Source: Acetobacter musti
GTDB lineage: Bacteria > Pseudomonadota > Alphaproteobacteria > Acetobacterales > Acetobacteraceae
DNA length: 64,000 bases
Direction: 5' to 3'
NCBI RefSeq assembly: GCF_011516835.1
Contig: NZ_WOTB01000002.1
Coordinates: 124,001-188,000, forward strand
Below are positions 1 to 64,000 of the stretch, piece by piece. Made by a program: the position numbers and the translations under genes. Numbering within the stretch: the stretch's first letter is position 1; every line of letters begins with the position of its first letter. The notes below the pieces were generated by a model. That model saw only the letters and a list, made by a program, of their open reading frames with translations. It had not been told where the DNA came from and did no database searches.

Positions 1-543
1 AAATAAACCGGCCGCCCGGCGTTTTAACAGTTACAGCTTCTATGAACAGAGAGAACATTTTCCTTTGCTCCGTTTTTCACAATTCAACGGTTCCGGAAAA
101 CCATGCTCCTTTGCACGGCGACAGAAAAACTCTCTCACTGTGTCCCGTTCCTGACAGGCGTTTCCGGAGCAGAGGCATGGCGTGTCTGTATTCTGGTTCT
201 GGCCTGAAGAGGGGACGGATGAACCGACGCAGAGCCAGGACGTTCAGTTTTATGACGCGGAACATCGCGTGATGTGACCTGAAGACGGGAAACCCACGCG
301 CTCCATTCCGGATGTGCCGTGAGCATATCGGAGCATTCTCTGTTGCTTCCTGTTCCGGGTCTGACCGTACGCTTTTCCGGTCGTCCTCTGCATCCAGGAA
401 TCCGGAAAGGCGGCATTGCTCCGCATCGGAGCGCACGAAAGCGAGATCATGAAATCTGAGACAGGCACCAGAGAGGCTCACGCCGAAGCTGAAAGATCCT
501 GCGAATATCCGGAGAAGGGGGATAATCGCCTGACACTGCGATC
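1..543. other. Intergenic stretch, no supported gene
   Basis: No reading frame here looks like a real protein. The open frames on both strands are short, overlap each other and have unnatural composition. The first 20 bases contain a short GC-rich inverted repeat that could be the end of a terminator for a gene to the left. The stretch probably carries the promoter of the MFS transporter gene that follows, but no clear -35/-10 pair was recognised. Confidence 0.5.
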
Positions 544-1803
544 ATGACAGTGACGACTCTAAAAACCCGCCCGGCCGGAAGCAAAACCGACGGCAGACCG
601 GCCCCGGATACCGCAGGACCGGAGTTTCGCGACACGGTCGCACTGGATGGTCTCAGTTTTCTGCTTGCTGACGTGCAGGATAATCTCGGCGCATTCCTGA
701 CAGCTCTGCTCGCAGCATATGGATGGACGGCTTCCGATATCGGCATGACGATTGCGTCCGGAGGCGTCGGAGCGGTAACAGCCCGGCTCGCAGGCGGCTG
801 GGCTCTGGACCGGTTATCCTCCCGACGGGCATTGCTGGCGGCCTGTTGCGCCGTCACGGCAGTGTCGATCGCGACAGCAGCCGCGTTTCCCGGCTTCTGG
901 CAGATTGTCTGCGTACATTTTCTCGCCGGAGGCGCCGGGGCGCTGTTCTCACCGCTGCTGGCCGCCATCAGCCGGAAGACGGCTGGCGATGACGGCTACA
1001 TGGCGCGGATGGGGCGCAACGAAGCCTTCAATCATTCAGGAAATGCGATCGTCGCCTGTGTGATGAGCGCCGCAGGCAGTGCGGTGGGACCGACCGCACC
1101 GCTATGGGCCATCAGCGGACTGGCCGGGATCAGTCTGCTGCTCGTCGGACTGATGACGCGGGGCGCGGACGCGCCGGAAGTGATGTCCGGAGCATCCGGA
1201 CACGGCACTACGGAGAGCGTGCCGGTCAGGCATCCGCTCACAGACCCCCGACTGCTGGTTTTCCTGTCCTGTTATCTCCTGTTCAATATTGCGAATGGCG
1301 CGACAGTCCCGCTGATGATCGAGCGGCACGCGGTATTTCATTTCGGAAGTCCGTCGTCGATGACGGCGCTCTGCATCATCGTGGCGCAGGCGACCATGGT
1401 CCCTGTGGCCTGGATCGTGGGGAGAGCGGCAAAACACTGGCCGCGCCGTCTGCCGCTCCTTCTCGCACTGGCATTACAGCCGGTCCGTGACCTTCTGATC
1501 ATGTGGAGTGCCCGCTGGCCGGCGATGTGCGTGGCTGAGGTTCTCGACGGGCTGTCTTCCGGCGTTATTCTGGTCCTGTTTTACGCGGTATTATCCGATC
1601 TGGCGTCAGCCGGTGGCCGGCGTAACCTGCTGATCGGCACCGGCCTGGCGGTCGGAACAATCGGAGCGCTGCTCTCGAATTTCGGCAGCGGACTGGTGGC
1701 GACGCATTACGGATTCAACGCGGCATTCCTGATGCTCGCCGGAAGCGGCCTTCTGGCGTTCACGCTGTTTCTGGTCGCGATGCCTGAAACCCGTAACACC
1801 TGA
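544..1803 (+). CDS. MFS transporter
   Basis: Predicted 419-residue inner-membrane carrier with the composition and length of a 12-helix major facilitator superfamily protein. Hydrophobic segments alternate with short loops from about residue 40 to the C-terminus. A central polar loop near residues 200-230 separates the two six-helix halves. A short polar N-terminal tail of about 30 residues precedes the first helix. The substrate cannot be read from the sequence. The ATG at 544 has only a weak ribosome-binding site, so the start is less sure than the family. The gene stands alone: no partner gene lies within 200 bases on either side. Confidence 0.8.
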   Translation: MTVTTLKTRPAGSKTDGRPAPDTAGPEFRDTVALDGLSFLLADVQDNLGAFLTALLAAYGWTASDIGMTIASGGVGAVTARLAGGWALDRLSSRRALLAACCAVTAVSIATAAAFPGFWQIVCVHFLAGGAGALFSPLLAAISRKTAGDDGYMARMGRNEAFNHSGNAIVACVMSAAGSAVGPTAPLWAISGLAGISLLLVGLMTRGADAPEVMSGASGHGTTESVPVRHPLTDPRLLVFLSCYLLFNIANGATVPLMIERHAVFHFGSPSSMTALCIIVAQATMVPVAWIVGRAAKHWPRRLPLLLALALQPVRDLLIMWSARWPAMCVAEVLDGLSSGVILVLFYAVLSDLASAGGRRNLLIGTGLAVGTIGALLSNFGSGLVATHYGFNAAFLMLAGSGLLAFTLFLVAMPETRNT

Positions 1804-1861
1804 AATACATGATGAATCGGCCCTGAACTGCACGGACAGTTCAGCCTCCCGGCTTCACGGC

Positions 1862-1920
1862 AACAAACCGGGACCACAGGGACCGCGTCCCCTTGTGGGG
1901 CCCGGGACAGAGTCCCGAAA
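1862..1920 (+). repeat. Dispersed two-hairpin repeat, copy A
   Basis: Diverged copy of an intergenic repeat found six times in this window. It begins with AACAAACCGGGA, followed by a first hairpin around CAGGGAC/GTCCCCTTG and a second hairpin CGGGAC-aga-GTCCCG. It lies between the end of the MFS gene and the terminator of sodB. Same orientation as copies B, C and F. Confidence 0.7.
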
Positions 1921-1955
1921 AACCGTCTCCGAATGCGTCTGCAAAGGATACAAAC

Positions 1956-1998
1956 GCAAAAAGGCCCGGTCCCCTGATGAGGAACCGGGCCTTTTCGC
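1956..1998 (-). terminator. Rho-independent terminator of sodB
   Basis: Stem AAGGCCCGGT (1961-1970) pairs with ACCGGGCCTT (1984-1993) around a 13-base loop. Read on the reverse strand it is followed by a run of T (complement of 1956-1962), directly downstream of the sodB stop. The A and T tails on both sides would also allow function on the forward strand. Confidence 0.85.
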
Positions 1999-2011
1999 CG
2001 GAAAGCCTGAA

Positions 2012-2620
2012 TCAGGCGGCTTTCAGCTGCGCTTCGGCGAACTCGTAGTTGGCGAGCTTGTCGAGATAGTTGGTGATGTAGTCCGGGCGACGATTGCGGA
2101 AATCGAGGTAGTAGGAGTGCTCCCACACATCGAGACCCAGCAGCGCCTTGCCCTGACCTTCGGCCAGCGGGTTGGAGCCGTTGGCGGTCTTAGTGACGGC
2201 GAGCTTCCCCGTCGGCGCAAGAACGAGCCACGCCCAGCCTGAACCAAACTGCGTGGTCGCGGCTTTTTTGAACTCTTCCTTGAATTTCTCGACGCTGCCG
2301 AAATCTTCTTTGATCTTCGTCTCAAGCGAGGTCGGGATCGTGCCACCGGTCGGCGACAGATTGTTCCAGAACAGGATGTGGTTCCAGTGCTGGCCCGCAT
2401 TGTTGAAGACAGGGGCCTGCGCGGCATCGCCTTTGACCGCGAGAATGATCTCGTCGAGCGACTTGCCCTGCAGTTCAGGCTTCGCCTCGACGAAACCATT
2501 AAGAGCCGTCACGTAGGCCTGATGGTGCTTGTCGTGATGAAGCTCAAGGGTCTCCTGGCACATGTTCTTGTTCGCAAGTGCGTTGTAGGAGAAGGGGAGG
2601 GCTGGCAGTTCGAAAGCCAT
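2012..2620 (-). CDS. sodB: Superoxide dismutase [Fe]
   Basis: Converts superoxide to oxygen and hydrogen peroxide in the cytoplasm. The 202-residue length and layout match the Fe/Mn superoxide dismutase family: an N-terminal helical hairpin carrying ligands His27 and the second His in the AGQHWNHILFW region, then a C-terminal alpha/beta domain with the DVWEHSYYLDF metal-binding signature. The AGQHWNHILFWNNL segment fits iron-type enzymes better than manganese-type. The ATG is preceded by AAAGGAG at good spacing. The gene is monocistronic, with its own terminator 15 bases after the stop. In an obligate aerobe with very active membrane oxidases this is a main defence against respiratory superoxide. 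Confidence 0.95.
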   Translation of the reverse strand: MAFELPALPFSYNALANKNMCQETLELHHDKHHQAYVTALNGFVEAKPELQGKSLDEIILAVKGDAAQAPVFNNAGQHWNHILFWNNLSPTGGTIPTSLETKIKEDFGSVEKFKEEFKKAATTQFGSGWAWLVLAPTGKLAVTKTANGSNPLAEGQGKALLGLDVWEHSYYLDFRNRRPDYITNYLDKLANYEFAEAQLKAA

Positions 2621-2731
2621 GACGTGCTCCTTTGTTGGCGGTCACGATAAGAGGGCGGATAAACGCCGCCCGCAAGAGCTATGTGCCGCCTCGTGGACCG
2701 TCAAGGGAAGAGACGGTGACGAGGAGGACAA

Positions 2732-3604
2732 GTGCTTCATAAAGAGGTCAACGCCGTGAGCACGGAAGGGGATGCATCCGCGGTCGCGCGGGCCACCTGC
2801 GCGGAGATCGCGCGACAGCGTGATCCGGATCGTCATTTATGCGCGATGTTTCTGCCACCGGAGGTGCGGGCCGCCGCCTTCGTGCTGATCGCCTTCAATT
2901 ACGAGTTATCGCGCGCCACCGTGCTGCCCGTCTCGGCCCCGGTGACAGGGCCGATGGCCGGTCTGATCCGGCTGCAGTGGTGGCGGGATATCATCACCGC
3001 TCCGGACCGCGCGACGCAGGCGCGTCACGATGTTGCGACGGCGGTGGCGGCCCTGCTCCGGGATGGACGAGTCGCGGCGGAATCGCTGCTGTCGGTGGTC
3101 GATGCACGGGAGACGGAACTGTGCCGCGTGCCGGACTGGGCAGCGTGGCGGCAGATGATGCTGGACGGCCCGGGCATGATGCAGCGAATGGTGGCACAGA
3201 TGCTCGGCGAGGACGATGGGCCGGCCCTGGACGCCGTGGCGCAGGCCGGAGCGGCATTTGCCGCCGGCGGTCTCCTGCGTCATCTGCCGGAAGTGCTCCG
3301 GAGCGGGCGGATGCCACTGCCGCAGGAGATGCTGACCGCTGTCGGTCTGGACCCGGATGCGGAACCGTCCGCTCTGTCTGAAGGGGACCGCCCGGAGCGT
3401 GTGACCGCACGGCTGAGGCAGGAAGGACAGTCGCTCCTGCCGGTTCCGGGAGCCGTACGATCGCGAAGCGCGCGGCTGGCGATGTTACCCGGCGTCCTGG
3501 CCGCGCGCGATCTGCGGCGCGGTCCCATGATGGCGGGGGCGGTGCGTGGAATCGGTGACCGGCTGGCCGTTGCGGCGGCCGGACTGATGAACGGACGGGC
3601 ATAA
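2732..3604 (+). CDS. Squalene/phytoene synthase family protein, NDUFAF6-like
   Basis: A 290-residue, largely helical protein of the trans-isoprenyl diphosphate synthase (squalene/phytoene synthase) fold. The segment at residues 54-60 reads FNYELSR where true synthases have the first aspartate-rich DxxxD motif. It is followed by GLIRLQWWRDI, which resembles the complex I assembly factor NDUFAF6 group. The diphosphate-binding aspartates are therefore missing at that site, and catalysis as a carotenoid or squalene synthase is unlikely. This is inference from motifs. The start is GTG at 2732, five bases after GAGGAG; a later GTG at 2757 is less well placed. No hopanoid or carotenoid genes are adjacent. 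Confidence 0.75.
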   Translation: MLHKEVNAVSTEGDASAVARATCAEIARQRDPDRHLCAMFLPPEVRAAAFVLIAFNYELSRATVLPVSAPVTGPMAGLIRLQWWRDIITAPDRATQARHDVATAVAALLRDGRVAAESLLSVVDARETELCRVPDWAAWRQMMLDGPGMMQRMVAQMLGEDDGPALDAVAQAGAAFAAGGLLRHLPEVLRSGRMPLPQEMLTAVGLDPDAEPSALSEGDRPERVTARLRQEGQSLLPVPGAVRSRSARLAMLPGVLAARDLRRGPMMAGAVRGIGDRLAVAAAGLMNGRA

Positions 3605-3626
3605 GACGATCACTGCGCCGGTGTCG

Positions 3627-4817
3627 TCAGTCCAGCCCGAGCACACCTTCGACAGGCCAGTTCCAGTGATACAAAGTAAGGTCGTCCATGCGCTGGCCGG
3701 AAGCGACGCGTACCTGACCATGCGCGTCCCGGATCGGGCCGATGAAGGGTGACCATCCCGTCAGAATGCGGGAGCGGACGGCATCGGCCTGGCGACGGAC
3801 ATTGTCAGGCACGCGGGCGCCCCACGCATCACGATCGACTCCGGCGCCGGGCGGAAGGAACGCCGGCAGCGGGGTCCAGCGTCCTGCGAGCCGCGCCCGC
3901 ACCTGACTGACATAATACTGACGAAAATCGAAGACGACGGAAGTCAGATAGGCGTCCGGACCGGCAGTACGCTCGTCGTTGTTTGACATGATGGCCCAGA
4001 TACCGCGGGCCTGAGCAAGCCGGAGATAACCTGGCTCGTCCATGATTCCCGCGAGCACGTCACAGCCCGTATCCGCCAGAGCCGTGGCGGCACCGAGCGC
4101 GCCCTGCGGGTCGAACCAGGCATTGATGGAAACGACACGCACAGTGGCGTCTGGCCTGACGGATCGGGCGCCGAGCAGCAGCGCGTTGGCGCTGGCATAG
4201 ACGGCCGGCAGAGGAAAGGACGCAATAAACCCGATCTGACCGCTCCGGGTCAGCAGCCCAGCCGCGACGCCGATCACATAAGAGACATACCAGTGCGCGA
4301 GATAATACCAGCTGACATTGCGGGCCAGCAGGGTGCTGTCGCATTGCACGAAGGCGACCTCGGGCGCATGGCGGGCGACATCCATCAGGAAATCCCCGTA
4401 ATCCGCGCCGGCAAGAATCATATTCGCGCCCTCAGCCACGAACTGGCGGAAAATGCGTGTCGCGTCGGCGGAGAAAGGAACATTTTCTACCCAGACCACG
4501 CGGAGACGGGGAAACGCCGTACGCACAGCCTGGATAGCTTCGTTGTGGACCGTACTCCATCCGCCGTCGCTGACCGGACTGACATGGGCAATGGCCAGAA
4601 GAGCATCCTCTTCCCGGATGGCCGGCAACAGTGGCGGCGTTGTCCAGGGAGCGGCCAGTTTCGCCAGTGCCCCGTCTGTCGTGGAAGAAGAGGAGCCGGT
4701 CTCAGCGGCTCCGGCCTCCGGCACGGACAGTGCCGAAGGCAGCAGGCCAGCAGCCGCAAGACGCAGCAGGTTCCGACGCGCCACGCCGTGGCCGGTGCGC
4801 CGGCGGTGCTCCGCCAT
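3627..4817 (-). CDS. BMP family substrate-binding protein, Tat-exported
   Basis: Predicted 396-residue periplasmic binding protein of the basic membrane protein (Bmp/PnrA) family, whose members deliver nucleosides or similar small molecules to ABC transporters. The N-terminus has a twin-arginine signal (ARRNLLRLAAAGLLP, then a cleavage site near AGA-AE). The mature part shows the two-lobed BMP pattern: a first-lobe strand ending IAHVSPVSDGGWS, then GANMILAGADYGDF, GQIGFIASFPLP and the hinge-side INAWFDPQGA. The frame is open far upstream, but the start at 4817 is favoured because its ATG shares one base with the stop of the hydrolase (TGATG). No permease or ATPase gene is nearby, which is unusual. 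Confidence 0.8.
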   Translation of the reverse strand: MAEHRRRTGHGVARRNLLRLAAAGLLPSALSVPEAGAAETGSSSSTTDGALAKLAAPWTTPPLLPAIREEDALLAIAHVSPVSDGGWSTVHNEAIQAVRTAFPRLRVVWVENVPFSADATRIFRQFVAEGANMILAGADYGDFLMDVARHAPEVAFVQCDSTLLARNVSWYYLAHWYVSYVIGVAAGLLTRSGQIGFIASFPLPAVYASANALLLGARSVRPDATVRVVSINAWFDPQGALGAATALADTGCDVLAGIMDEPGYLRLAQARGIWAIMSNNDERTAGPDAYLTSVVFDFRQYYVSQVRARLAGRWTPLPAFLPPGAGVDRDAWGARVPDNVRRQADAVRSRILTGWSPFIGPIRDAHGQVRVASGQRMDDLTLYHWNWPVEGVLGLD

Positions 4818-5575
4818 CAGCCCGCGTCGAGGAAAGGCAGAATCGCGTCGAGCAGAACTTCCGGAGCGACGATATGCGGGGCATGGCCCGTGTCGACGGA
4901 CCGGATGACAGCACCTGGAAGCAACTCGCACATGAGCTTCTGAAGCGGCAATGTCACGGACCGGTCCTGCGTCGCCTGGACATAGAGACGCGGGATACGA
5001 CCGAATCTCTCCGGAGTCAGCCGTGCGGTAAGGGCGCGGCCCTGCTCGCCCTGAGGTGTAAACCGGCGCGAAGCCGGAACGGCGAGGGCGGCCGGATAAT
5101 CCTGCAGGAAAAAAGCGACCGCAACCTCGGGTGGCACCACGGAAATCTCGCCCTTCGCCGGCCAGTCCAGCCACGGGGTGATTCCGGCGGCCGCAGGATC
5201 GGCGGGAAGAAGGTGTCCCACGATTTCGGTGAATCCCGTCTCCGATGGAAGCATCATGCCCGCCACATAAACGAGGCGTCTCACAAGATCAGGGTGCCGT
5301 TCGGCCAGCGCCGAAGCAACCACGCCGCCACCGGAATGAGCAACAATGCTGAACGGACGGCCGAGATCGGCGATAACCCTGTCGAGGTGGTCAAGATAGG
5401 CCGTCAGGGAGGCGGACCCCGGCGGTGTGCCGTCAGCACCATTGCCGGGAAGATCGACGGCGATCGCTTCCCGCCTGCCTCCGTCGCGTCGTGACAGAGC
5501 GTCCAGAAAAGCGTCCCAGACCCATGCGCCCTGCCACGCATCGTGAATCAGGAGGAGGGGATCAGGTGAACTCAT
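4817..5575 (-). CDS. Alpha/beta hydrolase
   Basis: A 252-residue alpha/beta-hydrolase-fold protein resembling the small esterase/hydroxynitrile-lyase-like group. It starts with the strand LLLIHDAWQGAWVW (oxyanion-loop region). It carries the nucleophile elbow AHSGGG with Ser81 in place of the classical GxSxG, and the catalytic His in TGHAPHI near residue 231. An Asp in QATQDRSV is the likely acid. No signal peptide, so cytoplasmic. The start ATG at 5575 overlaps the end of the upstream oxygenase by four bases (ATGA), and its stop overlaps the start of the BMP gene. The three genes are therefore translationally coupled. The substrate is unknown. Confidence 0.85.
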   Translation of the reverse strand: MSSPDPLLLIHDAWQGAWVWDAFLDALSRRDGGRREAIAVDLPGNGADGTPPGSASLTAYLDHLDRVIADLGRPFSIVAHSGGGVVASALAERHPDLVRRLVYVAGMMLPSETGFTEIVGHLLPADPAAAGITPWLDWPAKGEISVVPPEVAVAFFLQDYPAALAVPASRRFTPQGEQGRALTARLTPERFGRIPRLYVQATQDRSVTLPLQKLMCELLPGAVIRSVDTGHAPHIVAPEVLLDAILPFLDAG

Positions 5576-6534
5576 CGGCCGTAGGTCCGCTGGTACATTT
5601 CGCGCAGATGTTCCTGTACAGTAACAACGGGATAGCGGGGGCTCTCACCGGGAGCAAGACAGCCGGGAAGGCAGGAAATGACATAGTCCGGATTCCCGCT
5701 ATGGAAAAACGGCACGGAATAGCGATCTTTTCCGGAGATGTTCACGACACGGTGCAGAGTCGACCGGTAACGGTCATTGGTCCAGCGGGCGATCATGTCG
5801 CCGAGATTGACAACGAAACTGCCAGGAACAGGCGTTGCATGAATCCAGGCGTCATCCGGGCCACGTACCTGCAGGCCACCGTTTTCGTCCTGTAGCAGCA
5901 ATGTGAGGCCACCGAAATCGGTATGTGCCCCGCAGCCTTTTTCACCCGGCTGCGGATCCGGAGGCTGAGGCGGATAATGCAGAAGACGCAGCGTAGCCTG
6001 AGGATCACGACAGAAAAGATCGAAGAACGACTCTTCCAGACCGAGAGACAGGGCGATACCGCGCATCAGCCGTTCGGCGACGATCGTGAGCGCGGAGAAA
6101 TACGCCATCATGGCAGGGCGAAAACCGGTCATGTCCCGGGGCCACTGGTTGGGACCCTGATTGAAATGCACGGCGTCTTCTTCCCGTTGTTCCGCTCCGA
6201 TATAAAATCCCTCCTTGAGGTCGGGCGGCGCTCCGGCTTCCAGGGTCTGATTGCGCAGCGGTTCATAGCCGCGATTGCAGGGTGAGCGGGCCTTGTCCAG
6301 CGCGGCTTTCGCGTCGGCGGGAAGCGAAAAGAAGGCGCGGCTTTCAGCAAGAACGGCCTCGATCAGGCCCTGGGGTACCCCATGATCGACGCAGTAGAAA
6401 AAGCCCGTTTCCGAGCAGGCAGCGCGTAACGCATCCCCGACAGCCTGTCGTTCCGACGGATTCGACGAGCAGAGACCGCCGACCGGAATGACCGGCAATG
6501 TGTCTCTGCTGACCTCGCGCGCCTCAGAATACAT
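5572..6534 (-). CDS. Isopenicillin-N-synthase-like 2OG-Fe(II) oxygenase
   Basis: A 320-residue non-haem iron dioxygenase. The N-terminal DIOX_N-type region (PVIPVGGL to about residue 115) contains GFFYCVDHGV. The C-terminal jelly roll has the iron ligands His204 and Asp206 (GAHTDFG) and His261 (STLHRV), and the 2-oxoglutarate-binding Arg271-x-Ser273 (RYSVPFF). All ligands expected for an active enzyme are present. Family members hydroxylate or desaturate small metabolites such as amino acids, pyrimidines and xanthine. It is the first gene of a three-gene coupled unit with a hydrolase and a BMP-type binding protein. An oxidation-then-hydrolysis route for an imported small molecule is plausible but inferred only from context. 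Confidence 0.87.
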   Translation of the reverse strand: MYSEAREVSRDTLPVIPVGGLCSSNPSERQAVGDALRAACSETGFFYCVDHGVPQGLIEAVLAESRAFFSLPADAKAALDKARSPCNRGYEPLRNQTLEAGAPPDLKEGFYIGAEQREEDAVHFNQGPNQWPRDMTGFRPAMMAYFSALTIVAERLMRGIALSLGLEESFFDLFCRDPQATLRLLHYPPQPPDPQPGEKGCGAHTDFGGLTLLLQDENGGLQVRGPDDAWIHATPVPGSFVVNLGDMIARWTNDRYRSTLHRVVNISGKDRYSVPFFHSGNPDYVISCLPGCLAPGESPRYPVVTVQEHLREMYQRTYGR

Positions 6535-6731
6535 GGTGCTGTCCGTCTGTTATGCAGTTGCCGCTCCGGCGCGCCTTCTGCCCGCTTCCTTACGGACCAT
6601 AGGCGGCAGCCGGAAGATTTTGAAGTGATCCTGTAATGCCGGTTCCGCCGCCCTGTGATTATCTGCGGGAACGTGCCCGCGATACCCGCAGCGGTCCCGC
6701 CGGCACGGGATACGGCGGACAATCGGTCCGC

Positions 6732-7190
6732 TCAGAGCGGCAGTTCGCGATTATCGGCAATAGCTTCCATGACGATGTGGGACGTCACCGTATCGAGATC
6801 GATTTTTTCAATCAGACGACGATACACAGAATCAAAATCTTTCATGTCATGAGCAATCACTTTCAGAAGATAATCATACTCTCCGGCAATGCGGTGGAAG
6901 TCGGTGATATTCGGAATCGCAAGGACGAGCTTGCGGAAGCGGGTGAGCCAGTCGTGATCGTGATGACGGGTACGGACCATGACGAAGGCAGTAAAACCAA
7001 GCCCGAGAGCCGCCGGATCAAGACGAAGCGTGTGCTGGCCGAGAAGGCCATTTTTCTTCAGCGCGCTGAGGCGTTTCCAGCAGGCGTTCTGCGACAGGCC
7101 CACGGCTTCCGCCAGAGCGCGCTGCGAGAGAGAAGCATCGCGCTGCAGGGTCCGGAGTATTGCGCGATCAATATGATCGATAACCTTCAT
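6732..7190 (-). CDS. Lrp/AsnC family transcriptional regulator
   Basis: A 152-residue regulator with an N-terminal winged helix-turn-helix (residues about 4-60, including LSQRALAEAVGLSQNACWKRLSALKKNGLL) and a C-terminal RAM/effector domain (about 70-145, with the ITDFHRIAGEYDYLLKV strand-turn). Lrp/AsnC proteins usually bind amino acids and control amino acid metabolism or transport. It is divergent from the class V aminotransferase gene 112 bases away and lies upstream of the oxygenase operon on the same strand (197-base gap). Its likely targets are therefore one or both flanking units and itself. The family assignment is firm; the targets are inferred. Confidence 0.92.
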   Translation of the reverse strand: MKVIDHIDRAILRTLQRDASLSQRALAEAVGLSQNACWKRLSALKKNGLLGQHTLRLDPAALGLGFTAFVMVRTRHHDHDWLTRFRKLVLAIPNITDFHRIAGEYDYLLKVIAHDMKDFDSVYRRLIEKIDLDTVTSHIVMEAIADNRELPL

Positions 7191-7302
7191 AAGAAGCGAT
7201 CATATGACACAAAAACTGACAAACGAAGGAAAAAACAGAGGAAGTTTTTCGCTGTTCACAGGAGGATGATCGTCTCCTCGTCAGCATCAGGGACAGCAGG
7301 AT
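7191..7302. promoter_or_regulatory. Divergent control region between Lrp-type regulator and aminotransferase
   Basis: This 112-base gap must hold the start signals of two divergent genes. It is AT-richer than its surroundings and contains the perfect palindrome TCATATGA at 7200-7207, ten bases from the regulator start, and a short inverted repeat around AGGAG/CTCCT near 7260-7280. These are candidate operator sites, seen by eye only. Confidence 0.35.
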
Positions 7303-8784
7303 ATGGGTTCAGATCAGGCATCTTTCGCGGAATTCGCGGCATCTCTGCAGGGCGACGACCGGATGATGCGGCTCGCAGCCGGGGTCATTGGTGAAGGAGC
7401 GCCGGTGCCGGGACCTTTCGGACCGAAGGCCCTCATCTACGCGGATTACGTGGCCTCCGGGCGGGCTGTGCGGCAGGTCGAGGATTTCGTGCAGGCGCAT
7501 GTGCTGCCGTACTATGCCAACACCCATACCGAGGCCTCCTTCTGCGGGCGGTATTCAGGGCGGACACGGGAGGCCGGGCGGCGGATTATCTCGCAACTCT
7601 GTGGCGCGACCGACGCGTATGCGACGATTTTCGCCGGATCAGGCGCGACGGCAGGACTGAACCGGCTCGTCGGTCTTCTCGGCGTCGATGAGACAGCACG
7701 GCGCGCTGCGGCCGGCCTTTGCGCACGACCGGTCGTGTTTATCGGGCCTTATGAGCATCATTCGAATATTCTGCCATGGCGCGAAAGTGGAGCGGAAGTC
7801 GTGGAGATACCGGAGGCGCCCGAGGGTGGTCCGGATCTGGCGGCTCTGGAACAGGCATTGCTGGACGCCGGCCCTGACCGGATGAAAACCGGCGCTTTCT
7901 CGGCGGCATCAAATGTCACCGGAATTGTGACGGAGCCTGATCCCGTCAGCGCTTTGCTGCGACGATACGAGGCCGCCGTTGTGTGGGATTATGCCGGAGG
8001 CGGACCCTACCTGCCGATCGACATGCGGGCCGGAACGCCCTTCCAGAAAGATGCCGTGGTGATCTCGCCACATAAATTTATCGGCGGTCCGGGAGCTTCC
8101 GGCGTGCTGATCGTACGGAAAGACGCGGTCAGCCTGTCCCGCCCGGTCTTTCCGGGCGGCGGGACAGTGCGGTTCGTGTCGCCCTGGGATCATGAATACA
8201 GTGGCGATCTGGTGTCGCGGGAGGAGGCCGGAACCCCGAATGTGACCGGAGATATCCGTTCGGCGCTGGTCTTTCTGATAAAGGACGCAATCGGACAGGA
8301 ACTGATGGACCGTCGTCATGAGGCATTGCGGTTGCAGGCCCTGGAACGCTGGTCGGAAAATCCAAATATCAGCATTCTCGGAAATCCCGACGCCAGGCGC
8401 GCTTTGCCGGTATTTTCGTTCCGGGTCCAGGACCCTGTGAAAGGAGGCTGGATTCATCAGCAGCTTTTCACGCGGATGTTGTCCGACTGTTACGGGATTC
8501 AGGCGCGGGGTGGCTGTGCATGCGCAGGCCCCTACGCGCATCGTCTGCTCGGAATTAGCGAGGAGGACTCGGCCCTGTTGCGGGATGCGATTCTGGCGGG
8601 AGAGGAAATTCTCAAACCGGGCTGGGTACGGCTCAGTCTGAGCGTGCTGCTGAGTGACGAAAAAGCCGCAAAGATCATCGGCGCGGTAGACGATCTGGCT
8701 CGTAATCCATACCCGATGGTGACGCGCTATCTGTGCGACGAAACGACCGCACGCTTCCGAATGCAGGAAACGGAAGCCGCCTGA
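7303..8784 (+). CDS. Class V aminotransferase-fold PLP enzyme (cysteine-desulfurase-like)
   Basis: A 493-residue fold-type I PLP enzyme of the class V (NifS/Csd-like) superfamily. The N-terminal ALIYADYVASGR motif is followed by PYYANTHTEASFCGR, typical of this large subgroup. The PLP-anchoring Lys258 lies in ISPHKFIGGPGASG. A Cys-containing loop (Cys405 and Cys407 in GGCACAGPY) sits where desulfurases carry the catalytic cysteine, followed by AHRLLGI. At about 490 residues it is longer than standard IscS/SufS (about 400) and has no isc/suf neighbours. A role in routine Fe-S assembly is therefore unlikely; amino acid metabolism under the divergent Lrp-type regulator is a better guess. The ribosome-binding site is modest (CAGGAT). 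Confidence 0.82.
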   Translation: MGSDQASFAEFAASLQGDDRMMRLAAGVIGEGAPVPGPFGPKALIYADYVASGRAVRQVEDFVQAHVLPYYANTHTEASFCGRYSGRTREAGRRIISQLCGATDAYATIFAGSGATAGLNRLVGLLGVDETARRAAAGLCARPVVFIGPYEHHSNILPWRESGAEVVEIPEAPEGGPDLAALEQALLDAGPDRMKTGAFSAASNVTGIVTEPDPVSALLRRYEAAVVWDYAGGGPYLPIDMRAGTPFQKDAVVISPHKFIGGPGASGVLIVRKDAVSLSRPVFPGGGTVRFVSPWDHEYSGDLVSREEAGTPNVTGDIRSALVFLIKDAIGQELMDRRHEALRLQALERWSENPNISILGNPDARRALPVFSFRVQDPVKGGWIHQQLFTRMLSDCYGIQARGGCACAGPYAHRLLGISEEDSALLRDAILAGEEILKPGWVRLSLSVLLSDEKAAKIIGAVDDLARNPYPMVTRYLCDETTARFRMQETEAA

Positions 8785-8859
8785 ATTTAAAATAGGATTA
8801 CAAAATCAGATATGGGGCGTCGGACCTGATCGTGAAACCTCCCGTAAATCATAAAGAAA

Positions 8860-8928
8860 TTTTTGGTGAAGCTTTTTTCAAAAAGCTTCAAAGAAGCCGC
8901 CTTTTTGAAAAAAGGCGGCACCCAAAAA
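8860..8928. repeat. Three-stem inverted-repeat element
   Basis: An outer stem TTTTTGG (8860-8866) pairs with CCAAAAA (8922-8928). Inside are two hairpins: GAAGCTTTTT (8868-8877) with AAAAAGCTTC (8880-8889), and GCCGCC (8896-8901) with GGCGGC (8914-8919) flanked by T/A runs. The whole can fold as a three-way junction. From memory, similar sequences recur between genes in acetic acid bacteria, so this is probably a mobile or structural repeat that also works as a terminator. Confidence 0.65.
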
Positions 8929-9068
8929 CTTTTATTATTTTTTGTAAAAATTCATCGTGAAGTGCTCTTTGAGCATGGCTGAGGCAAACAGATGATCAGG
9001 ACTCAAAAACATAACATCATCCGTTCGTTATGAAAGTTTTTGTCCCGTTGAGGCTTTGAAGCAGTCTC

Positions 9069-9126
9069 TTAACAAACCGGGATCAAAGGGACTGCGTCAC
9101 TTTGTGGGGTGCGGGGCAAAGCCCCG
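9069..9126 (+). repeat. Dispersed two-hairpin repeat, copy B
   Basis: Well-conserved copy: TTAACAAACCGGGATC, a first hairpin AAAGGGAC/GTCACTTT with one mismatch, then the second hairpin CGGGGC-aaa-GCCCCG at 9112-9126. Same orientation as copies A, C and F. Confidence 0.85.
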
Positions 9127-9201
9127 TCAGCAGTCGAAAAGCAGTTCCGTCATAATGGCTGACAGCTCCATCACCCCAACTCTCACACGGAAATTTTGTG
9201 G

Positions 9202-10092
9202 TTACGCGTCGTTCGCGACGATTTTCTCCATGACCCCGATCAGGGCCGAATAATCCTCATCCGGATGCCTGCGACGTCCGAGAGAAAGCATCTGTGTCGT
9301 CGCAGCCAGCGTCGGCACCGGCACGGCCTCACGGGCAGCTGCATCCAGCAGAAGACGCATGTCTTTCTGCATCAGACGCCCCGGAAATTGCGGCGCAAAA
9401 TTGCCCTCTTTCGCAGCTTTCAGCTTGCGTTTGTGGTGCGGGGAAATAACGGCGACCTGATCGAGCGCGTCGAACAGCATGGTACGGTCGAGACCCGCAG
9501 CGAGACCGTAACCAACCGCTTCTGCCAGGGCGCTCAGACCAGCTCCCATAATGCCATTGATCACCAGCTTCAGCCTGGTCCCGCTGCCCGACGGCCCGGC
9601 ATGAACGGTCACCTTGCCTATTGCATCGAAAATCGGCTGCGCTTTTGCAACGTCCGGCGCGGAACCACCGACGAGAACAACCAGATTGCCGGAATCGGCC
9701 TCCGGAGTGCTTCCTGACACAGGAGCGTCCAGCACAGTGATGCCGGCCTTATGTCCTGCTTCAGCCAGCTGCGCAGTCGCTTCAGGCGAAACGGATGAAG
9801 TGTTGATGAGCATCGCGCCGGATTTCAGGCCTGCCAGAGTCCCGTTTTCCCCATACATGGAGGCTGCGAGAGCTTCGTCATCCGGAACACAGACAATGAC
9901 TGTATCGGCATGTCCCGCAAGCTCACGCGGAGAGGGAAACATTCTGACGGAGGGATTCGAGCTTTTCCCGGACGGCGTGTAGGCCGTCACCGTAAAACCG
10001 GCTTTCTGCAGGTGAGCACCCATCCGGCTGGCCATGGCGCCATAGCCGATAAAACCGATATTCGGGGCGTTTTCCGGTAGAAGCTGGGACAT
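9202..10092 (-). CDS. NAD(P)-dependent 3-hydroxyisobutyrate dehydrogenase-family oxidoreductase
   Basis: A 296-residue beta-hydroxyacid dehydrogenase. The N-terminal Rossmann fold starts at residue 11 with NIGFIGYGAMASRMG. The conserved substrate-binding VSGSTPEADSGNL stretch lies at about residues 125-140, and the catalytic-lysine region KLVINGIMGAGLSALAEA at about 175-192. The C-terminal half is all helical, as expected. Family members reduce or oxidise 3-hydroxyisobutyrate, tartronate semialdehyde, glyoxylate or succinic semialdehyde; the sequence alone does not separate these. The start ATG has GGAG seven bases upstream. No operon partner is apparent. Confidence 0.87.
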   Translation of the reverse strand: MSQLLPENAPNIGFIGYGAMASRMGAHLQKAGFTVTAYTPSGKSSNPSVRMFPSPRELAGHADTVIVCVPDDEALAASMYGENGTLAGLKSGAMLINTSSVSPEATAQLAEAGHKAGITVLDAPVSGSTPEADSGNLVVLVGGSAPDVAKAQPIFDAIGKVTVHAGPSGSGTRLKLVINGIMGAGLSALAEAVGYGLAAGLDRTMLFDALDQVAVISPHHKRKLKAAKEGNFAPQFPGRLMQKDMRLLLDAAAREAVPVPTLAATTQMLSLGRRRHPDEDYSALIGVMEKIVANDA

Positions 10093-10365
10093 ATCTGTTC
10101 TCCGTTACGGCCCGCCCCTTCCGCATGTCCAGGGGACGGACTCATGAAAGCTGTCGGAACGTAATCCCTGAAATGGAATACACGGTCACCTGCTGTATTG
10201 TAGTCTAACGCATGGAAATGAGATTTTGTTCTGAGAAACCGGTGAGGCGGCTTTGCGACAGAGGGACACTGCCTTTCCGTCATGCGGAACGTCAGGGGAG
10301 TGTGTGATGACTATCTGCATAACGCAGAATCTGAAAAACAGGTGTCTCACATCGCGGAAAGAAGC

Positions 10366-10992
10366 ATGAATATGCCGGAACGCCCGCCGCCGCTGCGTCC
10401 GCGTCCCGTCCGGGCAGCCTCACCGCTGGCACGTGAGTTTTTGCTCTACTGCTTTCTGCTGGTGCCGCTGGCATCAGAGTTATGGATGCTGCCGAACGGC
10501 ACGCCGGGTGATAATCCGGTTAAACAGGTGGAAGCGGATCTCGGGCTATGGGCTTTTCGCTTCCTGCTGATGACACTCGCCATCACCCCCCTGCGTCGTT
10601 ACGGCCGGATCAATCTGGTAAGATGGCGTCGCGTCCTCGGACTTCTGGCTTTTACCTACGCGTTTTTCCATGTGTTCGTTTTTATCGTGATCGACAAAAA
10701 GCTCGCGATGAACGTCGTCCTTCATGCCGTTCTGACGAAATATTTTCTTCCTTTCGGAATTATGGCATTTCTTATTCTCATGGCCCTCGCGGCGACATCA
10801 TCGCGAGCCTCCATGCGGGTGCTCGGACGAAAATGGCGTGTGCTGCACAGAGGTATTTATATCGCGGCATGTCTTGTCGCGGTTCATTATTTACTGTTTT
10901 TCGACGGCATCCGGACGGAACCGGTGCTTTACGCGGCTCTGACACTTGGGCTGCTTGCGGCGCGGTTCGGTGGAAAGCACAGACAGGCCTGA
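10366..10992 (+). CDS. msrQ: MsrQ-like ferric reductase-type haem b membrane protein
   Basis: A 208-residue inner-membrane protein of the YedZ/MsrQ family (ferric-reductase-like transmembrane domain), with five to six helices and haem-ligand histidines in FFHVF, RVLHRGIYI and VHYLLFF. MsrQ normally passes electrons from quinone or flavin to the periplasmic molybdoenzyme MsrP, which repairs oxidised methionines. The frame is open back to 10282, but the ATG at 10366 follows GGAAAG and gives the family's usual N-terminus (LAREFLLYCFLLVPLA). No msrP lies beside it, which is unusual because the two genes are normally adjacent. Confidence 0.85.
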   Translation: MNMPERPPPLRPRPVRAASPLAREFLLYCFLLVPLASELWMLPNGTPGDNPVKQVEADLGLWAFRFLLMTLAITPLRRYGRINLVRWRRVLGLLAFTYAFFHVFVFIVIDKKLAMNVVLHAVLTKYFLPFGIMAFLILMALAATSSRASMRVLGRKWRVLHRGIYIAACLVAVHYLLFFDGIRTEPVLYAALTLGLLAARFGGKHRQA

Positions 10993-11015
10993 GAAAAGTT
11001 CGTCAGCTGTCCGCT

Positions 11016-11684
11016 TTATCGGATTTCTTCGCTGATTTTGCTGACCAGATGCCGAAATGTTTTCCTGGTGACGATGCCGCTTTCGATGTTGTGCCGTGAC
11101 AGATGGTGGCTGTCAGCAATGCGCAGTCCGTCGGGCAGGCTGGTAATCTCACCGGGATGAAATCCGGTCCGAGAGAAAGGAATGCCGCAGGCAGCAACGG
11201 TGGCGTTATGCGCCAGTACCCCGAGAGCCAGAACAACGCGCAGATTCGGCATTGTCTGAAGTTCGGATTTCAGAAACTGATTGCAGGCGACAATTTCTGA
11301 TGGCTGGGGCAGATTCTCAGGCGACCTGCATCGCGTGGTGCAGACAATGCGGTAGAGAGTCTGTTCCGGAAAATCATGTACCGCCGGAGGAGCCGGGGTT
11401 TCGGCGAGACCGGCTGTATGCAGGGCTTCATAGAGCAGTGACGCTGCATGTTCGTCGGCGAATGGCCGGAAGGCGTCCCGGGCAGCCTGCCGGCCCGGTG
11501 CGAGACTGACGATCAGCAATGGCGCATTGCGCGACCCGACAGACGGGACAGGACCATCTCGTCCGGCGGAGTCCGGCGTGCAGTCAGCTTCCCGATGAGC
11601 GACGAGACGCGGACAGAGTGCACAGTCCGCTGCAGGTTCACGGGCGTGGGCCGCCTCGATGATAGGCGCGTAGCCAGTACTCAC
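11016..11684 (-). CDS. Uracil-DNA glycosylase, family 5 (UdgB-like)
   Basis: A 222-residue base-excision repair enzyme. Features of Fe-S uracil-DNA glycosylase families 4/5 are visible: CALC (Cys21, Cys24) near the N-terminus, further cysteines at 115, 119 and 134 (VCTTRCR to VAC), the motif LLIVSLAPGR, the segment VLALGVLAHNA, and the C-terminal SHHLSRHN that corresponds to the SYHVSRxN of family 5. It would remove uracil and deaminated or oxidised purines from DNA. The start is GTG at 11684. The residues after APG differ somewhat from the usual GAxRTG pattern, so specificity could be altered. Convergent with msrQ. Confidence 0.82.
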   Translation of the reverse strand: MSTGYAPIIEAAHAREPAADCALCPRLVAHREADCTPDSAGRDGPVPSVGSRNAPLLIVSLAPGRQAARDAFRPFADEHAASLLYEALHTAGLAETPAPPAVHDFPEQTLYRIVCTTRCRSPENLPQPSEIVACNQFLKSELQTMPNLRVVLALGVLAHNATVAACGIPFSRTGFHPGEITSLPDGLRIADSHHLSRHNIESGIVTRKTFRHLVSKISEEIR

Positions 11685-11781
11685 TGGCCCGGTTTCCGGA
11701 ACAGGCAGATGACGTTCTTCTTCATGGGCTCCGGAACGTGACGCAAATGAGATTCGTTAGAGCAGCCGCCGGTCAGCATAA

Positions 11782-12390
11782 TCAGGTAAAAGTTTCATCA
11801 GGTTCGCTGAACTGATCCGCCGGGTGACGGACCGGTGCGGCTGGACGGGGACGGGGCTCGGCCTGACGGCGGGTGAATTCTTCGGCAATATCCGCCAGTT
11901 CCACGAACTGATCGGCCTGCCGGCGGAGGTCATCACCGATCAGAGGGGGAGAGGAGCGCATCGACGAGACGACAGAGACGCGGACGCCCTGCCTCTGTAC
12001 GGCTTCGACAACCCGCCGGAAATCGGAATCGCCGGTGAACAGGATGGCATGATCGATGCGCGGCGCGGCCTCCATCATGTCCACCGCGATCTCGATGTCC
12101 ATATTGCCTTTCACACGCCGGCGACCGTTCTGATCGGTGTATTCCCGGGCGGTTTTTGTAACAAGAAAGTATCCGTTATAGGACAGCCAGTCCGTCAGCG
12201 GCTTGATCGGAGAATATTCTTCGGTATCGAGAATGGCAGCGTAATAATAAGCCCGCAGGAGATGGCAGCGCTTCGAAAAAAAATCGAGCATCTTGCGGTA
12301 GTCAACATCGAAGTTCAGGCCCCGAGACGCCGAATAAAGACTTGATCCATCAATAAAAAGACAGGTCCGTTCTGTGTTGTGAATAATCAT
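11782..12390 (-). CDS. NYN domain protein (LabA/DUF88 family)
   Basis: A 202-residue protein with a PIN-like NYN nuclease domain. The N-terminal strand CLFIDGSSLY carries the first conserved Asp. KGNMDIEIAVDMM and ILFTGDSDFRRVVEAV supply the other conserved acidic residues. A basic, proline-rich tail of about 35 residues follows. Proteins of this LabA/DUF88 group are thought to be Mg-dependent ribonucleases or RNA-processing factors; the cellular role in alphaproteobacteria is unknown. It sits divergently from folK (105-base gap). All acidic positions of the fold appear intact. Confidence 0.85.
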   Translation of the reverse strand: MIIHNTERTCLFIDGSSLYSASRGLNFDVDYRKMLDFFSKRCHLLRAYYYAAILDTEEYSPIKPLTDWLSYNGYFLVTKTAREYTDQNGRRRVKGNMDIEIAVDMMEAAPRIDHAILFTGDSDFRRVVEAVQRQGVRVSVVSSMRSSPPLIGDDLRRQADQFVELADIAEEFTRRQAEPRPRPAAPVRHPADQFSEPDETFT

Positions 12391-12495
12391 ATATGTCGTT
12401 CTTCCTTGAATATCGCGGAGCTTATCTGGGGACGAGTTAAGGTTCGGTTATTGTGATCTCTGAATTGCAGGGTAGAGAGGGCGCTCGTCTCAGGA

Positions 12496-13029
12496 ATGAG
12501 TATGGAAGGGAAAGTGGTGTCTGTTCTGATCGCTGTTGGTGCCAATCTCGTCTGTGCTGATCCTGTATCGGGAGAGGAGGCATCTCCCGCCGCGACCTGT
12601 GAGGCGGCGGTGGATGCGCTGCGGGGTGTGCCCGGCCTGGCCGTTGAGGCGATCTCTCCGTGGTACGAAAGCGAGGCGATTCCTCCTTCCGGTCAGCCTC
12701 CCTACATAAATGGGGTCGTGCTCGGCAAGAGCCAACTCGGTCCGGAGGCGCTTCTGTCAGCATTGCATGACATCGAAACACGCTTCGGCCGCGTTCGCAG
12801 CGTGCCGAACGCGGCCCGGACTCTCGATCTCGACCTGATCGACGCCGACGGTCTGGTGCAAACGGAAGGCGCCCCCCTGCTGCCGCATCCGCGGGCGCAT
12901 GAGCGGGCGTTCGTTCTGCTGCCGCTGCGTGACGTGTGCGCGGACTGGGTCCATCCGGTTCTGAAGCAGCCGGTCGACGCGCTGATCGGAGCGCTGGGTC
13001 CACAGATCATTCGTCGCCTCACGCCATGA
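12496..13029 (+). CDS. folK: 2-Amino-4-hydroxy-6-hydroxymethyldihydropteridine diphosphokinase
   Basis: Transfers pyrophosphate from ATP to hydroxymethyldihydropterin in folate synthesis (cytoplasm). The 177-residue protein shows the HPPK landmarks: VLIAVGANL near the start, SPWYESEAIPP and PPYINGVV in the middle, LHDIETRFGRVRS, the metal-binding ARTLDLDLI and the closing LPHPRAHERAFVLLPL. A second ATG two codons in (12502) is an equally possible start. It lies upstream of rpoZ, an arrangement common in alphaproteobacteria; a 159-base gap separates them, so rpoZ probably has its own promoter. Confidence 0.95.
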   Translation: MSMEGKVVSVLIAVGANLVCADPVSGEEASPAATCEAAVDALRGVPGLAVEAISPWYESEAIPPSGQPPYINGVVLGKSQLGPEALLSALHDIETRFGRVRSVPNAARTLDLDLIDADGLVQTEGAPLLPHPRAHERAFVLLPLRDVCADWVHPVLKQPVDALIGALGPQIIRRLTP

Positions 13030-13188
13030 TCGCAAAAGCCATACGCTGACTGACAGGTCAGTGCAGGCGGGCGGCCCTCACCGCCGCCGCCACGCAGCGT
13101 CCGGTCAGAGGAGGGAAACTCTCTCTTCCCCTGAACCGCCTGCGATGCTAAAGAATTATCTTTAACAAAATTTCCGGAGGCATGCCCT

Positions 13189-13572
13189 ATGGCGCGCGTC
13201 ACAGTCGAGGATTGCGTCGACAAGGTATCCAACCGATTCGAACTGGTTCTGCTCGCCGCACAGCGGGCGCGTAACCTGTCGCGCGGTGAAGAAATGACGA
13301 TCGACCGCGACAACGACAAGAACCCAGTTGTGGCGCTTCGCGAGATTGCCGAGCAGACCGTGCCTCTGGAGTCGCTTCGTCATGATCTGGTGCGCTCGCT
13401 GGCCCGCGCACCGGAGCCGGAACCGGCCGATGAAGAAGTTCTCGACCTTATCCCGACCGAGCAGAACATCTTCGGTCTGCAGGAGAGTTCGGCTGAGGAA
13501 GAGGTCACAGACCTCTCTCCCGAAGAGATGAAGGCCGCGTTCGAAGCTGAGATGAGCGGTCGCAAGCGCTGA
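13189..13572 (+). CDS. rpoZ: RNA polymerase omega subunit
   Basis: A 127-residue protein that helps assemble and stabilise RNA polymerase and contributes to ppGpp binding. The family signature is clear at the N-terminus: [27 protein letters not shown], then the SRGEE and [15 protein letters not shown] segments. The tail (about residues 75-127) is acidic and variable, as in other alphaproteobacteria. A strong CGGAGG ribosome-binding site precedes the ATG. The next gene encodes the (p)ppGpp synthetase/hydrolase, which fits the functional link between omega and ppGpp. Confidence 0.97.
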
Positions 13573-13704
13573 TCTGCCGGCTGCTGGTCCTGCGCGGAAG
13601 CAGGGCCAGACTCTGTTTATACCGCTGTCCGGAGAGCTGACAGAATCCGTGAGACTGCCACTGACCGACCAGCCGATCCTTTTTGTCCTGTCCCCGAGGC
13701 AGGC

Positions 13705-15990
13705 ATGAGCGGCGGGCCGGACAGTGAGCTCCCGGTTCAGGCTGACCTGGTGACATCCCGCGCGAAGCATTCTTCCGTGCCGGGGCCTGCTCCGGTCATC
13801 TCTCCCGATAAGCTGATTCACCGTGTTCTCCAGTACAATCCGGATGCCGATGTAACGCTGATCAGGCGCGCCTTCGACGTTGCGCGGAATGCCCATGAAG
13901 GTCAGTTGCGGGACGCCGGTGATCCCTACATCACCCACCCGCTGGCCGTGGCGATGATTCTCGCCGGATTCCACCTGGACGTTCCGTCAATCGCCACGGC
14001 CCTGCTTCATGACACAATCGAGGATACCGGTGTCACGGCGGAGACGCTGCGACAGGAATTCGGGCCGACAGTTGCGGAACTGGTGGACGGCGTCACCAAG
14101 CTGACCCGACTGGAGCTGCAGTCGGACCGGACGAAGCAGGCGGAGAATTTCCGGAAGCTGGTTCTGGCGATGTCGCGCGACATCCGCGTGCTGATCGTCA
14201 AACTCGCGGATCGCCTGCACAATATGCGAACGCTGCATTTCGTGCAGCGGGAAGATCGCAGACGCCGGATCGCGCGGGAGACGATGGATATCTATGCGCC
14301 TCTGGCCGGGCGCATCGGTATGGATCGGGTCAAGACCGAGCTGCAGAATCTTGCCTTCGCGCAGCTTGAACCGGAAGCGGACACGACAATCCGGGCGCGT
14401 CTGAACTATCTGCGGGGACAGGGCGCGGACGTCATCGACGAAGTCAAGGCTGAACTGGCGCGGTTATGCCATGAGGCCGGGATCGTCCATGTCGAGGTTT
14501 CGGGACGTGAGAAGTCCCCCTATTCGATCTGGGAGAAGATGCAGCGCCGGAACGTGGCGTTCGAGCAGCTCTCGGATATCATGGCGTTCCGGATCATCGT
14601 GGATACCCGTGAGGAATGTTACGCCGCGCTGGGTGCGATCCACGCGGCATTTCCGATGATCGCCGGCCGGTTCAAGGATTATATCTCGACACCGAAAGCC
14701 AACGGCTATCAGAGCCTGCACACCGGTGTGACGCTGCGCCATCCGCGTAACCAGAAAATCGAAGTTCAGATCCGTACCGAAGAAATGCACGACATCGCCG
14801 AGAACGGCGTGGCGGCACACTGGGCGTACAAGCAGCTCCCGCAGGCCAGCGGAGAGAATGCAGCGCGGACAATGAAACGGCCGCGCTGGGTGCAGGATCT
14901 TCTTGAAATCCTTGAAGATTCCGCTGCGCCGGACGAATTTCTCGAAAACACCAAACTGGAACTCTACCAGGATCAGGTCTTCTGCTTCACGCCGAAAGGC
15001 CAGCTGATCCCGCTGCCACGCGGCGCGACGCCGGTGGATTTCGCCTACGCGGTTCACAGCCAGGTCGGCGATGCCTGTGTCGGCGCGAAGGTCAACGGGC
15101 GGCTGGTGCCATTACGGTACGAACTCCAGAACGGCGACCAGGTCGAGATCATGACGGCACGCGGCGGAACGCCGTCGCCGTCATGGGAGCGGTTCGTCGT
15201 CACGGGCAAAGCGCGGGCGCGGATCCGGCGTTATGTGGCGGCGCAGCAGAGACAGGCTTCGCTGGATTCCGGCAAGGCTGCGCTGGCGAAAGCATTCCGT
15301 CAGGAGGGCGTCGACGGGTCCGAGAAGGTTCTGGAGAGTCTTCTTAAAGATCTGAAGCAGGCATCCGTCGAGGATCTGTATGTCGCGGTCGCGACCGGCA
15401 ATATCGGCCCGCGGGATGTTGTTCACGCCGCCTATCCCGAACTGAGACGTGCGCCGCGCGGCCCCCGGATGATTCCGGGTTTTGCGGCGCGGCCTCCGGC
15501 GACACGTCCGAAAGCCGGCAGCAGCAGCACGCCGCTGGTCGGGCTTGGCGCCGGAATTGCGGTACATTTCGCCGGTTGCTGCCATCCGCTGCCAGGCGAC
15601 CGGATCGTGGGCGTCGTCGCCAACGGAAAGGGCGTTACGGTGCACACGGCGAACTGTCAGACACTGGAGGCCTTCGCCGCGACGCCGGAACGCTTCCTCG
15701 ACGTGGACTGGGATTACAGCGCAATCGGCAAAGCCGGTCCGGGCGGCGAGCCTTTCGTTGGCCGGGTGACGGTGATCGCTGCGAACGATCCCGGAACGCT
15801 GGCCACCGTGACGAATGCCGTGTCGCGGCAGGACGGAGCGATCGTGAATCTGAAGATCATCAACCGTCAGCTTGATTTCATGGAAATCCTCGTCGATGTC
15901 GAGGTGCGCGATCTGCGGCATCTGTCAGGTGTGATCGGCGGATTGCGCTCCTGTGAGGGCATTTCCCAGGTCGAGCGCGCACGGTCATGA
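13705..15990 (+). CDS. spoT: Bifunctional (p)ppGpp synthetase/hydrolase (Rsh)
   Basis: Long RelA/SpoT homologue of 761 residues, the single stringent-response enzyme typical of alphaproteobacteria (also called rsh). Domains in order: HD hydrolase (about 50-200, with ITHPLAVAMI, LLHDTIEDT and the LIVKLADRLHNMRTL helix), synthetase (about 250-370, with SIWEKMQR, DIMAFRIIV and GRFKDYISTPKANGYQSLHT), TGS (about 420-480, DQVFCFTPKGQLIPLPRGATPVDFAYAVHS), a helical region with a zinc-finger-like HFAGCCHPLPGD, and a C-terminal ACT domain (about 680-755). Both the HD residues and the synthetase motif look intact, so both activities are expected. It lies 132 bases after rpoZ and just before acpS. Confidence 0.96.
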   Translation: MSGGPDSELPVQADLVTSRAKHSSVPGPAPVISPDKLIHRVLQYNPDADVTLIRRAFDVARNAHEGQLRDAGDPYITHPLAVAMILAGFHLDVPSIATALLHDTIEDTGVTAETLRQEFGPTVAELVDGVTKLTRLELQSDRTKQAENFRKLVLAMSRDIRVLIVKLADRLHNMRTLHFVQREDRRRRIARETMDIYAPLAGRIGMDRVKTELQNLAFAQLEPEADTTIRARLNYLRGQGADVIDEVKAELARLCHEAGIVHVEVSGREKSPYSIWEKMQRRNVAFEQLSDIMAFRIIVDTREECYAALGAIHAAFPMIAGRFKDYISTPKANGYQSLHTGVTLRHPRNQKIEVQIRTEEMHDIAENGVAAHWAYKQLPQASGENAARTMKRPRWVQDLLEILEDSAAPDEFLENTKLELYQDQVFCFTPKGQLIPLPRGATPVDFAYAVHSQVGDACVGAKVNGRLVPLRYELQNGDQVEIMTARGGTPSPSWERFVVTGKARARIRRYVAAQQRQASLDSGKAALAKAFRQEGVDGSEKVLESLLKDLKQASVEDLYVAVATGNIGPRDVVHAAYPELRRAPRGPRMIPGFAARPPATRPKAGSSSTPLVGLGAGIAVHFAGCCHPLPGDRIVGVVANGKGVTVHTANCQTLEAFAATPERFLDVDWDYSAIGKAGPGGEPFVGRVTVIAANDPGTLATVTNAVSRQDGAIVNLKIINRQLDFMEILVDVEVRDLRHLSGVIGGLRSCEGISQVERARS

Positions 15991-16033
15991 TGTGTGGTTA
16001 TGACAAAGAGCCGGATCTGACGGGATATTCTGC

Positions 16034-16459
16034 ATGATCATCGGTGTCGGTATGGACCTGACGGACACGCGGCGGATCGGACGGGCGATCGAACGCTTCG
16101 GAGACCGGTTCCTGCAGCGCGTGTTCACGGATGCCGAGCGGGCGCGGGCGGAACGACGCAGCGGCGAGGCGCGCATCGGCACCTATGCGAAGCGCTGGGC
16201 AGCGAAAGAAGCCTGCGCAAAGGCGCTGGGCACCGGATTTGCCGCGGGCGTATTTCACAGCACGATCGGGGTCGGGAATCTCCCGTCCGGACAGCCGGTT
16301 CTCACGCTCACGGGTGGCTCGGCGGCACGACTCGCAGAGCTGACGCCGGCAGGAACGGTCGTACGGATGCATCTGACCATGACCGACGACGCGCCATATG
16401 CGCTGGCTCAGGTGATGATCGAAGCGCTTCCCGCAGACACAGCGGATCGTTCGGGCTGA
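16034..16459 (+). CDS. acpS: Holo-[acyl-carrier-protein] synthase
   Basis: A 141-residue phosphopantetheinyl transferase that moves 4'-phosphopantetheine from CoA to apo-ACP, activating fatty acid synthesis. The two motifs are present: [14 protein letters not shown] with metal ligand Asp8, and [17 protein letters not shown] with the catalytic Glu. The size is that of the AcpS (not Sfp) class. The ATG at 16034 opens 43 bases after the Rsh stop, in line with an operon from spoT to acpS that continues towards lepB. Confidence 0.96.
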
Positions 16460-16755
16460 AAATCATAATCCGACGTCGCGCTGTAACGCCCGCCTGTATC
16501 CCGCTCCGCCATTCCGGACCCGCCAGACCATTCTGTTCCGATGAAAGTCTGAACCGAAAGAGCCGTAATCCCCGCCCGTTTCGTGACGGAGGATGATCAC
16601 TCCTGTGCTTATGCAGTGATATGGCGCAGGGTTTCCGAGCTTGACACAGGGCGGAGCGGTCGGCTTGATCCGCCGGCGTTCCGGGCAGGCCGGGGCGGGA
16701 GTGCGCTGGCGGCGAAACCGGGATTTCGCGGAGCCTTCTGCCTCAGCAGCGAGAG

Positions 16756-17571
16756 ATGGTCGGAATGGAGCAGACGGACGAGATGGCGTCGACACCGCAG
16801 GACAGGAAACAGTCGGGCAAAGAGAGCCTGATTGAGACGATCCGCACTCTTGCCGGCGTGATCCTGGTCGTCGTGGGAGTGCGCACATTTCTGTGGGAAC
16901 CGTTCAACATTCCGTCCGGCTCGATGATTCCGACACTTCAGGTCGGGGATTACCTCTGGGTCTCGAAATACAGCTACGGATATTCCCGCTACTCATTTCC
17001 CTTTTCACTGAATCTCTTCGAAGGCCGGATTCCCGATCGCATGCCGCATCGGGGGGATGTGGCGGTGTTCCGCTTCACGAAAGACACATCGATTGATTAC
17101 GTGAAGCGCATTATCGGGCTTCCGGGCGATCATGTGCAGGTAAGAGCCGGCCAGCTTTATCTCAACGGAACGGCGGTGCCCTGCGCGCCTCGCGGCGAAT
17201 ATGCGGCAGTGGACGAACGCCGGACCCGGATGGAAGGTGAACTGTGTCATGAGACGCTGCCGGGCAGCGCGGGAGCAGGTCCGGTGAGCCACGATGTTCT
17301 GCGGCTCACCAACGAGGGAATGCAGAACGATACGCCGGATTATGTCGTGCCGCCGGGATATTTTTTCGCGATGGGCGATAATCGCGACGACAGCGCGGAC
17401 AGTCGTTTTATGGGAGACGGCAAAGAGGATCTCGGCTTCGTTCCGGTGGAGAACCTCGTGGGTCATGCCGGCATGGTGTTCTTTTCCGTGGATGCCGCTT
17501 ATCCGGTCTGGCAATTCTGGGAATGGCCGATGGAAGTCCGGTGGTCGCGACTCTTCACGATGATTCACTGA
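16756..17571 (+). CDS. lepB: Signal peptidase I
   Basis: Inner-membrane serine protease that cleaves signal peptides of Sec and Tat substrates. One N-terminal membrane helix (about residues 25-45) is followed by the periplasmic catalytic domain: PSGSMIPTL with nucleophile Ser56, YVKRIIGLPGD with general base Lys117, and the MGDNRDDSADSR box. It is 271 residues long from ATG 16756; ATG 16765 three codons on is an alternative. It begins a tight run lepB-rnc-era that is conserved in many proteobacteria. A 296-base gap without a gene separates it from acpS; it probably holds its promoter. Confidence 0.95.
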   Translation: MVGMEQTDEMASTPQDRKQSGKESLIETIRTLAGVILVVVGVRTFLWEPFNIPSGSMIPTLQVGDYLWVSKYSYGYSRYSFPFSLNLFEGRIPDRMPHRGDVAVFRFTKDTSIDYVKRIIGLPGDHVQVRAGQLYLNGTAVPCAPRGEYAAVDERRTRMEGELCHETLPGSAGAGPVSHDVLRLTNEGMQNDTPDYVVPPGYFFAMGDNRDDSADSRFMGDGKEDLGFVPVENLVGHAGMVFFSVDAAYPVWQFWEWPMEVRWSRLFTMIH

Positions 17572-17663
17572 TCTGAAGGCGTCACTGACAGATGCGGGAC
17601 CCGCCACGGAACATAAATCTGTGGTGCGCGTCCCTCGTCTCATGACGGAAGGAAAGGAGCAGC

Positions 17664-18410
17664 GTGGTGGACGGGAATGTGCTGGACCGGCTTCAGGACC
17701 GGATCGGGTACCGCTTTGCAGATGCCGCGCTGCTTCGGAAAGCGCTGACCCACCGGTCTGCCGCCCACCAGCGCTCGGTCGGGCGGAGCGGGCGGCGTGT
17801 GGTGAAGGGAGCCGGGTCGAACGAACGGCTGGAGTTCATCGGCGATCGTGTCCTTGGCCTGCTGATGGCGGAATGGCTGCTGGAACGGTATCCGGGCGAG
17901 CAGGAAGGGGCGCTGGGTTCGCGGCATGCGCATCTCGTCTCGCGCACGGCGCTGGCCGAGGTCGCGCACGCGCTGGATCTGCCGGAGGCGCTCGATGTCG
18001 CGCTGCATGAGGAACGGATCGGGATTCGCGAGACAGCAAACGTGCTGGCGGACGCGCTGGAGGCGATTCTCGGAGCGCTTTATCTTGATGGCGGACTGGA
18101 GGCGGCGAGGGGGCTTGTGCGGCGTTACTGGTCCGGCGCGATAACGGCGCAGGCACAGCCGCCGAAGGACCCGAAGACGGCGCTTCAGGAATGGGTGCTG
18201 GCGCGCGGGCTTTCGCTTCCGGTTTATGAGATTGTCAGCGCTGACGGCCCGTCACATGCTCCGCGATTTGTCATCGCGGTGCACGCGGCCGGTGCCTCCG
18301 GCGAGGGTGAGGCGGGAAATAAGCGGGCGGCCGAAAGTGCTGCGGCCGCCAGTCTGCTGGCGCAGTTTGGAGCGGGACCTGGAACAGTGTCCGGATCGGG
18401 GATGAAATGA
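17664..18410 (+). CDS. rnc: Ribonuclease III
   Basis: Double-stranded RNA endonuclease acting in rRNA and mRNA processing. The 248-residue protein has the RNase III catalytic domain (residues about 5-155) with signature NERLEFIGDRVLGLL, including the conserved acidic residues, and the second catalytic stretch LADALEAILGALYLDGG. A C-terminal double-stranded RNA-binding domain (about 165-240) follows, starting DPKTALQEWV. The start is GTG at 17664, preceded by AAGGAG. Its end overlaps era by four bases (ATGA), so the two are translationally coupled. Confidence 0.96.
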   Translation: MVDGNVLDRLQDRIGYRFADAALLRKALTHRSAAHQRSVGRSGRRVVKGAGSNERLEFIGDRVLGLLMAEWLLERYPGEQEGALGSRHAHLVSRTALAEVAHALDLPEALDVALHEERIGIRETANVLADALEAILGALYLDGGLEAARGLVRRYWSGAITAQAQPPKDPKTALQEWVLARGLSLPVYEIVSADGPSHAPRFVIAVHAAGASGEGEAGNKRAAESAAAASLLAQFGAGPGTVSGSGMK

Positions 18411-19306
18411 AGCAGGAAACACGATGCGGTTTTGCGGCGCTGGTCGGGGCACCGAACGCAGGGAAATCAACCCTGCTGAACCGCATGGCGGGTGCGAAGC
18501 TGTCGATCGTCAGTCCGAAGGCGCAGACCACGCGCTTCCGCGTGCTCGGTATTCTGATGCGCGGCGAGACACAGATTCTTCTGGTCGACACGCCGGGTAT
18601 TTTCCAGCCACGGCGTAAACTGGACCGGGCCATGGTCGCGGCCGCCTGGGCCGGATCGGAAGACGCGGATGTCACACTCCTGCTGATCGATTCAAAAGCA
18701 GGCCTTGATGACAGTGCGCGGGCGATTATCGAACGGCTGGCCGCGGCCAGAAGGCGGGTCTGGCTGGTTCTGAACAAGACCGATCTGGTCACACCACAGG
18801 CGCTGCTGCCACTGACAGCGCAGATCTCAGACCTGATCCAGGTTGAGCATGTCTTTATGATCAGCGCCCGGTCGGGAAGCGGTGTGGACGATCTGCTGGA
18901 CCGGCTGGCGGAAAGCCTGCCGCCCGGACCTTACCTCTACCCCGAAGATGATCTGACGGATCTGCCGGATCGCCTGCTGGCGGCGGAACTGGTCCGCGAG
19001 CAGATCTTTCTGCAGACGCATGAGGAAGTGCCCTACGGCGCGACGGTCGAGACGGAAAGCTTCGCGGACCGACCGGACGGATCGGTCCGGATCGACGTGA
19101 CGATCTATGTCGCAAGGGCGAGTCACAAGGCGATCCTGATCGGAGAGCGCGGGCGCCGCATCCGCGAAATCGGACAGCGTGCCCGGCTGCAGCTTGCGAA
19201 TCTGCTCGAACGGCCCTGCCATCTTTTCCTGAATGTGAAGGAACGGTCGGGATGGGACGAGGAACGGGCACGGCTGCGCGCCATCGGTCTGGATGACAGT
19301 GTCTGA
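18407..19306 (+). CDS. era: GTPase Era
   Basis: Essential GTPase for 30S ribosome maturation that binds near the 3' end of 16S rRNA. The 299-residue protein has the G1 loop GAPNAGKSTL at residues 13-22, the T-rich switch region AQTTRFRV, G3 DTPG and G4 NKTD, and a C-terminal KH RNA-binding domain (about 200-290, with the GERGRRIREIGQRAR helix-turn). The ATG at 18407 overlaps the rnc stop. No gene follows for 176 bases, so the lepB-rnc-era unit probably ends here. Confidence 0.97.
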   Translation: MKQETRCGFAALVGAPNAGKSTLLNRMAGAKLSIVSPKAQTTRFRVLGILMRGETQILLVDTPGIFQPRRKLDRAMVAAAWAGSEDADVTLLLIDSKAGLDDSARAIIERLAAARRRVWLVLNKTDLVTPQALLPLTAQISDLIQVEHVFMISARSGSGVDDLLDRLAESLPPGPYLYPEDDLTDLPDRLLAAELVREQIFLQTHEEVPYGATVETESFADRPDGSVRIDVTIYVARASHKAILIGERGRRIREIGQRARLQLANLLERPCHLFLNVKERSGWDEERARLRAIGLDDSV

Positions 19307-19482
19307 AAAATCCGGGCAGGATGGCCCGGCTCCGGTCATGCTTCAGCGAGCAGCACGAAAAGGCCGCCATCGAGCCTTGTGGCACAGGGCGGCGGGCGAT
19401 ATGACGTGCATGGACCCCGCGTGCAGGATCTGAACGGGTTTGTATCGCGGGCACGTCCCGGTTGTCCGCGCATTGAGGTCCA

Positions 19483-20220
19483 ATGAATACCATCAACGAC
19501 AGTTTTGTCGCTCCGCGCCGTGCGCTTCTCAAAATCTCCGGCGAAGCACTGATGGGCTCCGGCCAGTTCGGTGTCGACGCCCACACCGTCGACCGGATCG
19601 CCGCCGATGTCGCAACCGTTTCCCGCAGCGGTATCGAGGTCTGCCTTGTGGTCGGTGGCGGCAACATCTTTCGCGGTCTGACCGCGGCAGCCCGTGGCAT
19701 GGATCGCGCGCAGGGTGATTACGCCGGCATGCTGGCAACCGTGATCAACGCGCTCATGGTCCAGAACGCCCTGGAGCGCGAAGGGGTTGCAACGCGGGTC
19801 ATGTCGGCGATCCATATGTCTTCGATCGCCGAGCCCTATATCCGCAGGCGGGCCGTCCGTCACATGGAGAAAGGGCGTGTGGTGATTTTCGCCGCAGGCA
19901 CGGGAAATCCGTTCTTTACGACCGATACGGCCGCTGCCCTGCGGGCGGCGGAAATGGATTGCGACCTGCTGCTGAAGGGCACCCAGGTCGACGGCGTGTA
20001 CAGCGCCGATCCGCGCAAGGACGCAACGGCGACGCGTTATGAAACGCTGACCTATATGGACGTGCTGTCCCGTGATCTGAACGTCATGGACGCAGCCGCC
20101 ATCAGTCTTGCGCGCGAGAACCGGCTGCCCATCGTGGTGTTCAATATTCACGAGGCCGGTGCCTTTGAGCAGGCGGTTCGTGGTGAAGGCAAATTCACCC
20201 GGATCGAGGAAGCGAATTGA
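19483..20220 (+). CDS. pyrH: Uridylate kinase
   Basis: Phosphorylates UMP to UDP; the bacterial-type UMP kinase of the amino acid kinase fold, normally a GTP-activated hexamer. It has 245 residues, with [14 protein letters not shown] (phosphate loop) near the start, [10 protein letters not shown], the allosteric/UMP site around [17 protein letters not shown], and the nucleotide-binding [13 protein letters not shown]. Gene order pyrH-frr-uppS-cdsA is the standard arrangement. The rpsB and tsf genes that often precede it are absent here; era lies upstream instead. Confidence 0.97.
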
Positions 20221-20301
20221 TACAGCGCATGGACGTGCGCTGACGGATTTTGTTTTTGCCCGGGGACAGAGAACGACCCCGGTTTTGTTGGGAGAGCCGC
20301 C

Positions 20302-20865
20302 GTGGCTGAACTGAGCACGCTTACAGAGGATCTGACGCGCCGCATGGAAGGTGCGCTTGAAAGCCTGCGGCGCGATCTGGCCGGGCTCCGGTCGGGGCGG
20401 GCAAATGCGGCCCTGCTGGAGCCGGTCCGGGTCGAAGCCTATGGCGGTGAAGTGCCGCTGTCGCAGGTAGCGACGATCGCCGCGCCCGAAGCCCGGATGC
20501 TCACGGTTCAGGTCTGGGACCGTTCGCTGGCAGGGGTTGTCGAAAAGGCGATCCGTGATTCAGGTCTGGGGCTAAACCCCGCCGGCGAGGGGCAGACGAT
20601 CCGCGTGCCGATTCCGCAGCTGACAGAAGAGCGTCGTAACGAACTGGCCAAAGCCGCCGGGCGATATGCCGAAGGCGCGAAAATCGCCGTTCGCGGTGTG
20701 CGTCGCGACGGCATGGACCAGACGAAAACACTCGAGAAAAAGAATGAAATCGGTCAGGACGAAGTCAAGTCCTGGTCGGATGCGATCCAGAAACTGACTG
20801 ACCAGTACGTGAAAAAAGTCGAAGAAATTCTCGCGGACAAGGAACGCGAAATTAAGCAGGTCTGA
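20302..20865 (+). CDS. frr: Ribosome recycling factor
   Basis: Splits post-termination ribosomes together with EF-G. The 187-residue protein matches family length and features: a long three-helix bundle interrupted by the small beta domain, with GRANAALLEPVRVEAYGG, a central VQVWDRS segment, IRVPIPQLTEERRNEL, and the charged C-terminal helix ending DKEREIKQV. The start ATG/GTG region (GTG at 20302) follows GGGAGAG. It is 81 bases after pyrH and eight bases before uppS, so one transcript is likely. Confidence 0.97.
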   Translation: MAELSTLTEDLTRRMEGALESLRRDLAGLRSGRANAALLEPVRVEAYGGEVPLSQVATIAAPEARMLTVQVWDRSLAGVVEKAIRDSGLGLNPAGEGQTIRVPIPQLTEERRNELAKAAGRYAEGAKIAVRGVRRDGMDQTKTLEKKNEIGQDEVKSWSDAIQKLTDQYVKKVEEILADKEREIKQV

Positions 20866-20873
20866 GACGCATC

Positions 20874-21638
20874 ATGCCACCTCTTGTGGGAGTCGCCCCG
20901 GCGGGCGCGCTCCCGACCGGAGCATCTTCGGGTGGTTCGGTTCCCTCCCACGTTGCGATCATCATGGACGGAAACGGTCGCTGGGCGGCGTCACGCGGCT
21001 TACCGCGCGCTGCCGGGCACAAGGCCGGAGCCGAAGCCGTCACGCGCTGCCTGCGGGCGGCACGGGCAAACGGGGTGGATTATCTCACGCTTTATGCATT
21101 CTCGTCGGAGAACTGGCGCCGGGAGCCGAGCGAGGTCGCGGACCTTACCGGTCTCCTGAAATTCTACCTCCGGCATAAGGTGGCTGAGCTTCATCGGGAG
21201 CAGGTAAAAATCCGGTTTGTCGGGGAAGTCGGACGTTTCGGACCCGAACTCTGTTCGGAAATGACGCGCGCGGAAGAACTGACCGCCGGGAACACCGGAC
21301 TGACCCTGCTGCTGGCGCTTTCCTACGGCGGCAGAAGCGATATCGTTCAGGCGGCGCGGGCGCTGGCGCGGGCGGCTAAGTGTGGCGCGCTGGACCCGGC
21401 GGCAATCGATGAGGATATGGTGTCCGGGTATCTGCTGACCGCGGGCGTGCCGGACCCGGATGTCATCGTGCGGACAAGCGGCGAACATCGTCTCTCCAAC
21501 TTTCTGCTCTGGCAGAGCGCTTATGCCGAACTGGTCTTCCTCGATACGCTGTGGCCGGATTTCGACGAGGCGTGCTTCACGCGCGTACTCAATATTTACG
21601 GTCGCCGGGAGCGTCGTTTCGGTGCTCGTCCGGCGTGA
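20874..21638 (+). CDS. uppS: Undecaprenyl diphosphate synthase
   Basis: Cis-prenyltransferase making C55 undecaprenyl diphosphate, the lipid carrier for peptidoglycan and surface glycans. The 254-residue protein has the diagnostic IIMDGNGRWA with catalytic Asp32, then RAAGHKAG, the YLTLYAFSSENWRR segment, and the C-terminal RTSGEHRLSNFLLWQSAYAEL. The first 22 residues form an extension not needed for the fold. The last four bases overlap the GTG start of cdsA. Its product feeds both the cell wall and the sugar-phosphate transferase encoded later in the window. Confidence 0.97.
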   Translation: MPPLVGVAPAGALPTGASSGGSVPSHVAIIMDGNGRWAASRGLPRAAGHKAGAEAVTRCLRAARANGVDYLTLYAFSSENWRREPSEVADLTGLLKFYLRHKVAELHREQVKIRFVGEVGRFGPELCSEMTRAEELTAGNTGLTLLLALSYGGRSDIVQAARALARAAKCGALDPAAIDEDMVSGYLLTAGVPDPDVIVRTSGEHRLSNFLLWQSAYAELVFLDTLWPDFDEACFTRVLNIYGRRERRFGARPA

Positions 21639-22507
21639 GTTCTTTGCCGGTCCCGGAGACACCGCGCCGCGGGAATGCAACCTGGAGCGACCTCCGGCCC
21701 CGTCTGATTTCCGCAGCCGTCCTCATCATCATTGCGGGAGCGGCCATCCAGGCAGGCGGCCTCTTTTACGGCGCACTGATTATTGTCGCCATGTGCGGAA
21801 TGGCCTCCGAGCTGGCAACGCTGTTCGGAACCTCCGTGCGGAGCTGGCGCGGTGTGCTCTACATCGCGTGGATGGGATGCGCCGGGATAGCCGCCTTATA
21901 CGGGCACTGGAATGCGGTTCCCGCTTTCGTCATGAGCGCGTTCATTTTCGGCCCTCCTCTCTGGGCGGGAAGCGCGGTCATTGCCGCGGCCGGAACGGCG
22001 CTGCTCTGGCTGAGGCTATGCACGCCACCTGGCGCCTGGTCGGTGCTGTTCGCCATCGGCGTGGTCGTATTCAGTGACTCCACGGCCTATATCACAGGCC
22101 GGCTCGTGGGCGGTCCAAAGCTGGCTCCCCGGATTTCTCCAGGAAAAACACGGTCCGGCGCAATGGGTGGTCTGGCCGGAGCGCTGATGGCAGGGATTGT
22201 CGTCGCCGCTCTGTCCGGCCCGGCAGATGACGATGTTATGCTGCGCAGCGCGGTCTGGGCCGTCGTGCTCGGCATCGTCGCGCAGGCGGGTGACCTCGCG
22301 GAAAGCGCGATGAAGCGGGCTCTGGGAGTGAAGGATTCCGGCAGACTGCTCCCCGGGCATGGTGGCCTGCTGGACCGGTTCGATGCGCTGCTGGCGGTAG
22401 CGCCCGTGGCGGCGGCACTGTCCCTCGCAGCACGTCCCGGACAGGGATTCTGGTCTGTTGGACCAGAGGATATGTGGGCCGCTGTCCTGCGGCTTACGGG
22501 ACAATAG
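21635..22507 (+). CDS. cdsA: Phosphatidate cytidylyltransferase
   Basis: Makes CDP-diacylglycerol from phosphatidic acid and CTP, the branch point of phospholipid synthesis. Multi-helix inner-membrane protein of 290 residues from the GTG at 21635, which overlaps the uppS stop (GTGA). The frame is open further upstream but that part is a shadow of uppS. The C-terminal signature is visible as KDSGRLLPGHGGLLDRFDAL, preceded by DSTAYITGRLVGG and ISPGKTRSGAMGG. Seven to eight hydrophobic segments cover the N-terminal two-thirds. Confidence 0.95.
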   Translation: MSSLPVPETPRRGNATWSDLRPRLISAAVLIIIAGAAIQAGGLFYGALIIVAMCGMASELATLFGTSVRSWRGVLYIAWMGCAGIAALYGHWNAVPAFVMSAFIFGPPLWAGSAVIAAAGTALLWLRLCTPPGAWSVLFAIGVVVFSDSTAYITGRLVGGPKLAPRISPGKTRSGAMGGLAGALMAGIVVAALSGPADDDVMLRSAVWAVVLGIVAQAGDLAESAMKRALGVKDSGRLLPGHGGLLDRFDALLAVAPVAAALSLAARPGQGFWSVGPEDMWAAVLRLTGQ

Positions 22508-22578
22508 GGTGTCGTCGGTTTCTGGCGGCGGGATGAGGGCTCGTTCCTGAGAACGAATCCGGTTAAGATGGAACTGCG

Positions 22579-23736
22579 ATGAAAACGGTTACTGTTCTTG
22601 GCTGCACGGGCAGCATCGGGTGTTCGACGGTCGATCTTCTGCATCAGGCAGGTGAGGGCGTCTCGGTCAAAGCGCTGGTGGGCGGACGGAATGTCGCGCT
22701 CCTCGCCGAACAGGCGAAGGCGCTGCGGGCCGAAATGGCCGTGATCGCCGATGAGCAGGCCCTGCCGGAGCTGAAGGCCCTGCTCGCCGGAACAGGCATA
22801 GCTGTGAGCGCCGGGCGCAGCGCCGTGATCGAGGCAGCCGGCGTGCCGGCAGACTGGACCATGGCGGCGATTACCGGAGCAGCCGGTCTGGAGCCGACTC
22901 TGGCGGCGGTCCGGAACGGGCGGGCGATCGCGCTGGCCAACAAGGAAGCGCTGGTCTGCGCGGGCGATGTGATGCTGCGGGCCGTGAAAGAAGCGGGCGC
23001 CACATTGCTGCCGGTCGACTCAGAACATAACGCCGTGTTTCAGGCGATGGCGGACCGGCAGGAAAATCAGGTCGGGAAAATTATCCTGACGGCCTCCGGT
23101 GGCCCGTTCCGCACGGCAACGACCGCGGAGATGGAAGCGGCCACCCCGGCTCAGGCCCTGAAGCACCCGACCTGGTCCATGGGGGCCAAGATCAGCATCG
23201 ATTCGGCTTCGATGTTCAACAAAGGCCTCGAAGTGATTGAGGCGGCGCGGATTTTCGGTCTGCCGGAAGACCGGATCGACGTGCTGGTCCATCCGCAGTC
23301 GGTTGTGCACGGAATGGTGCAGTATACCGATGGCAGCCTGATCGCGCAGATGGGATCGGCCGATATGCGGATTCCGATCGCGCATTGCCTGGCATGGCCC
23401 CAGCGAATGGCAACGACATCGCCGCAGCTCGACCTCGCAACATTCGGAACACTGGTGTTCGAGGCGCCGGACCCGGTGCGTTTCCCGGCTTTGCGTCTGG
23501 CCCGTCAGGCGCTGCGTGAAGGCGGGGCGGCATCGACGGTGCTCTCGGCGGCAAACGAAATCGCCGTCGAGGCTTTTCTCGGCGGTCAGATCGGATTTCT
23601 GGATATTCCCCGTCTGGTCGAGGCCGTCATGGACCGGCTCGGCGCCCCTCCGATCGACACGCTCGAAGCCGTTCTGCACTGGGACAATGAGGCCCGCATC
23701 GCGGCGCAGGGCTATATCGCGAAGCAGGCAGCCTGA
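22579..23736 (+). CDS. dxr: 1-Deoxy-D-xylulose 5-phosphate reductoisomerase
   Basis: Second enzyme of the MEP isoprenoid pathway (DXP to MEP, NADPH-dependent). The 385-residue protein has the NADPH-binding GCTGSIGCST at residues 8-17, ALANKEALVCAG, the metal/substrate loop PVDSEHNAVFQ, the flexible catalytic loop near HPTWSMGAKISIDSASMFNKGLE, and the C-terminal helical domain with SAANEIAVEAFL. It provides isoprenyl diphosphates upstream of uppS, in keeping with the cluster. The ATG is 71 bases after cdsA. Confidence 0.97.
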   Translation: MKTVTVLGCTGSIGCSTVDLLHQAGEGVSVKALVGGRNVALLAEQAKALRAEMAVIADEQALPELKALLAGTGIAVSAGRSAVIEAAGVPADWTMAAITGAAGLEPTLAAVRNGRAIALANKEALVCAGDVMLRAVKEAGATLLPVDSEHNAVFQAMADRQENQVGKIILTASGGPFRTATTAEMEAATPAQALKHPTWSMGAKISIDSASMFNKGLEVIEAARIFGLPEDRIDVLVHPQSVVHGMVQYTDGSLIAQMGSADMRIPIAHCLAWPQRMATTSPQLDLATFGTLVFEAPDPVRFPALRLARQALREGGAASTVLSAANEIAVEAFLGGQIGFLDIPRLVEAVMDRLGAPPIDTLEAVLHWDNEARIAAQGYIAKQAA

Positions 23737-23858
23737 GGTGCGATGCACAATATCGCTGTTTGCGGGAGCGACCGGCCGGGGCGGCGCTGGCCATACCGGA
23801 CACGTGGCCGATGAGCGTTCCGCCGGCAATGCGCGGCCGGCACGAAGGAGTATGAGTT

Positions 23859-24965
23859 ATGCATGACCTGATCCGGACACTCCTCGCCTTCGTCGTTGTG
23901 CTGGGTGTCCTCGTCTTTATCCATGAACTGGGACATTATCTCGCGGCACGCTGGCGCGGCGTGAAGGTCGAGACATTCTCTATCGGCTTCGGACCGCCGC
24001 TGCTGAAATGGCAGGACCGGGCCGGCACGGAATGGCGCGTAGGGCCGATTCCGCTGGGCGGATTCGTCAAGCCGCACGGCTTCGAGGGACCAGACGAGGC
24101 GACACCCGAGCAGCAGGCCGCCTGGGAGCCTGGCCGGACATTCCATGACAAGCCGGTTCTCTCACGGGCCATCATCATTCTTGCCGGCCCTGTATTCAAT
24201 TTCCTGCTGGCTTTCGTGCTGTTCACCATTCTTTTCGCAACCTGTGGACAGCCACAGGTGAAGAACGAGATCGGTGCGGTCATGGCGGGCAGCGCCGCCG
24301 CGACGGCGGGGCTGAAGCCCGGTGACACAATCACGGCGGTCGGCACGCAGGCGACCCCCAGCGCCACGTCGGTGCAACAGGCGATCGCGGGTGACCCGAA
24401 TCTCGCGACTGTGCTGCATGTGAAACGGAACGGGCAGGATGTCACGCTGCCTGTGACGATCGGCACAGCGCCGGATTCCGGAGCCGCGAAGCCATCGGGT
24501 CAGCTCGGTGTGACCTTCGTGACCGAAGCCGGTCAGCCGGTTTCGCTGCCGGTGGCGGTTGTGGACGGCGCAAATGCGACATGGTCCACGACAGTGCAGA
24601 CGCTGGACGGTCTGTGGCAGATCATCAGTGGCCGTCATACAGCACGGGATCTCGGCGGCCCGCTCCGGATCGCGCAGCTTTCGGGACAGGTGGCGCAGTA
24701 CGGCTTTGTCAGCCTGCTTTCCTTCATGGCGCTGCTCTCGGTCAATCTCGGACTGATCAACCTGTTTCCGGTACCGATTCTCGATGGCGGACGGCTGGTT
24801 TTCTATCTGGCGGAAGCGATCCGCGGCCGCCCCGTGCCGAAGAAAATCCAGGAAGTGGGCTTCCAGGCCGGATTTGCCCTGATCGCCGGCCTCTTTCTGT
24901 TCTCCACCTTCAACGACCTGTCGAGTTTCGGACTGTTCAGATGGGTCGCCTCTCTGGCGGGGTAG
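23859..24965 (+). CDS. rseP: Site-2 metalloprotease RseP
   Basis: Inner-membrane zinc protease that cuts membrane-bound anti-sigma factors and signal-peptide remnants. The 368-residue protein has active site HELGH (His22, Glu23, His26) in the first helix, a single visible PDZ domain at about 120-220 (AATAGLKPGDTITAVG), and the third zinc-ligand motif NLINLFPVPILDGG in the C-terminal membrane region. GAAGGAG lies eight bases before the ATG. It is followed by bamA, as in most proteobacteria, linking envelope-stress proteolysis with outer-membrane assembly. Confidence 0.96.
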   Translation: MHDLIRTLLAFVVVLGVLVFIHELGHYLAARWRGVKVETFSIGFGPPLLKWQDRAGTEWRVGPIPLGGFVKPHGFEGPDEATPEQQAAWEPGRTFHDKPVLSRAIIILAGPVFNFLLAFVLFTILFATCGQPQVKNEIGAVMAGSAAATAGLKPGDTITAVGTQATPSATSVQQAIAGDPNLATVLHVKRNGQDVTLPVTIGTAPDSGAAKPSGQLGVTFVTEAGQPVSLPVAVVDGANATWSTTVQTLDGLWQIISGRHTARDLGGPLRIAQLSGQVAQYGFVSLLSFMALLSVNLGLINLFPVPILDGGRLVFYLAEAIRGRPVPKKIQEVGFQAGFALIAGLFLFSTFNDLSSFGLFRWVASLAG

Positions 24966-25186
24966 GGACGAAAAATTCGTTACCTGTCAGGGAAAAAAGG
25001 GACGGTGACTCCTTGCGGGGGTATGTCGATTTCGGATAGTTCCCGAAGGGTCCGGGTGCTGCTGTCTGCATGGCGTTGTGGATGTGGCCGCTCTGCGCCT
25101 GTCGCGCAGATGCGGTTCGTCCGGATAAGGCGGCGTGTCGTTCCGGGCTGAAGCGAATCCGGGACGGAAAAATGCATAATGGTTTT

Positions 25187-25201
25187 GGGAGCAATGCTCC
25201 C
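25187..25201 (+). other. Small hairpin just before bamA ribosome-binding site
   Basis: GGGAGC and GCTCCC separated by AAT form a six-base-pair hairpin ending about five bases before the GGAAAGG ribosome-binding site of bamA. It could affect translation initiation or mRNA stability of the leader; there is no T run, so it is not a terminator. Confidence 0.35.
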
Positions 25202-25212
25202 GGTCGGAAAGG

Positions 25213-27660
25213 GTGCTGGGGTTGAAGAGTAAACGTACGGCTCTGCTTGCATCGGTCTGCATGCTGCCGGTTCTGCTTGCCAGCAAGGTGTCAGCCCAGT
25301 TCGATCCGAAGCGGCATAATTCCGCCGGAATCGCGCGACAGGTCGCCGCCGAGGACTGGGGACCAAAAGGACAGCGGATCAGCACGATCGAGGTCCATGG
25401 CAATGACCGTATCGAAACCAGCACCGTTCTGTCGTACATGGTGGTGCGCACCGGCGATCCGTTCAATCAGGACGATCTCGACCGCTCTCTGAAGACCCTG
25501 TACGCCACGGGGCTCTTCAAGGATGTCACGCTTCACCGGTCCGGCGATATTCTCCAGGTGAAGGTCGTGGAGAACCCGATCGTCAACCGCATCGTCTTCG
25601 AAGGCAATCATGCGGCGAAGGACGAAGATCTGCGCAAGGTCATCTCCCTGCGTCCGCGTGCGGTTTTCTCCTCCGAGACAACGATGGCGGACAGGCAGAA
25701 AATCCTTGAGGTCTACGCGCAGAAAGCCCGGTATGGTGCGGATGTAACGCCGCAGATCGTCCGGCTGGCGCATAACCGCGTCGATGTGGTCTTCCAGATT
25801 ACCGAAGGGCCGCAGACGCTGATCAAGAAGATTTCGTTCGTCGGAAACAGGTTCTTCAGCGAATCCCGTCTGGCCAGCGTGATCTCGTCAAAAGAGACGG
25901 CATGGTACCGGTTCTTCTCCTCGTCGGACGAATACAACCCCGAGCGTCTGCGCTATGACGCCGAACTCCTGCGCCGTTTCTATCTGGCCAATGGTTTCGT
26001 TGACTTCGAGATGATCAACGCAACGGGCGAGATGTCACCGGACCGCAAATCCTTCTACGTGACCTTCACGCTCAAGGAAGGGCCACGCTACCGCATCGGC
26101 AAACTCGATATCCGCTCCAGCCTCCGCCATGTCACGGCGGCGTCCCTGCGTAAATATATCGAGCTGTTCCCGAACCAGTGGTACGACGGTAACGCCATCC
26201 AGCACAATGCGACCGATATGGAGGAAACGCTGCAGGGAGAGGGGCATCCCTTCGCGGTTGTCCGCCCCTCCATCGCGCGTAATCCGGAAAAGCGGATCGT
26301 CAACCTCCTGTTCGATGTCAGCGAGGGGCCGCGTATGTATGTCGAGCGGCTGGATATCAACGGAAATACGATCACGCAGGACGGCGTGATCCGTCGTCAG
26401 CTTCCGATGACGGAAGGCGACCCGTACACACCTATGTACAAGAAATACGCCAAGCAGGCGCTGCAGGATCTGGGTTATTTCAAGACCGTCTCTGTCGACC
26501 AGAGTCAGGGATCGGCGCCGGATAAGGTCAACGTCTCGGCCAATGTCGTCGAAAAACCCACGGGTGAATTTTCACTGGGTGGCGGTTATTCGACGGACGT
26601 CGGTATCATCGGTAATATGGGTCTGAAGCAGCACAACCTGCTTGGAACCGGCATCGACGCCGGCCTGTCCGGCACGATGGCCTATTATGAGCGTCAGGCC
26701 GATCTGTCGGTGACGGACCCGTTCTTCCTGAACAGAAACCTGGTCGCCGGTGTGGATCTCTTCTACATCGAAAACCGGTATCAGACGTATCAGAACTACT
26801 CCGAAGGCCGTTACGGCATCACACTGCGGATGGGTTACTCCTACACCAATCACCTGTCGCAGTCCTGGAACTACACTCTGACACACCGGCACATCGGCGG
26901 ATCGTGGAGTGAGACTTCCTGGTACATTCTCGATCAGGCCGGTTCGTCCACGCTGTCGCAGCTCGGCACGACACTGATGTACGACACCCGCGACCGTCGC
27001 ATGATGCCGCATAAAGGCTACGTGATCCGGGCTGGCGGCGATTTCGCCGGCATCGGCGGCGACGAGAAATATGTGCGCGGCAAGTTCGACGCCGCCTATT
27101 ATCTGCCGCTCGACGATCTGATGGGCAACCATGACTGGACCGTCGAGTTCAAGGCCGGCACCGGCTATCTGGCGGACTGGGGCGGCGGGCGTCACGACGT
27201 CATCGATAACTTCTATCTCGGCGGTTCCAACCTGCGCGGCTTCCTCGACGGTGGCGCGGGTCCGCGAAGTGTCGGGCAGACATCGGCGGATTACTTCCCC
27301 GGTCAGGCAATCCACTCGCAGGAAGATCTGCTCGGAGGCCGGTTCATCTATACCGGCTCCGCGACGGTCAACTTCCCGATGCCGTTTGCCTCAGGAATGG
27401 GTATCCGGGGACGTGGCTTCGTCGATACGGGCAGTCTCGCCGGCGTGCGTGTGAAGCATCTTTATACGAACCCGGCGACAGACGGTTACAAATACACGGC
27501 CATTTCAGGCGATACGCTGACCCCGCGTGTCAGCGCCGGTGCCGGTTTCTCATGGCAGAGTCCGTTTGGACTGCTGAATATCGACTGTGGTATTCCGATC
27601 ATTCGCAGCCGCAATGACCGGACGCAGCTTCTGCGGTTTGGCTTCGGCCAGCAATTCTGA
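25213..27660 (+). CDS. bamA: Outer membrane protein assembly factor BamA
   Basis: Central insertase for beta-barrel outer-membrane proteins. The 815-residue precursor has a signal peptide (ALLASVCMLPVLLASKVSA, cut near residue 28), five POTRA domains (about 50-430, starting STIEVHGNDRIE and repeating patterns such as NRIVFEGNHAAKDEDLRK), and a 16-strand barrel with the conserved DTRDRR, GGSNLRGF and VDTGSL stretches. The last residues FGFGQQF end in the phenylalanine required for self-assembly. GTG at 25213 is used here; TTG at 25222, better spaced from GGAAAGG, is a real alternative start. Confidence 0.96.
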   Translation: MLGLKSKRTALLASVCMLPVLLASKVSAQFDPKRHNSAGIARQVAAEDWGPKGQRISTIEVHGNDRIETSTVLSYMVVRTGDPFNQDDLDRSLKTLYATGLFKDVTLHRSGDILQVKVVENPIVNRIVFEGNHAAKDEDLRKVISLRPRAVFSSETTMADRQKILEVYAQKARYGADVTPQIVRLAHNRVDVVFQITEGPQTLIKKISFVGNRFFSESRLASVISSKETAWYRFFSSSDEYNPERLRYDAELLRRFYLANGFVDFEMINATGEMSPDRKSFYVTFTLKEGPRYRIGKLDIRSSLRHVTAASLRKYIELFPNQWYDGNAIQHNATDMEETLQGEGHPFAVVRPSIARNPEKRIVNLLFDVSEGPRMYVERLDINGNTITQDGVIRRQLPMTEGDPYTPMYKKYAKQALQDLGYFKTVSVDQSQGSAPDKVNVSANVVEKPTGEFSLGGGYSTDVGIIGNMGLKQHNLLGTGIDAGLSGTMAYYERQADLSVTDPFFLNRNLVAGVDLFYIENRYQTYQNYSEGRYGITLRMGYSYTNHLSQSWNYTLTHRHIGGSWSETSWYILDQAGSSTLSQLGTTLMYDTRDRRMMPHKGYVIRAGGDFAGIGGDEKYVRGKFDAAYYLPLDDLMGNHDWTVEFKAGTGYLADWGGGRHDVIDNFYLGGSNLRGFLDGGAGPRSVGQTSADYFPGQAIHSQEDLLGGRFIYTGSATVNFPMPFASGMGIRGRGFVDTGSLAGVRVKHLYTNPATDGYKYTAISGDTLTPRVSAGAGFSWQSPFGLLNIDCGIPIIRSRNDRTQLLRFGFGQQF

Positions 27661-27667
27661 GGTGATA

Positions 27668-28528
27668 ATGTTTCGCTTTTCCCGGAGCGCGGTGCTGACC
27701 GCCTCCCTCCTGTTCGCGGGAAGTGGTCTCGCGTCTTCCGTCGCCTGCGCTCAGACCTCAGGCGGAGGGGCCGGATGGTTCGTTCCGAAGACGGCGCAGC
27801 CCCCCGTACACGCGGCTCCCCATACCGCCCGCCCCGCGCCCGCGCCGGAGCAGATGTCCGATGGCGGTGACGACAACGGCGAGAACTCGTCCCGTCCGCC
27901 GCCGGTCCTGCCCCAGCCAGCGATTCCGCCCGCCCCCGAACTGCCGAAAGCAGCCCCGCCTCCGGCTGTCGTCATGGGGATCATCAGCGTTGCCGACGTC
28001 ATGCGGCAGTCCCTCGCCGGACAGCAGGTCGAGCGTGAACTCGGTGGTCGCCGTGATGCCCTAGCGCGTGACGCACAGCGCGCCCAGGCCGGCTGGCGTG
28101 ACGAGCAGCAGAAACTCCAGGCCTCCGCAAAGAGCATGACCGCGGAGCAGATCCAGTCCCAGGAGCGCAGCCTGCAGTCGAAAGTCATGACGGCACAGCG
28201 TCAGTTCCGTGACCGGAACCGCATCATCCAGGAAGCGGCGCAGGTGGCGCTCGGACAGATCGAACGCGAACTGGTGCAGGTGATTCAGCACGTGGCGTCC
28301 AGCCATGGCATGAACCTGGTTCTGCACAGTGAGCAGGTCGCGCTGCATGTGGACGGCCAGGACATCACCAACGAGGTGGCAAAGCAGCTGAACGTGATTC
28401 TGCCCAAAGTCTACATTCCAGCGGCGAATGAGGACCCTGAAGTGCTGGCGAAATCAGGAAAGATGCCGACAACAGCCTCTCCGGGTGACGCATCGGCCAG
28501 CCCGGTTGCCTCGGCTCCCGCTCACTGA
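27668..28528 (+). CDS. skp: OmpH/Skp family periplasmic chaperone
   Basis: Periplasmic holdase that escorts unfolded outer-membrane proteins to BamA. The 286-residue precursor has a signal peptide (VLTASLLFAGSGLASSVACAQ). A proline-rich linker of about 70 residues (residues 30-100), unusually long for the family, follows. The Skp core is at about 105-270: VMGIISVADVMRQSLAGQQVERELGGRR, a long coiled-coil arm rich in Q, R, A and E, and the closing strand MNLVLHSEQVALHVDGQDIT. The ATG at 27668 is seven bases after the bamA stop. The frame upstream of it is a bamA shadow. Confidence 0.9.
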   Translation: MFRFSRSAVLTASLLFAGSGLASSVACAQTSGGGAGWFVPKTAQPPVHAAPHTARPAPAPEQMSDGGDDNGENSSRPPPVLPQPAIPPAPELPKAAPPPAVVMGIISVADVMRQSLAGQQVERELGGRRDALARDAQRAQAGWRDEQQKLQASAKSMTAEQIQSQERSLQSKVMTAQRQFRDRNRIIQEAAQVALGQIERELVQVIQHVASSHGMNLVLHSEQVALHVDGQDITNEVAKQLNVILPKVYIPAANEDPEVLAKSGKMPTTASPGDASASPVASAPAH

Positions 28529-28543
28529 CGGGGCAGGCAGGTT

Positions 28544-29656
28544 ATGGCACGCGGACAGGGGCCGGCCGCTCAGGCCGGGCGGGCGGACACCGTAGCGGAT
28601 ACGCGGTTCTTTACCCGCCATGGACCGTTTTCCGGCGAGCAGCTGGCGGAAGCCGCAGGCGGAGAATTTGTCCCGGCGCGTGAAGGACACGCGGATGGGA
28701 GAACCTATTCCGGTATCGGCCCGCTGCAATCCGCGGCTCCGTCCGAGGTGAGCTTCCTCGATAACCGGCGCTACGCCGCCCTGCTGGACGCGACAAAAGC
28801 CGGTCTGGTGATTGTCGCGCCCGCCTTTGCGAAGCGGGTACCCCCCGGGTCCGCAGCGATCGTTTCACCAACGCCCTATCTCGCCTGGTCGCGCGTCGCC
28901 CGGATGTTCCATCCCGCACGCAACGCACGACCGGGAATCCATACGATGGCAGTGATCGGCGCGGACAGTGTAATCGATCCGTCCTGTGAAATCGGACCGT
29001 TCGCGGTCATTGGCGACGGTGTGGAAATCGGAGCCGGCACGATCATCGGCTCTCACGCCGTGATCGGCGACGGGGTAAGGATCGGCCAGGACTGCCGGAT
29101 CGGCGCGCAGGTCGTTGTTTCTCATGCGACGCTGGGAGATCGGGTGATCCTGTTTCCCGGAGCGAAAATCGGCCAGGACGGCTTCGGTTTCGCAGTCGGG
29201 CCAGCCGGGTTCGAAAGCGTGCCCCAGCTCGGGCACGTGGTCCTCGAACACGATGTCGAGATTGGCGCCAATTCGACGATTGATCGCGGTTCGGTGCAGG
29301 ACACAGTGATCGGCGCCGGATCACGTCTCGACAATCTCGTCCAGATTGGCCACAACACCCGGCTCGGGAAATGTTGTATCGTCGTGTCCCAGGCAGGTAT
29401 CTCGGGGTCAACGGAACTGGGAGACTATGTGACGGTCGCCGCCCAGGCGGGACTGATCGGGCATATTAAGATCGGTACGAAAGCGCGTATTGGCGCGCAG
29501 TGCGGCGTGATGTCGGACGTGGAGGCAGGAGCTGACGTGATCGGCAGCCCGGCCATGCCATTCCGCGAATTCTTCCGTAATGTCGCCACGCTTCGCCGGC
29601 TGTCGAAGAAGCCGGAAAGCGGAAATGCCGGGGAAGCCGGCGCGGAAGAGAAATAA
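28544..29656 (+). CDS. lpxD: UDP-3-O-(3-hydroxyacyl)glucosamine N-acyltransferase
   Basis: Third step of lipid A synthesis: adds the N-linked hydroxyacyl chain to UDP-3-O-acyl-glucosamine. The 370-residue protein has the uridine-binding N-terminal domain (about 30-120, with VSFLDNRRYAALLDATKAGLVIV), then a left-handed beta-helix of hexapeptide repeats (about 130-320; IGPFAVIGDGVEIGAG and similar), with the catalytic His in QIGHNTRLG. It carries a 20-residue N-terminal extension compared with E. coli. It sits in the conserved order skp-lpxD-fabZ-lpxA. Confidence 0.96.
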   Translation: MARGQGPAAQAGRADTVADTRFFTRHGPFSGEQLAEAAGGEFVPAREGHADGRTYSGIGPLQSAAPSEVSFLDNRRYAALLDATKAGLVIVAPAFAKRVPPGSAAIVSPTPYLAWSRVARMFHPARNARPGIHTMAVIGADSVIDPSCEIGPFAVIGDGVEIGAGTIIGSHAVIGDGVRIGQDCRIGAQVVVSHATLGDRVILFPGAKIGQDGFGFAVGPAGFESVPQLGHVVLEHDVEIGANSTIDRGSVQDTVIGAGSRLDNLVQIGHNTRLGKCCIVVSQAGISGSTELGDYVTVAAQAGLIGHIKIGTKARIGAQCGVMSDVEAGADVIGSPAMPFREFFRNVATLRRLSKKPESGNAGEAGAEEK

Positions 29657-29699
29657 TGGAGCGTCGCGCGCCGCGCGCAGCTGGGATGGTTTGAGAACA

Positions 29700-30185
29700 G
29701 TGGATCAGGAACGTGACACGCAGAGTCCGGTAGCTGAACGGACACATATCGATGCCGTAGACATCATGCGGATCATGGAGGCGATCCCTCATCGCTATCC
29801 GTTTCTGCTGATCGACCGCATGGTCGATGTCGAACTCGGCGAGTCTGCGGTCGGGGTCAAGAATGTCTCCGTCAATGAGCCATTTTTTCAGGGTCATTTC
29901 CCCGCCCGTCCGGTCATGCCCGGCGTGCTGATCATCGAAGCGATGGCCCAGACAGCGGCAACGCTCGTGGTGCTGACGCTCGGCGCGGCTTTCGAGGGCA
30001 AGCTGGTCTATTTCATGACGATCGAAAACGCGAAATTCCGCCGGCCGGTCGGGCCTGGTGATCAGCTCCGAATTCACGTCGTGAAGGAACGCCAGCGCGC
30101 GAATGTCTGGAAGTTCCGCGGTGTGGCCCGTATCGACGATGTATCGGTCGCGGAGGCCACATTCAGCGCGATGATCATGGACTGA
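29700..30185 (+). CDS. fabZ: 3-Hydroxyacyl-[ACP] dehydratase FabZ
   Basis: Hot-dog-fold dehydratase of fatty acid elongation, competing with LpxA/LpxD for hydroxyacyl-ACP. The catalytic segment FFQGHFPARPVMPGVLIIEAMAQ contains the active His and Glu; IPHRYPFLLIDRM and NAKFRRPVGPGDQL are further family marks. The frame is open upstream into lpxD, but the GTG at 29700, 43 bases after lpxD, gives a 161-residue protein of normal length. That start lacks a strong ribosome-binding site, so it is a best choice rather than certain. Confidence 0.94.
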   Translation: MDQERDTQSPVAERTHIDAVDIMRIMEAIPHRYPFLLIDRMVDVELGESAVGVKNVSVNEPFFQGHFPARPVMPGVLIIEAMAQTAATLVVLTLGAAFEGKLVYFMTIENAKFRRPVGPGDQLRIHVVKERQRANVWKFRGVARIDDVSVAEATFSAMIMD

Positions 30186-30336
30186 TATCTGCTGCGGTTG
30201 GGTATTTGCGCCATGGGGCCAGCGCGATGACGCCGCATGGTGACCGGGCACACCGTCACGGGCAGGACAGGATATCCCGGTTGCGGAGCGTCATGAATTG
30301 CTGCAAGGCAGATGGTGAACTGGGTTTGAGGCGGTA

Positions 30337-31236
30337 ATGGAGGCTGTTCTGGGTGAGGCGATAAAGGCGGCAGGGCGCGGTGTTACCCGGGATCGGCAAC
30401 CGGCTTCTGCCGATGTGCATCCGACGGCGATTGTCTCCCCGGGAGCCAGGCTCGGAGCCGGTGTGAAGATCGGCCCGTGGTGCAGCATCGGGCCGGATGT
30501 AGTGGTCGGCGACGGCGTGGAGATGATCGCCAGCGTGATCGTGGACGGGCACACCACGCTCGGTGAAGGATCACGGTATTTCCCCTTCACAACAGTCGGA
30601 CTGGCACCCCAGGACCTCAAATATCGGGGTGAGCCGACCCGATGTGAAATCGGCGCGCGGACAGTGGTGCGCGAGCATGTCACGATTCACCGGGGAACGG
30701 CGACCGGAACCGGCCTGACAAAGGTCGGAGCGAATTGCCTGATTATGGCGAACGCACATGTCGCGCATGACTGCACGCTCGGTGACCGCGTGATCATCGT
30801 GAACAACGTCGTTATGGGTGGCCACGTCTTTATCGCCGACGATGCGCGGGTCATGGGCGCTGCAGCGATCCATCAGTTCGTCCGCATTGGACGGGCGGCG
30901 CTCGTCGGCGGCGTCGCAGGCGTGGAAGCGGACGTCATTCCGTACGGCAGCGTGCTCGGAAACCGGGCGCGACTTGTCGGGCTGCACTGGATCTGGCTGC
31001 GCCGGAACGGCGTCTCCTCAGGGGAGATGCACCGGATGCGTCAGGCGTTCCGGACGCTCTATCCGCGCAATGGTGAGGGCGGCGTCTTCGCGCAGCGGAT
31101 CGACCTTGTGCGCAGGGAATTCGGTGACGACCCGAAGATCGCCGAAATTCTCGCCTTTATCGAAGCACCGAGTCGTCGCGGTCTCGTCAGGGTCGCTTCG
31201 GGTGATTTCTCCGCGAGCGAGACAGAGGCAGGCTGA
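30337..31236 (+). CDS. lpxA: Acyl-[ACP]-UDP-N-acetylglucosamine O-acyltransferase
   Basis: First enzyme of lipid A synthesis, a trimeric left-handed beta-helix acyltransferase. The 299-residue protein has repeats of the hexapeptide type from about residue 28 (VHPTAIVSPGARLGAGVKIG), the catalytic-His region NAHVAHDCTLGD, QFVRIGRAALVGGVAGV, and a helical C-terminal domain that binds UDP-GlcNAc (HWIWLRRNGVSS). It is about 30 residues longer than typical LpxA because of an N-terminal extension (residues 1-27) that may reflect a start placed too early, although no other good start is seen. Confidence 0.95.
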   Translation: MEAVLGEAIKAAGRGVTRDRQPASADVHPTAIVSPGARLGAGVKIGPWCSIGPDVVVGDGVEMIASVIVDGHTTLGEGSRYFPFTTVGLAPQDLKYRGEPTRCEIGARTVVREHVTIHRGTATGTGLTKVGANCLIMANAHVAHDCTLGDRVIIVNNVVMGGHVFIADDARVMGAAAIHQFVRIGRAALVGGVAGVEADVIPYGSVLGNRARLVGLHWIWLRRNGVSSGEMHRMRQAFRTLYPRNGEGGVFAQRIDLVRREFGDDPKIAEILAFIEAPSRRGLVRVASGDFSASETEAG

Positions 31237-31266
31237 GATGGCTGCCGCGCGGGGGTGGACCGGCGC

Positions 31267-32118
31267 ATGAGCGGACCGACCTCTGACGGTCACGGCTGCG
31301 TCGGGATTCTTGCAGGTGGCGGCCCTCTGCCGGGGCAGGTCGCACAGGCCGTCGCCGGGCAGGGGCGCGATGTTTTCATCGTGGCATTTCAGGATTTTGC
31401 CGAGCCCGCCGTGGTGGAGCCCTGGCCGCACGCCTGGGTAAGGCTTGCAGCAGCAGGAAAAATTCTTTCGGAACTGCGGGCGCATGGCTGTCGCGATATC
31501 GTCCTCATCGGTCCCGTCCGCCGTCCTTCTCTGCGCGATCTGAGGCCGGACGCGGAAGGCGCGCGAATTCTGGCCCGGCTTGGACGCGCGCTGTTCGCAG
31601 GCGATGACGGTCTGCTTGGTGCCCTGGTCCGGGTTCTTGGCGAGGAAGGGTTCAGCGTCCGCGGCGCTCACGAGTTTCTGTCCCATGCAGTCGGAGGCGT
31701 CGGACCGCTTGGACGTGTCGTGCCCGACGAGATGGCGAAAAGCGACATCGTGCGCGGCCTCACGGTCGTGCGGACTCTGGGACGGCTGGATATCGGTCAG
31801 GGCTGTGTCGTGCAGAATGGCGTTGTGCTCGCTGTCGAGGCAATGGAAGGCACCGACGCGATGCTGGCGCGTGCCGGAGCCTGTCGTCAGCCGGGACCGG
31901 GAGGCGTCCTCGTAAAGCTGTGCAAACCGGGACAGGAGCGTCGCGCGGACATGCCGACCATCGGTCCGCGCACGATCGGAAATGTGGTAAGCGCGGAACT
32001 GGCCGGAATCGCCTTCGAGGCAGGCGGCACGCTCTTCACGGACATGCCGTCCTGCATAGAGGCGGCGGACCGGGCGGGAATATTTCTGTGCGGGATCGAG
32101 GCCGCTGAACCCGGCTGA
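31267..32118 (+). CDS. lpxI: UDP-2,3-diacylglucosamine pyrophosphatase LpxI
   Basis: Hydrolyses UDP-2,3-diacylglucosamine to lipid X, replacing LpxH in alphaproteobacteria. The 283-residue protein has the DUF1009 pattern: an N-terminal Rossmann-like half with GCVGILAGGGPLPGQVAQ and DIVLIGPVRRPSLRDLRPD, and a C-terminal half with GQGCVVQNGVVLAVEAMEGTDAML and the RRADMPTIGPRTI active-site segment. ATG at 31267 is preferred because GGGGGTGG lies about eight bases upstream; GTG at 31255 is possible. The expected next gene, lpxB, is not here. Confidence 0.94.
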   Translation: MSGPTSDGHGCVGILAGGGPLPGQVAQAVAGQGRDVFIVAFQDFAEPAVVEPWPHAWVRLAAAGKILSELRAHGCRDIVLIGPVRRPSLRDLRPDAEGARILARLGRALFAGDDGLLGALVRVLGEEGFSVRGAHEFLSHAVGGVGPLGRVVPDEMAKSDIVRGLTVVRTLGRLDIGQGCVVQNGVVLAVEAMEGTDAMLARAGACRQPGPGGVLVKLCKPGQERRADMPTIGPRTIGNVVSAELAGIAFEAGGTLFTDMPSCIEAADRAGIFLCGIEAAEPG

Positions 32119-32201
32119 AATACAGACAGTAACGGAACCACGGGACAGACTGCTCCGTATTGTAACCGCACAGCGCTAATTAACGGACAGGGAGATCATT
32201 G

Positions 32202-32591
32202 ATGCCCGCTTTTCTGCATACGATGCTGCGAACGAAGAATCTCGACGCGAGCATCGCGTTTTACCGGCTTCTGGGAATGCACGAACTGCGGCGCCGGGAA
32301 GTTCCGGAGGGAAAATACACGCTGGTTTTCATGGGCTTTGCCAGTAATGCCGAAGGACAGGCCGAACTTGAACTGACCTATAACTGGGGCGAGGATTCCG
32401 GTTACGATATCGGCACCGGTTTCGGACATCTGGCCGTGGGCGTACCCGACGTGGCCGCGACCGTGGAGAAGGTGCGGGCGGCCGGCGGCAAAGTGACGCG
32501 CGAGGCAGGCCCGGTGAAATTCGGCACGACGGTGATCGCGTTCGTCGAGGACCCGGACGGTTACAAAACCGAACTGATCGAGCGCCGCTGA
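32202..32591 (+). CDS. gloA: Lactoylglutathione lyase (glyoxalase I)
   Basis: Converts the hemithioacetal of methylglyoxal and glutathione to S-lactoylglutathione. The 129-residue protein has two betaalphabetabetabeta modules and the four metal ligands at expected places: His6 (FLHTMLR), Glu57 (AELELTYNW), His76 (FGHLAVGV) and Glu124 (YKTELIER). These match the nickel-type short glyoxalase I as in E. coli. The ATG at 32202 follows GGGAGA; a TTG one codon earlier is less likely. It breaks the usual lpxI-lpxB adjacency. Confidence 0.96.
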
Positions 32592-32651
32592 GACCACCCG
32601 AATCGGGGCCTGAAAGTATCGGCTCCGCGATCCGGGTCTTCCGTGCCCGGA

Positions 32652-33041
32652 TCAGCCGTTCGTCGCCTTCAGTCTGTCCGTGGCGCGGTCAAGCGCCTCA
32701 AGAATCTGTTCCGCCCGGTTCCGGACCAGTTCGTCCTGATGCATGGATAACTGATCTGCACAAAGCACCGCCGGAGAGATGATCCCGCGCAGATCATGGC
32801 GAAGTTTCGGGGAAATCTCAGCGGTGGCCGACTCCGTTGCAGGTTTCGCAGCCTCAGATGCGGCAGCGTGCGGTAAAATCTCCGGCCGGCGCAGCGCAAG
32901 AGCCGTGACCAGGGCGGAAATCGCGGCCCCCGCAAGATCAGTGCCTGTGGCGATCCACGCCGGAAGCGGGATCAGGCGGCTGATCAGGGCGCAGACAAGA
33001 AAAACGAGAAAGACGGCAACAGGTGGAAGAAAGCGGTGCAA
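32652..33041 (-). CDS. Small membrane protein with histidine-kinase-like phosphoacceptor helix
   Basis: A 129-residue protein not recognised as a named family. Residues 5-25 and about 28-50 form two membrane helices. After an Ala/Glu-rich linker (about 53-76), the C-terminal part reads KLRHDLRGIISPAVLCAD, closely resembling the DHp (HisKA) phosphoacceptor helix of sensor kinases with His82 in the H-box position. A second amphipathic helix follows (EQILEALDRATDRL). There is no ATP-binding kinase domain. It could be a phosphotransfer or decoy protein. The gene is alone, reverse strand, between gloA and rpmH. Existence is fairly likely from codon usage; function is inference. Confidence 0.7.
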   Translation of the reverse strand: MHRFLPPVAVFLVFLVCALISRLIPLPAWIATGTDLAGAAISALVTALALRRPEILPHAAASEAAKPATESATAEISPKLRHDLRGIISPAVLCADQLSMHQDELVRNRAEQILEALDRATDRLKATNG

Positions 33042-33206
33042 GATCCGTGCTCCTGTCGAAATTGAGATGTCCGCACAGGTGAAAACGGACTGCGGCGTTG
33101 ACGTGTCTGGGACAGATGACTATAAGCCCGCGATCTGAGCAAGGCGCCGGAAGGTGTCTGGTCTCTGCTGCCATATTAATCTGAGTTGTAACCGAGGAGT
33201 GCCGCC

Positions 33207-33341
33207 GTGAAGCGCACGTATCAACCCTCCAAGCTGGTCCGTAAGCATCGTCACGGTTTCCGTGCGCGCATGGCGACCGTTGGTGGCCGTAAAGTGATCG
33301 CAAACCGCCGCTCCAAGGGCCGCAAGCGTCTGTCCGCCTGA
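33207..33341 (+). CDS. rpmH: 50S ribosomal protein L34
   Basis: A 44-residue, very basic ribosomal protein with the full L34 pattern: [20 protein letters not shown], then [10 protein letters not shown] and the [11 protein letters not shown] tail. It starts with GTG at 33207, preceded by GAGGAG. It is the first gene of the conserved rpmH-rnpA-yidD-yidC unit. Confidence 0.97.
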
Positions 33342-33408
33342 ATCCCCTGTCCGGAGTCGTCTGTCCGGGCAGTCCAGTCTGAAAGAAGGGCAGGAGACAG
33401 GAGCACCC

Positions 33409-33753
33409 ATGTTCCCACGCTCGGCCCGTCTGAAAAAGCGGTCACAGTTTCTGACTGTCGCCGCAGGCGCCCGTAAGGCGCCTATGCCCGGTCTTGTGCT
33501 CCAGGCCCTCCGTCGTGACGATGGAGACGCCGCGCGGGTCGGATTTACCGTTACAAAAAAAGTCGGAAATTCCGTCACGCGAAACCGGGCCAGGCGCCGG
33601 CTTCGCGAAGCACTGCGTGTGGTCGAACAGGATACCCTCCTCAGCGGCCTCGATCTTGTGCTGATCGGACGAGACGGGACCGGCCGGCGTGGTTTCACCG
33701 ATCTCGTCGAGGATCTTCGTCGGGCTTTGCGGAAAACGGGAGCCGTATCATGA
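33409..33753 (+). CDS. rnpA: Ribonuclease P protein component
   Basis: Protein subunit that helps the RNase P ribozyme process tRNA 5' ends. The 114-residue basic protein has the family start [12 protein letters not shown], the [25 protein letters not shown] signature (the RNR box that contacts RNA), and the [10 protein letters not shown] strand. The final four bases overlap the start of yidD (ATGA). It lies 67 bases downstream of rpmH. Confidence 0.96.
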
Positions 33754-34073
33754 GCGGCAATTGCCCGGAAACGGGATCGGCTCCGGGACCAGCCGGCCGG
33801 ATCGCATCGGGTCTGCTGATCGGTATCATGCATTTCTGGCGGATCGCTCTGAGTCCCATGACAGGTCCGAACTGCCGGTTCCATCCGACCTGCAGCTGCT
33901 ACGGCATCGAAGCGGTGAGTCAGCACGGCAGCCTGCGGGGCGGATGGCTCACGATGAAGCGGATTCTGCGCTGCAACCCATGGTCGGCAGGCGGCTATGA
34001 TCCGGTTCCGCCTCACGCGGAAACCGGGAAAAGTCATGTCTCCGATGAAGGAACGGCTGGAAATCGGGCGTAA
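33750..34073 (+). CDS. yidD: Membrane protein insertion efficiency factor YidD
   Basis: A 107-residue small protein that supports YidC-dependent membrane insertion. The DUF37 core is clear: YRIxLSP-like [27 protein letters not shown] with conserved cysteines, followed by [18 protein letters not shown]. It has an N-terminal extension of about 20 residues and a short polar tail. Coupled to rnpA by overlap and followed by yidC, the standard order. Confidence 0.95.
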
Positions 34074-34158
34074 CTTCGCTATGAGAGACCCCGATTGAAG
34101 ATGAGCCGCGCGCAGTCGTCGCGGCGTTACTCCAGGTGAGAGAGGCCAGCCGGTCGGT

Positions 34159-35922
34159 ATGGATATCAAACGCGTTATATTAGCGACCATCCTGTCGGCG
34201 CTGGTCCTGCTGGGTTTCGACTACTTCATGCCTCAGAGCAAGACACCGGCCGCAATCCAGGGAAAGCCCGGTGCGCAGCAGACCGTCTCGTCGGTGACGC
34301 CGCCACAGCAGGCGCTGACGCCTCCTTCTGCTTCCGCGGCGGAGAACGATGACAGCACCGCACCGGCCCGTCTGCCGATTGAGGCAGTGGACGTCAGCGG
34401 GTCGGTCAATCTCCGGGGCGCGCGTCTCGATGATCTCGTTCTTCGCGAGTATCATGAGACAGTGAAGCCCGACAGCCCGCTGGTGCGTGTGCTGGAAGAG
34501 CGGGGCGGCAAGGAACCGAATTATATTGAGTTCGGCTGGTACGGCGCGCCCGGACAGACAACCCGTCTGCCGGACGCCCATTCTCTCTGGAAGACAAACG
34601 CCCCGAAGCTGGACTCGAATGCCCCGGTAACGCTGAGCTGGGACAATGGCGCCGGGCTGACTTTCGAACTCGTACTGTCCGTCGACCGTGACTATATGTT
34701 CGCGGTCACGCAGCGGGTTCACAACGCGACGGGCGAGACGGTGTCGCTGGTGCCGTATTCGCGTGTGGTCCGTGGCTACACCCCTGTCGAGACCGGCGGC
34801 ATGCTGGTGCATGAAGGACCGATCTCCGTGATCGGCGGCCGGCTGGCCGAGGAATCCTATAAATCTCTTCGTGAAGGCTCGACGGCACCGAATTACGTGT
34901 CGTGGACGAAATCCGACAAGGGCGGCTGGGCCGGTATTACCGATAAATACTGGCTGGCCGCGGTCATCCCGGATCAGGCAGCGGACGTCACCGGCACATA
35001 CGGGTTTGATACGCCTGACGGAGCCTACCAGGTCGGCTTCACCCGGCAGCAGCCGCTTGTCGTGGCTCCGAACGGTACGGGCGAGACGGCGGGACATGTC
35101 TTTGCCGGAGCGAAGGAAGTCCGTCTGCTGGAACGTTATGAGCACGAACTGAATATCCCGGATTTCTGGAAAGCCGTGGATTTCGGCTGGTTCGCGTTCC
35201 TCACCCGTCCGGTCTTCTTCGTGCTCGACTGGCTCTATCAGCATCTCGGCAGTTTTGCCCTCGCCCTTCTGGCATTCACGCTGATTGTCAAGACGCTGTT
35301 TTTCCCGCTGGCCTCAAAAGGCTTCCGCGCGGCAGCGGCGATGCGTGAAGTGGCCCCGAAAATTCAGGCGATCCGCGAGCGCTATAAAGACAATCCGGTT
35401 GAGATGAACCAGAAAGTCATGGCGCTGTACCGCGAAGAAGGTGTGAGCCCGGCGAGCGGGTGCCTCCCGCTGCTGATTCAGGCTCCTGTGTTCTGGTGTC
35501 TGTACAAGGATCTCTACGTCACGATCGAGATGCGCCACGCTCCGTTCGTCGGCTGGATTCATGATCTGTCCGCGCCGGACCCGACCAATATCTTCAATCT
35601 CTTCGGTCTGATTCCCTTCGATCCGACCCACCTCTCGACCATGCTGTGGCTCGGTGCGTGGCCGATCGTCTACGGAGTGACCATCTGGCTGATGCAGCGG
35701 AGCAATCCTGCCGCGACCGATCCGGTGCAGAAGCAGGTCTTCATGATGATGCCTGTCATCTTCACGCTGTTCATGGCGCGGCAGCCGGTCGGGCTGGTGA
35801 TCTACTATTGCTGGAACAACCTGCTGACAATCGGCCAGCAATTCGTGATCAAGCGTGTGCATGAGAACGGAAAAAAGAAACCGAAGACGACCATCCTGCC
35901 GCCGGTCCGGCGGAAGGGCTGA
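34159..35922 (+). CDS. yidC: Membrane protein insertase YidC
   Basis: Inserts and folds inner-membrane proteins, alone or with SecYEG; important here for assembling the oxidase and dehydrogenase complexes. The 587-residue protein has an N-terminal signal-anchor helix (VILATILSALVLLGFDYF), a large periplasmic beta-sandwich domain (about 60-345), and the conserved five-helix insertase core (about 360-570) with LKTLFFPLASKGFRAAAAMREV, the CLPLLIQAPVFWCLYKDLY segment and the closing VGLVIYYCWNNLLTIGQQ. The basic C-terminal tail (KKKPKTT) binds ribosomes. It is six bases before engB. Confidence 0.97.
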   Translation: MDIKRVILATILSALVLLGFDYFMPQSKTPAAIQGKPGAQQTVSSVTPPQQALTPPSASAAENDDSTAPARLPIEAVDVSGSVNLRGARLDDLVLREYHETVKPDSPLVRVLEERGGKEPNYIEFGWYGAPGQTTRLPDAHSLWKTNAPKLDSNAPVTLSWDNGAGLTFELVLSVDRDYMFAVTQRVHNATGETVSLVPYSRVVRGYTPVETGGMLVHEGPISVIGGRLAEESYKSLREGSTAPNYVSWTKSDKGGWAGITDKYWLAAVIPDQAADVTGTYGFDTPDGAYQVGFTRQQPLVVAPNGTGETAGHVFAGAKEVRLLERYEHELNIPDFWKAVDFGWFAFLTRPVFFVLDWLYQHLGSFALALLAFTLIVKTLFFPLASKGFRAAAAMREVAPKIQAIRERYKDNPVEMNQKVMALYREEGVSPASGCLPLLIQAPVFWCLYKDLYVTIEMRHAPFVGWIHDLSAPDPTNIFNLFGLIPFDPTHLSTMLWLGAWPIVYGVTIWLMQRSNPAATDPVQKQVFMMMPVIFTLFMARQPVGLVIYYCWNNLLTIGQQFVIKRVHENGKKKPKTTILPPVRRKG

Positions 35923-35927
35923 GTCAG

Positions 35928-36602
35928 ATGGCCGGAAGCGACACGGGACCGAAGGCGTTTGAAAACTCTCTGACCCTGTCTCCCGAGCAGATCGAGGCCG
36001 GCCGTCTGCTTTTCGCCGGCCCGTGTGACTTCTTTCACGGTGCACAGCAGCTGGATCAGCTGCCGCCCCCCGGAGAACCGGAAGTCGCGTTTGCGGGACG
36101 GTCAAATGTCGGAAAATCAAGTCTCATCAACGCCATAACAGGCCGAAAAAGCCTGGCGCGGGCTTCCTCGGAGCCGGGGCGGACCAAGCAGCTCAACTTC
36201 TTCAACCTCGCGGGCCGGCTGATCCTCGTCGATATGCCAGGCTACGGCTTCGCCAAGGCAGCGAAGGCAGTGAAAGAAGACTGGCAGGAGATGATGTTCT
36301 CCTATCTCCGCGGCCGCCCCAGCCTGCGCCGGGTCATTCTCCTGCTCGACTCACGGATCGAAACCAAAGCCTCGGATCGGGAGGTTATGGACCTGTTCGA
36401 CCGGGCAGCGATCAATTTCCAGGTTGTGCTGACCAAATGCGACAGCGTGAAGCCGCGGGCCGAGGAGGCGCGGTATCGCGGCGTGCTTGAAGAGGTCGCC
36501 AGACATCCGGCCGCGCATCCTGTCGTGATCGCAACGAGCAGTGAGACCGGACGTGGTATTCCGGAACTGCGGGCGGAACTGGCCGGATTTGCGCAGCCAT
36601 AA
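35928..36602 (+). CDS. engB: Ribosome biogenesis GTP-binding protein EngB/YsxC
   Basis: Small GTPase for large-subunit assembly. The 224-residue protein has the G1 loop FAGRSNVGKSSLINAI, the switch-I region SEPGRTKQLNFF, G3 DMPGYG and G4 TKCDSVK, and the G5 region ATSSETGRGI. A 45-residue N-terminal extension precedes the GTPase core. It follows yidC closely, and the pair yidC-engB-argB is typical of alphaproteobacteria. Confidence 0.96.
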   Translation: MAGSDTGPKAFENSLTLSPEQIEAGRLLFAGPCDFFHGAQQLDQLPPPGEPEVAFAGRSNVGKSSLINAITGRKSLARASSEPGRTKQLNFFNLAGRLILVDMPGYGFAKAAKAVKEDWQEMMFSYLRGRPSLRRVILLLDSRIETKASDREVMDLFDRAAINFQVVLTKCDSVKPRAEEARYRGVLEEVARHPAAHPVVIATSSETGRGIPELRAELAGFAQP

Positions 36603-36672
36603 CCGTGCTTCAGTGCTACATGCGTAACGACCGGATCAGGACCGGAAAGTATCCTGAACAGGACGAGGTGAT

Positions 36673-37605
36673 ATGACGGATAAGGGCCTTTCTCCGGTGG
36701 GTGACGCTATGCAGCAGGCCGCGACCCTTGCAGGGGCGCTGCCTTATCTGCGCCGTTATGCCGGCGATACGATCGTCGTGAAGTATGGCGGCCACGCAAT
36801 GGGCAATGCGGAGCTGGCGAAAGGCTTTGGCAGCGATATCGGGCTGCTGAAACTGATCGGAATTAACCCGATCGTCGTTCACGGTGGCGGGCCGCAGATC
36901 AACAGCATGCTGGAACGGCTCCAGGTGCGCTCACATTTCGTGGACGGCCTGCGGGTGACGGATGAATCCGCCATCGACATCATCGAAATGGTGCTGTGCG
37001 GCTCCGTAAACAAGCAGGTCGCGGGCCTGATCAACCGGGCCGGCGCGCTGGCAGTGGGAATCTCGGGCAAGGATGGTGGCCTGATCAAGGCACGCAAGCT
37101 GGTCCGCAAGGTGAAAGATCCTGCCAGCGGCATCGAACAGACGCTGGATCTCGGTTTCGTCGGAGAACCCGACAGAGTCGATCCCCAGGTGCTTTATGCG
37201 CTGTCAGGCTCAGGACTGATCCCGGTTATCGCACCGATCGCAGCCGGTTATGCAGGCGAGACGTATAACGTCAATGCCGACACAATCGCCGGCGCGGTAG
37301 CCGGCGCTGTCCACGCCACCCGCCTGCTGATGCTGACAGATGTTCCCGGCGTTCTGGATGCGGACGGAAAGCTGATCCCGGAACTGACAGCCGCGCAGGC
37401 GCGAAAGGGCATTGAATCGGGGATGATCTCAGGCGGGATGATCCCCAAGGTCGAAACATGCCTGGAGGCGGTCCGCAAAGGCGCGAAAGCCGCTGTCATC
37501 GTTGACGGGCGCGTGCCTCATGCCTGCCTTCTGGAGCTGTTCACGGAGGCCGGATCAGGGACCATGATCCGGCGTGACGAAAACGAGGACTACAACCCCG
37601 CCTGA
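36673..37605 (+). CDS. argB: Acetylglutamate kinase
   Basis: Second step of arginine synthesis, phosphorylating N-acetylglutamate. The 310-residue amino-acid-kinase-fold protein has VVKYGGHAMGN (phosphate loop), VHGGGPQINSML, the substrate-binding GLRVTDESAID, a nucleotide-binding stretch LMLTDVPGVLDADGKLI, and GGMIPKVETCLEAV. An N-terminal helix of about 25 residues suggests the hexameric, arginine-inhibited type. GGACGAGGTG precedes the ATG. A strong terminator lies 30 bases after the stop, so the rpmH-to-argB transcript ends here. Confidence 0.97.
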   Translation: MTDKGLSPVGDAMQQAATLAGALPYLRRYAGDTIVVKYGGHAMGNAELAKGFGSDIGLLKLIGINPIVVHGGGPQINSMLERLQVRSHFVDGLRVTDESAIDIIEMVLCGSVNKQVAGLINRAGALAVGISGKDGGLIKARKLVRKVKDPASGIEQTLDLGFVGEPDRVDPQVLYALSGSGLIPVIAPIAAGYAGETYNVNADTIAGAVAGAVHATRLLMLTDVPGVLDADGKLIPELTAAQARKGIESGMISGGMIPKVETCLEAVRKGAKAAVIVDGRVPHACLLELFTEAGSGTMIRRDENEDYNPA

Positions 37606-37633
37606 TCTCGGCCCGCCAGACCAGACGTAATAA

Positions 37634-37668
37634 AAAAGCCCGGAGCCATCATGGTTCCGGGCTTTTGT
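37634..37668 (+). terminator. Rho-independent terminator of argB
   Basis: Stem AAAAGCCCGGA (37634-37644) pairs with TCCGGGCTTTT (37656-37666), extended inside by GCC/GGT around loop ATCAT. The T run continues to TTTGTTT. Confidence 0.9.
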
Positions 37669-37750
37669 TTATATGGCCTGCAAACAGGGTTCCGAGCAGG
37701 GCTTTGCTCCGCATCCGGAAAGGATCGCGGACTTCTTCGCTCTTTTAAGT

Positions 37751-37814
37751 TTAACAGACCGGGATCAAAGGGACTGCGTCCCTTTGTAGGGTTCGGGGCA
37801 AAGCCCCGAAAGCC
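37751..37814 (+). repeat. Dispersed two-hairpin repeat, copy C (best preserved)
   Basis: Reference copy of the repeat family. The leader TTAACAGACCGGGAT is followed by a perfect first hairpin CAAAGGGAC (37766-37774) with GTCCCTTTG (37778-37786) and a perfect second hairpin TTCGGGGC (37792-37799)-aaa-GCCCCGAA (37803-37810). It lies between two terminators, inside the argB-adhB gap of 325 bases, which otherwise holds no gene. Confidence 0.9.
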
Positions 37815-37850
37815 TGCGGTGCATCGGGTCCGCAAATACACAAACGCCAT

Positions 37851-37886
37851 AAAAAAAGCCACGGGAAATAGCCCGTGGCTTTTTTG
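37851..37886 (-). terminator. Bidirectional-type terminator after adhB
   Basis: AGCCACGGG (37857-37865) pairs with CCCGTGGCT (37872-37880). A seven-A run on the left and a six-T run on the right make it competent on both strands. On the reverse strand it lies 45 bases beyond the adhB stop. Confidence 0.88.
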
Positions 37887-37930
37887 TGTTCCATCCTCCC
37901 GAAGGAGAATGGAACCACGCTGAAGAAGAC

Positions 37931-39361
37931 TTACTGAGCCGCGTCGACGCCCGTATGCGTGGCAGGCGCGAATGTCCAGCCAGAGCCGTAAGGCTGCGGA
38001 ATGGAGAAGCCCCAGTTCGAAGTCGTGCTCGACCCGGACAGCCAGGCCTGAGCACTGGTGATGGGCGTGCCGCTCGTGCGGAGTTTCTCGATATCGCTTG
38101 CCGACACGTTCGAGGAAGCCTTGTTGCCCCAGGACGACCGGATGAAGTTCACCACATCCGCGATCTGCTGATCGTTCAGGATATGCTGATAGCCCGGCAT
38201 GGCGACCGTGGAAGGCGCCCAGTTCGTAAGAGGCAGGATACCGCCTGCGGCCACGATATGAGCAACCGAGGTCGGATCATCAGAAACAACAATCGGGTTG
38301 CCGGCGACCGGTGGGAACATACGGGCCACACCGCCGCCATCGTTACGGTGACAGATAGCGCACTGCTGCAGATAAATGTCTGCACCGGCCTTCCCGGCGG
38401 TATTCCCGGAATCAAGCATCTTCGTCGCTGTGTCGTCATACGTGTAATCGCCCTTCGCGGCCGGAACCGGCGGCAGGCTCTTCAGATATTTCGCCATGGC
38501 GCGAAGATCGTCATCTGTGAAGTACTGGGTGCTCCATGCGACAACGTCAGCCATACCACCAAACACGGCGGAATGGTCGATACGTCCCGATTTCAGGAAC
38601 TGGAAGAGATCCTCTTCCGACCAGCGACCGATACCGAGAACCGGATCATTACGCAGGCTCGGCGCGATCCAGTTGTCGATCGGCGCACCGCCGGCAAGGA
38701 AGTCCGCTCCGCCAGCCGCGTCGTAGGCCTTTTCTTGCATCGTCAGACCACGCGGCGTATGACACGCACCGCAGTGACCCGGTCCCGTCACGATGTATTC
38801 GCCACGGGCGACAACCGGATCGGTTCCGGGAGCCGGAGTAAAGCCCTTCGGAGCCGGAGCGAACATCTTCGCCCAGAAACCGAGCGGCCAGCGCATGGAC
38901 AGCGGCCAGCTGATGTCAGTCGGCCTGTTCGCCTGCACCTGAGGCTTCACGCCATGCATGAAATACGCATACAGCGCCTTGATATCGTCATCCGTCATCC
39001 GGGCGAAAGACGGATAAGGCATGGCCGGATACAGAGGTGATCCGTCCTTGCGCACGCCGCGACGAACCGCGTCGTCGAACTCTTTCAGCGTATAGCCGCC
39101 GATACCATGCGTGGGGTCCGGCGTAATGTTGGTCGAGTAGATCTTGCCGATCGGCGTCTTGATCTCAAGTCCGCCGGCATAAACCTTCCCGTGCAGTGCC
39201 GTATGGCAGGCCACGCAGTCACCAAGGCGCGCGATATACGCGCCTTTGGCAACCAGATCACCGTCTGCATCCTGAGCCAGACCCGGGGCCGCGCCAAGCG
39301 ACGTCCCCGCGAGAAGTCCGACTACGGCTGCGCCGATCGCAGCCTTAAGTCCCTTGATCAT
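37931..39361 (-). CDS. adhB: Alcohol dehydrogenase cytochrome c subunit (subunit II)
   Basis: Triple-haem c subunit of the membrane PQQ alcohol dehydrogenase. It takes electrons from the dehydrogenase subunit and passes them to ubiquinone. The 476-residue precursor has a signal peptide (AAIGAAVVGLLAGTSLGAAPGLAQ). It has three CxxCH haem sites: Cys49-His53, Cys197-His201 and Cys334-His338. The C-terminal amphipathic stretch anchors it to the periplasmic membrane face. The frame extends 20 codons further upstream, but ATG 39361 gives the normal signal peptide. It follows adhA by 56 bases on the same strand, so it is cotranscribed. Confidence 0.96.
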   Translation of the reverse strand: MIKGLKAAIGAAVVGLLAGTSLGAAPGLAQDADGDLVAKGAYIARLGDCVACHTALHGKVYAGGLEIKTPIGKIYSTNITPDPTHGIGGYTLKEFDDAVRRGVRKDGSPLYPAMPYPSFARMTDDDIKALYAYFMHGVKPQVQANRPTDISWPLSMRWPLGFWAKMFAPAPKGFTPAPGTDPVVARGEYIVTGPGHCGACHTPRGLTMQEKAYDAAGGADFLAGGAPIDNWIAPSLRNDPVLGIGRWSEEDLFQFLKSGRIDHSAVFGGMADVVAWSTQYFTDDDLRAMAKYLKSLPPVPAAKGDYTYDDTATKMLDSGNTAGKAGADIYLQQCAICHRNDGGGVARMFPPVAGNPIVVSDDPTSVAHIVAAGGILPLTNWAPSTVAMPGYQHILNDQQIADVVNFIRSSWGNKASSNVSASDIEKLRTSGTPITSAQAWLSGSSTTSNWGFSIPQPYGSGWTFAPATHTGVDAAQ

Positions 39362-39417
39362 TGTTTCACCACCACGTCGCTTTTGTTCAAATGAGGTCAT
39401 CACCTGGGACAAGCCGC

Positions 39418-41649
39418 TCACTGAGTAATGCCGAGTGTCGGATTCTCCGGAATTCCGCTGGCGTTCTTCCGGGCCTCAACCTCGCGCTCATAGGTTTCGT
39501 TGGCGCGCTTGATGATGAACTGCCGGATGGATTCAATTTCATCAGGCTTCATGGAGGTGTCGAAGCGGTCCATGCCATATGCCGTCAGGGCGCCGCGGCC
39601 TACGACATTGTAGAACGCATCCGGATGACGGATGGAACCGGACCAGCGAAGGTCAGGAAGAACACCGCCACCTTCTGCGCCGTCGCCGTGGCAGACCTGA
39701 CAGTAGGTCTCATATTCGAAGTAGCCCTTGTCGACGACGTTCTTGTCATACTGCGCAGGCGGTTTGACCGGCAGGAAGCCAAGATCATTCATCGGCGGAA
39801 GCTTCGCTTTTCCGTCGAGCGAGAAAGCCGCGATGTAGGAGTGATTGACCGTCCAGCCGGATGCACGTGACATGCCACCGGCGGAGAACGGATAGATGCC
39901 ACCCCAGCCCACTTCGACCGCAACAAACTGCTTGCCATTGACCGAGTAGGTCACCGGCGGCGCAATGATTCCGCTCTGAGCGTTGAAACGGAACAGGTCG
40001 TTACCGTTGGTGGCGTCATAGGCATGGAATTCGCCCGTCGCCAGTCCCTGGAACAGCAGATCACCGCCTGTGGCGAGGATACCGCCATTCCATGGGCCTT
40101 TATGGTCGATCTTCCAGACCGTCTTCATCTTCACCGGATCCCAGGCCGCGATCCAGCCCTTCAGATCCTTCAGGTAAGCAGTCCGGGCCTCAGGTGTATC
40201 AGGCAGGCCGGTCTTGACCATGTCGAGACCGACATTCCACGAATCAGGATGCGCCTTGAAGCCGCCAGCCTGGTTTTTATACATGAACGGAATCTGGTGC
40301 ACGGGGATGTAAACCAGTCCGGTCTTCGGGCTGTACGCCATGGACATGAAGTTATGCGCGCCCAGCGGACCCGGGATGGCATACCATTCCTTACCGTTCA
40401 GCGTGTAGAGCGCTTCCGGGTTGATGATCGGACGTCCGGTCTTCGGGTCCAGGCCATAAGCCCAGTTCTCGAAGGTGTAGTTCGTGCCCTGAATGAACTG
40501 ACCGGTCTTCGCGTCGAGGACGTAGAAGAAGCCATTTTTCGGTGCATGAACAATGACGTGACGGGTTTCACCGTTGATCGGCAGGTCAAGCGTCATGATC
40601 TGCTGAACAGACGTGTAATCCCACTCGTCCATCGGCGTTGCCTGGAAATGCCAGACATACTCGCCCGTCTCCGGCTTTACAGCGACAATGCTGCCCAGGA
40701 ACAGATCGTCCCCTTTGCCTTCTGAACGGTATTTGTAGTTCCAGGGGGAACCGTTACCGACCGCGATGTAGACGAGATCCGTCACCGGATCGTAAACCAG
40801 TGAATCCCAGACGGTGCCGCCGCCACCCTGCTGAACCCAGGCGCCATTCGAGCCCCAGGTCTTGTAGGCCTTGTTCATCAGAACGTTGTCGGATGCAGCG
40901 TGATCCGGCTCGTTCTTGTTGTTCGGCACCGTGTAGAAGCGCCAGTCGAGCTTGCCGGTCTCTGCGTCAAAGGCCGAAATGAAGCCACGGGCGCCGAATT
41001 CGGAGCCGCCGTTACCAATCAGCACGCGACCCTTGGCGATACGCGGAGCGCCATCCACCGTATAGGAACGCTGGTGACCAAGTGCGGCATCTTTCGGGAT
41101 CGTGTTAACGCTCCACACCTGCCTGCCGGTCTTGGCGTCGAGCGCAATCAGACGGCCGTCAAAGGTGCCGATATAGATCTTGCCGTTCCAGTACGCGATG
41201 CCGCGGTTAACCGTGTCACAGCAGCCCTTGTCGGCGATATTGCCGGGAACTTTGGGATCGAACGCCCAGAGCAGCTCTCCGGTATCGGCCTTCAGCGCCT
41301 TGATCTTCGACCAGTTGGTGGAGGCATACATGACGCCATCAACGATCAGAGGCGTGCCTTCCTGACCACGGTTGGTGTCCAGATCGTAATACCAGGCGAG
41401 TTTCAGATTACCGACATTCTCGCGGTTGATCTGATCGAGCGGGCTGTAACGCTGCTCTGAATAGGTGCGGCCATAAGTGAGCCAGTTTTCGGGATGATCG
41501 TCCGCGTGGATGATCGCTTCACCGGTAGACCCCTGGGGGTCCGCGGCGCGAGCCGGGCCGGAAGGCTGGCCCAGGGCTGCAGCAAGGAAAGTTCCTGCCG
41601 CGAGAATGCCAAGCAGGGAAGTCCTCTTGGCGGATGCGGGGCGGATCAT
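39418..41649 (-). CDS. adhA: PQQ-dependent alcohol dehydrogenase, quinohaemoprotein subunit I
   Basis: Periplasmic dehydrogenase that oxidises ethanol to acetaldehyde, the first step of vinegar fermentation. The 743-residue precursor has a signal peptide (LLGILAAGTFLAAALG, cut near ARA-AD at 36) and an eight-bladed propeller built of W-motifs such as IKALKADTGELLWAF. The vicinal disulfide Cys143-Cys144 (GCCDT) stacks on PQQ. Other marks are DEWDYTSVQQ, and a C-terminal cytochrome c domain with Cys650-QV-Cys653-His654. Length and all motifs match acetic acid bacterial AdhA. GAGGA lies at good distance before the ATG. Confidence 0.97.
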   Translation of the reverse strand: MIRPASAKRTSLLGILAAGTFLAAALGQPSGPARAADPQGSTGEAIIHADDHPENWLTYGRTYSEQRYSPLDQINRENVGNLKLAWYYDLDTNRGQEGTPLIVDGVMYASTNWSKIKALKADTGELLWAFDPKVPGNIADKGCCDTVNRGIAYWNGKIYIGTFDGRLIALDAKTGRQVWSVNTIPKDAALGHQRSYTVDGAPRIAKGRVLIGNGGSEFGARGFISAFDAETGKLDWRFYTVPNNKNEPDHAASDNVLMNKAYKTWGSNGAWVQQGGGGTVWDSLVYDPVTDLVYIAVGNGSPWNYKYRSEGKGDDLFLGSIVAVKPETGEYVWHFQATPMDEWDYTSVQQIMTLDLPINGETRHVIVHAPKNGFFYVLDAKTGQFIQGTNYTFENWAYGLDPKTGRPIINPEALYTLNGKEWYAIPGPLGAHNFMSMAYSPKTGLVYIPVHQIPFMYKNQAGGFKAHPDSWNVGLDMVKTGLPDTPEARTAYLKDLKGWIAAWDPVKMKTVWKIDHKGPWNGGILATGGDLLFQGLATGEFHAYDATNGNDLFRFNAQSGIIAPPVTYSVNGKQFVAVEVGWGGIYPFSAGGMSRASGWTVNHSYIAAFSLDGKAKLPPMNDLGFLPVKPPAQYDKNVVDKGYFEYETYCQVCHGDGAEGGGVLPDLRWSGSIRHPDAFYNVVGRGALTAYGMDRFDTSMKPDEIESIRQFIIKRANETYEREVEARKNASGIPENPTLGITQ

Positions 41650-41728
41650 GTCTTACGTCCTCGACAAATCACTGATTGCAGCTTCAATCGGCAAATCAAT
41701 GCGGAATTACCGTTGTGCGTCAGTCAGC

Positions 41729-41763
41729 CCACATGAACTGATCATGTCAATCGTGTCATGTGG
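41729..41763 (-). promoter_or_regulatory. Candidate operator upstream of adhA (TCATGT repeats)
   Basis: Three copies of one half-site occur 80-115 bases upstream of the adhA start: ACATGA at 41731-41736, TCATGT at 41742-41747 and TCATGT at 41756-41761. The outer pair extends to a perfect CCACATGA/TCATGTGG inverted repeat. A TTGACA (reverse strand, 41750-41745) overlaps the site. No good -10 was found 17 bases on, so the promoter itself is uncertain. Confidence 0.35.
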
Positions 41764-41869
41764 AAGAGGCCTATGCGTCAGCCGGGGGGGCTTTTCTTCC
41801 GGTCCCGCTGGTCGTCACCGTTTCCGGGCCGGCAGCAGACAGTAAGAAGGTGATGTCAGGCCGTAATAA

Positions 41870-42145
41870 TTAAGGTGTCCGGTGAGCATGTTTCCGGCGT
41901 GTGTTTCGCCTTCGGCTGCGTGCGGACGCGAATACCTCCAGACAGTCGACGGGATATTCACCGGTCATGGCGTACAGTTTCTGAGAGAGCGGCAATGACT
42001 GCTGCCACAGCTGAATATGGGACGGCTCCCAGGCATCATTCCGGCTCGTGCTCACAGAAAGGTGATCTCCCGCGACCAGCGACCACAGGCGGGGAATCCC
42101 TTTCCGACGCCTCGCGGGAGTCGGGACAGCGGCCTGATGACTCAC
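41870..42145 (-). CDS. Possible small protein of unknown function
   Basis: A 91-residue reverse-strand open frame starting with GTG. The sequence is not recognised. Its central part (HIQLWQQSLPLSQKLYAMTGEYPVDCLEVFASARSR) has a natural amino acid composition and ends in an arginine-rich tail. Third-position GC is lower than in the neighbouring genes, and the purine-rich AAAGG abuts the GTG too closely for good initiation. An overlapping forward frame of similar length looks worse. It may be a real small regulator near adhA or chance. Confidence 0.3.
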   Translation of the reverse strand: MSHQAAVPTPARRRKGIPRLWSLVAGDHLSVSTSRNDAWEPSHIQLWQQSLPLSQKLYAMTGEYPVDCLEVFASARSRRRNTRRKHAHRTP

Positions 42146-42259
42146 CTTTAACTATGTGCGGAGGTGAAAACGGGTTAGAGAGGGATGACTTGAAATGCTT
42201 GTCTGCCATGCGCATATAGGTGAGCATGCCGGTTCTGCCGGAAAACAAGAGGAAGAATC

Positions 42260-43015
42260 ATGTCATTCAGCGACTTCCGTTCGTCGCCTTCTGCCGCCGG
42301 CGTTCAGTCCGCCGATCTGGATGCAGGTCTTCGGACGTACATGCTCCGTGTCTATAACTGGATGGCGTCCGGCCTTCTGCTGACAGCACTGGTCGCCTAC
42401 GTCATCGCCAACACCTCCGTCAGCGCACTGTTCTTTCAGATGACCGAACGTGGCGTGGCGCCGACCGGCCTCGGCTGGATCGCAATGGTCGCGCCGCTCG
42501 GGTTCGTCATGGTTATGTCATTCGGCGTGAACAGACTGTCGCGTTCGGCCGTGCAGGGACTGTTCTGGCTGTTCTGCGGCGTAATGGGAGCCAGCCTGGC
42601 AAGCATCCTGATGCTCTACACAGGAGTTTCAGTGGCGCGTGTATTTCTGGTGACAGCCATCACCTTCGGCGGAACGTCTCTGTGGGCCTACACGACCGGC
42701 GCGAACCTCATGCGCTTCCAGTCATTCCTGACGATGGGGCTGATCGGGCTCGTCGTCGCCGGACTGGTCAACATATTCCTGCACAGCCCGGCTCTGTATT
42801 TTGTTTACAGTGTCGTCGGGGTGCTGCTGTTCACGGGACTGACAGCGTTCGATACGCAGCGCATCCGCGCAACGTATCCGCAGTTCGCCTATTATGAAGG
42901 TCCGGATCAGGCCGCGAAGCGCTCCGTCTATGACGCGCTGAGTCTGTATCTCAATTTCATTAACCTCTTCCAGTTTCTCCTGCAGTTCATGGGAGCCCGC
43001 AACGACAACAGATAA
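42260..43015 (+). CDS. Bax inhibitor-1/YccA family membrane protein
   Basis: A 251-residue inner-membrane protein with seven hydrophobic helices and the UPF0005/BI-1 pattern: an N-terminal soluble stretch of about 30 residues, LRVYNWMASGLLLTALVAYV, the central SVARVFLVTAITFGGTSLWAY, and the C-terminal GVLLFTGLTAFDTQRIR and ALSLYLNFINLFQFLLQFMG. Bacterial members (YbhL/YccA) modulate FtsH proteolysis or conduct protons or calcium; the role here is unknown. AGGAAGAATC precedes the ATG. It has its own double-hairpin terminator. Confidence 0.93.
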   Translation: MSFSDFRSSPSAAGVQSADLDAGLRTYMLRVYNWMASGLLLTALVAYVIANTSVSALFFQMTERGVAPTGLGWIAMVAPLGFVMVMSFGVNRLSRSAVQGLFWLFCGVMGASLASILMLYTGVSVARVFLVTAITFGGTSLWAYTTGANLMRFQSFLTMGLIGLVVAGLVNIFLHSPALYFVYSVVGVLLFTGLTAFDTQRIRATYPQFAYYEGPDQAAKRSVYDALSLYLNFINLFQFLLQFMGARNDNR

Positions 43016-43546
43016 GTCTTCTGGATAGTCGTAAGGACAGGAGTCGGTTTCTTCCGACTCTGAGCCCGGTCCCGGAAACGGGGCCGGGCTTTTTTTATGA
43101 CCGGAGGCGAAGAACGGCATATCACCGCGTCAGAATTACGCGTGCCGCCATCGCGTGCAACGCATGGCAATGCCAGAAAATAAGACTTATTCAATATCGG
43201 GATGGCGCAATATAACCTCCGCGTGATCTTCCAAAGGTCATAAAAACCCCACGATTACGTGTGCGAACGCATGGCGCGCCGTCAGTTTGAAATAATAAGA
43301 AATAATCCGTGAACACTTGTCCCGGACTTCGCGGCGGGCGGATAAGAAGAGATCGGGTGATCAAGCTTTGTTTCGCGGATTGTGATAACAAGCTTGTGGG
43401 ATTATTGAATCGCCGTAATGCAGTGCGTTTGTCACGCCTGATGGATTTTGCCTGAACGGCAGCCCGGATGGCGGGACCGAGCGTATTGTGAGAGCGGGGC
43501 CTGTTTTAGCGAGGCTTTTGAGTATGTCAGAACCGAGGGACGTACG
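43016..43546 (+). promoter_or_regulatory. Leader and promoter region of the quinol oxidase operon
   Basis: This 531-base gap holds the terminator of the preceding gene, then an AT-richer stretch (43160-43420) with no plausible protein. It includes the perfect 10-base palindrome ACAAGCTTGT at 43388-43397 and a related TCAAGCTTTG at 43361-43370, 27 bases upstream, about 160 bases before the cyoA start. These are candidate binding sites of a respiratory regulator; no consensus promoter was assigned with confidence. GAGGGA lies seven bases before the cyoA ATG. Confidence 0.4.
43041..43097 (+). terminator. Double-hairpin terminator of the Bax-inhibitor family gene
   Basis: First hairpin GAGTCGG-tttctt-CCGACTC (43041-43060), then AGCCCGGTCCC (43063-43073) with GGGGCCGGGCT (43080-43090), followed by a seven-T run. 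Strong intrinsic terminator 25-80 bases after the stop. Confidence 0.9.
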
Positions 43547-44470
43547 ATGAGAAATAAGTACCTGAAGGGGGCGGCCAGACTGGCTGGTCTTGCTTCGGTG
43601 CTTCCACTGGCAGGGTGTGAACTTGACACCCTGGACCCGAAAGGGCCGGTGGGAGACCAACTCAAACATCTGATCGTTGAATCAACGATCGCCATGCTCA
43701 TTGTGGTTGTTCCGACAATCATCCTGGTGTGTGCCTTTGCCTGGAAATACCGGGCCTCCAACACGGAAGCCGAATATCTTCCGAAATGGAGTCACTCAAA
43801 TAAGATCGAGGTGGCGATCTGGGGTATTCCCACGATTATCATCGCGTTCCTAGCTGTCATCACTTATCAGACCTGCCATTCTCTGGATCCGTATCGTCCG
43901 CTCGATGAGGAAGCTCAGACAAAGCCGCTGAATGTCGAAGTGGTGGCGCTGGACTGGAAATGGCTGTTCATCTACCCGGATGAAGGCATTGCGACGGTCA
44001 ATCAGCTCGCCATTCCGGTCAATCAGCCTGTTCATTTCGTGATCACGTCTGATTCCGTCATGAACTCATTCTTCATTCCGCGTCTTGGCTCGATGATCTA
44101 CGCCATGGCCGGCATGCAGACGCAGCTTCACCTGATGGCCAGCCAGGCTGGTGATTATGCCGGTGAATCAGCAAATTACAGTGGTCGCGGTTTCTCGGAC
44201 ATGAAGTTCCGCACGCTTGCAATGCCCCGTGATCAGTACGATGCGTGGGTTGAGAAGGTCCGTGCCTCTTCTGATCAGCTTGATGGTCAGAACTACGCCA
44301 GGCTTGCTGCTCCGAGCGAGGCCGACCCCGTGAAATACTTCTCGCACGTTGAAGGCAACCTCTTCGACACCATTGTCGCGAAGTACAACAATGGCATGGT
44401 CATGGACACAGCAACGGGCCAGAAAAAGTCTGTTCAGGCTGCAATGTCCGACATGAACATGAAGGAGTAG
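43547..44470 (+). CDS. cyoA: Ubiquinol oxidase subunit II
   Basis: Subunit II of a haem-copper terminal quinol oxidase (called cyaB in Acetobacter). The 307-residue lipoprotein precursor has lipobox LAGC (LPLAGCELD). Two membrane helices follow (about 45-70 and 90-110), then the periplasmic cupredoxin domain (about 125-240, with VEVVALDWKWLFIYPDEGIATVNQ). The CuA-binding cysteines of cytochrome c oxidases are absent, as expected for a quinol enzyme. ATG 43547 is preferred over the earlier open frame because of GAGGGA and the signal peptide. The operon order II-I-III-IV follows. Confidence 0.95.
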   Translation: MRNKYLKGAARLAGLASVLPLAGCELDTLDPKGPVGDQLKHLIVESTIAMLIVVVPTIILVCAFAWKYRASNTEAEYLPKWSHSNKIEVAIWGIPTIIIAFLAVITYQTCHSLDPYRPLDEEAQTKPLNVEVVALDWKWLFIYPDEGIATVNQLAIPVNQPVHFVITSDSVMNSFFIPRLGSMIYAMAGMQTQLHLMASQAGDYAGESANYSGRGFSDMKFRTLAMPRDQYDAWVEKVRASSDQLDGQNYARLAAPSEADPVKYFSHVEGNLFDTIVAKYNNGMVMDTATGQKKSVQAAMSDMNMKE

Positions 44471-44476
44471 GATCTA

Positions 44477-46468
44477 ATGCTAGGGAGATTATCATTCGCA
44501 GATATTCCTGTGGATGTGCCGATCCTTGTCGGTACATTCCTCGGGGTAGCGATTGTTGGTATCACGGTCCTCGGCCTGATCACCTATTACGGCAAATGGG
44601 GCTATCTCTGGAAAGAGTGGTTCACGTCTGTCGATCATAAGCGTCTGGCGATCATGTACGTCGTCGTCGGTCTGCTTGCTCTCGTGCGCGGCTTCGCCGA
44701 CGCGATCATGATGCGTACCCAGCTTGCGCTGGCCTACGCAGGCAACCCCGGTTATCTGCCACCTCACCATTACGATCAGATCTTCTCCGCTCACGGAACG
44801 ATCATGATCTTCTTCATGGCGATGGTGATCATGACGGCGCTGTTCAACCTCATCGTGCCGCTTCAGATCGGTGCGCGTGACGTTGCCTTCCCGTTCCTGA
44901 ACAACCTGAGCTTCTGGATGACCACGGTCGCGTTCGCGCTGATCAACGTCTCCCTGTTCATCGGTGAGTTCTCGCAGTGCGGCTGGCTGGCCTATCCGCC
45001 TCTGTCCGAAGCTCAGTTCAGCCCTGGCGTCGGTGTCGATTACTACATCATGGCAGTTCAGATTTCCGGTGTCGGAACGTTGCTGACAGGTGTGAACTTC
45101 TTCGTCACCATCGTTAAGATGCGCGCTCCTGGCATGACCTGGATGAAACTGCCGGTGTTCTGCTGGACCGCTCTCTGCGCCTGCGTGCTCATCATGGTGG
45201 CCTTCCCGGTTCTGACCGTCGCCGTCGCGCTTCTTGGTCTCGACCGTTATTTTGGGATGCACTTCTTCACCAATGATGGTGGCGGCAACCAGATGCTCTA
45301 CCTCGACCTGATCTGGGCCTGGGGACATCCGGAAGTCTACATCCTCATCATTCCGGCGTTCGGCGTGTTCTCTGAAGTCGTTCCGACCTTCTCTGAAAAG
45401 CCGCTCTTCGGTTACGCCACGATGGTCTACGCAACCTGCGCGATCATGGTGCTGTCATTCCTTGTCTGGGTGCACCACTTCTTCACGATGGGTGCGGGTG
45501 CCGACGTCAATGCCTTCTTCGGTATCATGACGATGATCATCTCGATCCCGACGGGTGTGAAACTCTTCAACTGGATGTTCACCATGTACAAAGGGCGGGT
45601 CGAGTTCCACGCCACGATGTACTGGGCCATCGGCTTCATGATCACCTTCTCGATCGGCGGTATGACTGGCGTGATGATGGCGATCCCTGCGGCTGACTTT
45701 GTTCTCCACAACTCTCTCTTCCTGATCGCTCACTTCCACAACGTCATCATCGGCGGTGTTTATTTCGGTTATGTCTGCGGCCTGAACTTCTGGGCTCCGA
45801 AAGCTCTGGGCTTCAAATTCAACGAAGCATGGGGTAAGCGCGCTTTCTGGTTCTGGTTTGTCGGCTTCTACTTCGCCTTCATGCCGCTCTACGTGCTCGG
45901 CTTCGACGGTATGACCCGTCGTCTGAACCACTATGACAATCCGAACTGGTATCCGTGGCTCCTGGTGGCCGAATTCGGTGCGGTTCTGATCCTGTTCGGT
46001 ATCGTGTGTCAGGTTACCCAGATCTACGTCTCGATCCGTGACCGTAATCTGCCTGAGAACATCGATGTGACAGGTGATCCGTGGAACGCCCGTTCGCTCG
46101 AATGGTCGACCTCGTCACCGCCGCCGCCGTACAACTTCGCGATCATCCCGCACATTCATGAACTCGATGCGTTCATGCATGACAAAGAGAATGGTATCGA
46201 CACGCGCCATGCGGGCGGCCCTTACGAGCCGATCCACATGCCGAAGAATACGGCTGCCGGCTTCTTTGTCGGTGCGTTCAGCTTCGTCTTCGGATTTGCC
46301 ATGATCTGGTACATCTGGTGGCTGGCCGCGATCGGACTGGTGGGAGTTTTCGCAACCGTGATCGCACGCAGTGCGAACCACGACGTCGATTACTACATCC
46401 CCGCCGAGGAAGTTGCGCGCATCGAGAACGAGCACTCCCGCAAACTTATGGCACAGGCGGCTGAGTAA
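44477..46468 (+). CDS. cyoB: Ubiquinol oxidase subunit I
   Basis: Catalytic subunit (cyaA in Acetobacter) that reduces oxygen to water and pumps protons. The 663-residue protein has about 15 helices. Key marks: the low-spin haem His in [14 protein letters not shown], the CuB/cross-linked His-Tyr in [12 protein letters not shown], the CuB histidines in VWVHHFFT, and the haem ligands in [10 protein letters not shown]. The proton-channel region LNNLSFW and the QXXQ quinol-site area near the N-terminus are present. Whether the haem is a1 or o type cannot be read from the sequence. It lies six bases after cyoA. Confidence 0.97.
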
Positions 46469-47073
46469 TGGCGCACGATACAACAACTGCTGACGCGCAC
46501 GCAGATCACGGACACCACGAATTACCCACGGTGTTCGGGTTCTGGGTGTATCTGATGACGGACTGCATCATCTTCGGATCGCTGTTCGCCGTCTTCGCGG
46601 TCCTCCACAATCAGTTTGACGGAGGACCGACCGGTAAGGAACTTTTTGAGATTTCGGGGCTCGCGCTGGAAACAGCGCTCCTCCTGATCTCGAGCATCAC
46701 CTACGGTTTCGGTATGATCGCCGCCCATAAGGGCGAGATCAAATCGGTTATGATGTGGCTGGCCGTAACCTTCCTTCTCGGTCTCGGGTTCGTCTTCCTT
46801 GAAGTGAAGGAATTCGCCCACATGATCGCCGAGGGCGCGGGACCTGACCGCAGTGCCTTCCTCTCGGCCTTCTTCACGCTGGTGTCGACACACGGTCTGC
46901 ATGTCAGCTGCGGTCTGATCTGGATCGTCACGCTGATCGTTCAGCTCGCCGGCACAACGGCGATCTCCGAGCGCATGATGAACAAGCTCACAATGCTGAG
47001 CCTGTTCTGGCACTTCCTCGACATCGTGTGGATCTGCGTGTTCACCTATGTCTATCTGGCGAGCATGATCTGA
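46468..47073 (+). CDS. cyoC: Ubiquinol oxidase subunit III
   Basis: Five-helix structural subunit (cyaC) of the terminal oxidase. The 201-residue protein has an N-terminal His/Asp-rich tail (TTADAHADHGHHELP). It is followed by TVFGFWVYLMTDCIIFGSLFAVF and the conserved ESAT-like segments LISSITYGFGMIAAHKG and FFTLVSTHGLHVSCGLIW, and ends FWHFLDIVWICVFTYVYL. Its ATG shares one base with the cyoB stop (TAATG), indicating coupling. Confidence 0.96.
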   Translation: MAHDTTTADAHADHGHHELPTVFGFWVYLMTDCIIFGSLFAVFAVLHNQFDGGPTGKELFEISGLALETALLLISSITYGFGMIAAHKGEIKSVMMWLAVTFLLGLGFVFLEVKEFAHMIAEGAGPDRSAFLSAFFTLVSTHGLHVSCGLIWIVTLIVQLAGTTAISERMMNKLTMLSLFWHFLDIVWICVFTYVYLASMI

Positions 47074-47405
47074 TGAGTACTGACCATTCAGCCCATTCTG
47101 AGTCCGGACATGGCGGGGCAGGTGCCTATGCTATCGGGTTCGGCCTTGCCGTAGTCCTGACGATCGCGTCATTCATGGTCGTCATGGGGCACAGCCTGTC
47201 CCCCTCCGCGACACTTATGGCAATCTCCGTGCTGGCGGCAATTCAGGTGGTCGTCCATCTGATTTTCTTCCTGCACATGAACACGACGGCAGAGGCGAAG
47301 TGGAACAACAATGTGTTCCTCTTCACCCTCATGTTCGTTGCGATCTTCATTGTTGGCACGCTGTTCATCATGGACAACACGGCCGCGCACATGATGTCGC
47401 GTTGA
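47073..47405 (+). CDS. cyoD: Ubiquinol oxidase subunit IV
   Basis: Small 110-residue assembly subunit (cyaD) with three membrane helices (AYAIGFGLAVVLTIASF, ATLMAISVLAAIQVVVHLIFFLHM and FLFTLMFVAIFIVGTLFIMDN). The ATG at 47073 shares one base with the cyoC stop (TGATG). The open frame extends upstream into cyoC, but that part is a shadow. A perfect 16-base-pair terminator begins 41 bases after the stop, closing the cyoABCD operon. No cyoE (haem O synthase) or surF-type gene follows in this window. Confidence 0.95.
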   Translation: MSTDHSAHSESGHGGAGAYAIGFGLAVVLTIASFMVVMGHSLSPSATLMAISVLAAIQVVVHLIFFLHMNTTAEAKWNNNVFLFTLMFVAIFIVGTLFIMDNTAAHMMSR

Positions 47406-47445
47406 TCTGACAGTCCGCAGGACCGCTCCGGCGGTCCGTCTGACA

Positions 47446-47489
47446 CAGAAAAACCCCGCTCCGGCGAAAGCCAGAGCGGGGTTTTTCTG
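47446..47489 (+). terminator. Terminator of the quinol oxidase operon
   Basis: Perfect 16-base stem CAGAAAAACCCCGCTC (47446-47461) with GAGCGGGGTTTTTCTG (47474-47489) around a 12-base loop. The T run is part of the stem, so it can work on both strands. Confidence 0.92.
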
Positions 47490-47607
47490 TTCTGGCCGGA
47501 AAGATCGTCACCCGGATCTGCCGCAGACAGCTATCCGTCCGGATACCCGGTCTTCTTTGTGCAAAAGCAAGGCGTTGATGTATTTTGTAAATACACAGGC
47601 GGGATGG

Positions 47608-47674
47608 CTTCTCGGGGCTTTGCCCCGAACCCTACAAAGGGACGCAGTCCCTTTGATCCCGGTCTATGAAATTA
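47608..47674 (-). repeat. Dispersed two-hairpin repeat, copy D
   Basis: Near-identical to copy C but in the opposite orientation. It has the hairpin TCGGGGC/GCCCCGA at 47612-47628 and the perfect hairpin CAAAGGGAC/GTCCCTTTG at 47635-47655, then the ATCCCGGTCT leader. It lies in the 422-base gap between the quinol oxidase operon and fdxA; the gap has no gene. Confidence 0.88.
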
Positions 47675-47750
47675 AAAGGGTGAAGGCGGCCAGAGCCCTT
47701 ACGGGTGCAGGAACGCCCTGCTCTGTCTTTTGTTTGTAAAAACCGCCAAA

Positions 47751-47797
47751 GAAAAGCCCCTGTTCCCGCCACCAGGAGGCAGGAACAGGGGCTTTTC
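47751..47797 (-). terminator. Terminator of fdxA
   Basis: Perfect 16-base stem GAAAAGCCCCTGTTCC (47751-47766) with GGAACAGGGGCTTTTC (47782-47797). It lies 30 bases after the fdxA stop on the reverse strand and is symmetrical enough to act on both strands. Confidence 0.9.
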
Positions 47798-47827
47798 AGA
47801 TTACGCCAGCGCTATGAGGCAGCCGGA

Positions 47828-48160
47828 TCAGTCTTTCTGCGGTTCGCTGGAAAGCAGCTCTTTCTTGCCCGGCTTGTCTTTCCACTCTTCCGCATCAGCC
47901 GGCGGCGTTCCCTTGCGGGTAATGTTCGGCCAGGACGTCGAATATTTCGCGTTGATTTCCGCCCACGCAGTGGCACGGTCATCGCTGTCCGGAAAGATTG
48001 CCTCGGCAGGGCATTCCGGCTCACAGACACCACAGTCGATGCACTCATCAGGATTAATGACGAGGAAATTCTCGCCAGCGTAGAAGCAGTCCACCGGGCA
48101 GACTTCCACGCAATCCATGAACTTGCAGCGAATGCAGTTTTCAGTGACCACGTAGGTCAT
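47828..48160 (-). CDS. fdxA: 7Fe ferredoxin FdxA
   Basis: Small electron carrier with one [3Fe-4S] and one [4Fe-4S] cluster. The 110-residue protein has N-terminal cysteines [19 protein letters not shown] and the second set [16 protein letters not shown], followed by the acidic alphaproteobacterial tail (about 60-110) with [12 protein letters not shown]. An ATG two codons earlier (48166) abuts GGAG, so the ATG at 48160, seven bases from GGAG, is the better start. It normally lies near a helicase gene and carD; the helicase is here, carD is not. Confidence 0.96.
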
Positions 48161-48420
48161 CGGCATCTCCGATCATCAGATGTTCGACAGGGCGTCGATA
48201 TTGAAAATGCGCGGATCGACCGACCCTGTGCGCGTGTGCAGGCGCGCAGATATGCGGGCGTTTTCTTAATGAAGCAAGTCATCACGGCGGAAGTTCTGAT
48301 AAACGTATCCGTCGTGCTTCACGCGCCACCGATGCTGGCGCCGAAAGACGTCGCAATGCAAGGGAATGCGCGCCGGATTGCCTGTTCTTCATGTCGGAAA
48401 CAACGATCCGCACAGGCTGA

Positions 48421-50997
48421 TTAAGCAGGACCACCAGGGAAAAGAGTCGCGAGTGCCGCGAACGCATTATCCGGGCTGTGTCTCGCCCGTCGGGACGCCC
48501 CCCGATTATGGCGCGGCTTCGCCGGCCTCACACGCGCAAGCATCCATACAGGAGAAGGCCCGTAAACACCGGCTGGCAGAGGCGTCGGCGATGTAAGCCG
48601 GAAGCCGAGAGCTTTCAGAATCGCTGGAAGCTCCTTTCGCGGAACCCCGAGCCATGGAGCGAAATCGGCACGCAGGGCCGTATCGGACTGCATGCCACGC
48701 GCCGTCAGCTCCGCACAAAGCCGCTCCGCCATATCAATCCTCAGACGGACCGGCCCGCACGGCATCCAGCCAAGCCGGGAAAGCAGTGATGACGGGTACT
48801 GCTCAGCCGGGACGGAAACAGCTCCCGGCGGGGGAAGATCCGGCGGACGGATATCCTCTGCAACAGCAAGCAGAAGCGCCCGCATTCTGGCTGGCCGGGG
48901 CTTCAGCAAGGCCGGAAGAAAGAGTTGCCCAAGGGCGATCCGCACACCGAGCCGTGCGAGAAGGCGGCTCGGAGAAGTGGCGCCCTGTGGAGTCTGCCCC
49001 GCCCCCTCCATGAGCTGGTGCACAGGCCCCCGGGCCGCGCGGTCGACCGCCGCCCCGGCTTCGGCGCGAAAAAGCGGCGCCAGTTCACGTTCGACCAGAT
49101 GCCGGAACGCGGAAGTCAGACGTGCTCTGACACGCTCCCGCTGCTTCGTGTCGAGCAGTTCGTCGCCGCGTGTCTCGATCGCCGGACGCAGAATGTCGCG
49201 ACCCGGCCGGAGCCGTGCGATCATCGCCTCCTGCCAGTACACCTCGCCGGTTCCGTAATCGAACCGGAACGCGGTGTCGGGTGCATCACAGCACGCCGCG
49301 ACGCGAAACGGGATTTCCGTCCGCATGGCGCGGCGGGCCGCGCGGGCCAGGGTGACACGATCGGACTGCGGCAGAGTCGTATCCATATGGAGCGTAAAAC
49401 CCTGCATCCGCCCGACAGGATGGCCTTCGACAATCACTTCGCCATTATGCTGCACCGCGGACAGGAGAGGGGTACTGTCCTCGTTTTCCAGCAGCCTGAT
49501 GAGATGAGCCGATCTCCGGTCGACAAAACGGGCGGTCAGGCGTTCATGCAGCGCGTCGGAAACCTTGTCCTCGACGGCGCGCGTCCGTTCCTGCCAGAGC
49601 GGCGCGTTGCTGACCCAGTTTTCGCGATTGGCGATATAGGACCAGATGCGGATGCCGGCGAGACGCTGCATCAGCGTATCCACATCGCCGTCCGCCCGGT
49701 CGAGATGACGGAGCTGTTCCTCCAGCCACTGTGCCGGCAGGCGACGCTGTTCGACCAGAAGTGTGAAAACGCGCGCACAGAGCTGTGCATGACTTCGCTC
49801 TCCGATCTTGCGGAAGTCCGGAATCTGACAGACATCCCAGAGCTGACGGGTGCGGGCACGGCCGATGGCGAACATCCTGACCTGCGGCTCATCGATCAGC
49901 GCCCCCAGGGTCAGCGCGTCGCTGGCGGGGTCGCTCGCCTGAAGACCACGCAGGGGAGGGGGCACCGAAAGACTGGCCAGCAGGGCGCGGGGAGAGGTGA
50001 AATCCAGAGCGTCATTGCGCCAGATGAGACGTTCGACAGGGTCGAACTGATGCGTCTCGACCGCTTCGATGATCTGCTCCGGAATCGGCGGACAGCGGCC
50101 CGTCGTGCCAAACGTCCCGTCACGCGCGCCACGTCCGGCGCGTCCGGCAATCTGGGCAATCTCAGCCGCGGTGAGGGAACGGCGCCGCATCCCATCGAAT
50201 TTTGAGAGCCCGGCGAATGCGACATGGGCAATGTCCATGTTCAGACCCATGCCAATGGCGTCGGTGGCGACGAGATAATCGACCTCCCGGTCCTGATAAA
50301 GCGCCACCTGAGCATTGCGCGTTCGCGGCGACATCTGCCCCATCACCACAGCGCAGCCACCCCGCCGGGTCCGGATCAGCTCGGCGATGGCATAGAGCTC
50401 AGCAGCGGAAAAGGCCACGATGGCGGATCGCGGCGGGAGCTTTTCCAGCCGGATGGCGCCCGTCGCGGTCAGCGCGGAGAGGCGGGGGCGCGTATCGATG
50501 GTGATGCCGGGAAGCAGACGTCGCAGCAGAGGCGCCATGGTCTCGGCGCCGAGAAACAGCGTCTCCTCCCGCCCTCTGGCATGCAGCAGGCGGGACGTGA
50601 AAATATGCCCGCGCTCCGGATCGGCGCAGAGCTGGATCTCATCAACGGCGAGAAAAGCCACATCCCGGTCAGCCGGCATCGCCTCGACAGTGCAGGAAAA
50701 CCACCGGGCGTCAGGCGGGACAATCTTCTCTTCGCCGGTAATCAGTCCGACGCGGGCGGCGCCTTTCTGAGCCACCATGCGCTCGTAATTTTCGCGCGCG
50801 AGCAGCCGGAGCGGGAAACCGATGATTCCGGACGGATGCGCGAGCATGCGCTCAATGGCGTAATGCGTCTTGCCGGTATTCGTCGGCCCCAGCACCGCGT
50901 GGAGATGATCGTCCGCATCCCGGCTGGCCGGGGCGTGAGCACTCCCTGTCCCCGCCTGCAGGCGGAACGGGTTCGCGCGGGCATGAGACCCTGTCAT
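48421..50997 (-). CDS. SUV3-like ATP-dependent RNA/DNA helicase
   Basis: An 858-residue superfamily 2 helicase of the SUPV3L1/SUV3 group found in alphaproteobacteria and mitochondria. Motif I GPTNTGKT at 37-44, motif II DEIQ at 119-122, motif V DAIGMGLNM near 247-255 and motif VI QIAGRAGRG at 282-290. The RecA-like domains end near 340; the helical SUV3-C region follows. The last 300 residues are poorly conserved and end in a basic, proline-rich tail. In many alphaproteobacteria it is followed by an S4-domain RNA-binding gene, then fdxA. Here the 260 bases between helicase and fdxA contain no S4 protein. The role is probably RNA surveillance with a 3'-5' nuclease. Confidence 0.9.
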   Translation of the reverse strand: MTGSHARANPFRLQAGTGSAHAPASRDADDHLHAVLGPTNTGKTHYAIERMLAHPSGIIGFPLRLLARENYERMVAQKGAARVGLITGEEKIVPPDARWFSCTVEAMPADRDVAFLAVDEIQLCADPERGHIFTSRLLHARGREETLFLGAETMAPLLRRLLPGITIDTRPRLSALTATGAIRLEKLPPRSAIVAFSAAELYAIAELIRTRRGGCAVVMGQMSPRTRNAQVALYQDREVDYLVATDAIGMGLNMDIAHVAFAGLSKFDGMRRRSLTAAEIAQIAGRAGRGARDGTFGTTGRCPPIPEQIIEAVETHQFDPVERLIWRNDALDFTSPRALLASLSVPPPLRGLQASDPASDALTLGALIDEPQVRMFAIGRARTRQLWDVCQIPDFRKIGERSHAQLCARVFTLLVEQRRLPAQWLEEQLRHLDRADGDVDTLMQRLAGIRIWSYIANRENWVSNAPLWQERTRAVEDKVSDALHERLTARFVDRRSAHLIRLLENEDSTPLLSAVQHNGEVIVEGHPVGRMQGFTLHMDTTLPQSDRVTLARAARRAMRTEIPFRVAACCDAPDTAFRFDYGTGEVYWQEAMIARLRPGRDILRPAIETRGDELLDTKQRERVRARLTSAFRHLVERELAPLFRAEAGAAVDRAARGPVHQLMEGAGQTPQGATSPSRLLARLGVRIALGQLFLPALLKPRPARMRALLLAVAEDIRPPDLPPPGAVSVPAEQYPSSLLSRLGWMPCGPVRLRIDMAERLCAELTARGMQSDTALRADFAPWLGVPRKELPAILKALGFRLTSPTPLPAGVYGPSPVWMLARVRPAKPRHNRGASRRARHSPDNAFAALATLFPGGPA

Positions 50998-51135
50998 GAC
51001 CGTATGGTCGGATGGCCTGCCGCTAAATGCAAGTCAGCTTCTGGTGCGGAATGGTTACGGGACCGTTGCCTTGCGAACTGTTCAGGCGCAGCCTTGCATC
51101 TGAGACAGACAGAGGCAGCAGCGGAGAAGAGGACG

Positions 51136-52548
51136 ATGGCCGTGAAAGGGCTGAAATGCATCGCGACGGGACGACGGAAAGGCGCTGTCAGTGTGATTCA
51201 CGGCGTGCGGACCGCCGGCGAGAAAGCGCTCTCGGGTCTGGTCGGCGCGGCGGGCGCCCGTTTCGCGGTAAAAACGGGCTTCATGGCGAAACCGGGGGAA
51301 CACGCGATCGTGCCGGCCGCGGATGGCGGCATCGCAGCCCTGCTCGGCTTGCCACCGGCCGGAACGGCCGACCCGTTCGTCTTCGGCGCCCTGGCGCGGG
51401 CGCTGCCGGAAGGAACATGGCGGTTCGCCCTGCCACCCGATGTAAACGCCGGACAGGCGACACTTGGTTTCGCGCTCGGCGCCTATCGTTTCACCCTCGG
51501 TAAGGAGGGAGCGGCATCAGCGACTCTTTACGACGAGTCCCCCGATCCGCTGGCCGTGGAGACAGCGCGTTCGATCTGGCTCGGCCGCGATCTGATCAAC
51601 CTGCCGGCGAACCTGCTCGGTCCCTCCGAACTGACGGATCACGCCGTCGCGGCCGTGGAGCCGTTCGGTGCGAAGACGAAAGTGATCAAGGGAGCGGCTC
51701 TCGAAAAAGCCTATCCGTTACTGGCTCATGTCGGAAACGGATCGGACCGCAAACCACGCGTTGTGCTGGTCAGCTGGGCCGGATCGAAAGCCACAAAGGA
51801 CGCCCCGCTGCTCTCCCTCGTGGGAAAAGGGGTCTGTTTCGATTCCGGCGGATACGATCTCAAGCCCGCATCGGGCATGTTACGCATGAAAAAGGATATG
51901 GGCGGAGCGGCGACCGTGCTCGCCCTCGCGCGCCTGATCATGGCGCGGGATCTGCCCGTCAGACTGGAAATGAGACTGGGCTGCGTTGAAAATTCCGTAT
52001 CAGGCCACGCCATGCGTCCGCTCGATGTCGTAACGGCGCGAAATGGCCTGACAGTGGAGATCGGCAACACGGATGCGGAGGGGAGGCTGGTAATGGCCGA
52101 TCTGCTGACCGAGGCAAGCGAGGCGAAACCGTCCCTGCTGCTGGATGTCGCGACCCTGACGGGCGCCGCCCGCGTGGCCCTGGGGCCGGACATTCCGGCC
52201 CTGATGTGCAATGATGATGATGTCGCCGCAGCAATGATCAGCGCCGGAACCGCCGTTTCCGATCCTTTATGGCGCCTGCCGCTGTGGGACGGATACCGTG
52301 AATGGATGCGGAGTTCTGTCGCGGATGTTAATAATATCTCATCCAGACCATTTGCAGGCGCAATAACAGCGGCTTTGTTTCTTGACCGGTTCGTCAGCTC
52401 TGGGGTGCGCTGGGCTCATATCGACAGCTATGCCTGGAACGATCAGACACGCCCCGGACGGCCGGAAGGCGGGGAAATCCCCGGCTTAAGAGCGATTTTT
52501 GCATCCCTGCCCCAGGCTCTCCGTCTGACTGATTTATTAAATTCGTGA
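51136..52548 (+). CDS. Leucyl aminopeptidase (M17 family)
   Basis: A 470-residue cytosolic metallo-aminopeptidase. The C-terminal catalytic domain (about 170-465) has the two-metal signature: VGKGVCFDSGGYDLKPASGM, MKKDMGGAATVLAL and the diagnostic NTDAEGRLVMADLL. The N-terminal domain (1-160) is divergent and shorter than in PepA, as in the PepB-like alphaproteobacterial group, so the symbol is left open. The frame runs 300 codons further upstream, but that part is antisense to the helicase gene. The ATG at 51136, preceded by GAGAAGAGGACG, is the real start. Confidence 0.93.
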   Translation: MAVKGLKCIATGRRKGAVSVIHGVRTAGEKALSGLVGAAGARFAVKTGFMAKPGEHAIVPAADGGIAALLGLPPAGTADPFVFGALARALPEGTWRFALPPDVNAGQATLGFALGAYRFTLGKEGAASATLYDESPDPLAVETARSIWLGRDLINLPANLLGPSELTDHAVAAVEPFGAKTKVIKGAALEKAYPLLAHVGNGSDRKPRVVLVSWAGSKATKDAPLLSLVGKGVCFDSGGYDLKPASGMLRMKKDMGGAATVLALARLIMARDLPVRLEMRLGCVENSVSGHAMRPLDVVTARNGLTVEIGNTDAEGRLVMADLLTEASEAKPSLLLDVATLTGAARVALGPDIPALMCNDDDVAAAMISAGTAVSDPLWRLPLWDGYREWMRSSVADVNNISSRPFAGAITAALFLDRFVSSGVRWAHIDSYAWNDQTRPGRPEGGEIPGLRAIFASLPQALRLTDLLNS

Positions 52549-52700
52549 GAATAACGATGTTGGAAGGCAACTATTCATTTGCTGCGGGTTTAAATCGCTC
52601 AGAGACGGTCTATATGACCTCCCAACGATCAACGCCGGCTTGCTGACCGGCTCTTCACGGGACTCCCGGTTCCGTGCTCGGAACAAAGGATACTGAACCC

Positions 52701-53144
52701 ATGGCACAGGCCAGAACAACATCGATCAGAACGGCAGCCGGAAAAGCTGCTTCCGCAAAAACCCAGTCCGGCACAGTTGCGGACGAACTGGTGACCGTCC
52801 TGCGCGACACGGTCGTTTCGCTCGTCCGTCGTGACGGTCCCGATCTGTCTTCCCGCCAGCTCGCTGTTTTCCTGACCTGCTATCTGCAGGAAGAAGGCCA
52901 CACAGTCCGCGGTCTCGCCGCCGAGCTGAACGTGTCGAAACCCGCGATTACCCGTGCGCTGGATCGTCTCGGCGAACTGGACCTCGCACGTCGTAAGGTC
53001 GATCCGCTGGATCGCCGCTCGGTGCTCGTTCAGCGTACGCTGAAAGGTGCAGCCTATCTCCGCGAGATTCGTTCCATCATGGGCGAAGCCAGCGCACCGA
53101 AGAAGGCTGAGAAAGAGACTCGCGCAGGTCGCCGCGCCGCCTGA
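52701..53144 (+). CDS. MarR family transcriptional regulator
   Basis: A 147-residue winged-helix regulator. A polar, Ala/Thr-rich N-terminal tail of about 30 residues precedes the dimerisation helix. DNA-binding region about 60-115: LSSRQLAVFLTCYLQEEGHTVRGLAAELNVSKPAITRALDRLGELDLARRKVDPLDRRS, where the last part is the wing. It ends in a Lys/Arg/Ala-rich tail. MarR proteins usually respond to phenolic or oxidative signals; the ligand is unknown. ATG 52701 follows AAAGGA at slightly long spacing; an earlier GTG (52674) is possible. It is followed by a terminator, so it is monocistronic. Confidence 0.85.
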   Translation: MAQARTTSIRTAAGKAASAKTQSGTVADELVTVLRDTVVSLVRRDGPDLSSRQLAVFLTCYLQEEGHTVRGLAAELNVSKPAITRALDRLGELDLARRKVDPLDRRSVLVQRTLKGAAYLREIRSIMGEASAPKKAEKETRAGRRAA

Positions 53145-53167
53145 ACCTGACCGTCAGTCAGCGTTCG

Positions 53168-53206
53168 GAAAAGGGGTCGCATCGTTCCGGTGCGGCCCCT
53201 TTTTTC
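53168..53206 (+). terminator. Terminator of the MarR-family gene
   Basis: AAAAGGGG-t-CGCA pairs with TGCG-g-CCCCTTTT around loop TCGTTCCGG, followed by TTTTC. It lies 25 bases after the stop. Confidence 0.85.
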
Positions 53207-53247
53207 TTTGGTGTCTGTCTATATTTCTCAAATACGAGTGGCGCGGA

Positions 53248-53312
53248 TGTTTCGGGACTTTGCCCCGGACCCGCAAAGGCACACGTCCCCTCTGATCCCT
53301 GTTTTGTTAAAA
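53248..53312 (-). repeat. Dispersed two-hairpin repeat, copy E
   Basis: Diverged copy in the same orientation as copy D. Recognisable blocks are TTTCGGGACTTTGCCCCGGACC (second hairpin, partly degraded), GCAAAGGCACACGTCCCC (first hairpin, mismatched) and the GATCCCTGTTTTGTTAA leader complement. Confidence 0.7.
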
Positions 53313-53426
53313 TAAACGAAGTGGCGGAGAGCGTTGCCCAGCATGTCTTCGCGTGACGACCCTCTCCGGACCGCAGAACAGAGTCCTGCCCTGTCTTCAT
53401 CTGCAAAACAGACCAACGCTTCCTTT

Positions 53427-53455
53427 GTTCTGAAAATCGTAACGAATTTCAGAAC
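53427..53455. repeat. 29-base near-perfect palindrome
   Basis: The sequence GTTCTGAAA-a-TCGT-A-ACGA-a-TTTCAGAAC is symmetrical about the central A at 53441, with a single mismatched pair (53436/53446). Half-sites of 14 bases make it far longer than chance would give. It lies alone in the 540-base gap between the MarR-family gene and the DUF2239 gene. Confidence 0.75.
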
Positions 53456-53684
53456 AGATTCCGATTTCCATAACTGTCCGGATACGGTCCCGTCGCTTCG
53501 CGCCGGCCTCACAGAATCCGGTAATACATCACACGACCGGGCAGAATATGAACCGTTCGAAAACCGGCAGATGTGACAGGCAACGAATCGGAACTCCGGC
53601 AGTCTTCCGACTGTTCAGATCGTAGCTCTCAAATTTCACCCGGGTATAATTGACCCGGTACCGAAAAGACGCCAGATTATCCAG

Positions 53685-54254
53685 ATGAATCGGGGTTATT
53701 ACGTATTTTCAGGTTCGGTCCTGATCGCGAAAGGCAGTGTGGATGTCATTCGCAAGGCCGTTCGCGCGTATCCGGACGGCTCCGTCATCGTCATTGACGA
53801 TTATACCGGCCAGGTCACCGATCTTCCTGTTACCGATCTCCCCGGCCATGAAAACACCGGATCAGCCGGCGACGACAGACCACGCCGCGGCCGCCCGAAA
53901 CTGGGTGTCGTCGCGCGTGAGGTCACTCTGCTCCCCCGGCACTGGGAGTGGCTGACGGCTCAGCCCGGCGGCGCATCGCAGACATTGCGGAGACTGACCG
54001 ACGCGGCCCGCAAAGAGGATACAGACCGGACCGGTCGCCGTCTCGCCATGGACGCTGCGTTTCGCGTCATGACGACACTTGCCGGTGACGCAACGCATTA
54101 TGAGGATGCCGTCCGCGCGCTCTACGCCTCCGATATGCCACGGCTCGAACAGATCATCGCGGCATGGCCCGGAGACGTTCAGGACTGTGTCCGCATCTTC
54201 ATCGCCCGCGCCCTGTCCCGGCAAAGCACGAATCCGGAAACCGTTTCCCGATGA
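53685..54254 (+). CDS. DUF2239 family protein
   Basis: A 189-residue cytoplasmic protein of uncharacterised family DUF2239. The N-terminal part (1-55) has YYVFSGSVLIAKG and VIDDYTGQVTDL. The conserved core (about 65-110) reads RRGRPKLGVVAREVTLLPRHW, followed by EWLTAQPGGASQTLRRL, which gives the impression of a small basic, possibly nucleic-acid-binding protein. The C-terminal half is helical. The stop overlaps the MATE gene start by four bases (ATGA), so both are made from one message. Function is unknown. Confidence 0.85.
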   Translation: MNRGYYVFSGSVLIAKGSVDVIRKAVRAYPDGSVIVIDDYTGQVTDLPVTDLPGHENTGSAGDDRPRRGRPKLGVVAREVTLLPRHWEWLTAQPGGASQTLRRLTDAARKEDTDRTGRRLAMDAAFRVMTTLAGDATHYEDAVRALYASDMPRLEQIIAAWPGDVQDCVRIFIARALSRQSTNPETVSR

Positions 54255-55654
54255 CCATTTCGGCCGAACCCGGTCTCCGGCGACGATTCCTGACCATGCT
54301 GGGACCGATGATCCTCACCAATATCCTGCAGGCCGCGTCAGGCACGATCAATACCATCTGGGTCGGACAGATTCTCGGCGTTCAGGCCGTGGCAGTCGTG
54401 TCTTCGGTCTTTCCGCTGATCCTGCTGATGTTTCCTGTGGTGATCGGCATCGGAAGCGGCGCGAGCGTTCTGATCGGACAGGCCTGGGGAGCGCGGGACA
54501 GAGACAGGATGCGCGCCGTCGCGGCAAATGCACTGATTCTGACAGCCTGTCTCGGAACCTTCGTCAGCATGCTCGCCGTTCTGTCGACTCCGGTTCTGCT
54601 GCGCGTCCTGAAAGTCCCGGACGCACTCATGGGGAATGCCATTACTTACACGCGTATTCTGATGGCAGGGATGCCGGCGCTGTTCGTGCTCTGGTACGTC
54701 ACAATGATTTCGCGGGCGGTGGGAGACGCGGTGTCGCCGCTGCGCACCCTCGCCGTCGCGGCCGGCATCTCTCTTTCGGTAACACCTCTGCTGCTCGAAT
54801 CCTGGCGGCTCGGACTGCCGCATATCGGCGTCGGCGCCGCGGCTTTCGGCTCCGACCTCGCCTGTGTCGCAGCACCGCTCTGGCTTGTCTGGTTCTGGCG
54901 CAGGAAAAATCATGCCCTTGCCCCGTCTCACCCGCGTCACTTCAGACTGGATTTTTCATTGTGGCGCTCTGTGCTCGCGATCGGTCTGCCGACAGCAGGA
55001 CAGATGATCGCGATGGCGCTGGCGGAAATGGCGCTGCTGTCACTGGTCAACCAGCATGGCGCCAGCGCTCTCGCTGCTTACGGCGCCGTAAACCAGATCC
55101 TGTCGTGGATTCAGTTTCCCTCACTATCCATCGGTATCACGACAACGATTTTCGCATCCCACCTCATCGGTGCCGGACAGAAGGGCAGAGTCCGTGACGT
55201 GGTGCGAACCGGTCTGTTTCTGAATCTCCTGATTACAGGCAGCACGATCGCCTGCGCGTATCTGGCCGGCCCGGTCGTCCTGCGCGTGTTCCTGACCGAC
55301 CCGGCTGTAAGAGCCACGGCGACGCATCTGCTGTATATCGTGCTGTGGAGTCTGCTGCCTTTTGGTCTCGGTATGGTTTTCAGCGGCGCGCTCCGTGCGG
55401 ACAAAGTCGTGCTTATCCCGACGGTTCTCGCAATTGCCGCCATTATCGGCGTCGAAGTGCCGGTGGCGTTCCGGCTGGAGCATCGCCTCGGGCTGGAAGG
55501 CATCTGGTGGGGATATGCCGCCGGATACGCCGCCGCTCTGACGTTGCAGGGCGGATATTACCTTTATCGGCACAGAGGCGACACCGGCCGAATAGACCTG
55601 ACGCCGGCAAGGCAGGCGCGACGCGCACATCCGACATCTGACCGGCGGCCATGA
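54251..55654 (+). CDS. MATE family efflux transporter
   Basis: A 467-residue inner-membrane cation-coupled multidrug/toxin exporter. Two six-helix halves: the first starts FLTMLGPMILTNILQAASGTINTIWVGQ, a typical MATE opening, and the second near SVLAIGLPTAGQMIAMALAEMAL. The later sequence SHLIGAGQKGR corresponds to the conserved loop after helix 8. The substrate is unknown. ATG 54251 is set by its overlap with the DUF2239 stop; the frame upstream is a shadow. The C-terminal tail is short and basic. Confidence 0.9.
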   Translation: MTISAEPGLRRRFLTMLGPMILTNILQAASGTINTIWVGQILGVQAVAVVSSVFPLILLMFPVVIGIGSGASVLIGQAWGARDRDRMRAVAANALILTACLGTFVSMLAVLSTPVLLRVLKVPDALMGNAITYTRILMAGMPALFVLWYVTMISRAVGDAVSPLRTLAVAAGISLSVTPLLLESWRLGLPHIGVGAAAFGSDLACVAAPLWLVWFWRRKNHALAPSHPRHFRLDFSLWRSVLAIGLPTAGQMIAMALAEMALLSLVNQHGASALAAYGAVNQILSWIQFPSLSIGITTTIFASHLIGAGQKGRVRDVVRTGLFLNLLITGSTIACAYLAGPVVLRVFLTDPAVRATATHLLYIVLWSLLPFGLGMVFSGALRADKVVLIPTVLAIAAIIGVEVPVAFRLEHRLGLEGIWWGYAAGYAAALTLQGGYYLYRHRGDTGRIDLTPARQARRAHPTSDRRP

Positions 55655-55728
55655 CGGGACCGGGCCACGCGCTATAATTTCGTGGTGATCAGACTGCTTT
55701 CATTCGCGCTGACAGGAGACAGGCCGGA

Positions 55729-56190
55729 ATGAGTGACAGGCCAGAAAATGACAGGTCAGAAAGTGACACGCCGATATGCGACGCGCCGATATCCGGCACG
55801 GCCGGGATTCCCGCGACCCTCTGGAGCAGACTGACACGATCCTCGTTCCGTTCGAAATTTCATCTGAACGCGAAGGATCGCGCTTACCTCGAAACACGCG
55901 GCCTGCCGACAATCGCCGCCCACGCCGCGGATTTCGTCGAAACCCGTCTCGCTCCGGCAAATCCCGAACGGGACGGACGACAGACCCCCTGGCGCGGGCA
56001 CCCGGTTTTCGTGGCTCAGCATGCAACCGGCACCTGCTGTCGTTTCTGCCTCGATAAATGGCACGGTTTTCCGAAAGGCGTGACGATGACCGGAAAGCAG
56101 CAGAGCTACGTCGTGGCCGTTATCTGCGCCTGGCTGGAGCGTGAGGAAAAAGAAACGTCTTCGGCGGCGCAGGGAAGTCTGGCGCTTTAG
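55729..56190 (+). CDS. DUF4186 family protein
   Basis: A 153-residue protein of uncharacterised family DUF4186. After a variable polar stretch of about 30 residues, the core reads LWSRLTRSSFRSKFHLNAKDRAYLETRGLPTIAAHAADFV, then RLAPANPERDGRQTPWRGHPVFVAQHATGTCCRFCLDKWHGF. Two adjacent Cys and a third (CCRFC) with nearby His suggest a metal site, possibly zinc. No neighbour gives a functional clue; it stands alone between the MATE gene and an AT-rich gap. Confidence 0.87.
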   Translation: MSDRPENDRSESDTPICDAPISGTAGIPATLWSRLTRSSFRSKFHLNAKDRAYLETRGLPTIAAHAADFVETRLAPANPERDGRQTPWRGHPVFVAQHATGTCCRFCLDKWHGFPKGVTMTGKQQSYVVAVICAWLEREEKETSSAAQGSLAL

Positions 56191-56452
56191 AGTTCCGGTA
56201 TTTTAAACCACATTCCCGTCATGACGGCATAAAAGCGGGATAAGATTTTCAGAAATATACAGAACAGCAATAAAATACATAAGCACGTGAGTGAATTGTT
56301 TCTTTTTGATATTGTAATGAAGTGGATCGAGATTCACCGAGACGTTCTGTAACGTTAAATTACAGCATGGCTTCCATGTTCCCATGCTCAATTGCAGTCA
56401 TCGATTGTCCGGGTTTAGTTTTTTACTGAGTTTAGTTTGTGGAGTTCTGATT

Positions 56453-56749
56453 ATGAAAAAAGTTTTTCTTATGCTCGCGGCGCTTTCCGTCTCCGCTCCT
56501 GTCATCGCACATGCTGATGACACGTCCGGCTCATCTTCTGATTCGTCTTCCGGACGCCATCACCGTCACGGTGAGCGCGGTCAGCAGGGCGGCGAGCGTG
56601 GCAACGGCGAACGGGGCGGTCAGGATCAGGGCGACAACGGGTCCCGTGGCGAGCGCGGCGGTGAAGATAACAGCCGTGGCGAGCATGGCGGACATCATCG
56701 TTCGCATGGTGAACAGAACGGTGAAAACGGCCAGAATTCAGGTAACTGA
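56453..56749 (+). CDS. Gly/Glu/Arg/His-rich exported protein
   Basis: A 98-residue precursor with a clear signal peptide (KKVFLMLAALSVSAPVIAHA, cut before DD at 21). The mature protein is low complexity: a Ser/Asp-rich segment (about 22-33), HHRHGERGQQGG, then imperfect repeats built of GERG, GEHG, GNGERGG and QGDNG, ending NGQNSGN. His and acidic residues could bind metals. ATG 56453 follows GGAG at nine bases. The upstream 250 bases are strikingly AT-rich compared with the window. Family not recognised; a short sigma-terminator pair closes the gene. It is secreted or periplasmic by inference. Confidence 0.75.
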   Translation: MKKVFLMLAALSVSAPVIAHADDTSGSSSDSSSGRHHRHGERGQQGGERGNGERGGQDQGDNGSRGERGGEDNSRGEHGGHHRSHGEQNGENGQNSGN

Positions 56750-56802
56750 TATTCCGCCAACTGAACTGATGCCGGCTCTGTAAAGTCGCGTCACAGAAAC
56801 AG

Positions 56803-56838
56803 ACGCCCGCCCGGAAATCCAGGCGGGCGTTGTCGTTT
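56803..56838 (+). terminator. Terminator after the Gly/Glu-rich protein gene
   Basis: ACGCCCGCC (56803-56811) pairs with GGCGGGCGT (56822-56830), followed by TGTCGTTTT. Located 54 bases after the stop; convergent with the short reverse-strand fragment next to it. Confidence 0.8.
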
Positions 56839-56848
56839 TGTACATCCG

Positions 56849-57004
56849 TTACAGATAAGGCCGAAGCCGCAGCGCCACATCTCTGCGAACGCCAGCGCTC
56901 CCGAACGTCAGCGGAACGATGGTCCCGGCCGGACCGGCAGGCCGCAGCCGCAATGCAGCGAACGTGATGTCCAGGATACGCTCTCCCGGCCGGTAAAAGT
57001 CCAT
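56849..57004 (-). pseudogene. Short reverse-strand coding fragment
   Basis: A 51-codon open frame (MDFYRPGERILDITFAALRL, then AGTIVPLTFGSAGVRRD, ending RLRPYL). It has a natural protein-like composition and GC-rich third positions like nearby genes. It is bounded upstream by an in-frame stop eight codons before the ATG and lacks a proper ribosome-binding site. It looks like the C-terminal remnant of a larger gene whose rest has been lost; the parent family was not recognised. It could also be a genuine small protein. Confidence 0.4.
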
Positions 57005-57280
57005 CCCTGCCAAAACCCGGTCCTGTCAGGGTGAAGCCGTTAAAGCGGGCCTCTCACAGGGCAGATCCGCCGGAACAGGTCATCTCTTCTCATCTTTTCC
57101 GGCAGAATATGCGTGCGCCATGCAATGCGCCTTTCCGGGAATGCATGGGAACTGTGACACAGAGCAGGGCGTTTCAGATACCGACGGTGCAGAAAGACCT
57201 CCGCCAGAGTCATGTTTCAGAGGCATGGTTTCTCAGAATCATGGTCTTTCTGCGCTTTGTGAGAGACAAGGAATTCTACT

Positions 57281-57724
57281 ATGCGTTTCGTACCTTTCGC
57301 GGCGGCTGCCGCGTTCTCAATGGCCGCATTCGCCGCGCCTGTCATGGCGGCGGAGGCGACGATGGGGACGCCTTCGGGAACCCTGGTGATGACGGCAAAG
57401 TCAGCCGATCTGGGTGTCGGCTACACCTGGGGTGACGCGTCGCTGGTCTTCAATCACAAGACATACCACTTCTCGGTGAGCGGTGCGCAGATCGCCGCCG
57501 TCGGCTTTTCGGAAGTCACAAGCAAAGGCACGGTCTACAACCTGCACAGGGCCTCCGATTTCGCCGGCACCTTCGCCGCGGCGAATGGTGAAGCCACCCT
57601 TGGCAACGGTCTCGGCGGCGCCGTGCTGGAAAACAAGAACGGCGTCCGGATCAAAATCGAAAGCACCGCGAAAGGCGCCCGTCTTTCCGCCGGCGGTCAG
57701 GGTCTGACATTCACGCCGAAATAA
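57281..57724 (+). CDS. Conserved exported protein, small beta-rich
   Basis: A 147-residue precursor with a signal peptide (FVPFAAAAAFSMAAFAAPVMA, cut near residue 23). The mature part is built of short beta strands and glycine turns (DLGVGYTWGDASLVF, HFSVSGAQIAAVGF, KGTVYNLHRASDFAGTFAA, GVRIKIESTAKG). It has the look of the periplasmic protein family in which a VYNL-DFxGTYxA motif recurs in proteobacteria, but I cannot name it. No cysteine is present and there is no membrane segment beyond the signal. Alone between two intergenic regions; downstream gene is convergent. Confidence 0.75.
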   Translation: MRFVPFAAAAAFSMAAFAAPVMAAEATMGTPSGTLVMTAKSADLGVGYTWGDASLVFNHKTYHFSVSGAQIAAVGFSEVTSKGTVYNLHRASDFAGTFAAANGEATLGNGLGGAVLENKNGVRIKIESTAKGARLSAGGQGLTFTPK

Positions 57725-57808
57725 CTGTCTTCCATCTGACAGCGCCAGAGGGCCGGAGGCAGCGATGCTTCCGGCCCGCCTGTCTGTACGCCATCCGTCC
57801 GCACGCGG

Positions 57809-58870
57809 TCACCAGCGACCGACAGGATGCCGCTTCACCCGCCAGAGAACGAAAGCGGTCCACAGCAACTGAGGCAGCGCCACCAGAGCGAGAGTAATCG
57901 CCACGCCTCCGATCCCTTCGGACGGGCGAAAGCCGGGCATGGCCGTCATCGCAAACGCACAGCCGCCCCAGATGACGAATCCCCAGTGAACCAGGGAAAC
58001 GGCTGTCTTCGGCACGCCGGAACGGTAAGCGACCTGGTAGAGATGACCACGATGCGCCTCGAGAATTTTTTCGCCGGCAAGCGCGCGCCGGATCAGAGTG
58101 ATCGTCACATCGTAGAGCAGGCCGCCGGTCAGACACGGCACAAGCAGCGCGGCACGCAGATCGGGCGGAAGCGCCATCGGGCCATGAGTCGCAAGCGAAA
58201 GCGCCGCGGCGCCGATGAGCAGACCGCCGCTCTGACTGCCGACATCGCCGAGGAAAATCCGGGCATTCGGGAAATTGAAAGGCAGGAACGCCAGCAGCCC
58301 GAAAGCGGTCAGGGCGGACGCCACGCGCAGATCCTGACTGTCACCCGGCCAGAAAGGCAGTGCGAGAGCAAGAAAGGACAGGCAGAGCACCCCGGAGACA
58401 AGCCCGTTCAGCCCGTCCATGAAATTGACGGTATTGGCGACAAAAACGAGCCAGCCCACAGACAGAACCGCCGCGACACACAGAGCGGTGATACCCGTGA
58501 AACCATCCACAGGCAGCGCGGTCAGGGTTACGATAACGGCCGCGAGAATCTGGGCCGCGAGTTTGATCAGCGGCGACCACTGATACACATCGTCGAGCCA
58601 GGAGACGATCGCCAGAAGCGTCACCGCGCTCCACAGACCGCCGACCTCCATCGTCAGAGGCGGCAGGCCGCAAAGCCCGCGCAGCGGCACAAGAAACAGC
58701 AGGAACGCGACGACGACGCCCACACCGCCGCCCTTTGGCGTCGGACTGGCATGCGCACTGCGATGCCCGGGGATATCGATGACCGCGACAGCGATCATCC
58801 GCCGGATGAGCAGGGAGGACGTTCCATACGCGGCGAACAGAACAAGCAGAGGAAGATACAGGTGAAACAT
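57809..58870 (-). CDS. Polyprenyl-phosphate sugar-1-phosphate transferase (WecA/MraY family)
   Basis: A 353-residue, about ten-helix inner-membrane enzyme that starts a surface glycan by moving a sugar-1-phosphate from a UDP-sugar to undecaprenyl phosphate. Family marks: DIPGHRSAHASPTPKGGGVG, the metal-binding WLDD, NTVNFMDGLNGL, FLGDVGSQSGG and the cytoplasmic HRGHLYQ loop. The sequence is of the WecA/WbpL type rather than MraY. The real start is ATG 58870; a longer frame reaches into the neighbouring gene. It is divergent from the glycan operon (about 150-base gap), which supplies its probable nucleotide-sugar. Confidence 0.92.
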   Translation of the reverse strand: MFHLYLPLLVLFAAYGTSSLLIRRMIAVAVIDIPGHRSAHASPTPKGGGVGVVVAFLLFLVPLRGLCGLPPLTMEVGGLWSAVTLLAIVSWLDDVYQWSPLIKLAAQILAAVIVTLTALPVDGFTGITALCVAAVLSVGWLVFVANTVNFMDGLNGLVSGVLCLSFLALALPFWPGDSQDLRVASALTAFGLLAFLPFNFPNARIFLGDVGSQSGGLLIGAAALSLATHGPMALPPDLRAALLVPCLTGGLLYDVTITLIRRALAGEKILEAHRGHLYQVAYRSGVPKTAVSLVHWGFVIWGGCAFAMTAMPGFRPSEGIGGVAITLALVALPQLLWTAFVLWRVKRHPVGRW

Positions 58871-59017
58871 AACGGGCAGGCTGGCCGCAGCGGTAAGCGG
58901 GCGCCCGGCGGAAAGCCGGACATCCGGAGAATGAAAGACGGCTCGTCCCGAACGGGATGAAGAAACCGGTAATGGCTTCTTCTGGCCGGCGCATAGCTGG
59001 GCTATAGGACCAGCGTG

Positions 59018-61048
59018 ATGGTCCCGCAACGCCCGGACGTCGCACCGGGAAGCTCCCGGCTGCGGCCCCTCAACCGCATTCTGGTCAACGTCCTGCTCGA
59101 CGGCAGCGTCGCGGCCCTTGCGGCGCCGCTGGCACGCTGGCTCGCCGCCCCGCGCGACGGACTGCTCCATCCGCTCTGGTTTCTCGCCGGCGGCGCGATC
59201 ACGCTGATCGTCAGCGGTGTGCCGTTCCGGATGCCGCAGCAATACTGGCGGTTCTCAGGCATCTCCGACCTGCTCGGCATCGCCGGCGCTTCCGTCGCCA
59301 GCGCCGCGCTTTTCACTGCCGGCCTGCTGATAACCGGCTTTCCTCTGCCAAGCCCGACCTTCCCGATCATTTACGCGGCGACACTCATTGTCATGCTCGG
59401 CGGCCTGCGCACCGCCTATCGCCTGACCAGCGGCCTCAGACGGCGCGGCCTGACACAGCGCAGGGTCGTGCTGGTGGGCGCCGATCAGGTCGCGGATATT
59501 TTCCTGCGGGCCATCGACCGCAATCCGGCGTCCGGCGTACGGGTCACCGGCCTGATCGGACAGGGAACACACCAGGCCGGCCGCCGGATTCACAACGTGC
59601 CGATCCTGGGCCACGTCACCGACATCGCGGCGCTGCTGGACGGCATGGCGCGACGGAATGCCCTGCCGGAAAGCCTCGTGATCACCGATCCGAATTTTCG
59701 CGGCGAGGGTCTCGCACGGGTGCTGTCCGCCGCCGAAGCCCATGGCATCGCGGTGATGCGCGCCCCGGTCCTGACCACGCTGACTCCGGCGGCGCGCGTC
59801 GAACTGCGCCCCGTGGCGATCGAGGATCTGCTGAACCGCCCCCAGGTGCCGCTGGACAAAGCCGGCATGGAACGCCTGATCCGCGACCAGGTGGTGCTCG
59901 TGACCGGCGCCGGCGGCACGATCGGCTCGGAACTGGCGCGGCAGATCGCCGGCTTCGCCCCGAAACATCTGGTCCTGCTCGATCACGGTGAATTCGCCCT
60001 GTGGCAGATCGATGTCGAACTCGGTGAACTGACACCGGATATACCGCGCAGCGTGGTCGTGGCCGATATCCGTGACGCGGAACGCATCGACGCCGTCTTC
60101 GCGCAGTACCGTCCCGCCCTCGTGTTCCATGCCGCCGCACTCAAACATGTGCCGATCGTCGAGCAGAATCCCTGCGAAGGCCTTCTGACCAACATCGTCG
60201 GCACGCGCATCGTGGCCGACGCGGCGCGTCTGCATGCCGCACGGGCAATGGTCGTGATCTCCACCGACAAGGCCGTCAATCCGTCGAGCCTGATGGGCGC
60301 GAGCAAACGCGCGGCGGAGATGTACTGCCAGGCCCTGGATATCGCCGCCCGGGCCTCAGGCCGCGCCGACGCCATGCGCTGTGTCACGGTGCGGTTCGGC
60401 AACGTGCTCGGTTCGACCGGCTCCGTCGTGCCGCTGTTCCGGCGCCAGCTTGAGCGCGGCGGCCCGCTGACCGTCACCCATCCCGATATGCGGCGCTATT
60501 TCATGACCGTGCCGGAAGCGGTGGGGCTGGTCCTGCAGGCCAGCGTGCGCGGCGCGGACGCGAACGGTTTCGCGCACGACGTCGCCTCCGGCGCCGCGCA
60601 GGAACGGGAAGCCGGCCGCTCGGCCGGAACCGACGCGTTGTTGCGGGATGGCGGCATCTTCGTGCTGGACATGGGCAAGCCGGTAAAGATCGTCGATCTG
60701 GCCCGCCAGATGATCCGTCTCGCCGGGCTGCGTCCGGATGAAGATGTCGCGATCCGGTTTACGGGACTGCGCCCCGGTGAGAAGCTGTTCGAGGAACTGT
60801 TCCACGGCCGCGAGGCGCCGGTGCCCACGGACGCGCCCGGCCTGCTGATCGCAACGCCGCGCGTCGTGGATCAGGCCGAAGTCGGCGCGGCGGTGGACCG
60901 CATCGCCGTTCTGGCGCATGCCGGGGATGCGGCCGGCGCTATTGCGGCGCTGACGGCACTCGTGCCGGAATTCGATCACAATGCGACCGGGGAGGCACGA
61001 AGCGCCGTGGCCGACGCGGCGCAGGACAGGGAGAATCTTGTTTCATGA
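59018..61048 (+). CDS. Membrane-bound UDP-GlcNAc 4,6-dehydratase (CapD/WbpM/PglF type)
   Basis: A 676-residue enzyme that makes a 4-keto-6-deoxy UDP-sugar. It has four N-terminal membrane helices (about 20-130), a nucleotide-binding-like middle domain (about 145-260), and a C-terminal short-chain dehydrogenase domain. The dinucleotide loop GAGGTIG is at 297-303 and the catalytic Ser-Thr-Asp-Lys at 415-418. The usual Tyr is replaced by Met426 with Lys430 (LMGASK), as in WbpM/PglF. ATG 59018 is preferred over GTG 59015. The aminotransferase gene overlaps its stop, indicating 4-amination of the product. Confidence 0.92.
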   Translation: MVPQRPDVAPGSSRLRPLNRILVNVLLDGSVAALAAPLARWLAAPRDGLLHPLWFLAGGAITLIVSGVPFRMPQQYWRFSGISDLLGIAGASVASAALFTAGLLITGFPLPSPTFPIIYAATLIVMLGGLRTAYRLTSGLRRRGLTQRRVVLVGADQVADIFLRAIDRNPASGVRVTGLIGQGTHQAGRRIHNVPILGHVTDIAALLDGMARRNALPESLVITDPNFRGEGLARVLSAAEAHGIAVMRAPVLTTLTPAARVELRPVAIEDLLNRPQVPLDKAGMERLIRDQVVLVTGAGGTIGSELARQIAGFAPKHLVLLDHGEFALWQIDVELGELTPDIPRSVVVADIRDAERIDAVFAQYRPALVFHAAALKHVPIVEQNPCEGLLTNIVGTRIVADAARLHAARAMVVISTDKAVNPSSLMGASKRAAEMYCQALDIAARASGRADAMRCVTVRFGNVLGSTGSVVPLFRRQLERGGPLTVTHPDMRRYFMTVPEAVGLVLQASVRGADANGFAHDVASGAAQEREAGRSAGTDALLRDGGIFVLDMGKPVKIVDLARQMIRLAGLRPDEDVAIRFTGLRPGEKLFEELFHGREAPVPTDAPGLLIATPRVVDQAEVGAAVDRIAVLAHAGDAAGAIAALTALVPEFDHNATGEARSAVADAAQDRENLVS

Positions 61049-62184
61049 CCATAACGTCCGGCGCACCTCCCATCGCTTTCCTCGATCTCCCGGCCCAGCA
61101 GCGCCGGCTCGGCGTGAAGCTGAAACAGCGGGTCGACACGGTGATGCAGCATTGCCGCTTCGTCCTCGGTCCCGAAGTCACGGAGCTGGAAGAGAAACTC
61201 GCAACCTATGGCGGCGCGGCGCACTGCGTGGGCGTCTCCTCCGGCACGGACGCCATCCAGATCGTCATGATGGCGGAAAATATCGGCCCCGGCGATGCGG
61301 TCTTCCTGCCGGCCTTCACCTACACGGCCACGGCGGAAGTGCCGCTGCTTCTCGGTGCGACGCCGGTCTTCGTCGATGTCGACCCCGAAACATACCAGAT
61401 CGATCCGGTGAACCTGCGGGAACGGATCGAAAAGGTTCGCAAGGACGGAAAGCTGAAGCCGCGCGCCATCGTGGGCGTGGACCTGTTCGGCCTGCCCGCG
61501 CCCTGGGAAGTGCTGCGTCAGATCGCGGCGGAATACGAACTGTTCCTGATGGATGACTGCGCCCAGGCCTTCGGCGCCTCCTATCAGGGCCACAAGCTCG
61601 GCCACGAGGCCGCCGCGACGACCCTGTCCTTTTTCCCTTCCAAACCGCTGGGCGGCTATGGCGACGGCGGTGCGATTCTCACCGATGACGCCGACAAGGC
61701 CGAGCTCTACCGCTCGCTGCGCAGCCACGGTGAGGGCAAAACCCGTTACGAAGTCCTGCGCACCGGCATCAACGGCCGTCTCGACACGCTGCAGGCGGCC
61801 GTCCTGCTCGCAAAGCTGGAAGGTTTCGAGGAAGAACTGATCCGCCGCGATGACATCGCACAGGCCTACACGGCCGGGCTGGAAGACATCGTGGTGGCCC
61901 CGGCGGATGTAGAGGACTGCCAGAGCGCCTGGGCGATCTACTCGATCCTGCTGAAGGATTCTGACGAGCGCGCCACGACCCAGGCCCGCCTGAAGGACGC
62001 CGGTGTGCCGTCAGCGATCTATTACCCGCTGCCCCTGCATAAACAGCCCGCCTATCGCAGCCATCATGACGGCGTGGCCCTGCCTGTTTCGGAATCGCTG
62101 TCACAGCGTATTCTGGCGCTCCCGATTCACCCCGAACTGACCGACGCGGAGGTCGCCCGCGTGATCGCCGCCGTGCGAGGCTGA
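61045..62184 (+). CDS. DegT/DnrJ/EryC1/StrS family sugar aminotransferase
   Basis: A 379-residue PLP enzyme that aminates the keto group of a nucleotide sugar. Family marks include DLPAQQRRLGVKL at the start, VGVSSGTDAIQI, PAFTYTATAE, DVDPETYQID, the aspartate DDCAQAFGA and Lys200, which anchors PLP (FFPSKPLGGYGDGG). The C-terminal VPSAIYYPLPLHKQPAY is typical. The ATG overlaps the dehydratase stop by four bases (ATGA), strong evidence that it acts on the 4-keto product to give a 4-amino-4,6-dideoxy sugar, as in bacillosamine- or viosamine-type pathways. The exact sugar is unknown. Confidence 0.93.
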   Translation: MTITSGAPPIAFLDLPAQQRRLGVKLKQRVDTVMQHCRFVLGPEVTELEEKLATYGGAAHCVGVSSGTDAIQIVMMAENIGPGDAVFLPAFTYTATAEVPLLLGATPVFVDVDPETYQIDPVNLRERIEKVRKDGKLKPRAIVGVDLFGLPAPWEVLRQIAAEYELFLMDDCAQAFGASYQGHKLGHEAAATTLSFFPSKPLGGYGDGGAILTDDADKAELYRSLRSHGEGKTRYEVLRTGINGRLDTLQAAVLLAKLEGFEEELIRRDDIAQAYTAGLEDIVVAPADVEDCQSAWAIYSILLKDSDERATTQARLKDAGVPSAIYYPLPLHKQPAYRSHHDGVALPVSESLSQRILALPIHPELTDAEVARVIAAVRG

Positions 62185-62198
62185 AGGATCTGACGACT

Positions 62199-62669
62199 AT
62201 GAGAAAGGAAACGGCGTTCATTCTCGCCTTCCTGACATTCACCCTTGGTACGGCGTTCGTCATCTGGATGTTCGCGCTGCCCAACTTTGTCGCCGTCTCG
62301 TTCCCTCACGTGACAGGCGGAAAGATCGCCGTCGGCCCGATGCGCCACGAACGGACGCTGACACAGCAGGAAATCGCGACCCTCAATGACTGGCTGCAGA
62401 ATCATCAGAGCGGCTGGGGTCCGCTGAGCACGACGCCTCCTTCAAGCGGTGACGCCCGCATGGAGCTCACGGCGGAAAAGGATGGCAAACCCGATCCGAT
62501 CGTGCTGACGCTCTGGACAGGCATCAGTGCCGCGGACTGGAACAAGACCGTGTTCGTGGAGACACCGGACGGCTCGAAAGTCCGCACGGAGACCTTCCGT
62601 GGCAGGGAATTCGACGTTCTGCAGCACATGGTGGACGGGAACAGTTATCAGCGCTCGGCCTTCCCATGA
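62199..62669 (+). CDS. Single-pass membrane protein of unknown function
   Basis: A 156-residue protein not recognised. One N-terminal hydrophobic helix (about 5-27: ETAFILAFLTFTLGTAFVIWMFALP) could be a signal anchor; the rest (30-156) is a small soluble domain, likely periplasmic, with TQQEIATLNDWLQNHQSGWGPL and a beta-rich end (DPIVLTLWTG, KTVFVETPDGS). It lies 14 bases after the aminotransferase and overlaps the HAD gene by four bases, so it belongs to the same message. A role in glycan transfer or export is possible but not shown. Confidence 0.7.
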   Translation: MRKETAFILAFLTFTLGTAFVIWMFALPNFVAVSFPHVTGGKIAVGPMRHERTLTQQEIATLNDWLQNHQSGWGPLSTTPPSSGDARMELTAEKDGKPDPIVLTLWTGISAADWNKTVFVETPDGSKVRTETFRGREFDVLQHMVDGNSYQRSAFP

Positions 62670-63265
62670 TCGATATCCCGGCCGGCACCGAAGCCCTGAT
62701 TTTCGACTGCGACGGCACGCTGGTCGATACGCTGCCGCTTTATCTGAAAGCATGGCAGGCGGCATTGCAGGAAGTCGCCGGCATCGATGCTGACGCGGAC
62801 TGGTTCCGGGGACGCGGCGGCTATTCGGAACAGATGCTGCTGAGCGCGGTCGAAAAATCCTTCGGCGTGACGGTCGACCGGAAGGCCGTTATCGCCGAAA
62901 CCCGCCGGCGTGTCCGCGAAACCCTCACGGATGTCCGCTGCAACGTTCCCGTGATCACCATCGTCCGGGAATGGGCGGGCCGTCTGCCGCTCGCCGTGGC
63001 TTCCAGCGGATCGCGCGAGGTGGTCGAAGCCTCGCTCGCGGCAATCGGTCTCTCCGATGTGTTTTCCGCCGTCGTGACGATCGAGGATGTGGAACACCCC
63101 AAGCCGGCGCCCGATATCTATCTGCTCGCGGCCAGGAAGCTGGACGTCAGCGCCGGTCGGTGCGTGGTGTTCGAGGACAGCGACGAAGGACTGAAAGCCG
63201 CCCGCGCCGCAGGAATGACGACGATGGATGTCCGTCCCTGTTCCTCGTTTCACGTCAGCGCATGA
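62666..63265 (+). CDS. HAD-family phosphatase (beta-phosphoglucomutase-like)
   Basis: A 199-residue haloacid dehalogenase-superfamily hydrolase. Motif I is LIFDCDGTLVDT with nucleophile Asp14 and Asp16; motif II is VASSGS; motif III is KPAPDIYLLAARKL; motif IV is VFEDSDEGLKAARAAG. The cap domain (about 25-85) is helical. The family includes YqaB-type sugar-1-phosphate phosphatases and beta-phosphoglucomutase. It is embedded in the glycan operon by overlaps on both sides (ATGA at 62666 and at 63262), so a sugar-phosphate substrate is likely. Confidence 0.9.
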   Translation: MIDIPAGTEALIFDCDGTLVDTLPLYLKAWQAALQEVAGIDADADWFRGRGGYSEQMLLSAVEKSFGVTVDRKAVIAETRRRVRETLTDVRCNVPVITIVREWAGRLPLAVASSGSREVVEASLAAIGLSDVFSAVVTIEDVEHPKPAPDIYLLAARKLDVSAGRCVVFEDSDEGLKAARAAGMTTMDVRPCSSFHVSA

Positions 63266-63465
63266 ACCCCGCGCAGGAGGAGACACGCTGCTCCTCCTGT
63301 AACGCGCCAATGCCATGTCTCGGCTCCGAAGCGTGCTGGTGCATGAAGCGCGACGCCGTACTGCCCGTACCGGAAGAAGGCACGGAAACCGGGTGTCTGT
63401 GTCCGGTCTGTCTGGACAGGGCCATCGCCGGAAAAGAACAGCATCCGTCCCGGAAACCCGGATAA
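63262..63465 (+). CDS. Cysteine-rich CWC family protein
   Basis: A 67-residue protein with eight cysteines at 10, 13, 19, 25, 27, 45, 47 and 50, including the name-giving CWC and CLCPVC. The spacing fits the small cysteine-rich CWC family (possible zinc or metal-binding). The ATG overlaps the stop of the HAD gene by four bases (ATGA). No transporter or dehydrogenase is coded nearby. The role of these proteins is unknown. A longer frame through this region exists in another gene's shadow, but this start is set by the overlap. Last gene of the glycan operon. Confidence 0.8.
   Translation: MNPAQEETRCSSCNAPMPCLGSEACWCMKRDAVLPVPEEGTETGCLCPVCLDRAIAGKEQHPSRKPG

Positions 63466-64000
<535 letters not shown>

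Follow-up and report, generated by a model that had tools for sequence, protein, structure and literature searches.

Within the 64,000-nucleotide stretch of DNA analyzed here (the window), one gene encodes a 129-residue protein for which sequence comparison supported an identity as phosphoacceptor (DHp) hairpin and an origin from a sensor kinase. By locus and profile comparison, its ancestor is a full-length sensor kinase kept by many alphaproteobacteria near rpmH-rnpA-yidC. The kinase domain was apparently lost 6–10 times with the hairpin left behind, most of these events falling on weak branches or in single draft genomes. DHp-type phosphotransferases are already known, and histidine kinases are regarded as dependent on their ATPase domain. 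What appears new is a natural protein cut to the hairpin alone, repeatedly, from one ancestral kinase, for which we found no precedent in open full-text PMC; among the best-ranked titles there, nothing stood out on either a natural protein of the DHp-only kind or the rpmH-linked kinase. As the best reading of its role we tentatively propose histidine phosphotransfer in trans without a kinase domain of its own, similar to ChpT and PhyT.

The gene for this stand-alone, membrane-attached DHp protein lies on the minus strand at 32652..33041, as identified from the open reading frame and its homologues. It starts with TTG at 33041 and stops at 32652 (129 codons), and an AGGAG ribosome-binding-like site precedes the start at 33050..33054 (-). 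Starts in relatives are TTG, GTG or ATG, several of them with a similar site upstream of TTG or GTG. The codon of His82, the conserved phosphoacceptor position, is found at 32796..32798 (-), and the residue sits within RHDLRGIISP. A chance ORF was ruled out by conservation in same-genus, family and order genomes. The locus is marked by rpmH, which is divergent from the gene (33207..33341, plus strand) and was divergent as well in all 84 classified loci with rpmH in range. On the other side, a convergent glyoxalase/VOC-family gene (32199..32591, plus strand) is 60 bp away; a relative of it was present in 40 of 101 classified loci.

We combined hydropathy with AlphaFold, run as a single chain on an alignment of 35 sequences, to describe the protein's architecture. 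Membrane helix 1 (residues 2–23; 32973..33038, minus strand) was predicted clearly by both, with hydropathy up to 2.33 over 19 residues. Membrane helix 2 (residues 28–50; 32892..32960, minus strand) was predicted by AlphaFold and is weak by hydropathy in the window protein (maximum 1.34), being clearer in several relatives. A linker with pLDDT under 50 (residues 56–70) leads to hairpin helix 1 (residues 78–98; 32748..32810, minus strand), which contains the H-box RHDLRGIISPAVL according to model and alignment, and to hairpin helix 2, which AlphaFold placed at residues 104–128 (32658..32732, minus strand). The model, with an overall pTM of 0.42 and block-mean pLDDT of 91–97 across residues 81–120, predicts at high pLDDT the antiparallel two-helix hairpin of a DHp domain. 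The gene stops after hairpin helix 2, where a kinase would continue into its ATPase domain. The first-pass annotation had described a 129-residue frame with two membrane helices, an H-box bearing His82, one more helix and nothing further; position, length and His82 were confirmed from the sequence, and the layout was borne out by hydropathy and AlphaFold, with the second membrane helix weak.

Structural comparison was less specific. Foldseek with the predicted structure gave no match at E ≤ 0.001. VIA-align returned the DHp domains of GacS (Z 5.7) and EnvZ (5.4) as well as ZraS (5.1) and CpxA (4.9), mixed with many unrelated helical chains of similar Z, and is hence unspecific. A PDB profile search with the hairpin found 40 sequences at E ≤ 1, none of them named histidine kinase.

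Profile searches connect the family to sensor kinases through its homologues. The Pfam HisKA profile (PF00512) did not match the window protein or its core; it did match 26 of 33 homologous hairpins at E ≤ 1, with a best E of 5.9e-6. The histidine phosphotransfer profile Hpt (PF01627) was absent from the 15 families matched by the 33 homologues at E ≤ 1, and the HPTransfase profile was not among the families that they matched. An expected HisKA assignment consequently held for most homologous hairpins and failed for the window protein itself, and the search for Hpt was negative. The window protein has neither HATPase_c nor the degenerate ATPase-like C-terminal domain of the ChpT type, and the loci behind the 59 stand-alone rows of the tree gave no kinase-domain match. 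By comparison, the full kinase L060 at the rpmH locus exceeded the cut-offs for both HisKA (32.6 bits, cut-off 26.9) and HATPase_c (77 bits). Three other matches were rejected, i.e., holin PF07332 (15.7 bits against a cut-off of 28.4), folate cyclohydrolase NF045657 (15.2 bits against 275) and a 25-residue match in Clostridium (L059), dropped as chance.

Full-length kinases with HisKA and HATPase domains occupy the same locus in other members of the family and in other alphaproteobacteria. A kinase stands divergent from rpmH in 21 of the family's 80 loci on the tree. At class level, the hairpin profile matched 199 of 385 genomes at E ≤ 1e-3, the window's own family being counted, with one match per genome among the matches listed; outside the family, the listed matches lie in frames of at least 366 codons, with G817 (182 codons) as the sole exception. 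In ten of 12 outgroups the kinase match is on the yidC contig, within 6 kb and divergent, as judged by comparing coordinates by hand; in the remaining two (G511, G608) kinase match and yidC are on separate contigs. Because of the class-wide kinase frames and the outgroup kinases near yidC, the kinase is, on this comparative evidence, the older state of the rpmH locus. The kinase at the rpmH/yidC locus shares with the window protein its position, its H-box family (SHDLRG/NHDLRN) and the hairpin profile; it differs in having an ATPase domain and in its N-terminal region, which is longer and contains membrane helices, whereas the window protein stops after the hairpin.

Some further observations concern this kinase. 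It extends across many alphaproteobacteria with one match per genome, e.g., L148, L151 and L062. Among the matches listed from outside the family, the frame in G817 (L149, on contig C6) is the one short frame of a kinase, and it appears to be frame-broken and not truly stand-alone. Recurrent neighbors of the kinase elsewhere are a FAD/pyridine-nucleotide oxidoreductase, a VTT-domain (TVP38-type) protein and a SAM methyltransferase, identified with Pfam for single examples and otherwise by eye. No receiver gene was found beside the ancestral kinase in the flanks examined. Similar radical-SAM-like proteins, recognized by eye, lie beside the full kinase in one genome (L075, 4131-5084, minus strand) and beside a gene for a soluble paralogous hairpin in a second one (L318, 2070-3014, plus strand).

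To count the losses, we classified the 101 loci by the residues remaining after the His and by a kinase-domain match in the locus. Six linked housekeeping proteins served for a rooted tree, which comprised 80 of these loci (59 stand-alone, 21 kinase) and 12 outgroups; the other 21 loci had too few columns. The best rooted tree required eight kinase-domain losses if loss is irreversible and seven changes otherwise. Over 500 bootstrap trees, irreversible losses numbered 6 (16 trees), 7 (197), 8 (273), 9 (5) or 10 (9), and unordered counts on the same trees lay between 5 and 8. Another tree, of 46 rows, gave 5–8 over 1000 bootstraps, and an unrooted quick tree eight changes. Five of the eight loss clades are single draft genomes (L069, L215, L220, L209, L158), and several deep branches are weak; two independent pairs remain on strongly supported branches. 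The loss in the window's own clade is old, because this clade holds 45 of the 59 stand-alone rows.

The gene is widespread among close relatives. A single-sequence search at E ≤ 0.01 matched 45 of the 49 genomes of the genus and 171 of the 299 of the family, own genome included in both; the family figure takes in full-length kinases and possibly chance matches near the threshold. A profile built from the alignment of 33 hairpins (A1) matched 199 of 346 order genomes at E ≤ 1e-4, with rarely more than one match in a genome, each lying in a short or a kinase-length frame; this search scores only the best candidates from a first pass, and second copies can escape it. One genome (G065) had three hairpin matches on three contigs, two of them L163 and L164. 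The four same-genus misses are of two kinds. In G033 and G037 the contig breaks off 233 and 41 bases from rpmH, and the divergent flank is missing. The other two, G038 and G039, have small genomes of 1.5 and 1.7 Mb, with lpxI adjoining rpmH.

We also inspected the rpmH surroundings of 30 family genomes with no match. A scan for weak matches had a best E of 1.5, and no weak or His-less relic was present beside rpmH in the 28 of these genomes with a visible flank. The scanned flanks measured about 1.5 kb or less and some full kinases are found up to 4.8 kb from rpmH, and a relic may lie beyond them.

A phosphoacceptor His was present in all 59 stand-alone tree rows, which were recovered with a His-containing profile, its position in L167 being assigned by eye. 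Homologues without the His, which would have spoken against the proposed phosphoacceptor, were accordingly not seen in this His-selected set. The following residue is Asp in 56 rows, Glu in one (L073), Asn in one (L207) and Ala in one (L167). In the hairpin core, dN/dS was 0.04–0.19 for six unsaturated pairs of relatives (Nei-Gojobori), and 0.10–0.45 in the N-terminal part of the same six pairs. Pairs including the window gene gave hairpin values of 0–0.23, with silent sites saturated (core pS 0.60–0.82). These codon comparisons show purifying selection on the hairpin in close relatives.

A decaying remnant without function would be compatible with a gene that is a shortened kinase, and the first-pass annotation had suggested a sensor-kinase remnant as one option. 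This proved apt for the origin, given the full kinases at the same locus, and it failed as a description of the gene's status. The low core dN/dS in relatives, the His kept in every stand-alone row of the tree and the lack of a decayed copy beside rpmH in the flanks of no-match genomes all speak against decay, which we consider highly improbable.

Residues next to the His bear on its chemistry. According to passages of PMC3510030, HisKA proteins need the acid after the His for kinase but not for phosphatase activity, and Thr or Asn at the fourth position after the His (H+4) for phosphatase activity. Retention of Asp83 hence argues for phosphoryl-transfer chemistry in the window protein, whereas L167 with Ala and L207 with Asn, i.e., two of 59 stand-alone rows without an acid after the His, would argue against the transfer reading. 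For H+4 we turned to a larger collection of 135 distinct rows that also takes in paralogues (80 stand-alone rows, plus 55 kinase rows with the frame-broken L149 among them). It was recovered with a His-containing profile and re-centered on the His motif without L167, and it is biased towards His and Asp; the rpmH scan of no-match genomes answers this sampling bias only in part. Stand-alone rows have Gly (58), Asn (19) or Ser (3) at H+4, and kinase rows Gly (31) or Asn (24). Judged from this set, the Gly is no adaptation to the stand-alone state, because 31 of 55 full kinases carry it too. The position before the His is Arg in 60 of 80 stand-alone rows versus none of 55 kinases. Convergent adaptation was considered for this Arg, which occurs in four of the eight loss clades with two independent pairs on strong branches, and was not adopted.

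Alternatively, the protein might act as a response-regulator phosphatase or phosphate sink, the hairpin docking a phosphorylated regulator and dephosphorylating it, a reverse activity that HisKA domains possess. The isolated DHp domain of HK853 forms a homodimer, binds its regulator and is phosphatase-active (as described in parts of PMC5727384), and 19 of 80 stand-alone rows have a suitable Asn at H+4. The HK853 domain is, however, a laboratory construct cut from a complete kinase and has Thr at H+4, whereas the window member has Gly86, as do 57 other stand-alone rows, in place of the Thr or Asn that phosphatase activity requires (passages of PMC3510030). Moreover, the H+1 acid, dispensable for a phosphatase by the same source, is kept in 57 of 59 rows. 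Gly86 argues against a dedicated phosphatase in the window member, and we regard this function as rather unlikely.

The N-terminal part varies among members, which have two helices, one or, as in L046 and L058, none. Most members sampled from the window's genus retain membrane helices, as might be expected of a decoy or dominant partner that works without chemistry at His82, by heterodimerizing with a sensor kinase or by sequestering a regulator. Sequestration also has a parallel in PhyT, which in the passages cited sequesters its regulator too and lost in-cell binding as a His-to-Ala variant (PMC5898713). Against this, the conserved His-Asp is not obviously needed for pure docking, and many members have dropped the membrane part and retained the hairpin. 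A decoy is therefore, in our view, unlikely. Recruitment of the hairpin outside two-component signaling, e.g., as a regulatory or scaffold domain, would fit one locus in which the hairpin ends the ORF of a patatin-like phospholipase. This arrangement was seen once among the 101 classified loci and paralogues pair with a receiver gene, and we think such recruitment quite unlikely. The locus in question, L069 (G067:C288, 288-1409, minus strand), has in the rpmH-divergent place a patatin-like phospholipase (PF01734) followed in frame by the same hairpin.

For the preferred reading, phosphotransfer in trans, we envisage a DHp hairpin tied to the membrane through one or two helices. Two such hairpins would pair into a four-helix bundle. 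His82 would take a phosphoryl group from a receiver domain or, in trans, from the ATPase domain of another kinase, and would hand it to a response regulator, as in ChpT and PhyT. Passages of PMC3433190 describe Caulobacter ChpT as a dimeric phosphotransferase with a kinase-like helical hairpin that does not autophosphorylate; unlike the window protein, ChpT retains an atypical ATPase-fold domain. PhyT of the Sphingomonas general stress response is membrane-bound, as the window protein is predicted to be, and it dimerizes and relays phosphate through a conserved His, taking it from a single-domain regulator and delivering it to an output regulator (parts of PMC5898713). Its phospho-His is His341, so PhyT is the larger protein, likened to the window protein here by its description in that source. 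HPt domains such as Ypd1 share the Gly at H+4, where it is important for transfer (passages of PMC6341664). As a rule, HPt proteins are monomers forming a four-helix bundle (PMC3433190, in part). The homologues of the window protein match HisKA instead of Hpt.

More specifically, these may be DHp-only phosphotransfer proteins made repeatedly by stripping one kinase, with phosphate supplied in trans by some other kinase's ATPase domain, a possibility that we regard as doubtful. A detached DHp can reportedly be phosphorylated by an ATPase domain that is likewise detached, and a histidine kinase has been reconstituted from two domains. If this specific version were true, the kept Asp beside the His would mean a kinase network running with a shared, detached acceptor. 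The hairpin is retained widely and, on our trees, was left behind several times independently, from which it would seem that the ancestral kinase had some task that does not depend on a kinase domain of its own. The family could also offer a natural system of about 50 residues for separating DHp phosphotransfer, phosphatase and docking from autokinase activity.

The genome of the window gave 30 receiver-domain matches and 27 HATPase matches, one of the latter below cut-off. An HDLRG H-box was absent from those HATPase proteins with a readable H-box, some frames being doubtful or unread. At the thresholds used, the hairpin profile matched the window gene alone in this genome. A split kinase with a detached ATPase protein was rejected; the lone short HATPase match (L118) is under the cut-off and, by eye, unlike a kinase ATPase.

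Against the transfer reading, no receiver was found within 2.5 kb of any rpmH-linked member, mostly in 1.5 kb flanks. Among 225 hairpin loci (duplicates and kinases included, most with 1.5 kb flanks), three had a receiver within 2.5 kb. They represent two places, in G123 and G327 of genus g76, where a soluble paralogous hairpin gene lies directly 5' of a CheY-like receiver on the same strand (L216, G123:C117, 5732-6475, minus strand; L320, G327, 385-1106, minus strand). In a third genome of this genus (L317), the receiver gene is visible only as a short opening fragment. Hairpin and CheY-like gene in L216 and L320 possibly form a minimal acceptor-receiver pair. This pairing is the only hint at a partner from gene neighborhoods, and it concerns paralogues in one genus. 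Another soluble paralogous hairpin (L192, G096:C40, 6430-6687, plus strand) lies beside genes that by eye are kaiC- and kaiB-like, with a hybrid kinase on the opposite strand.
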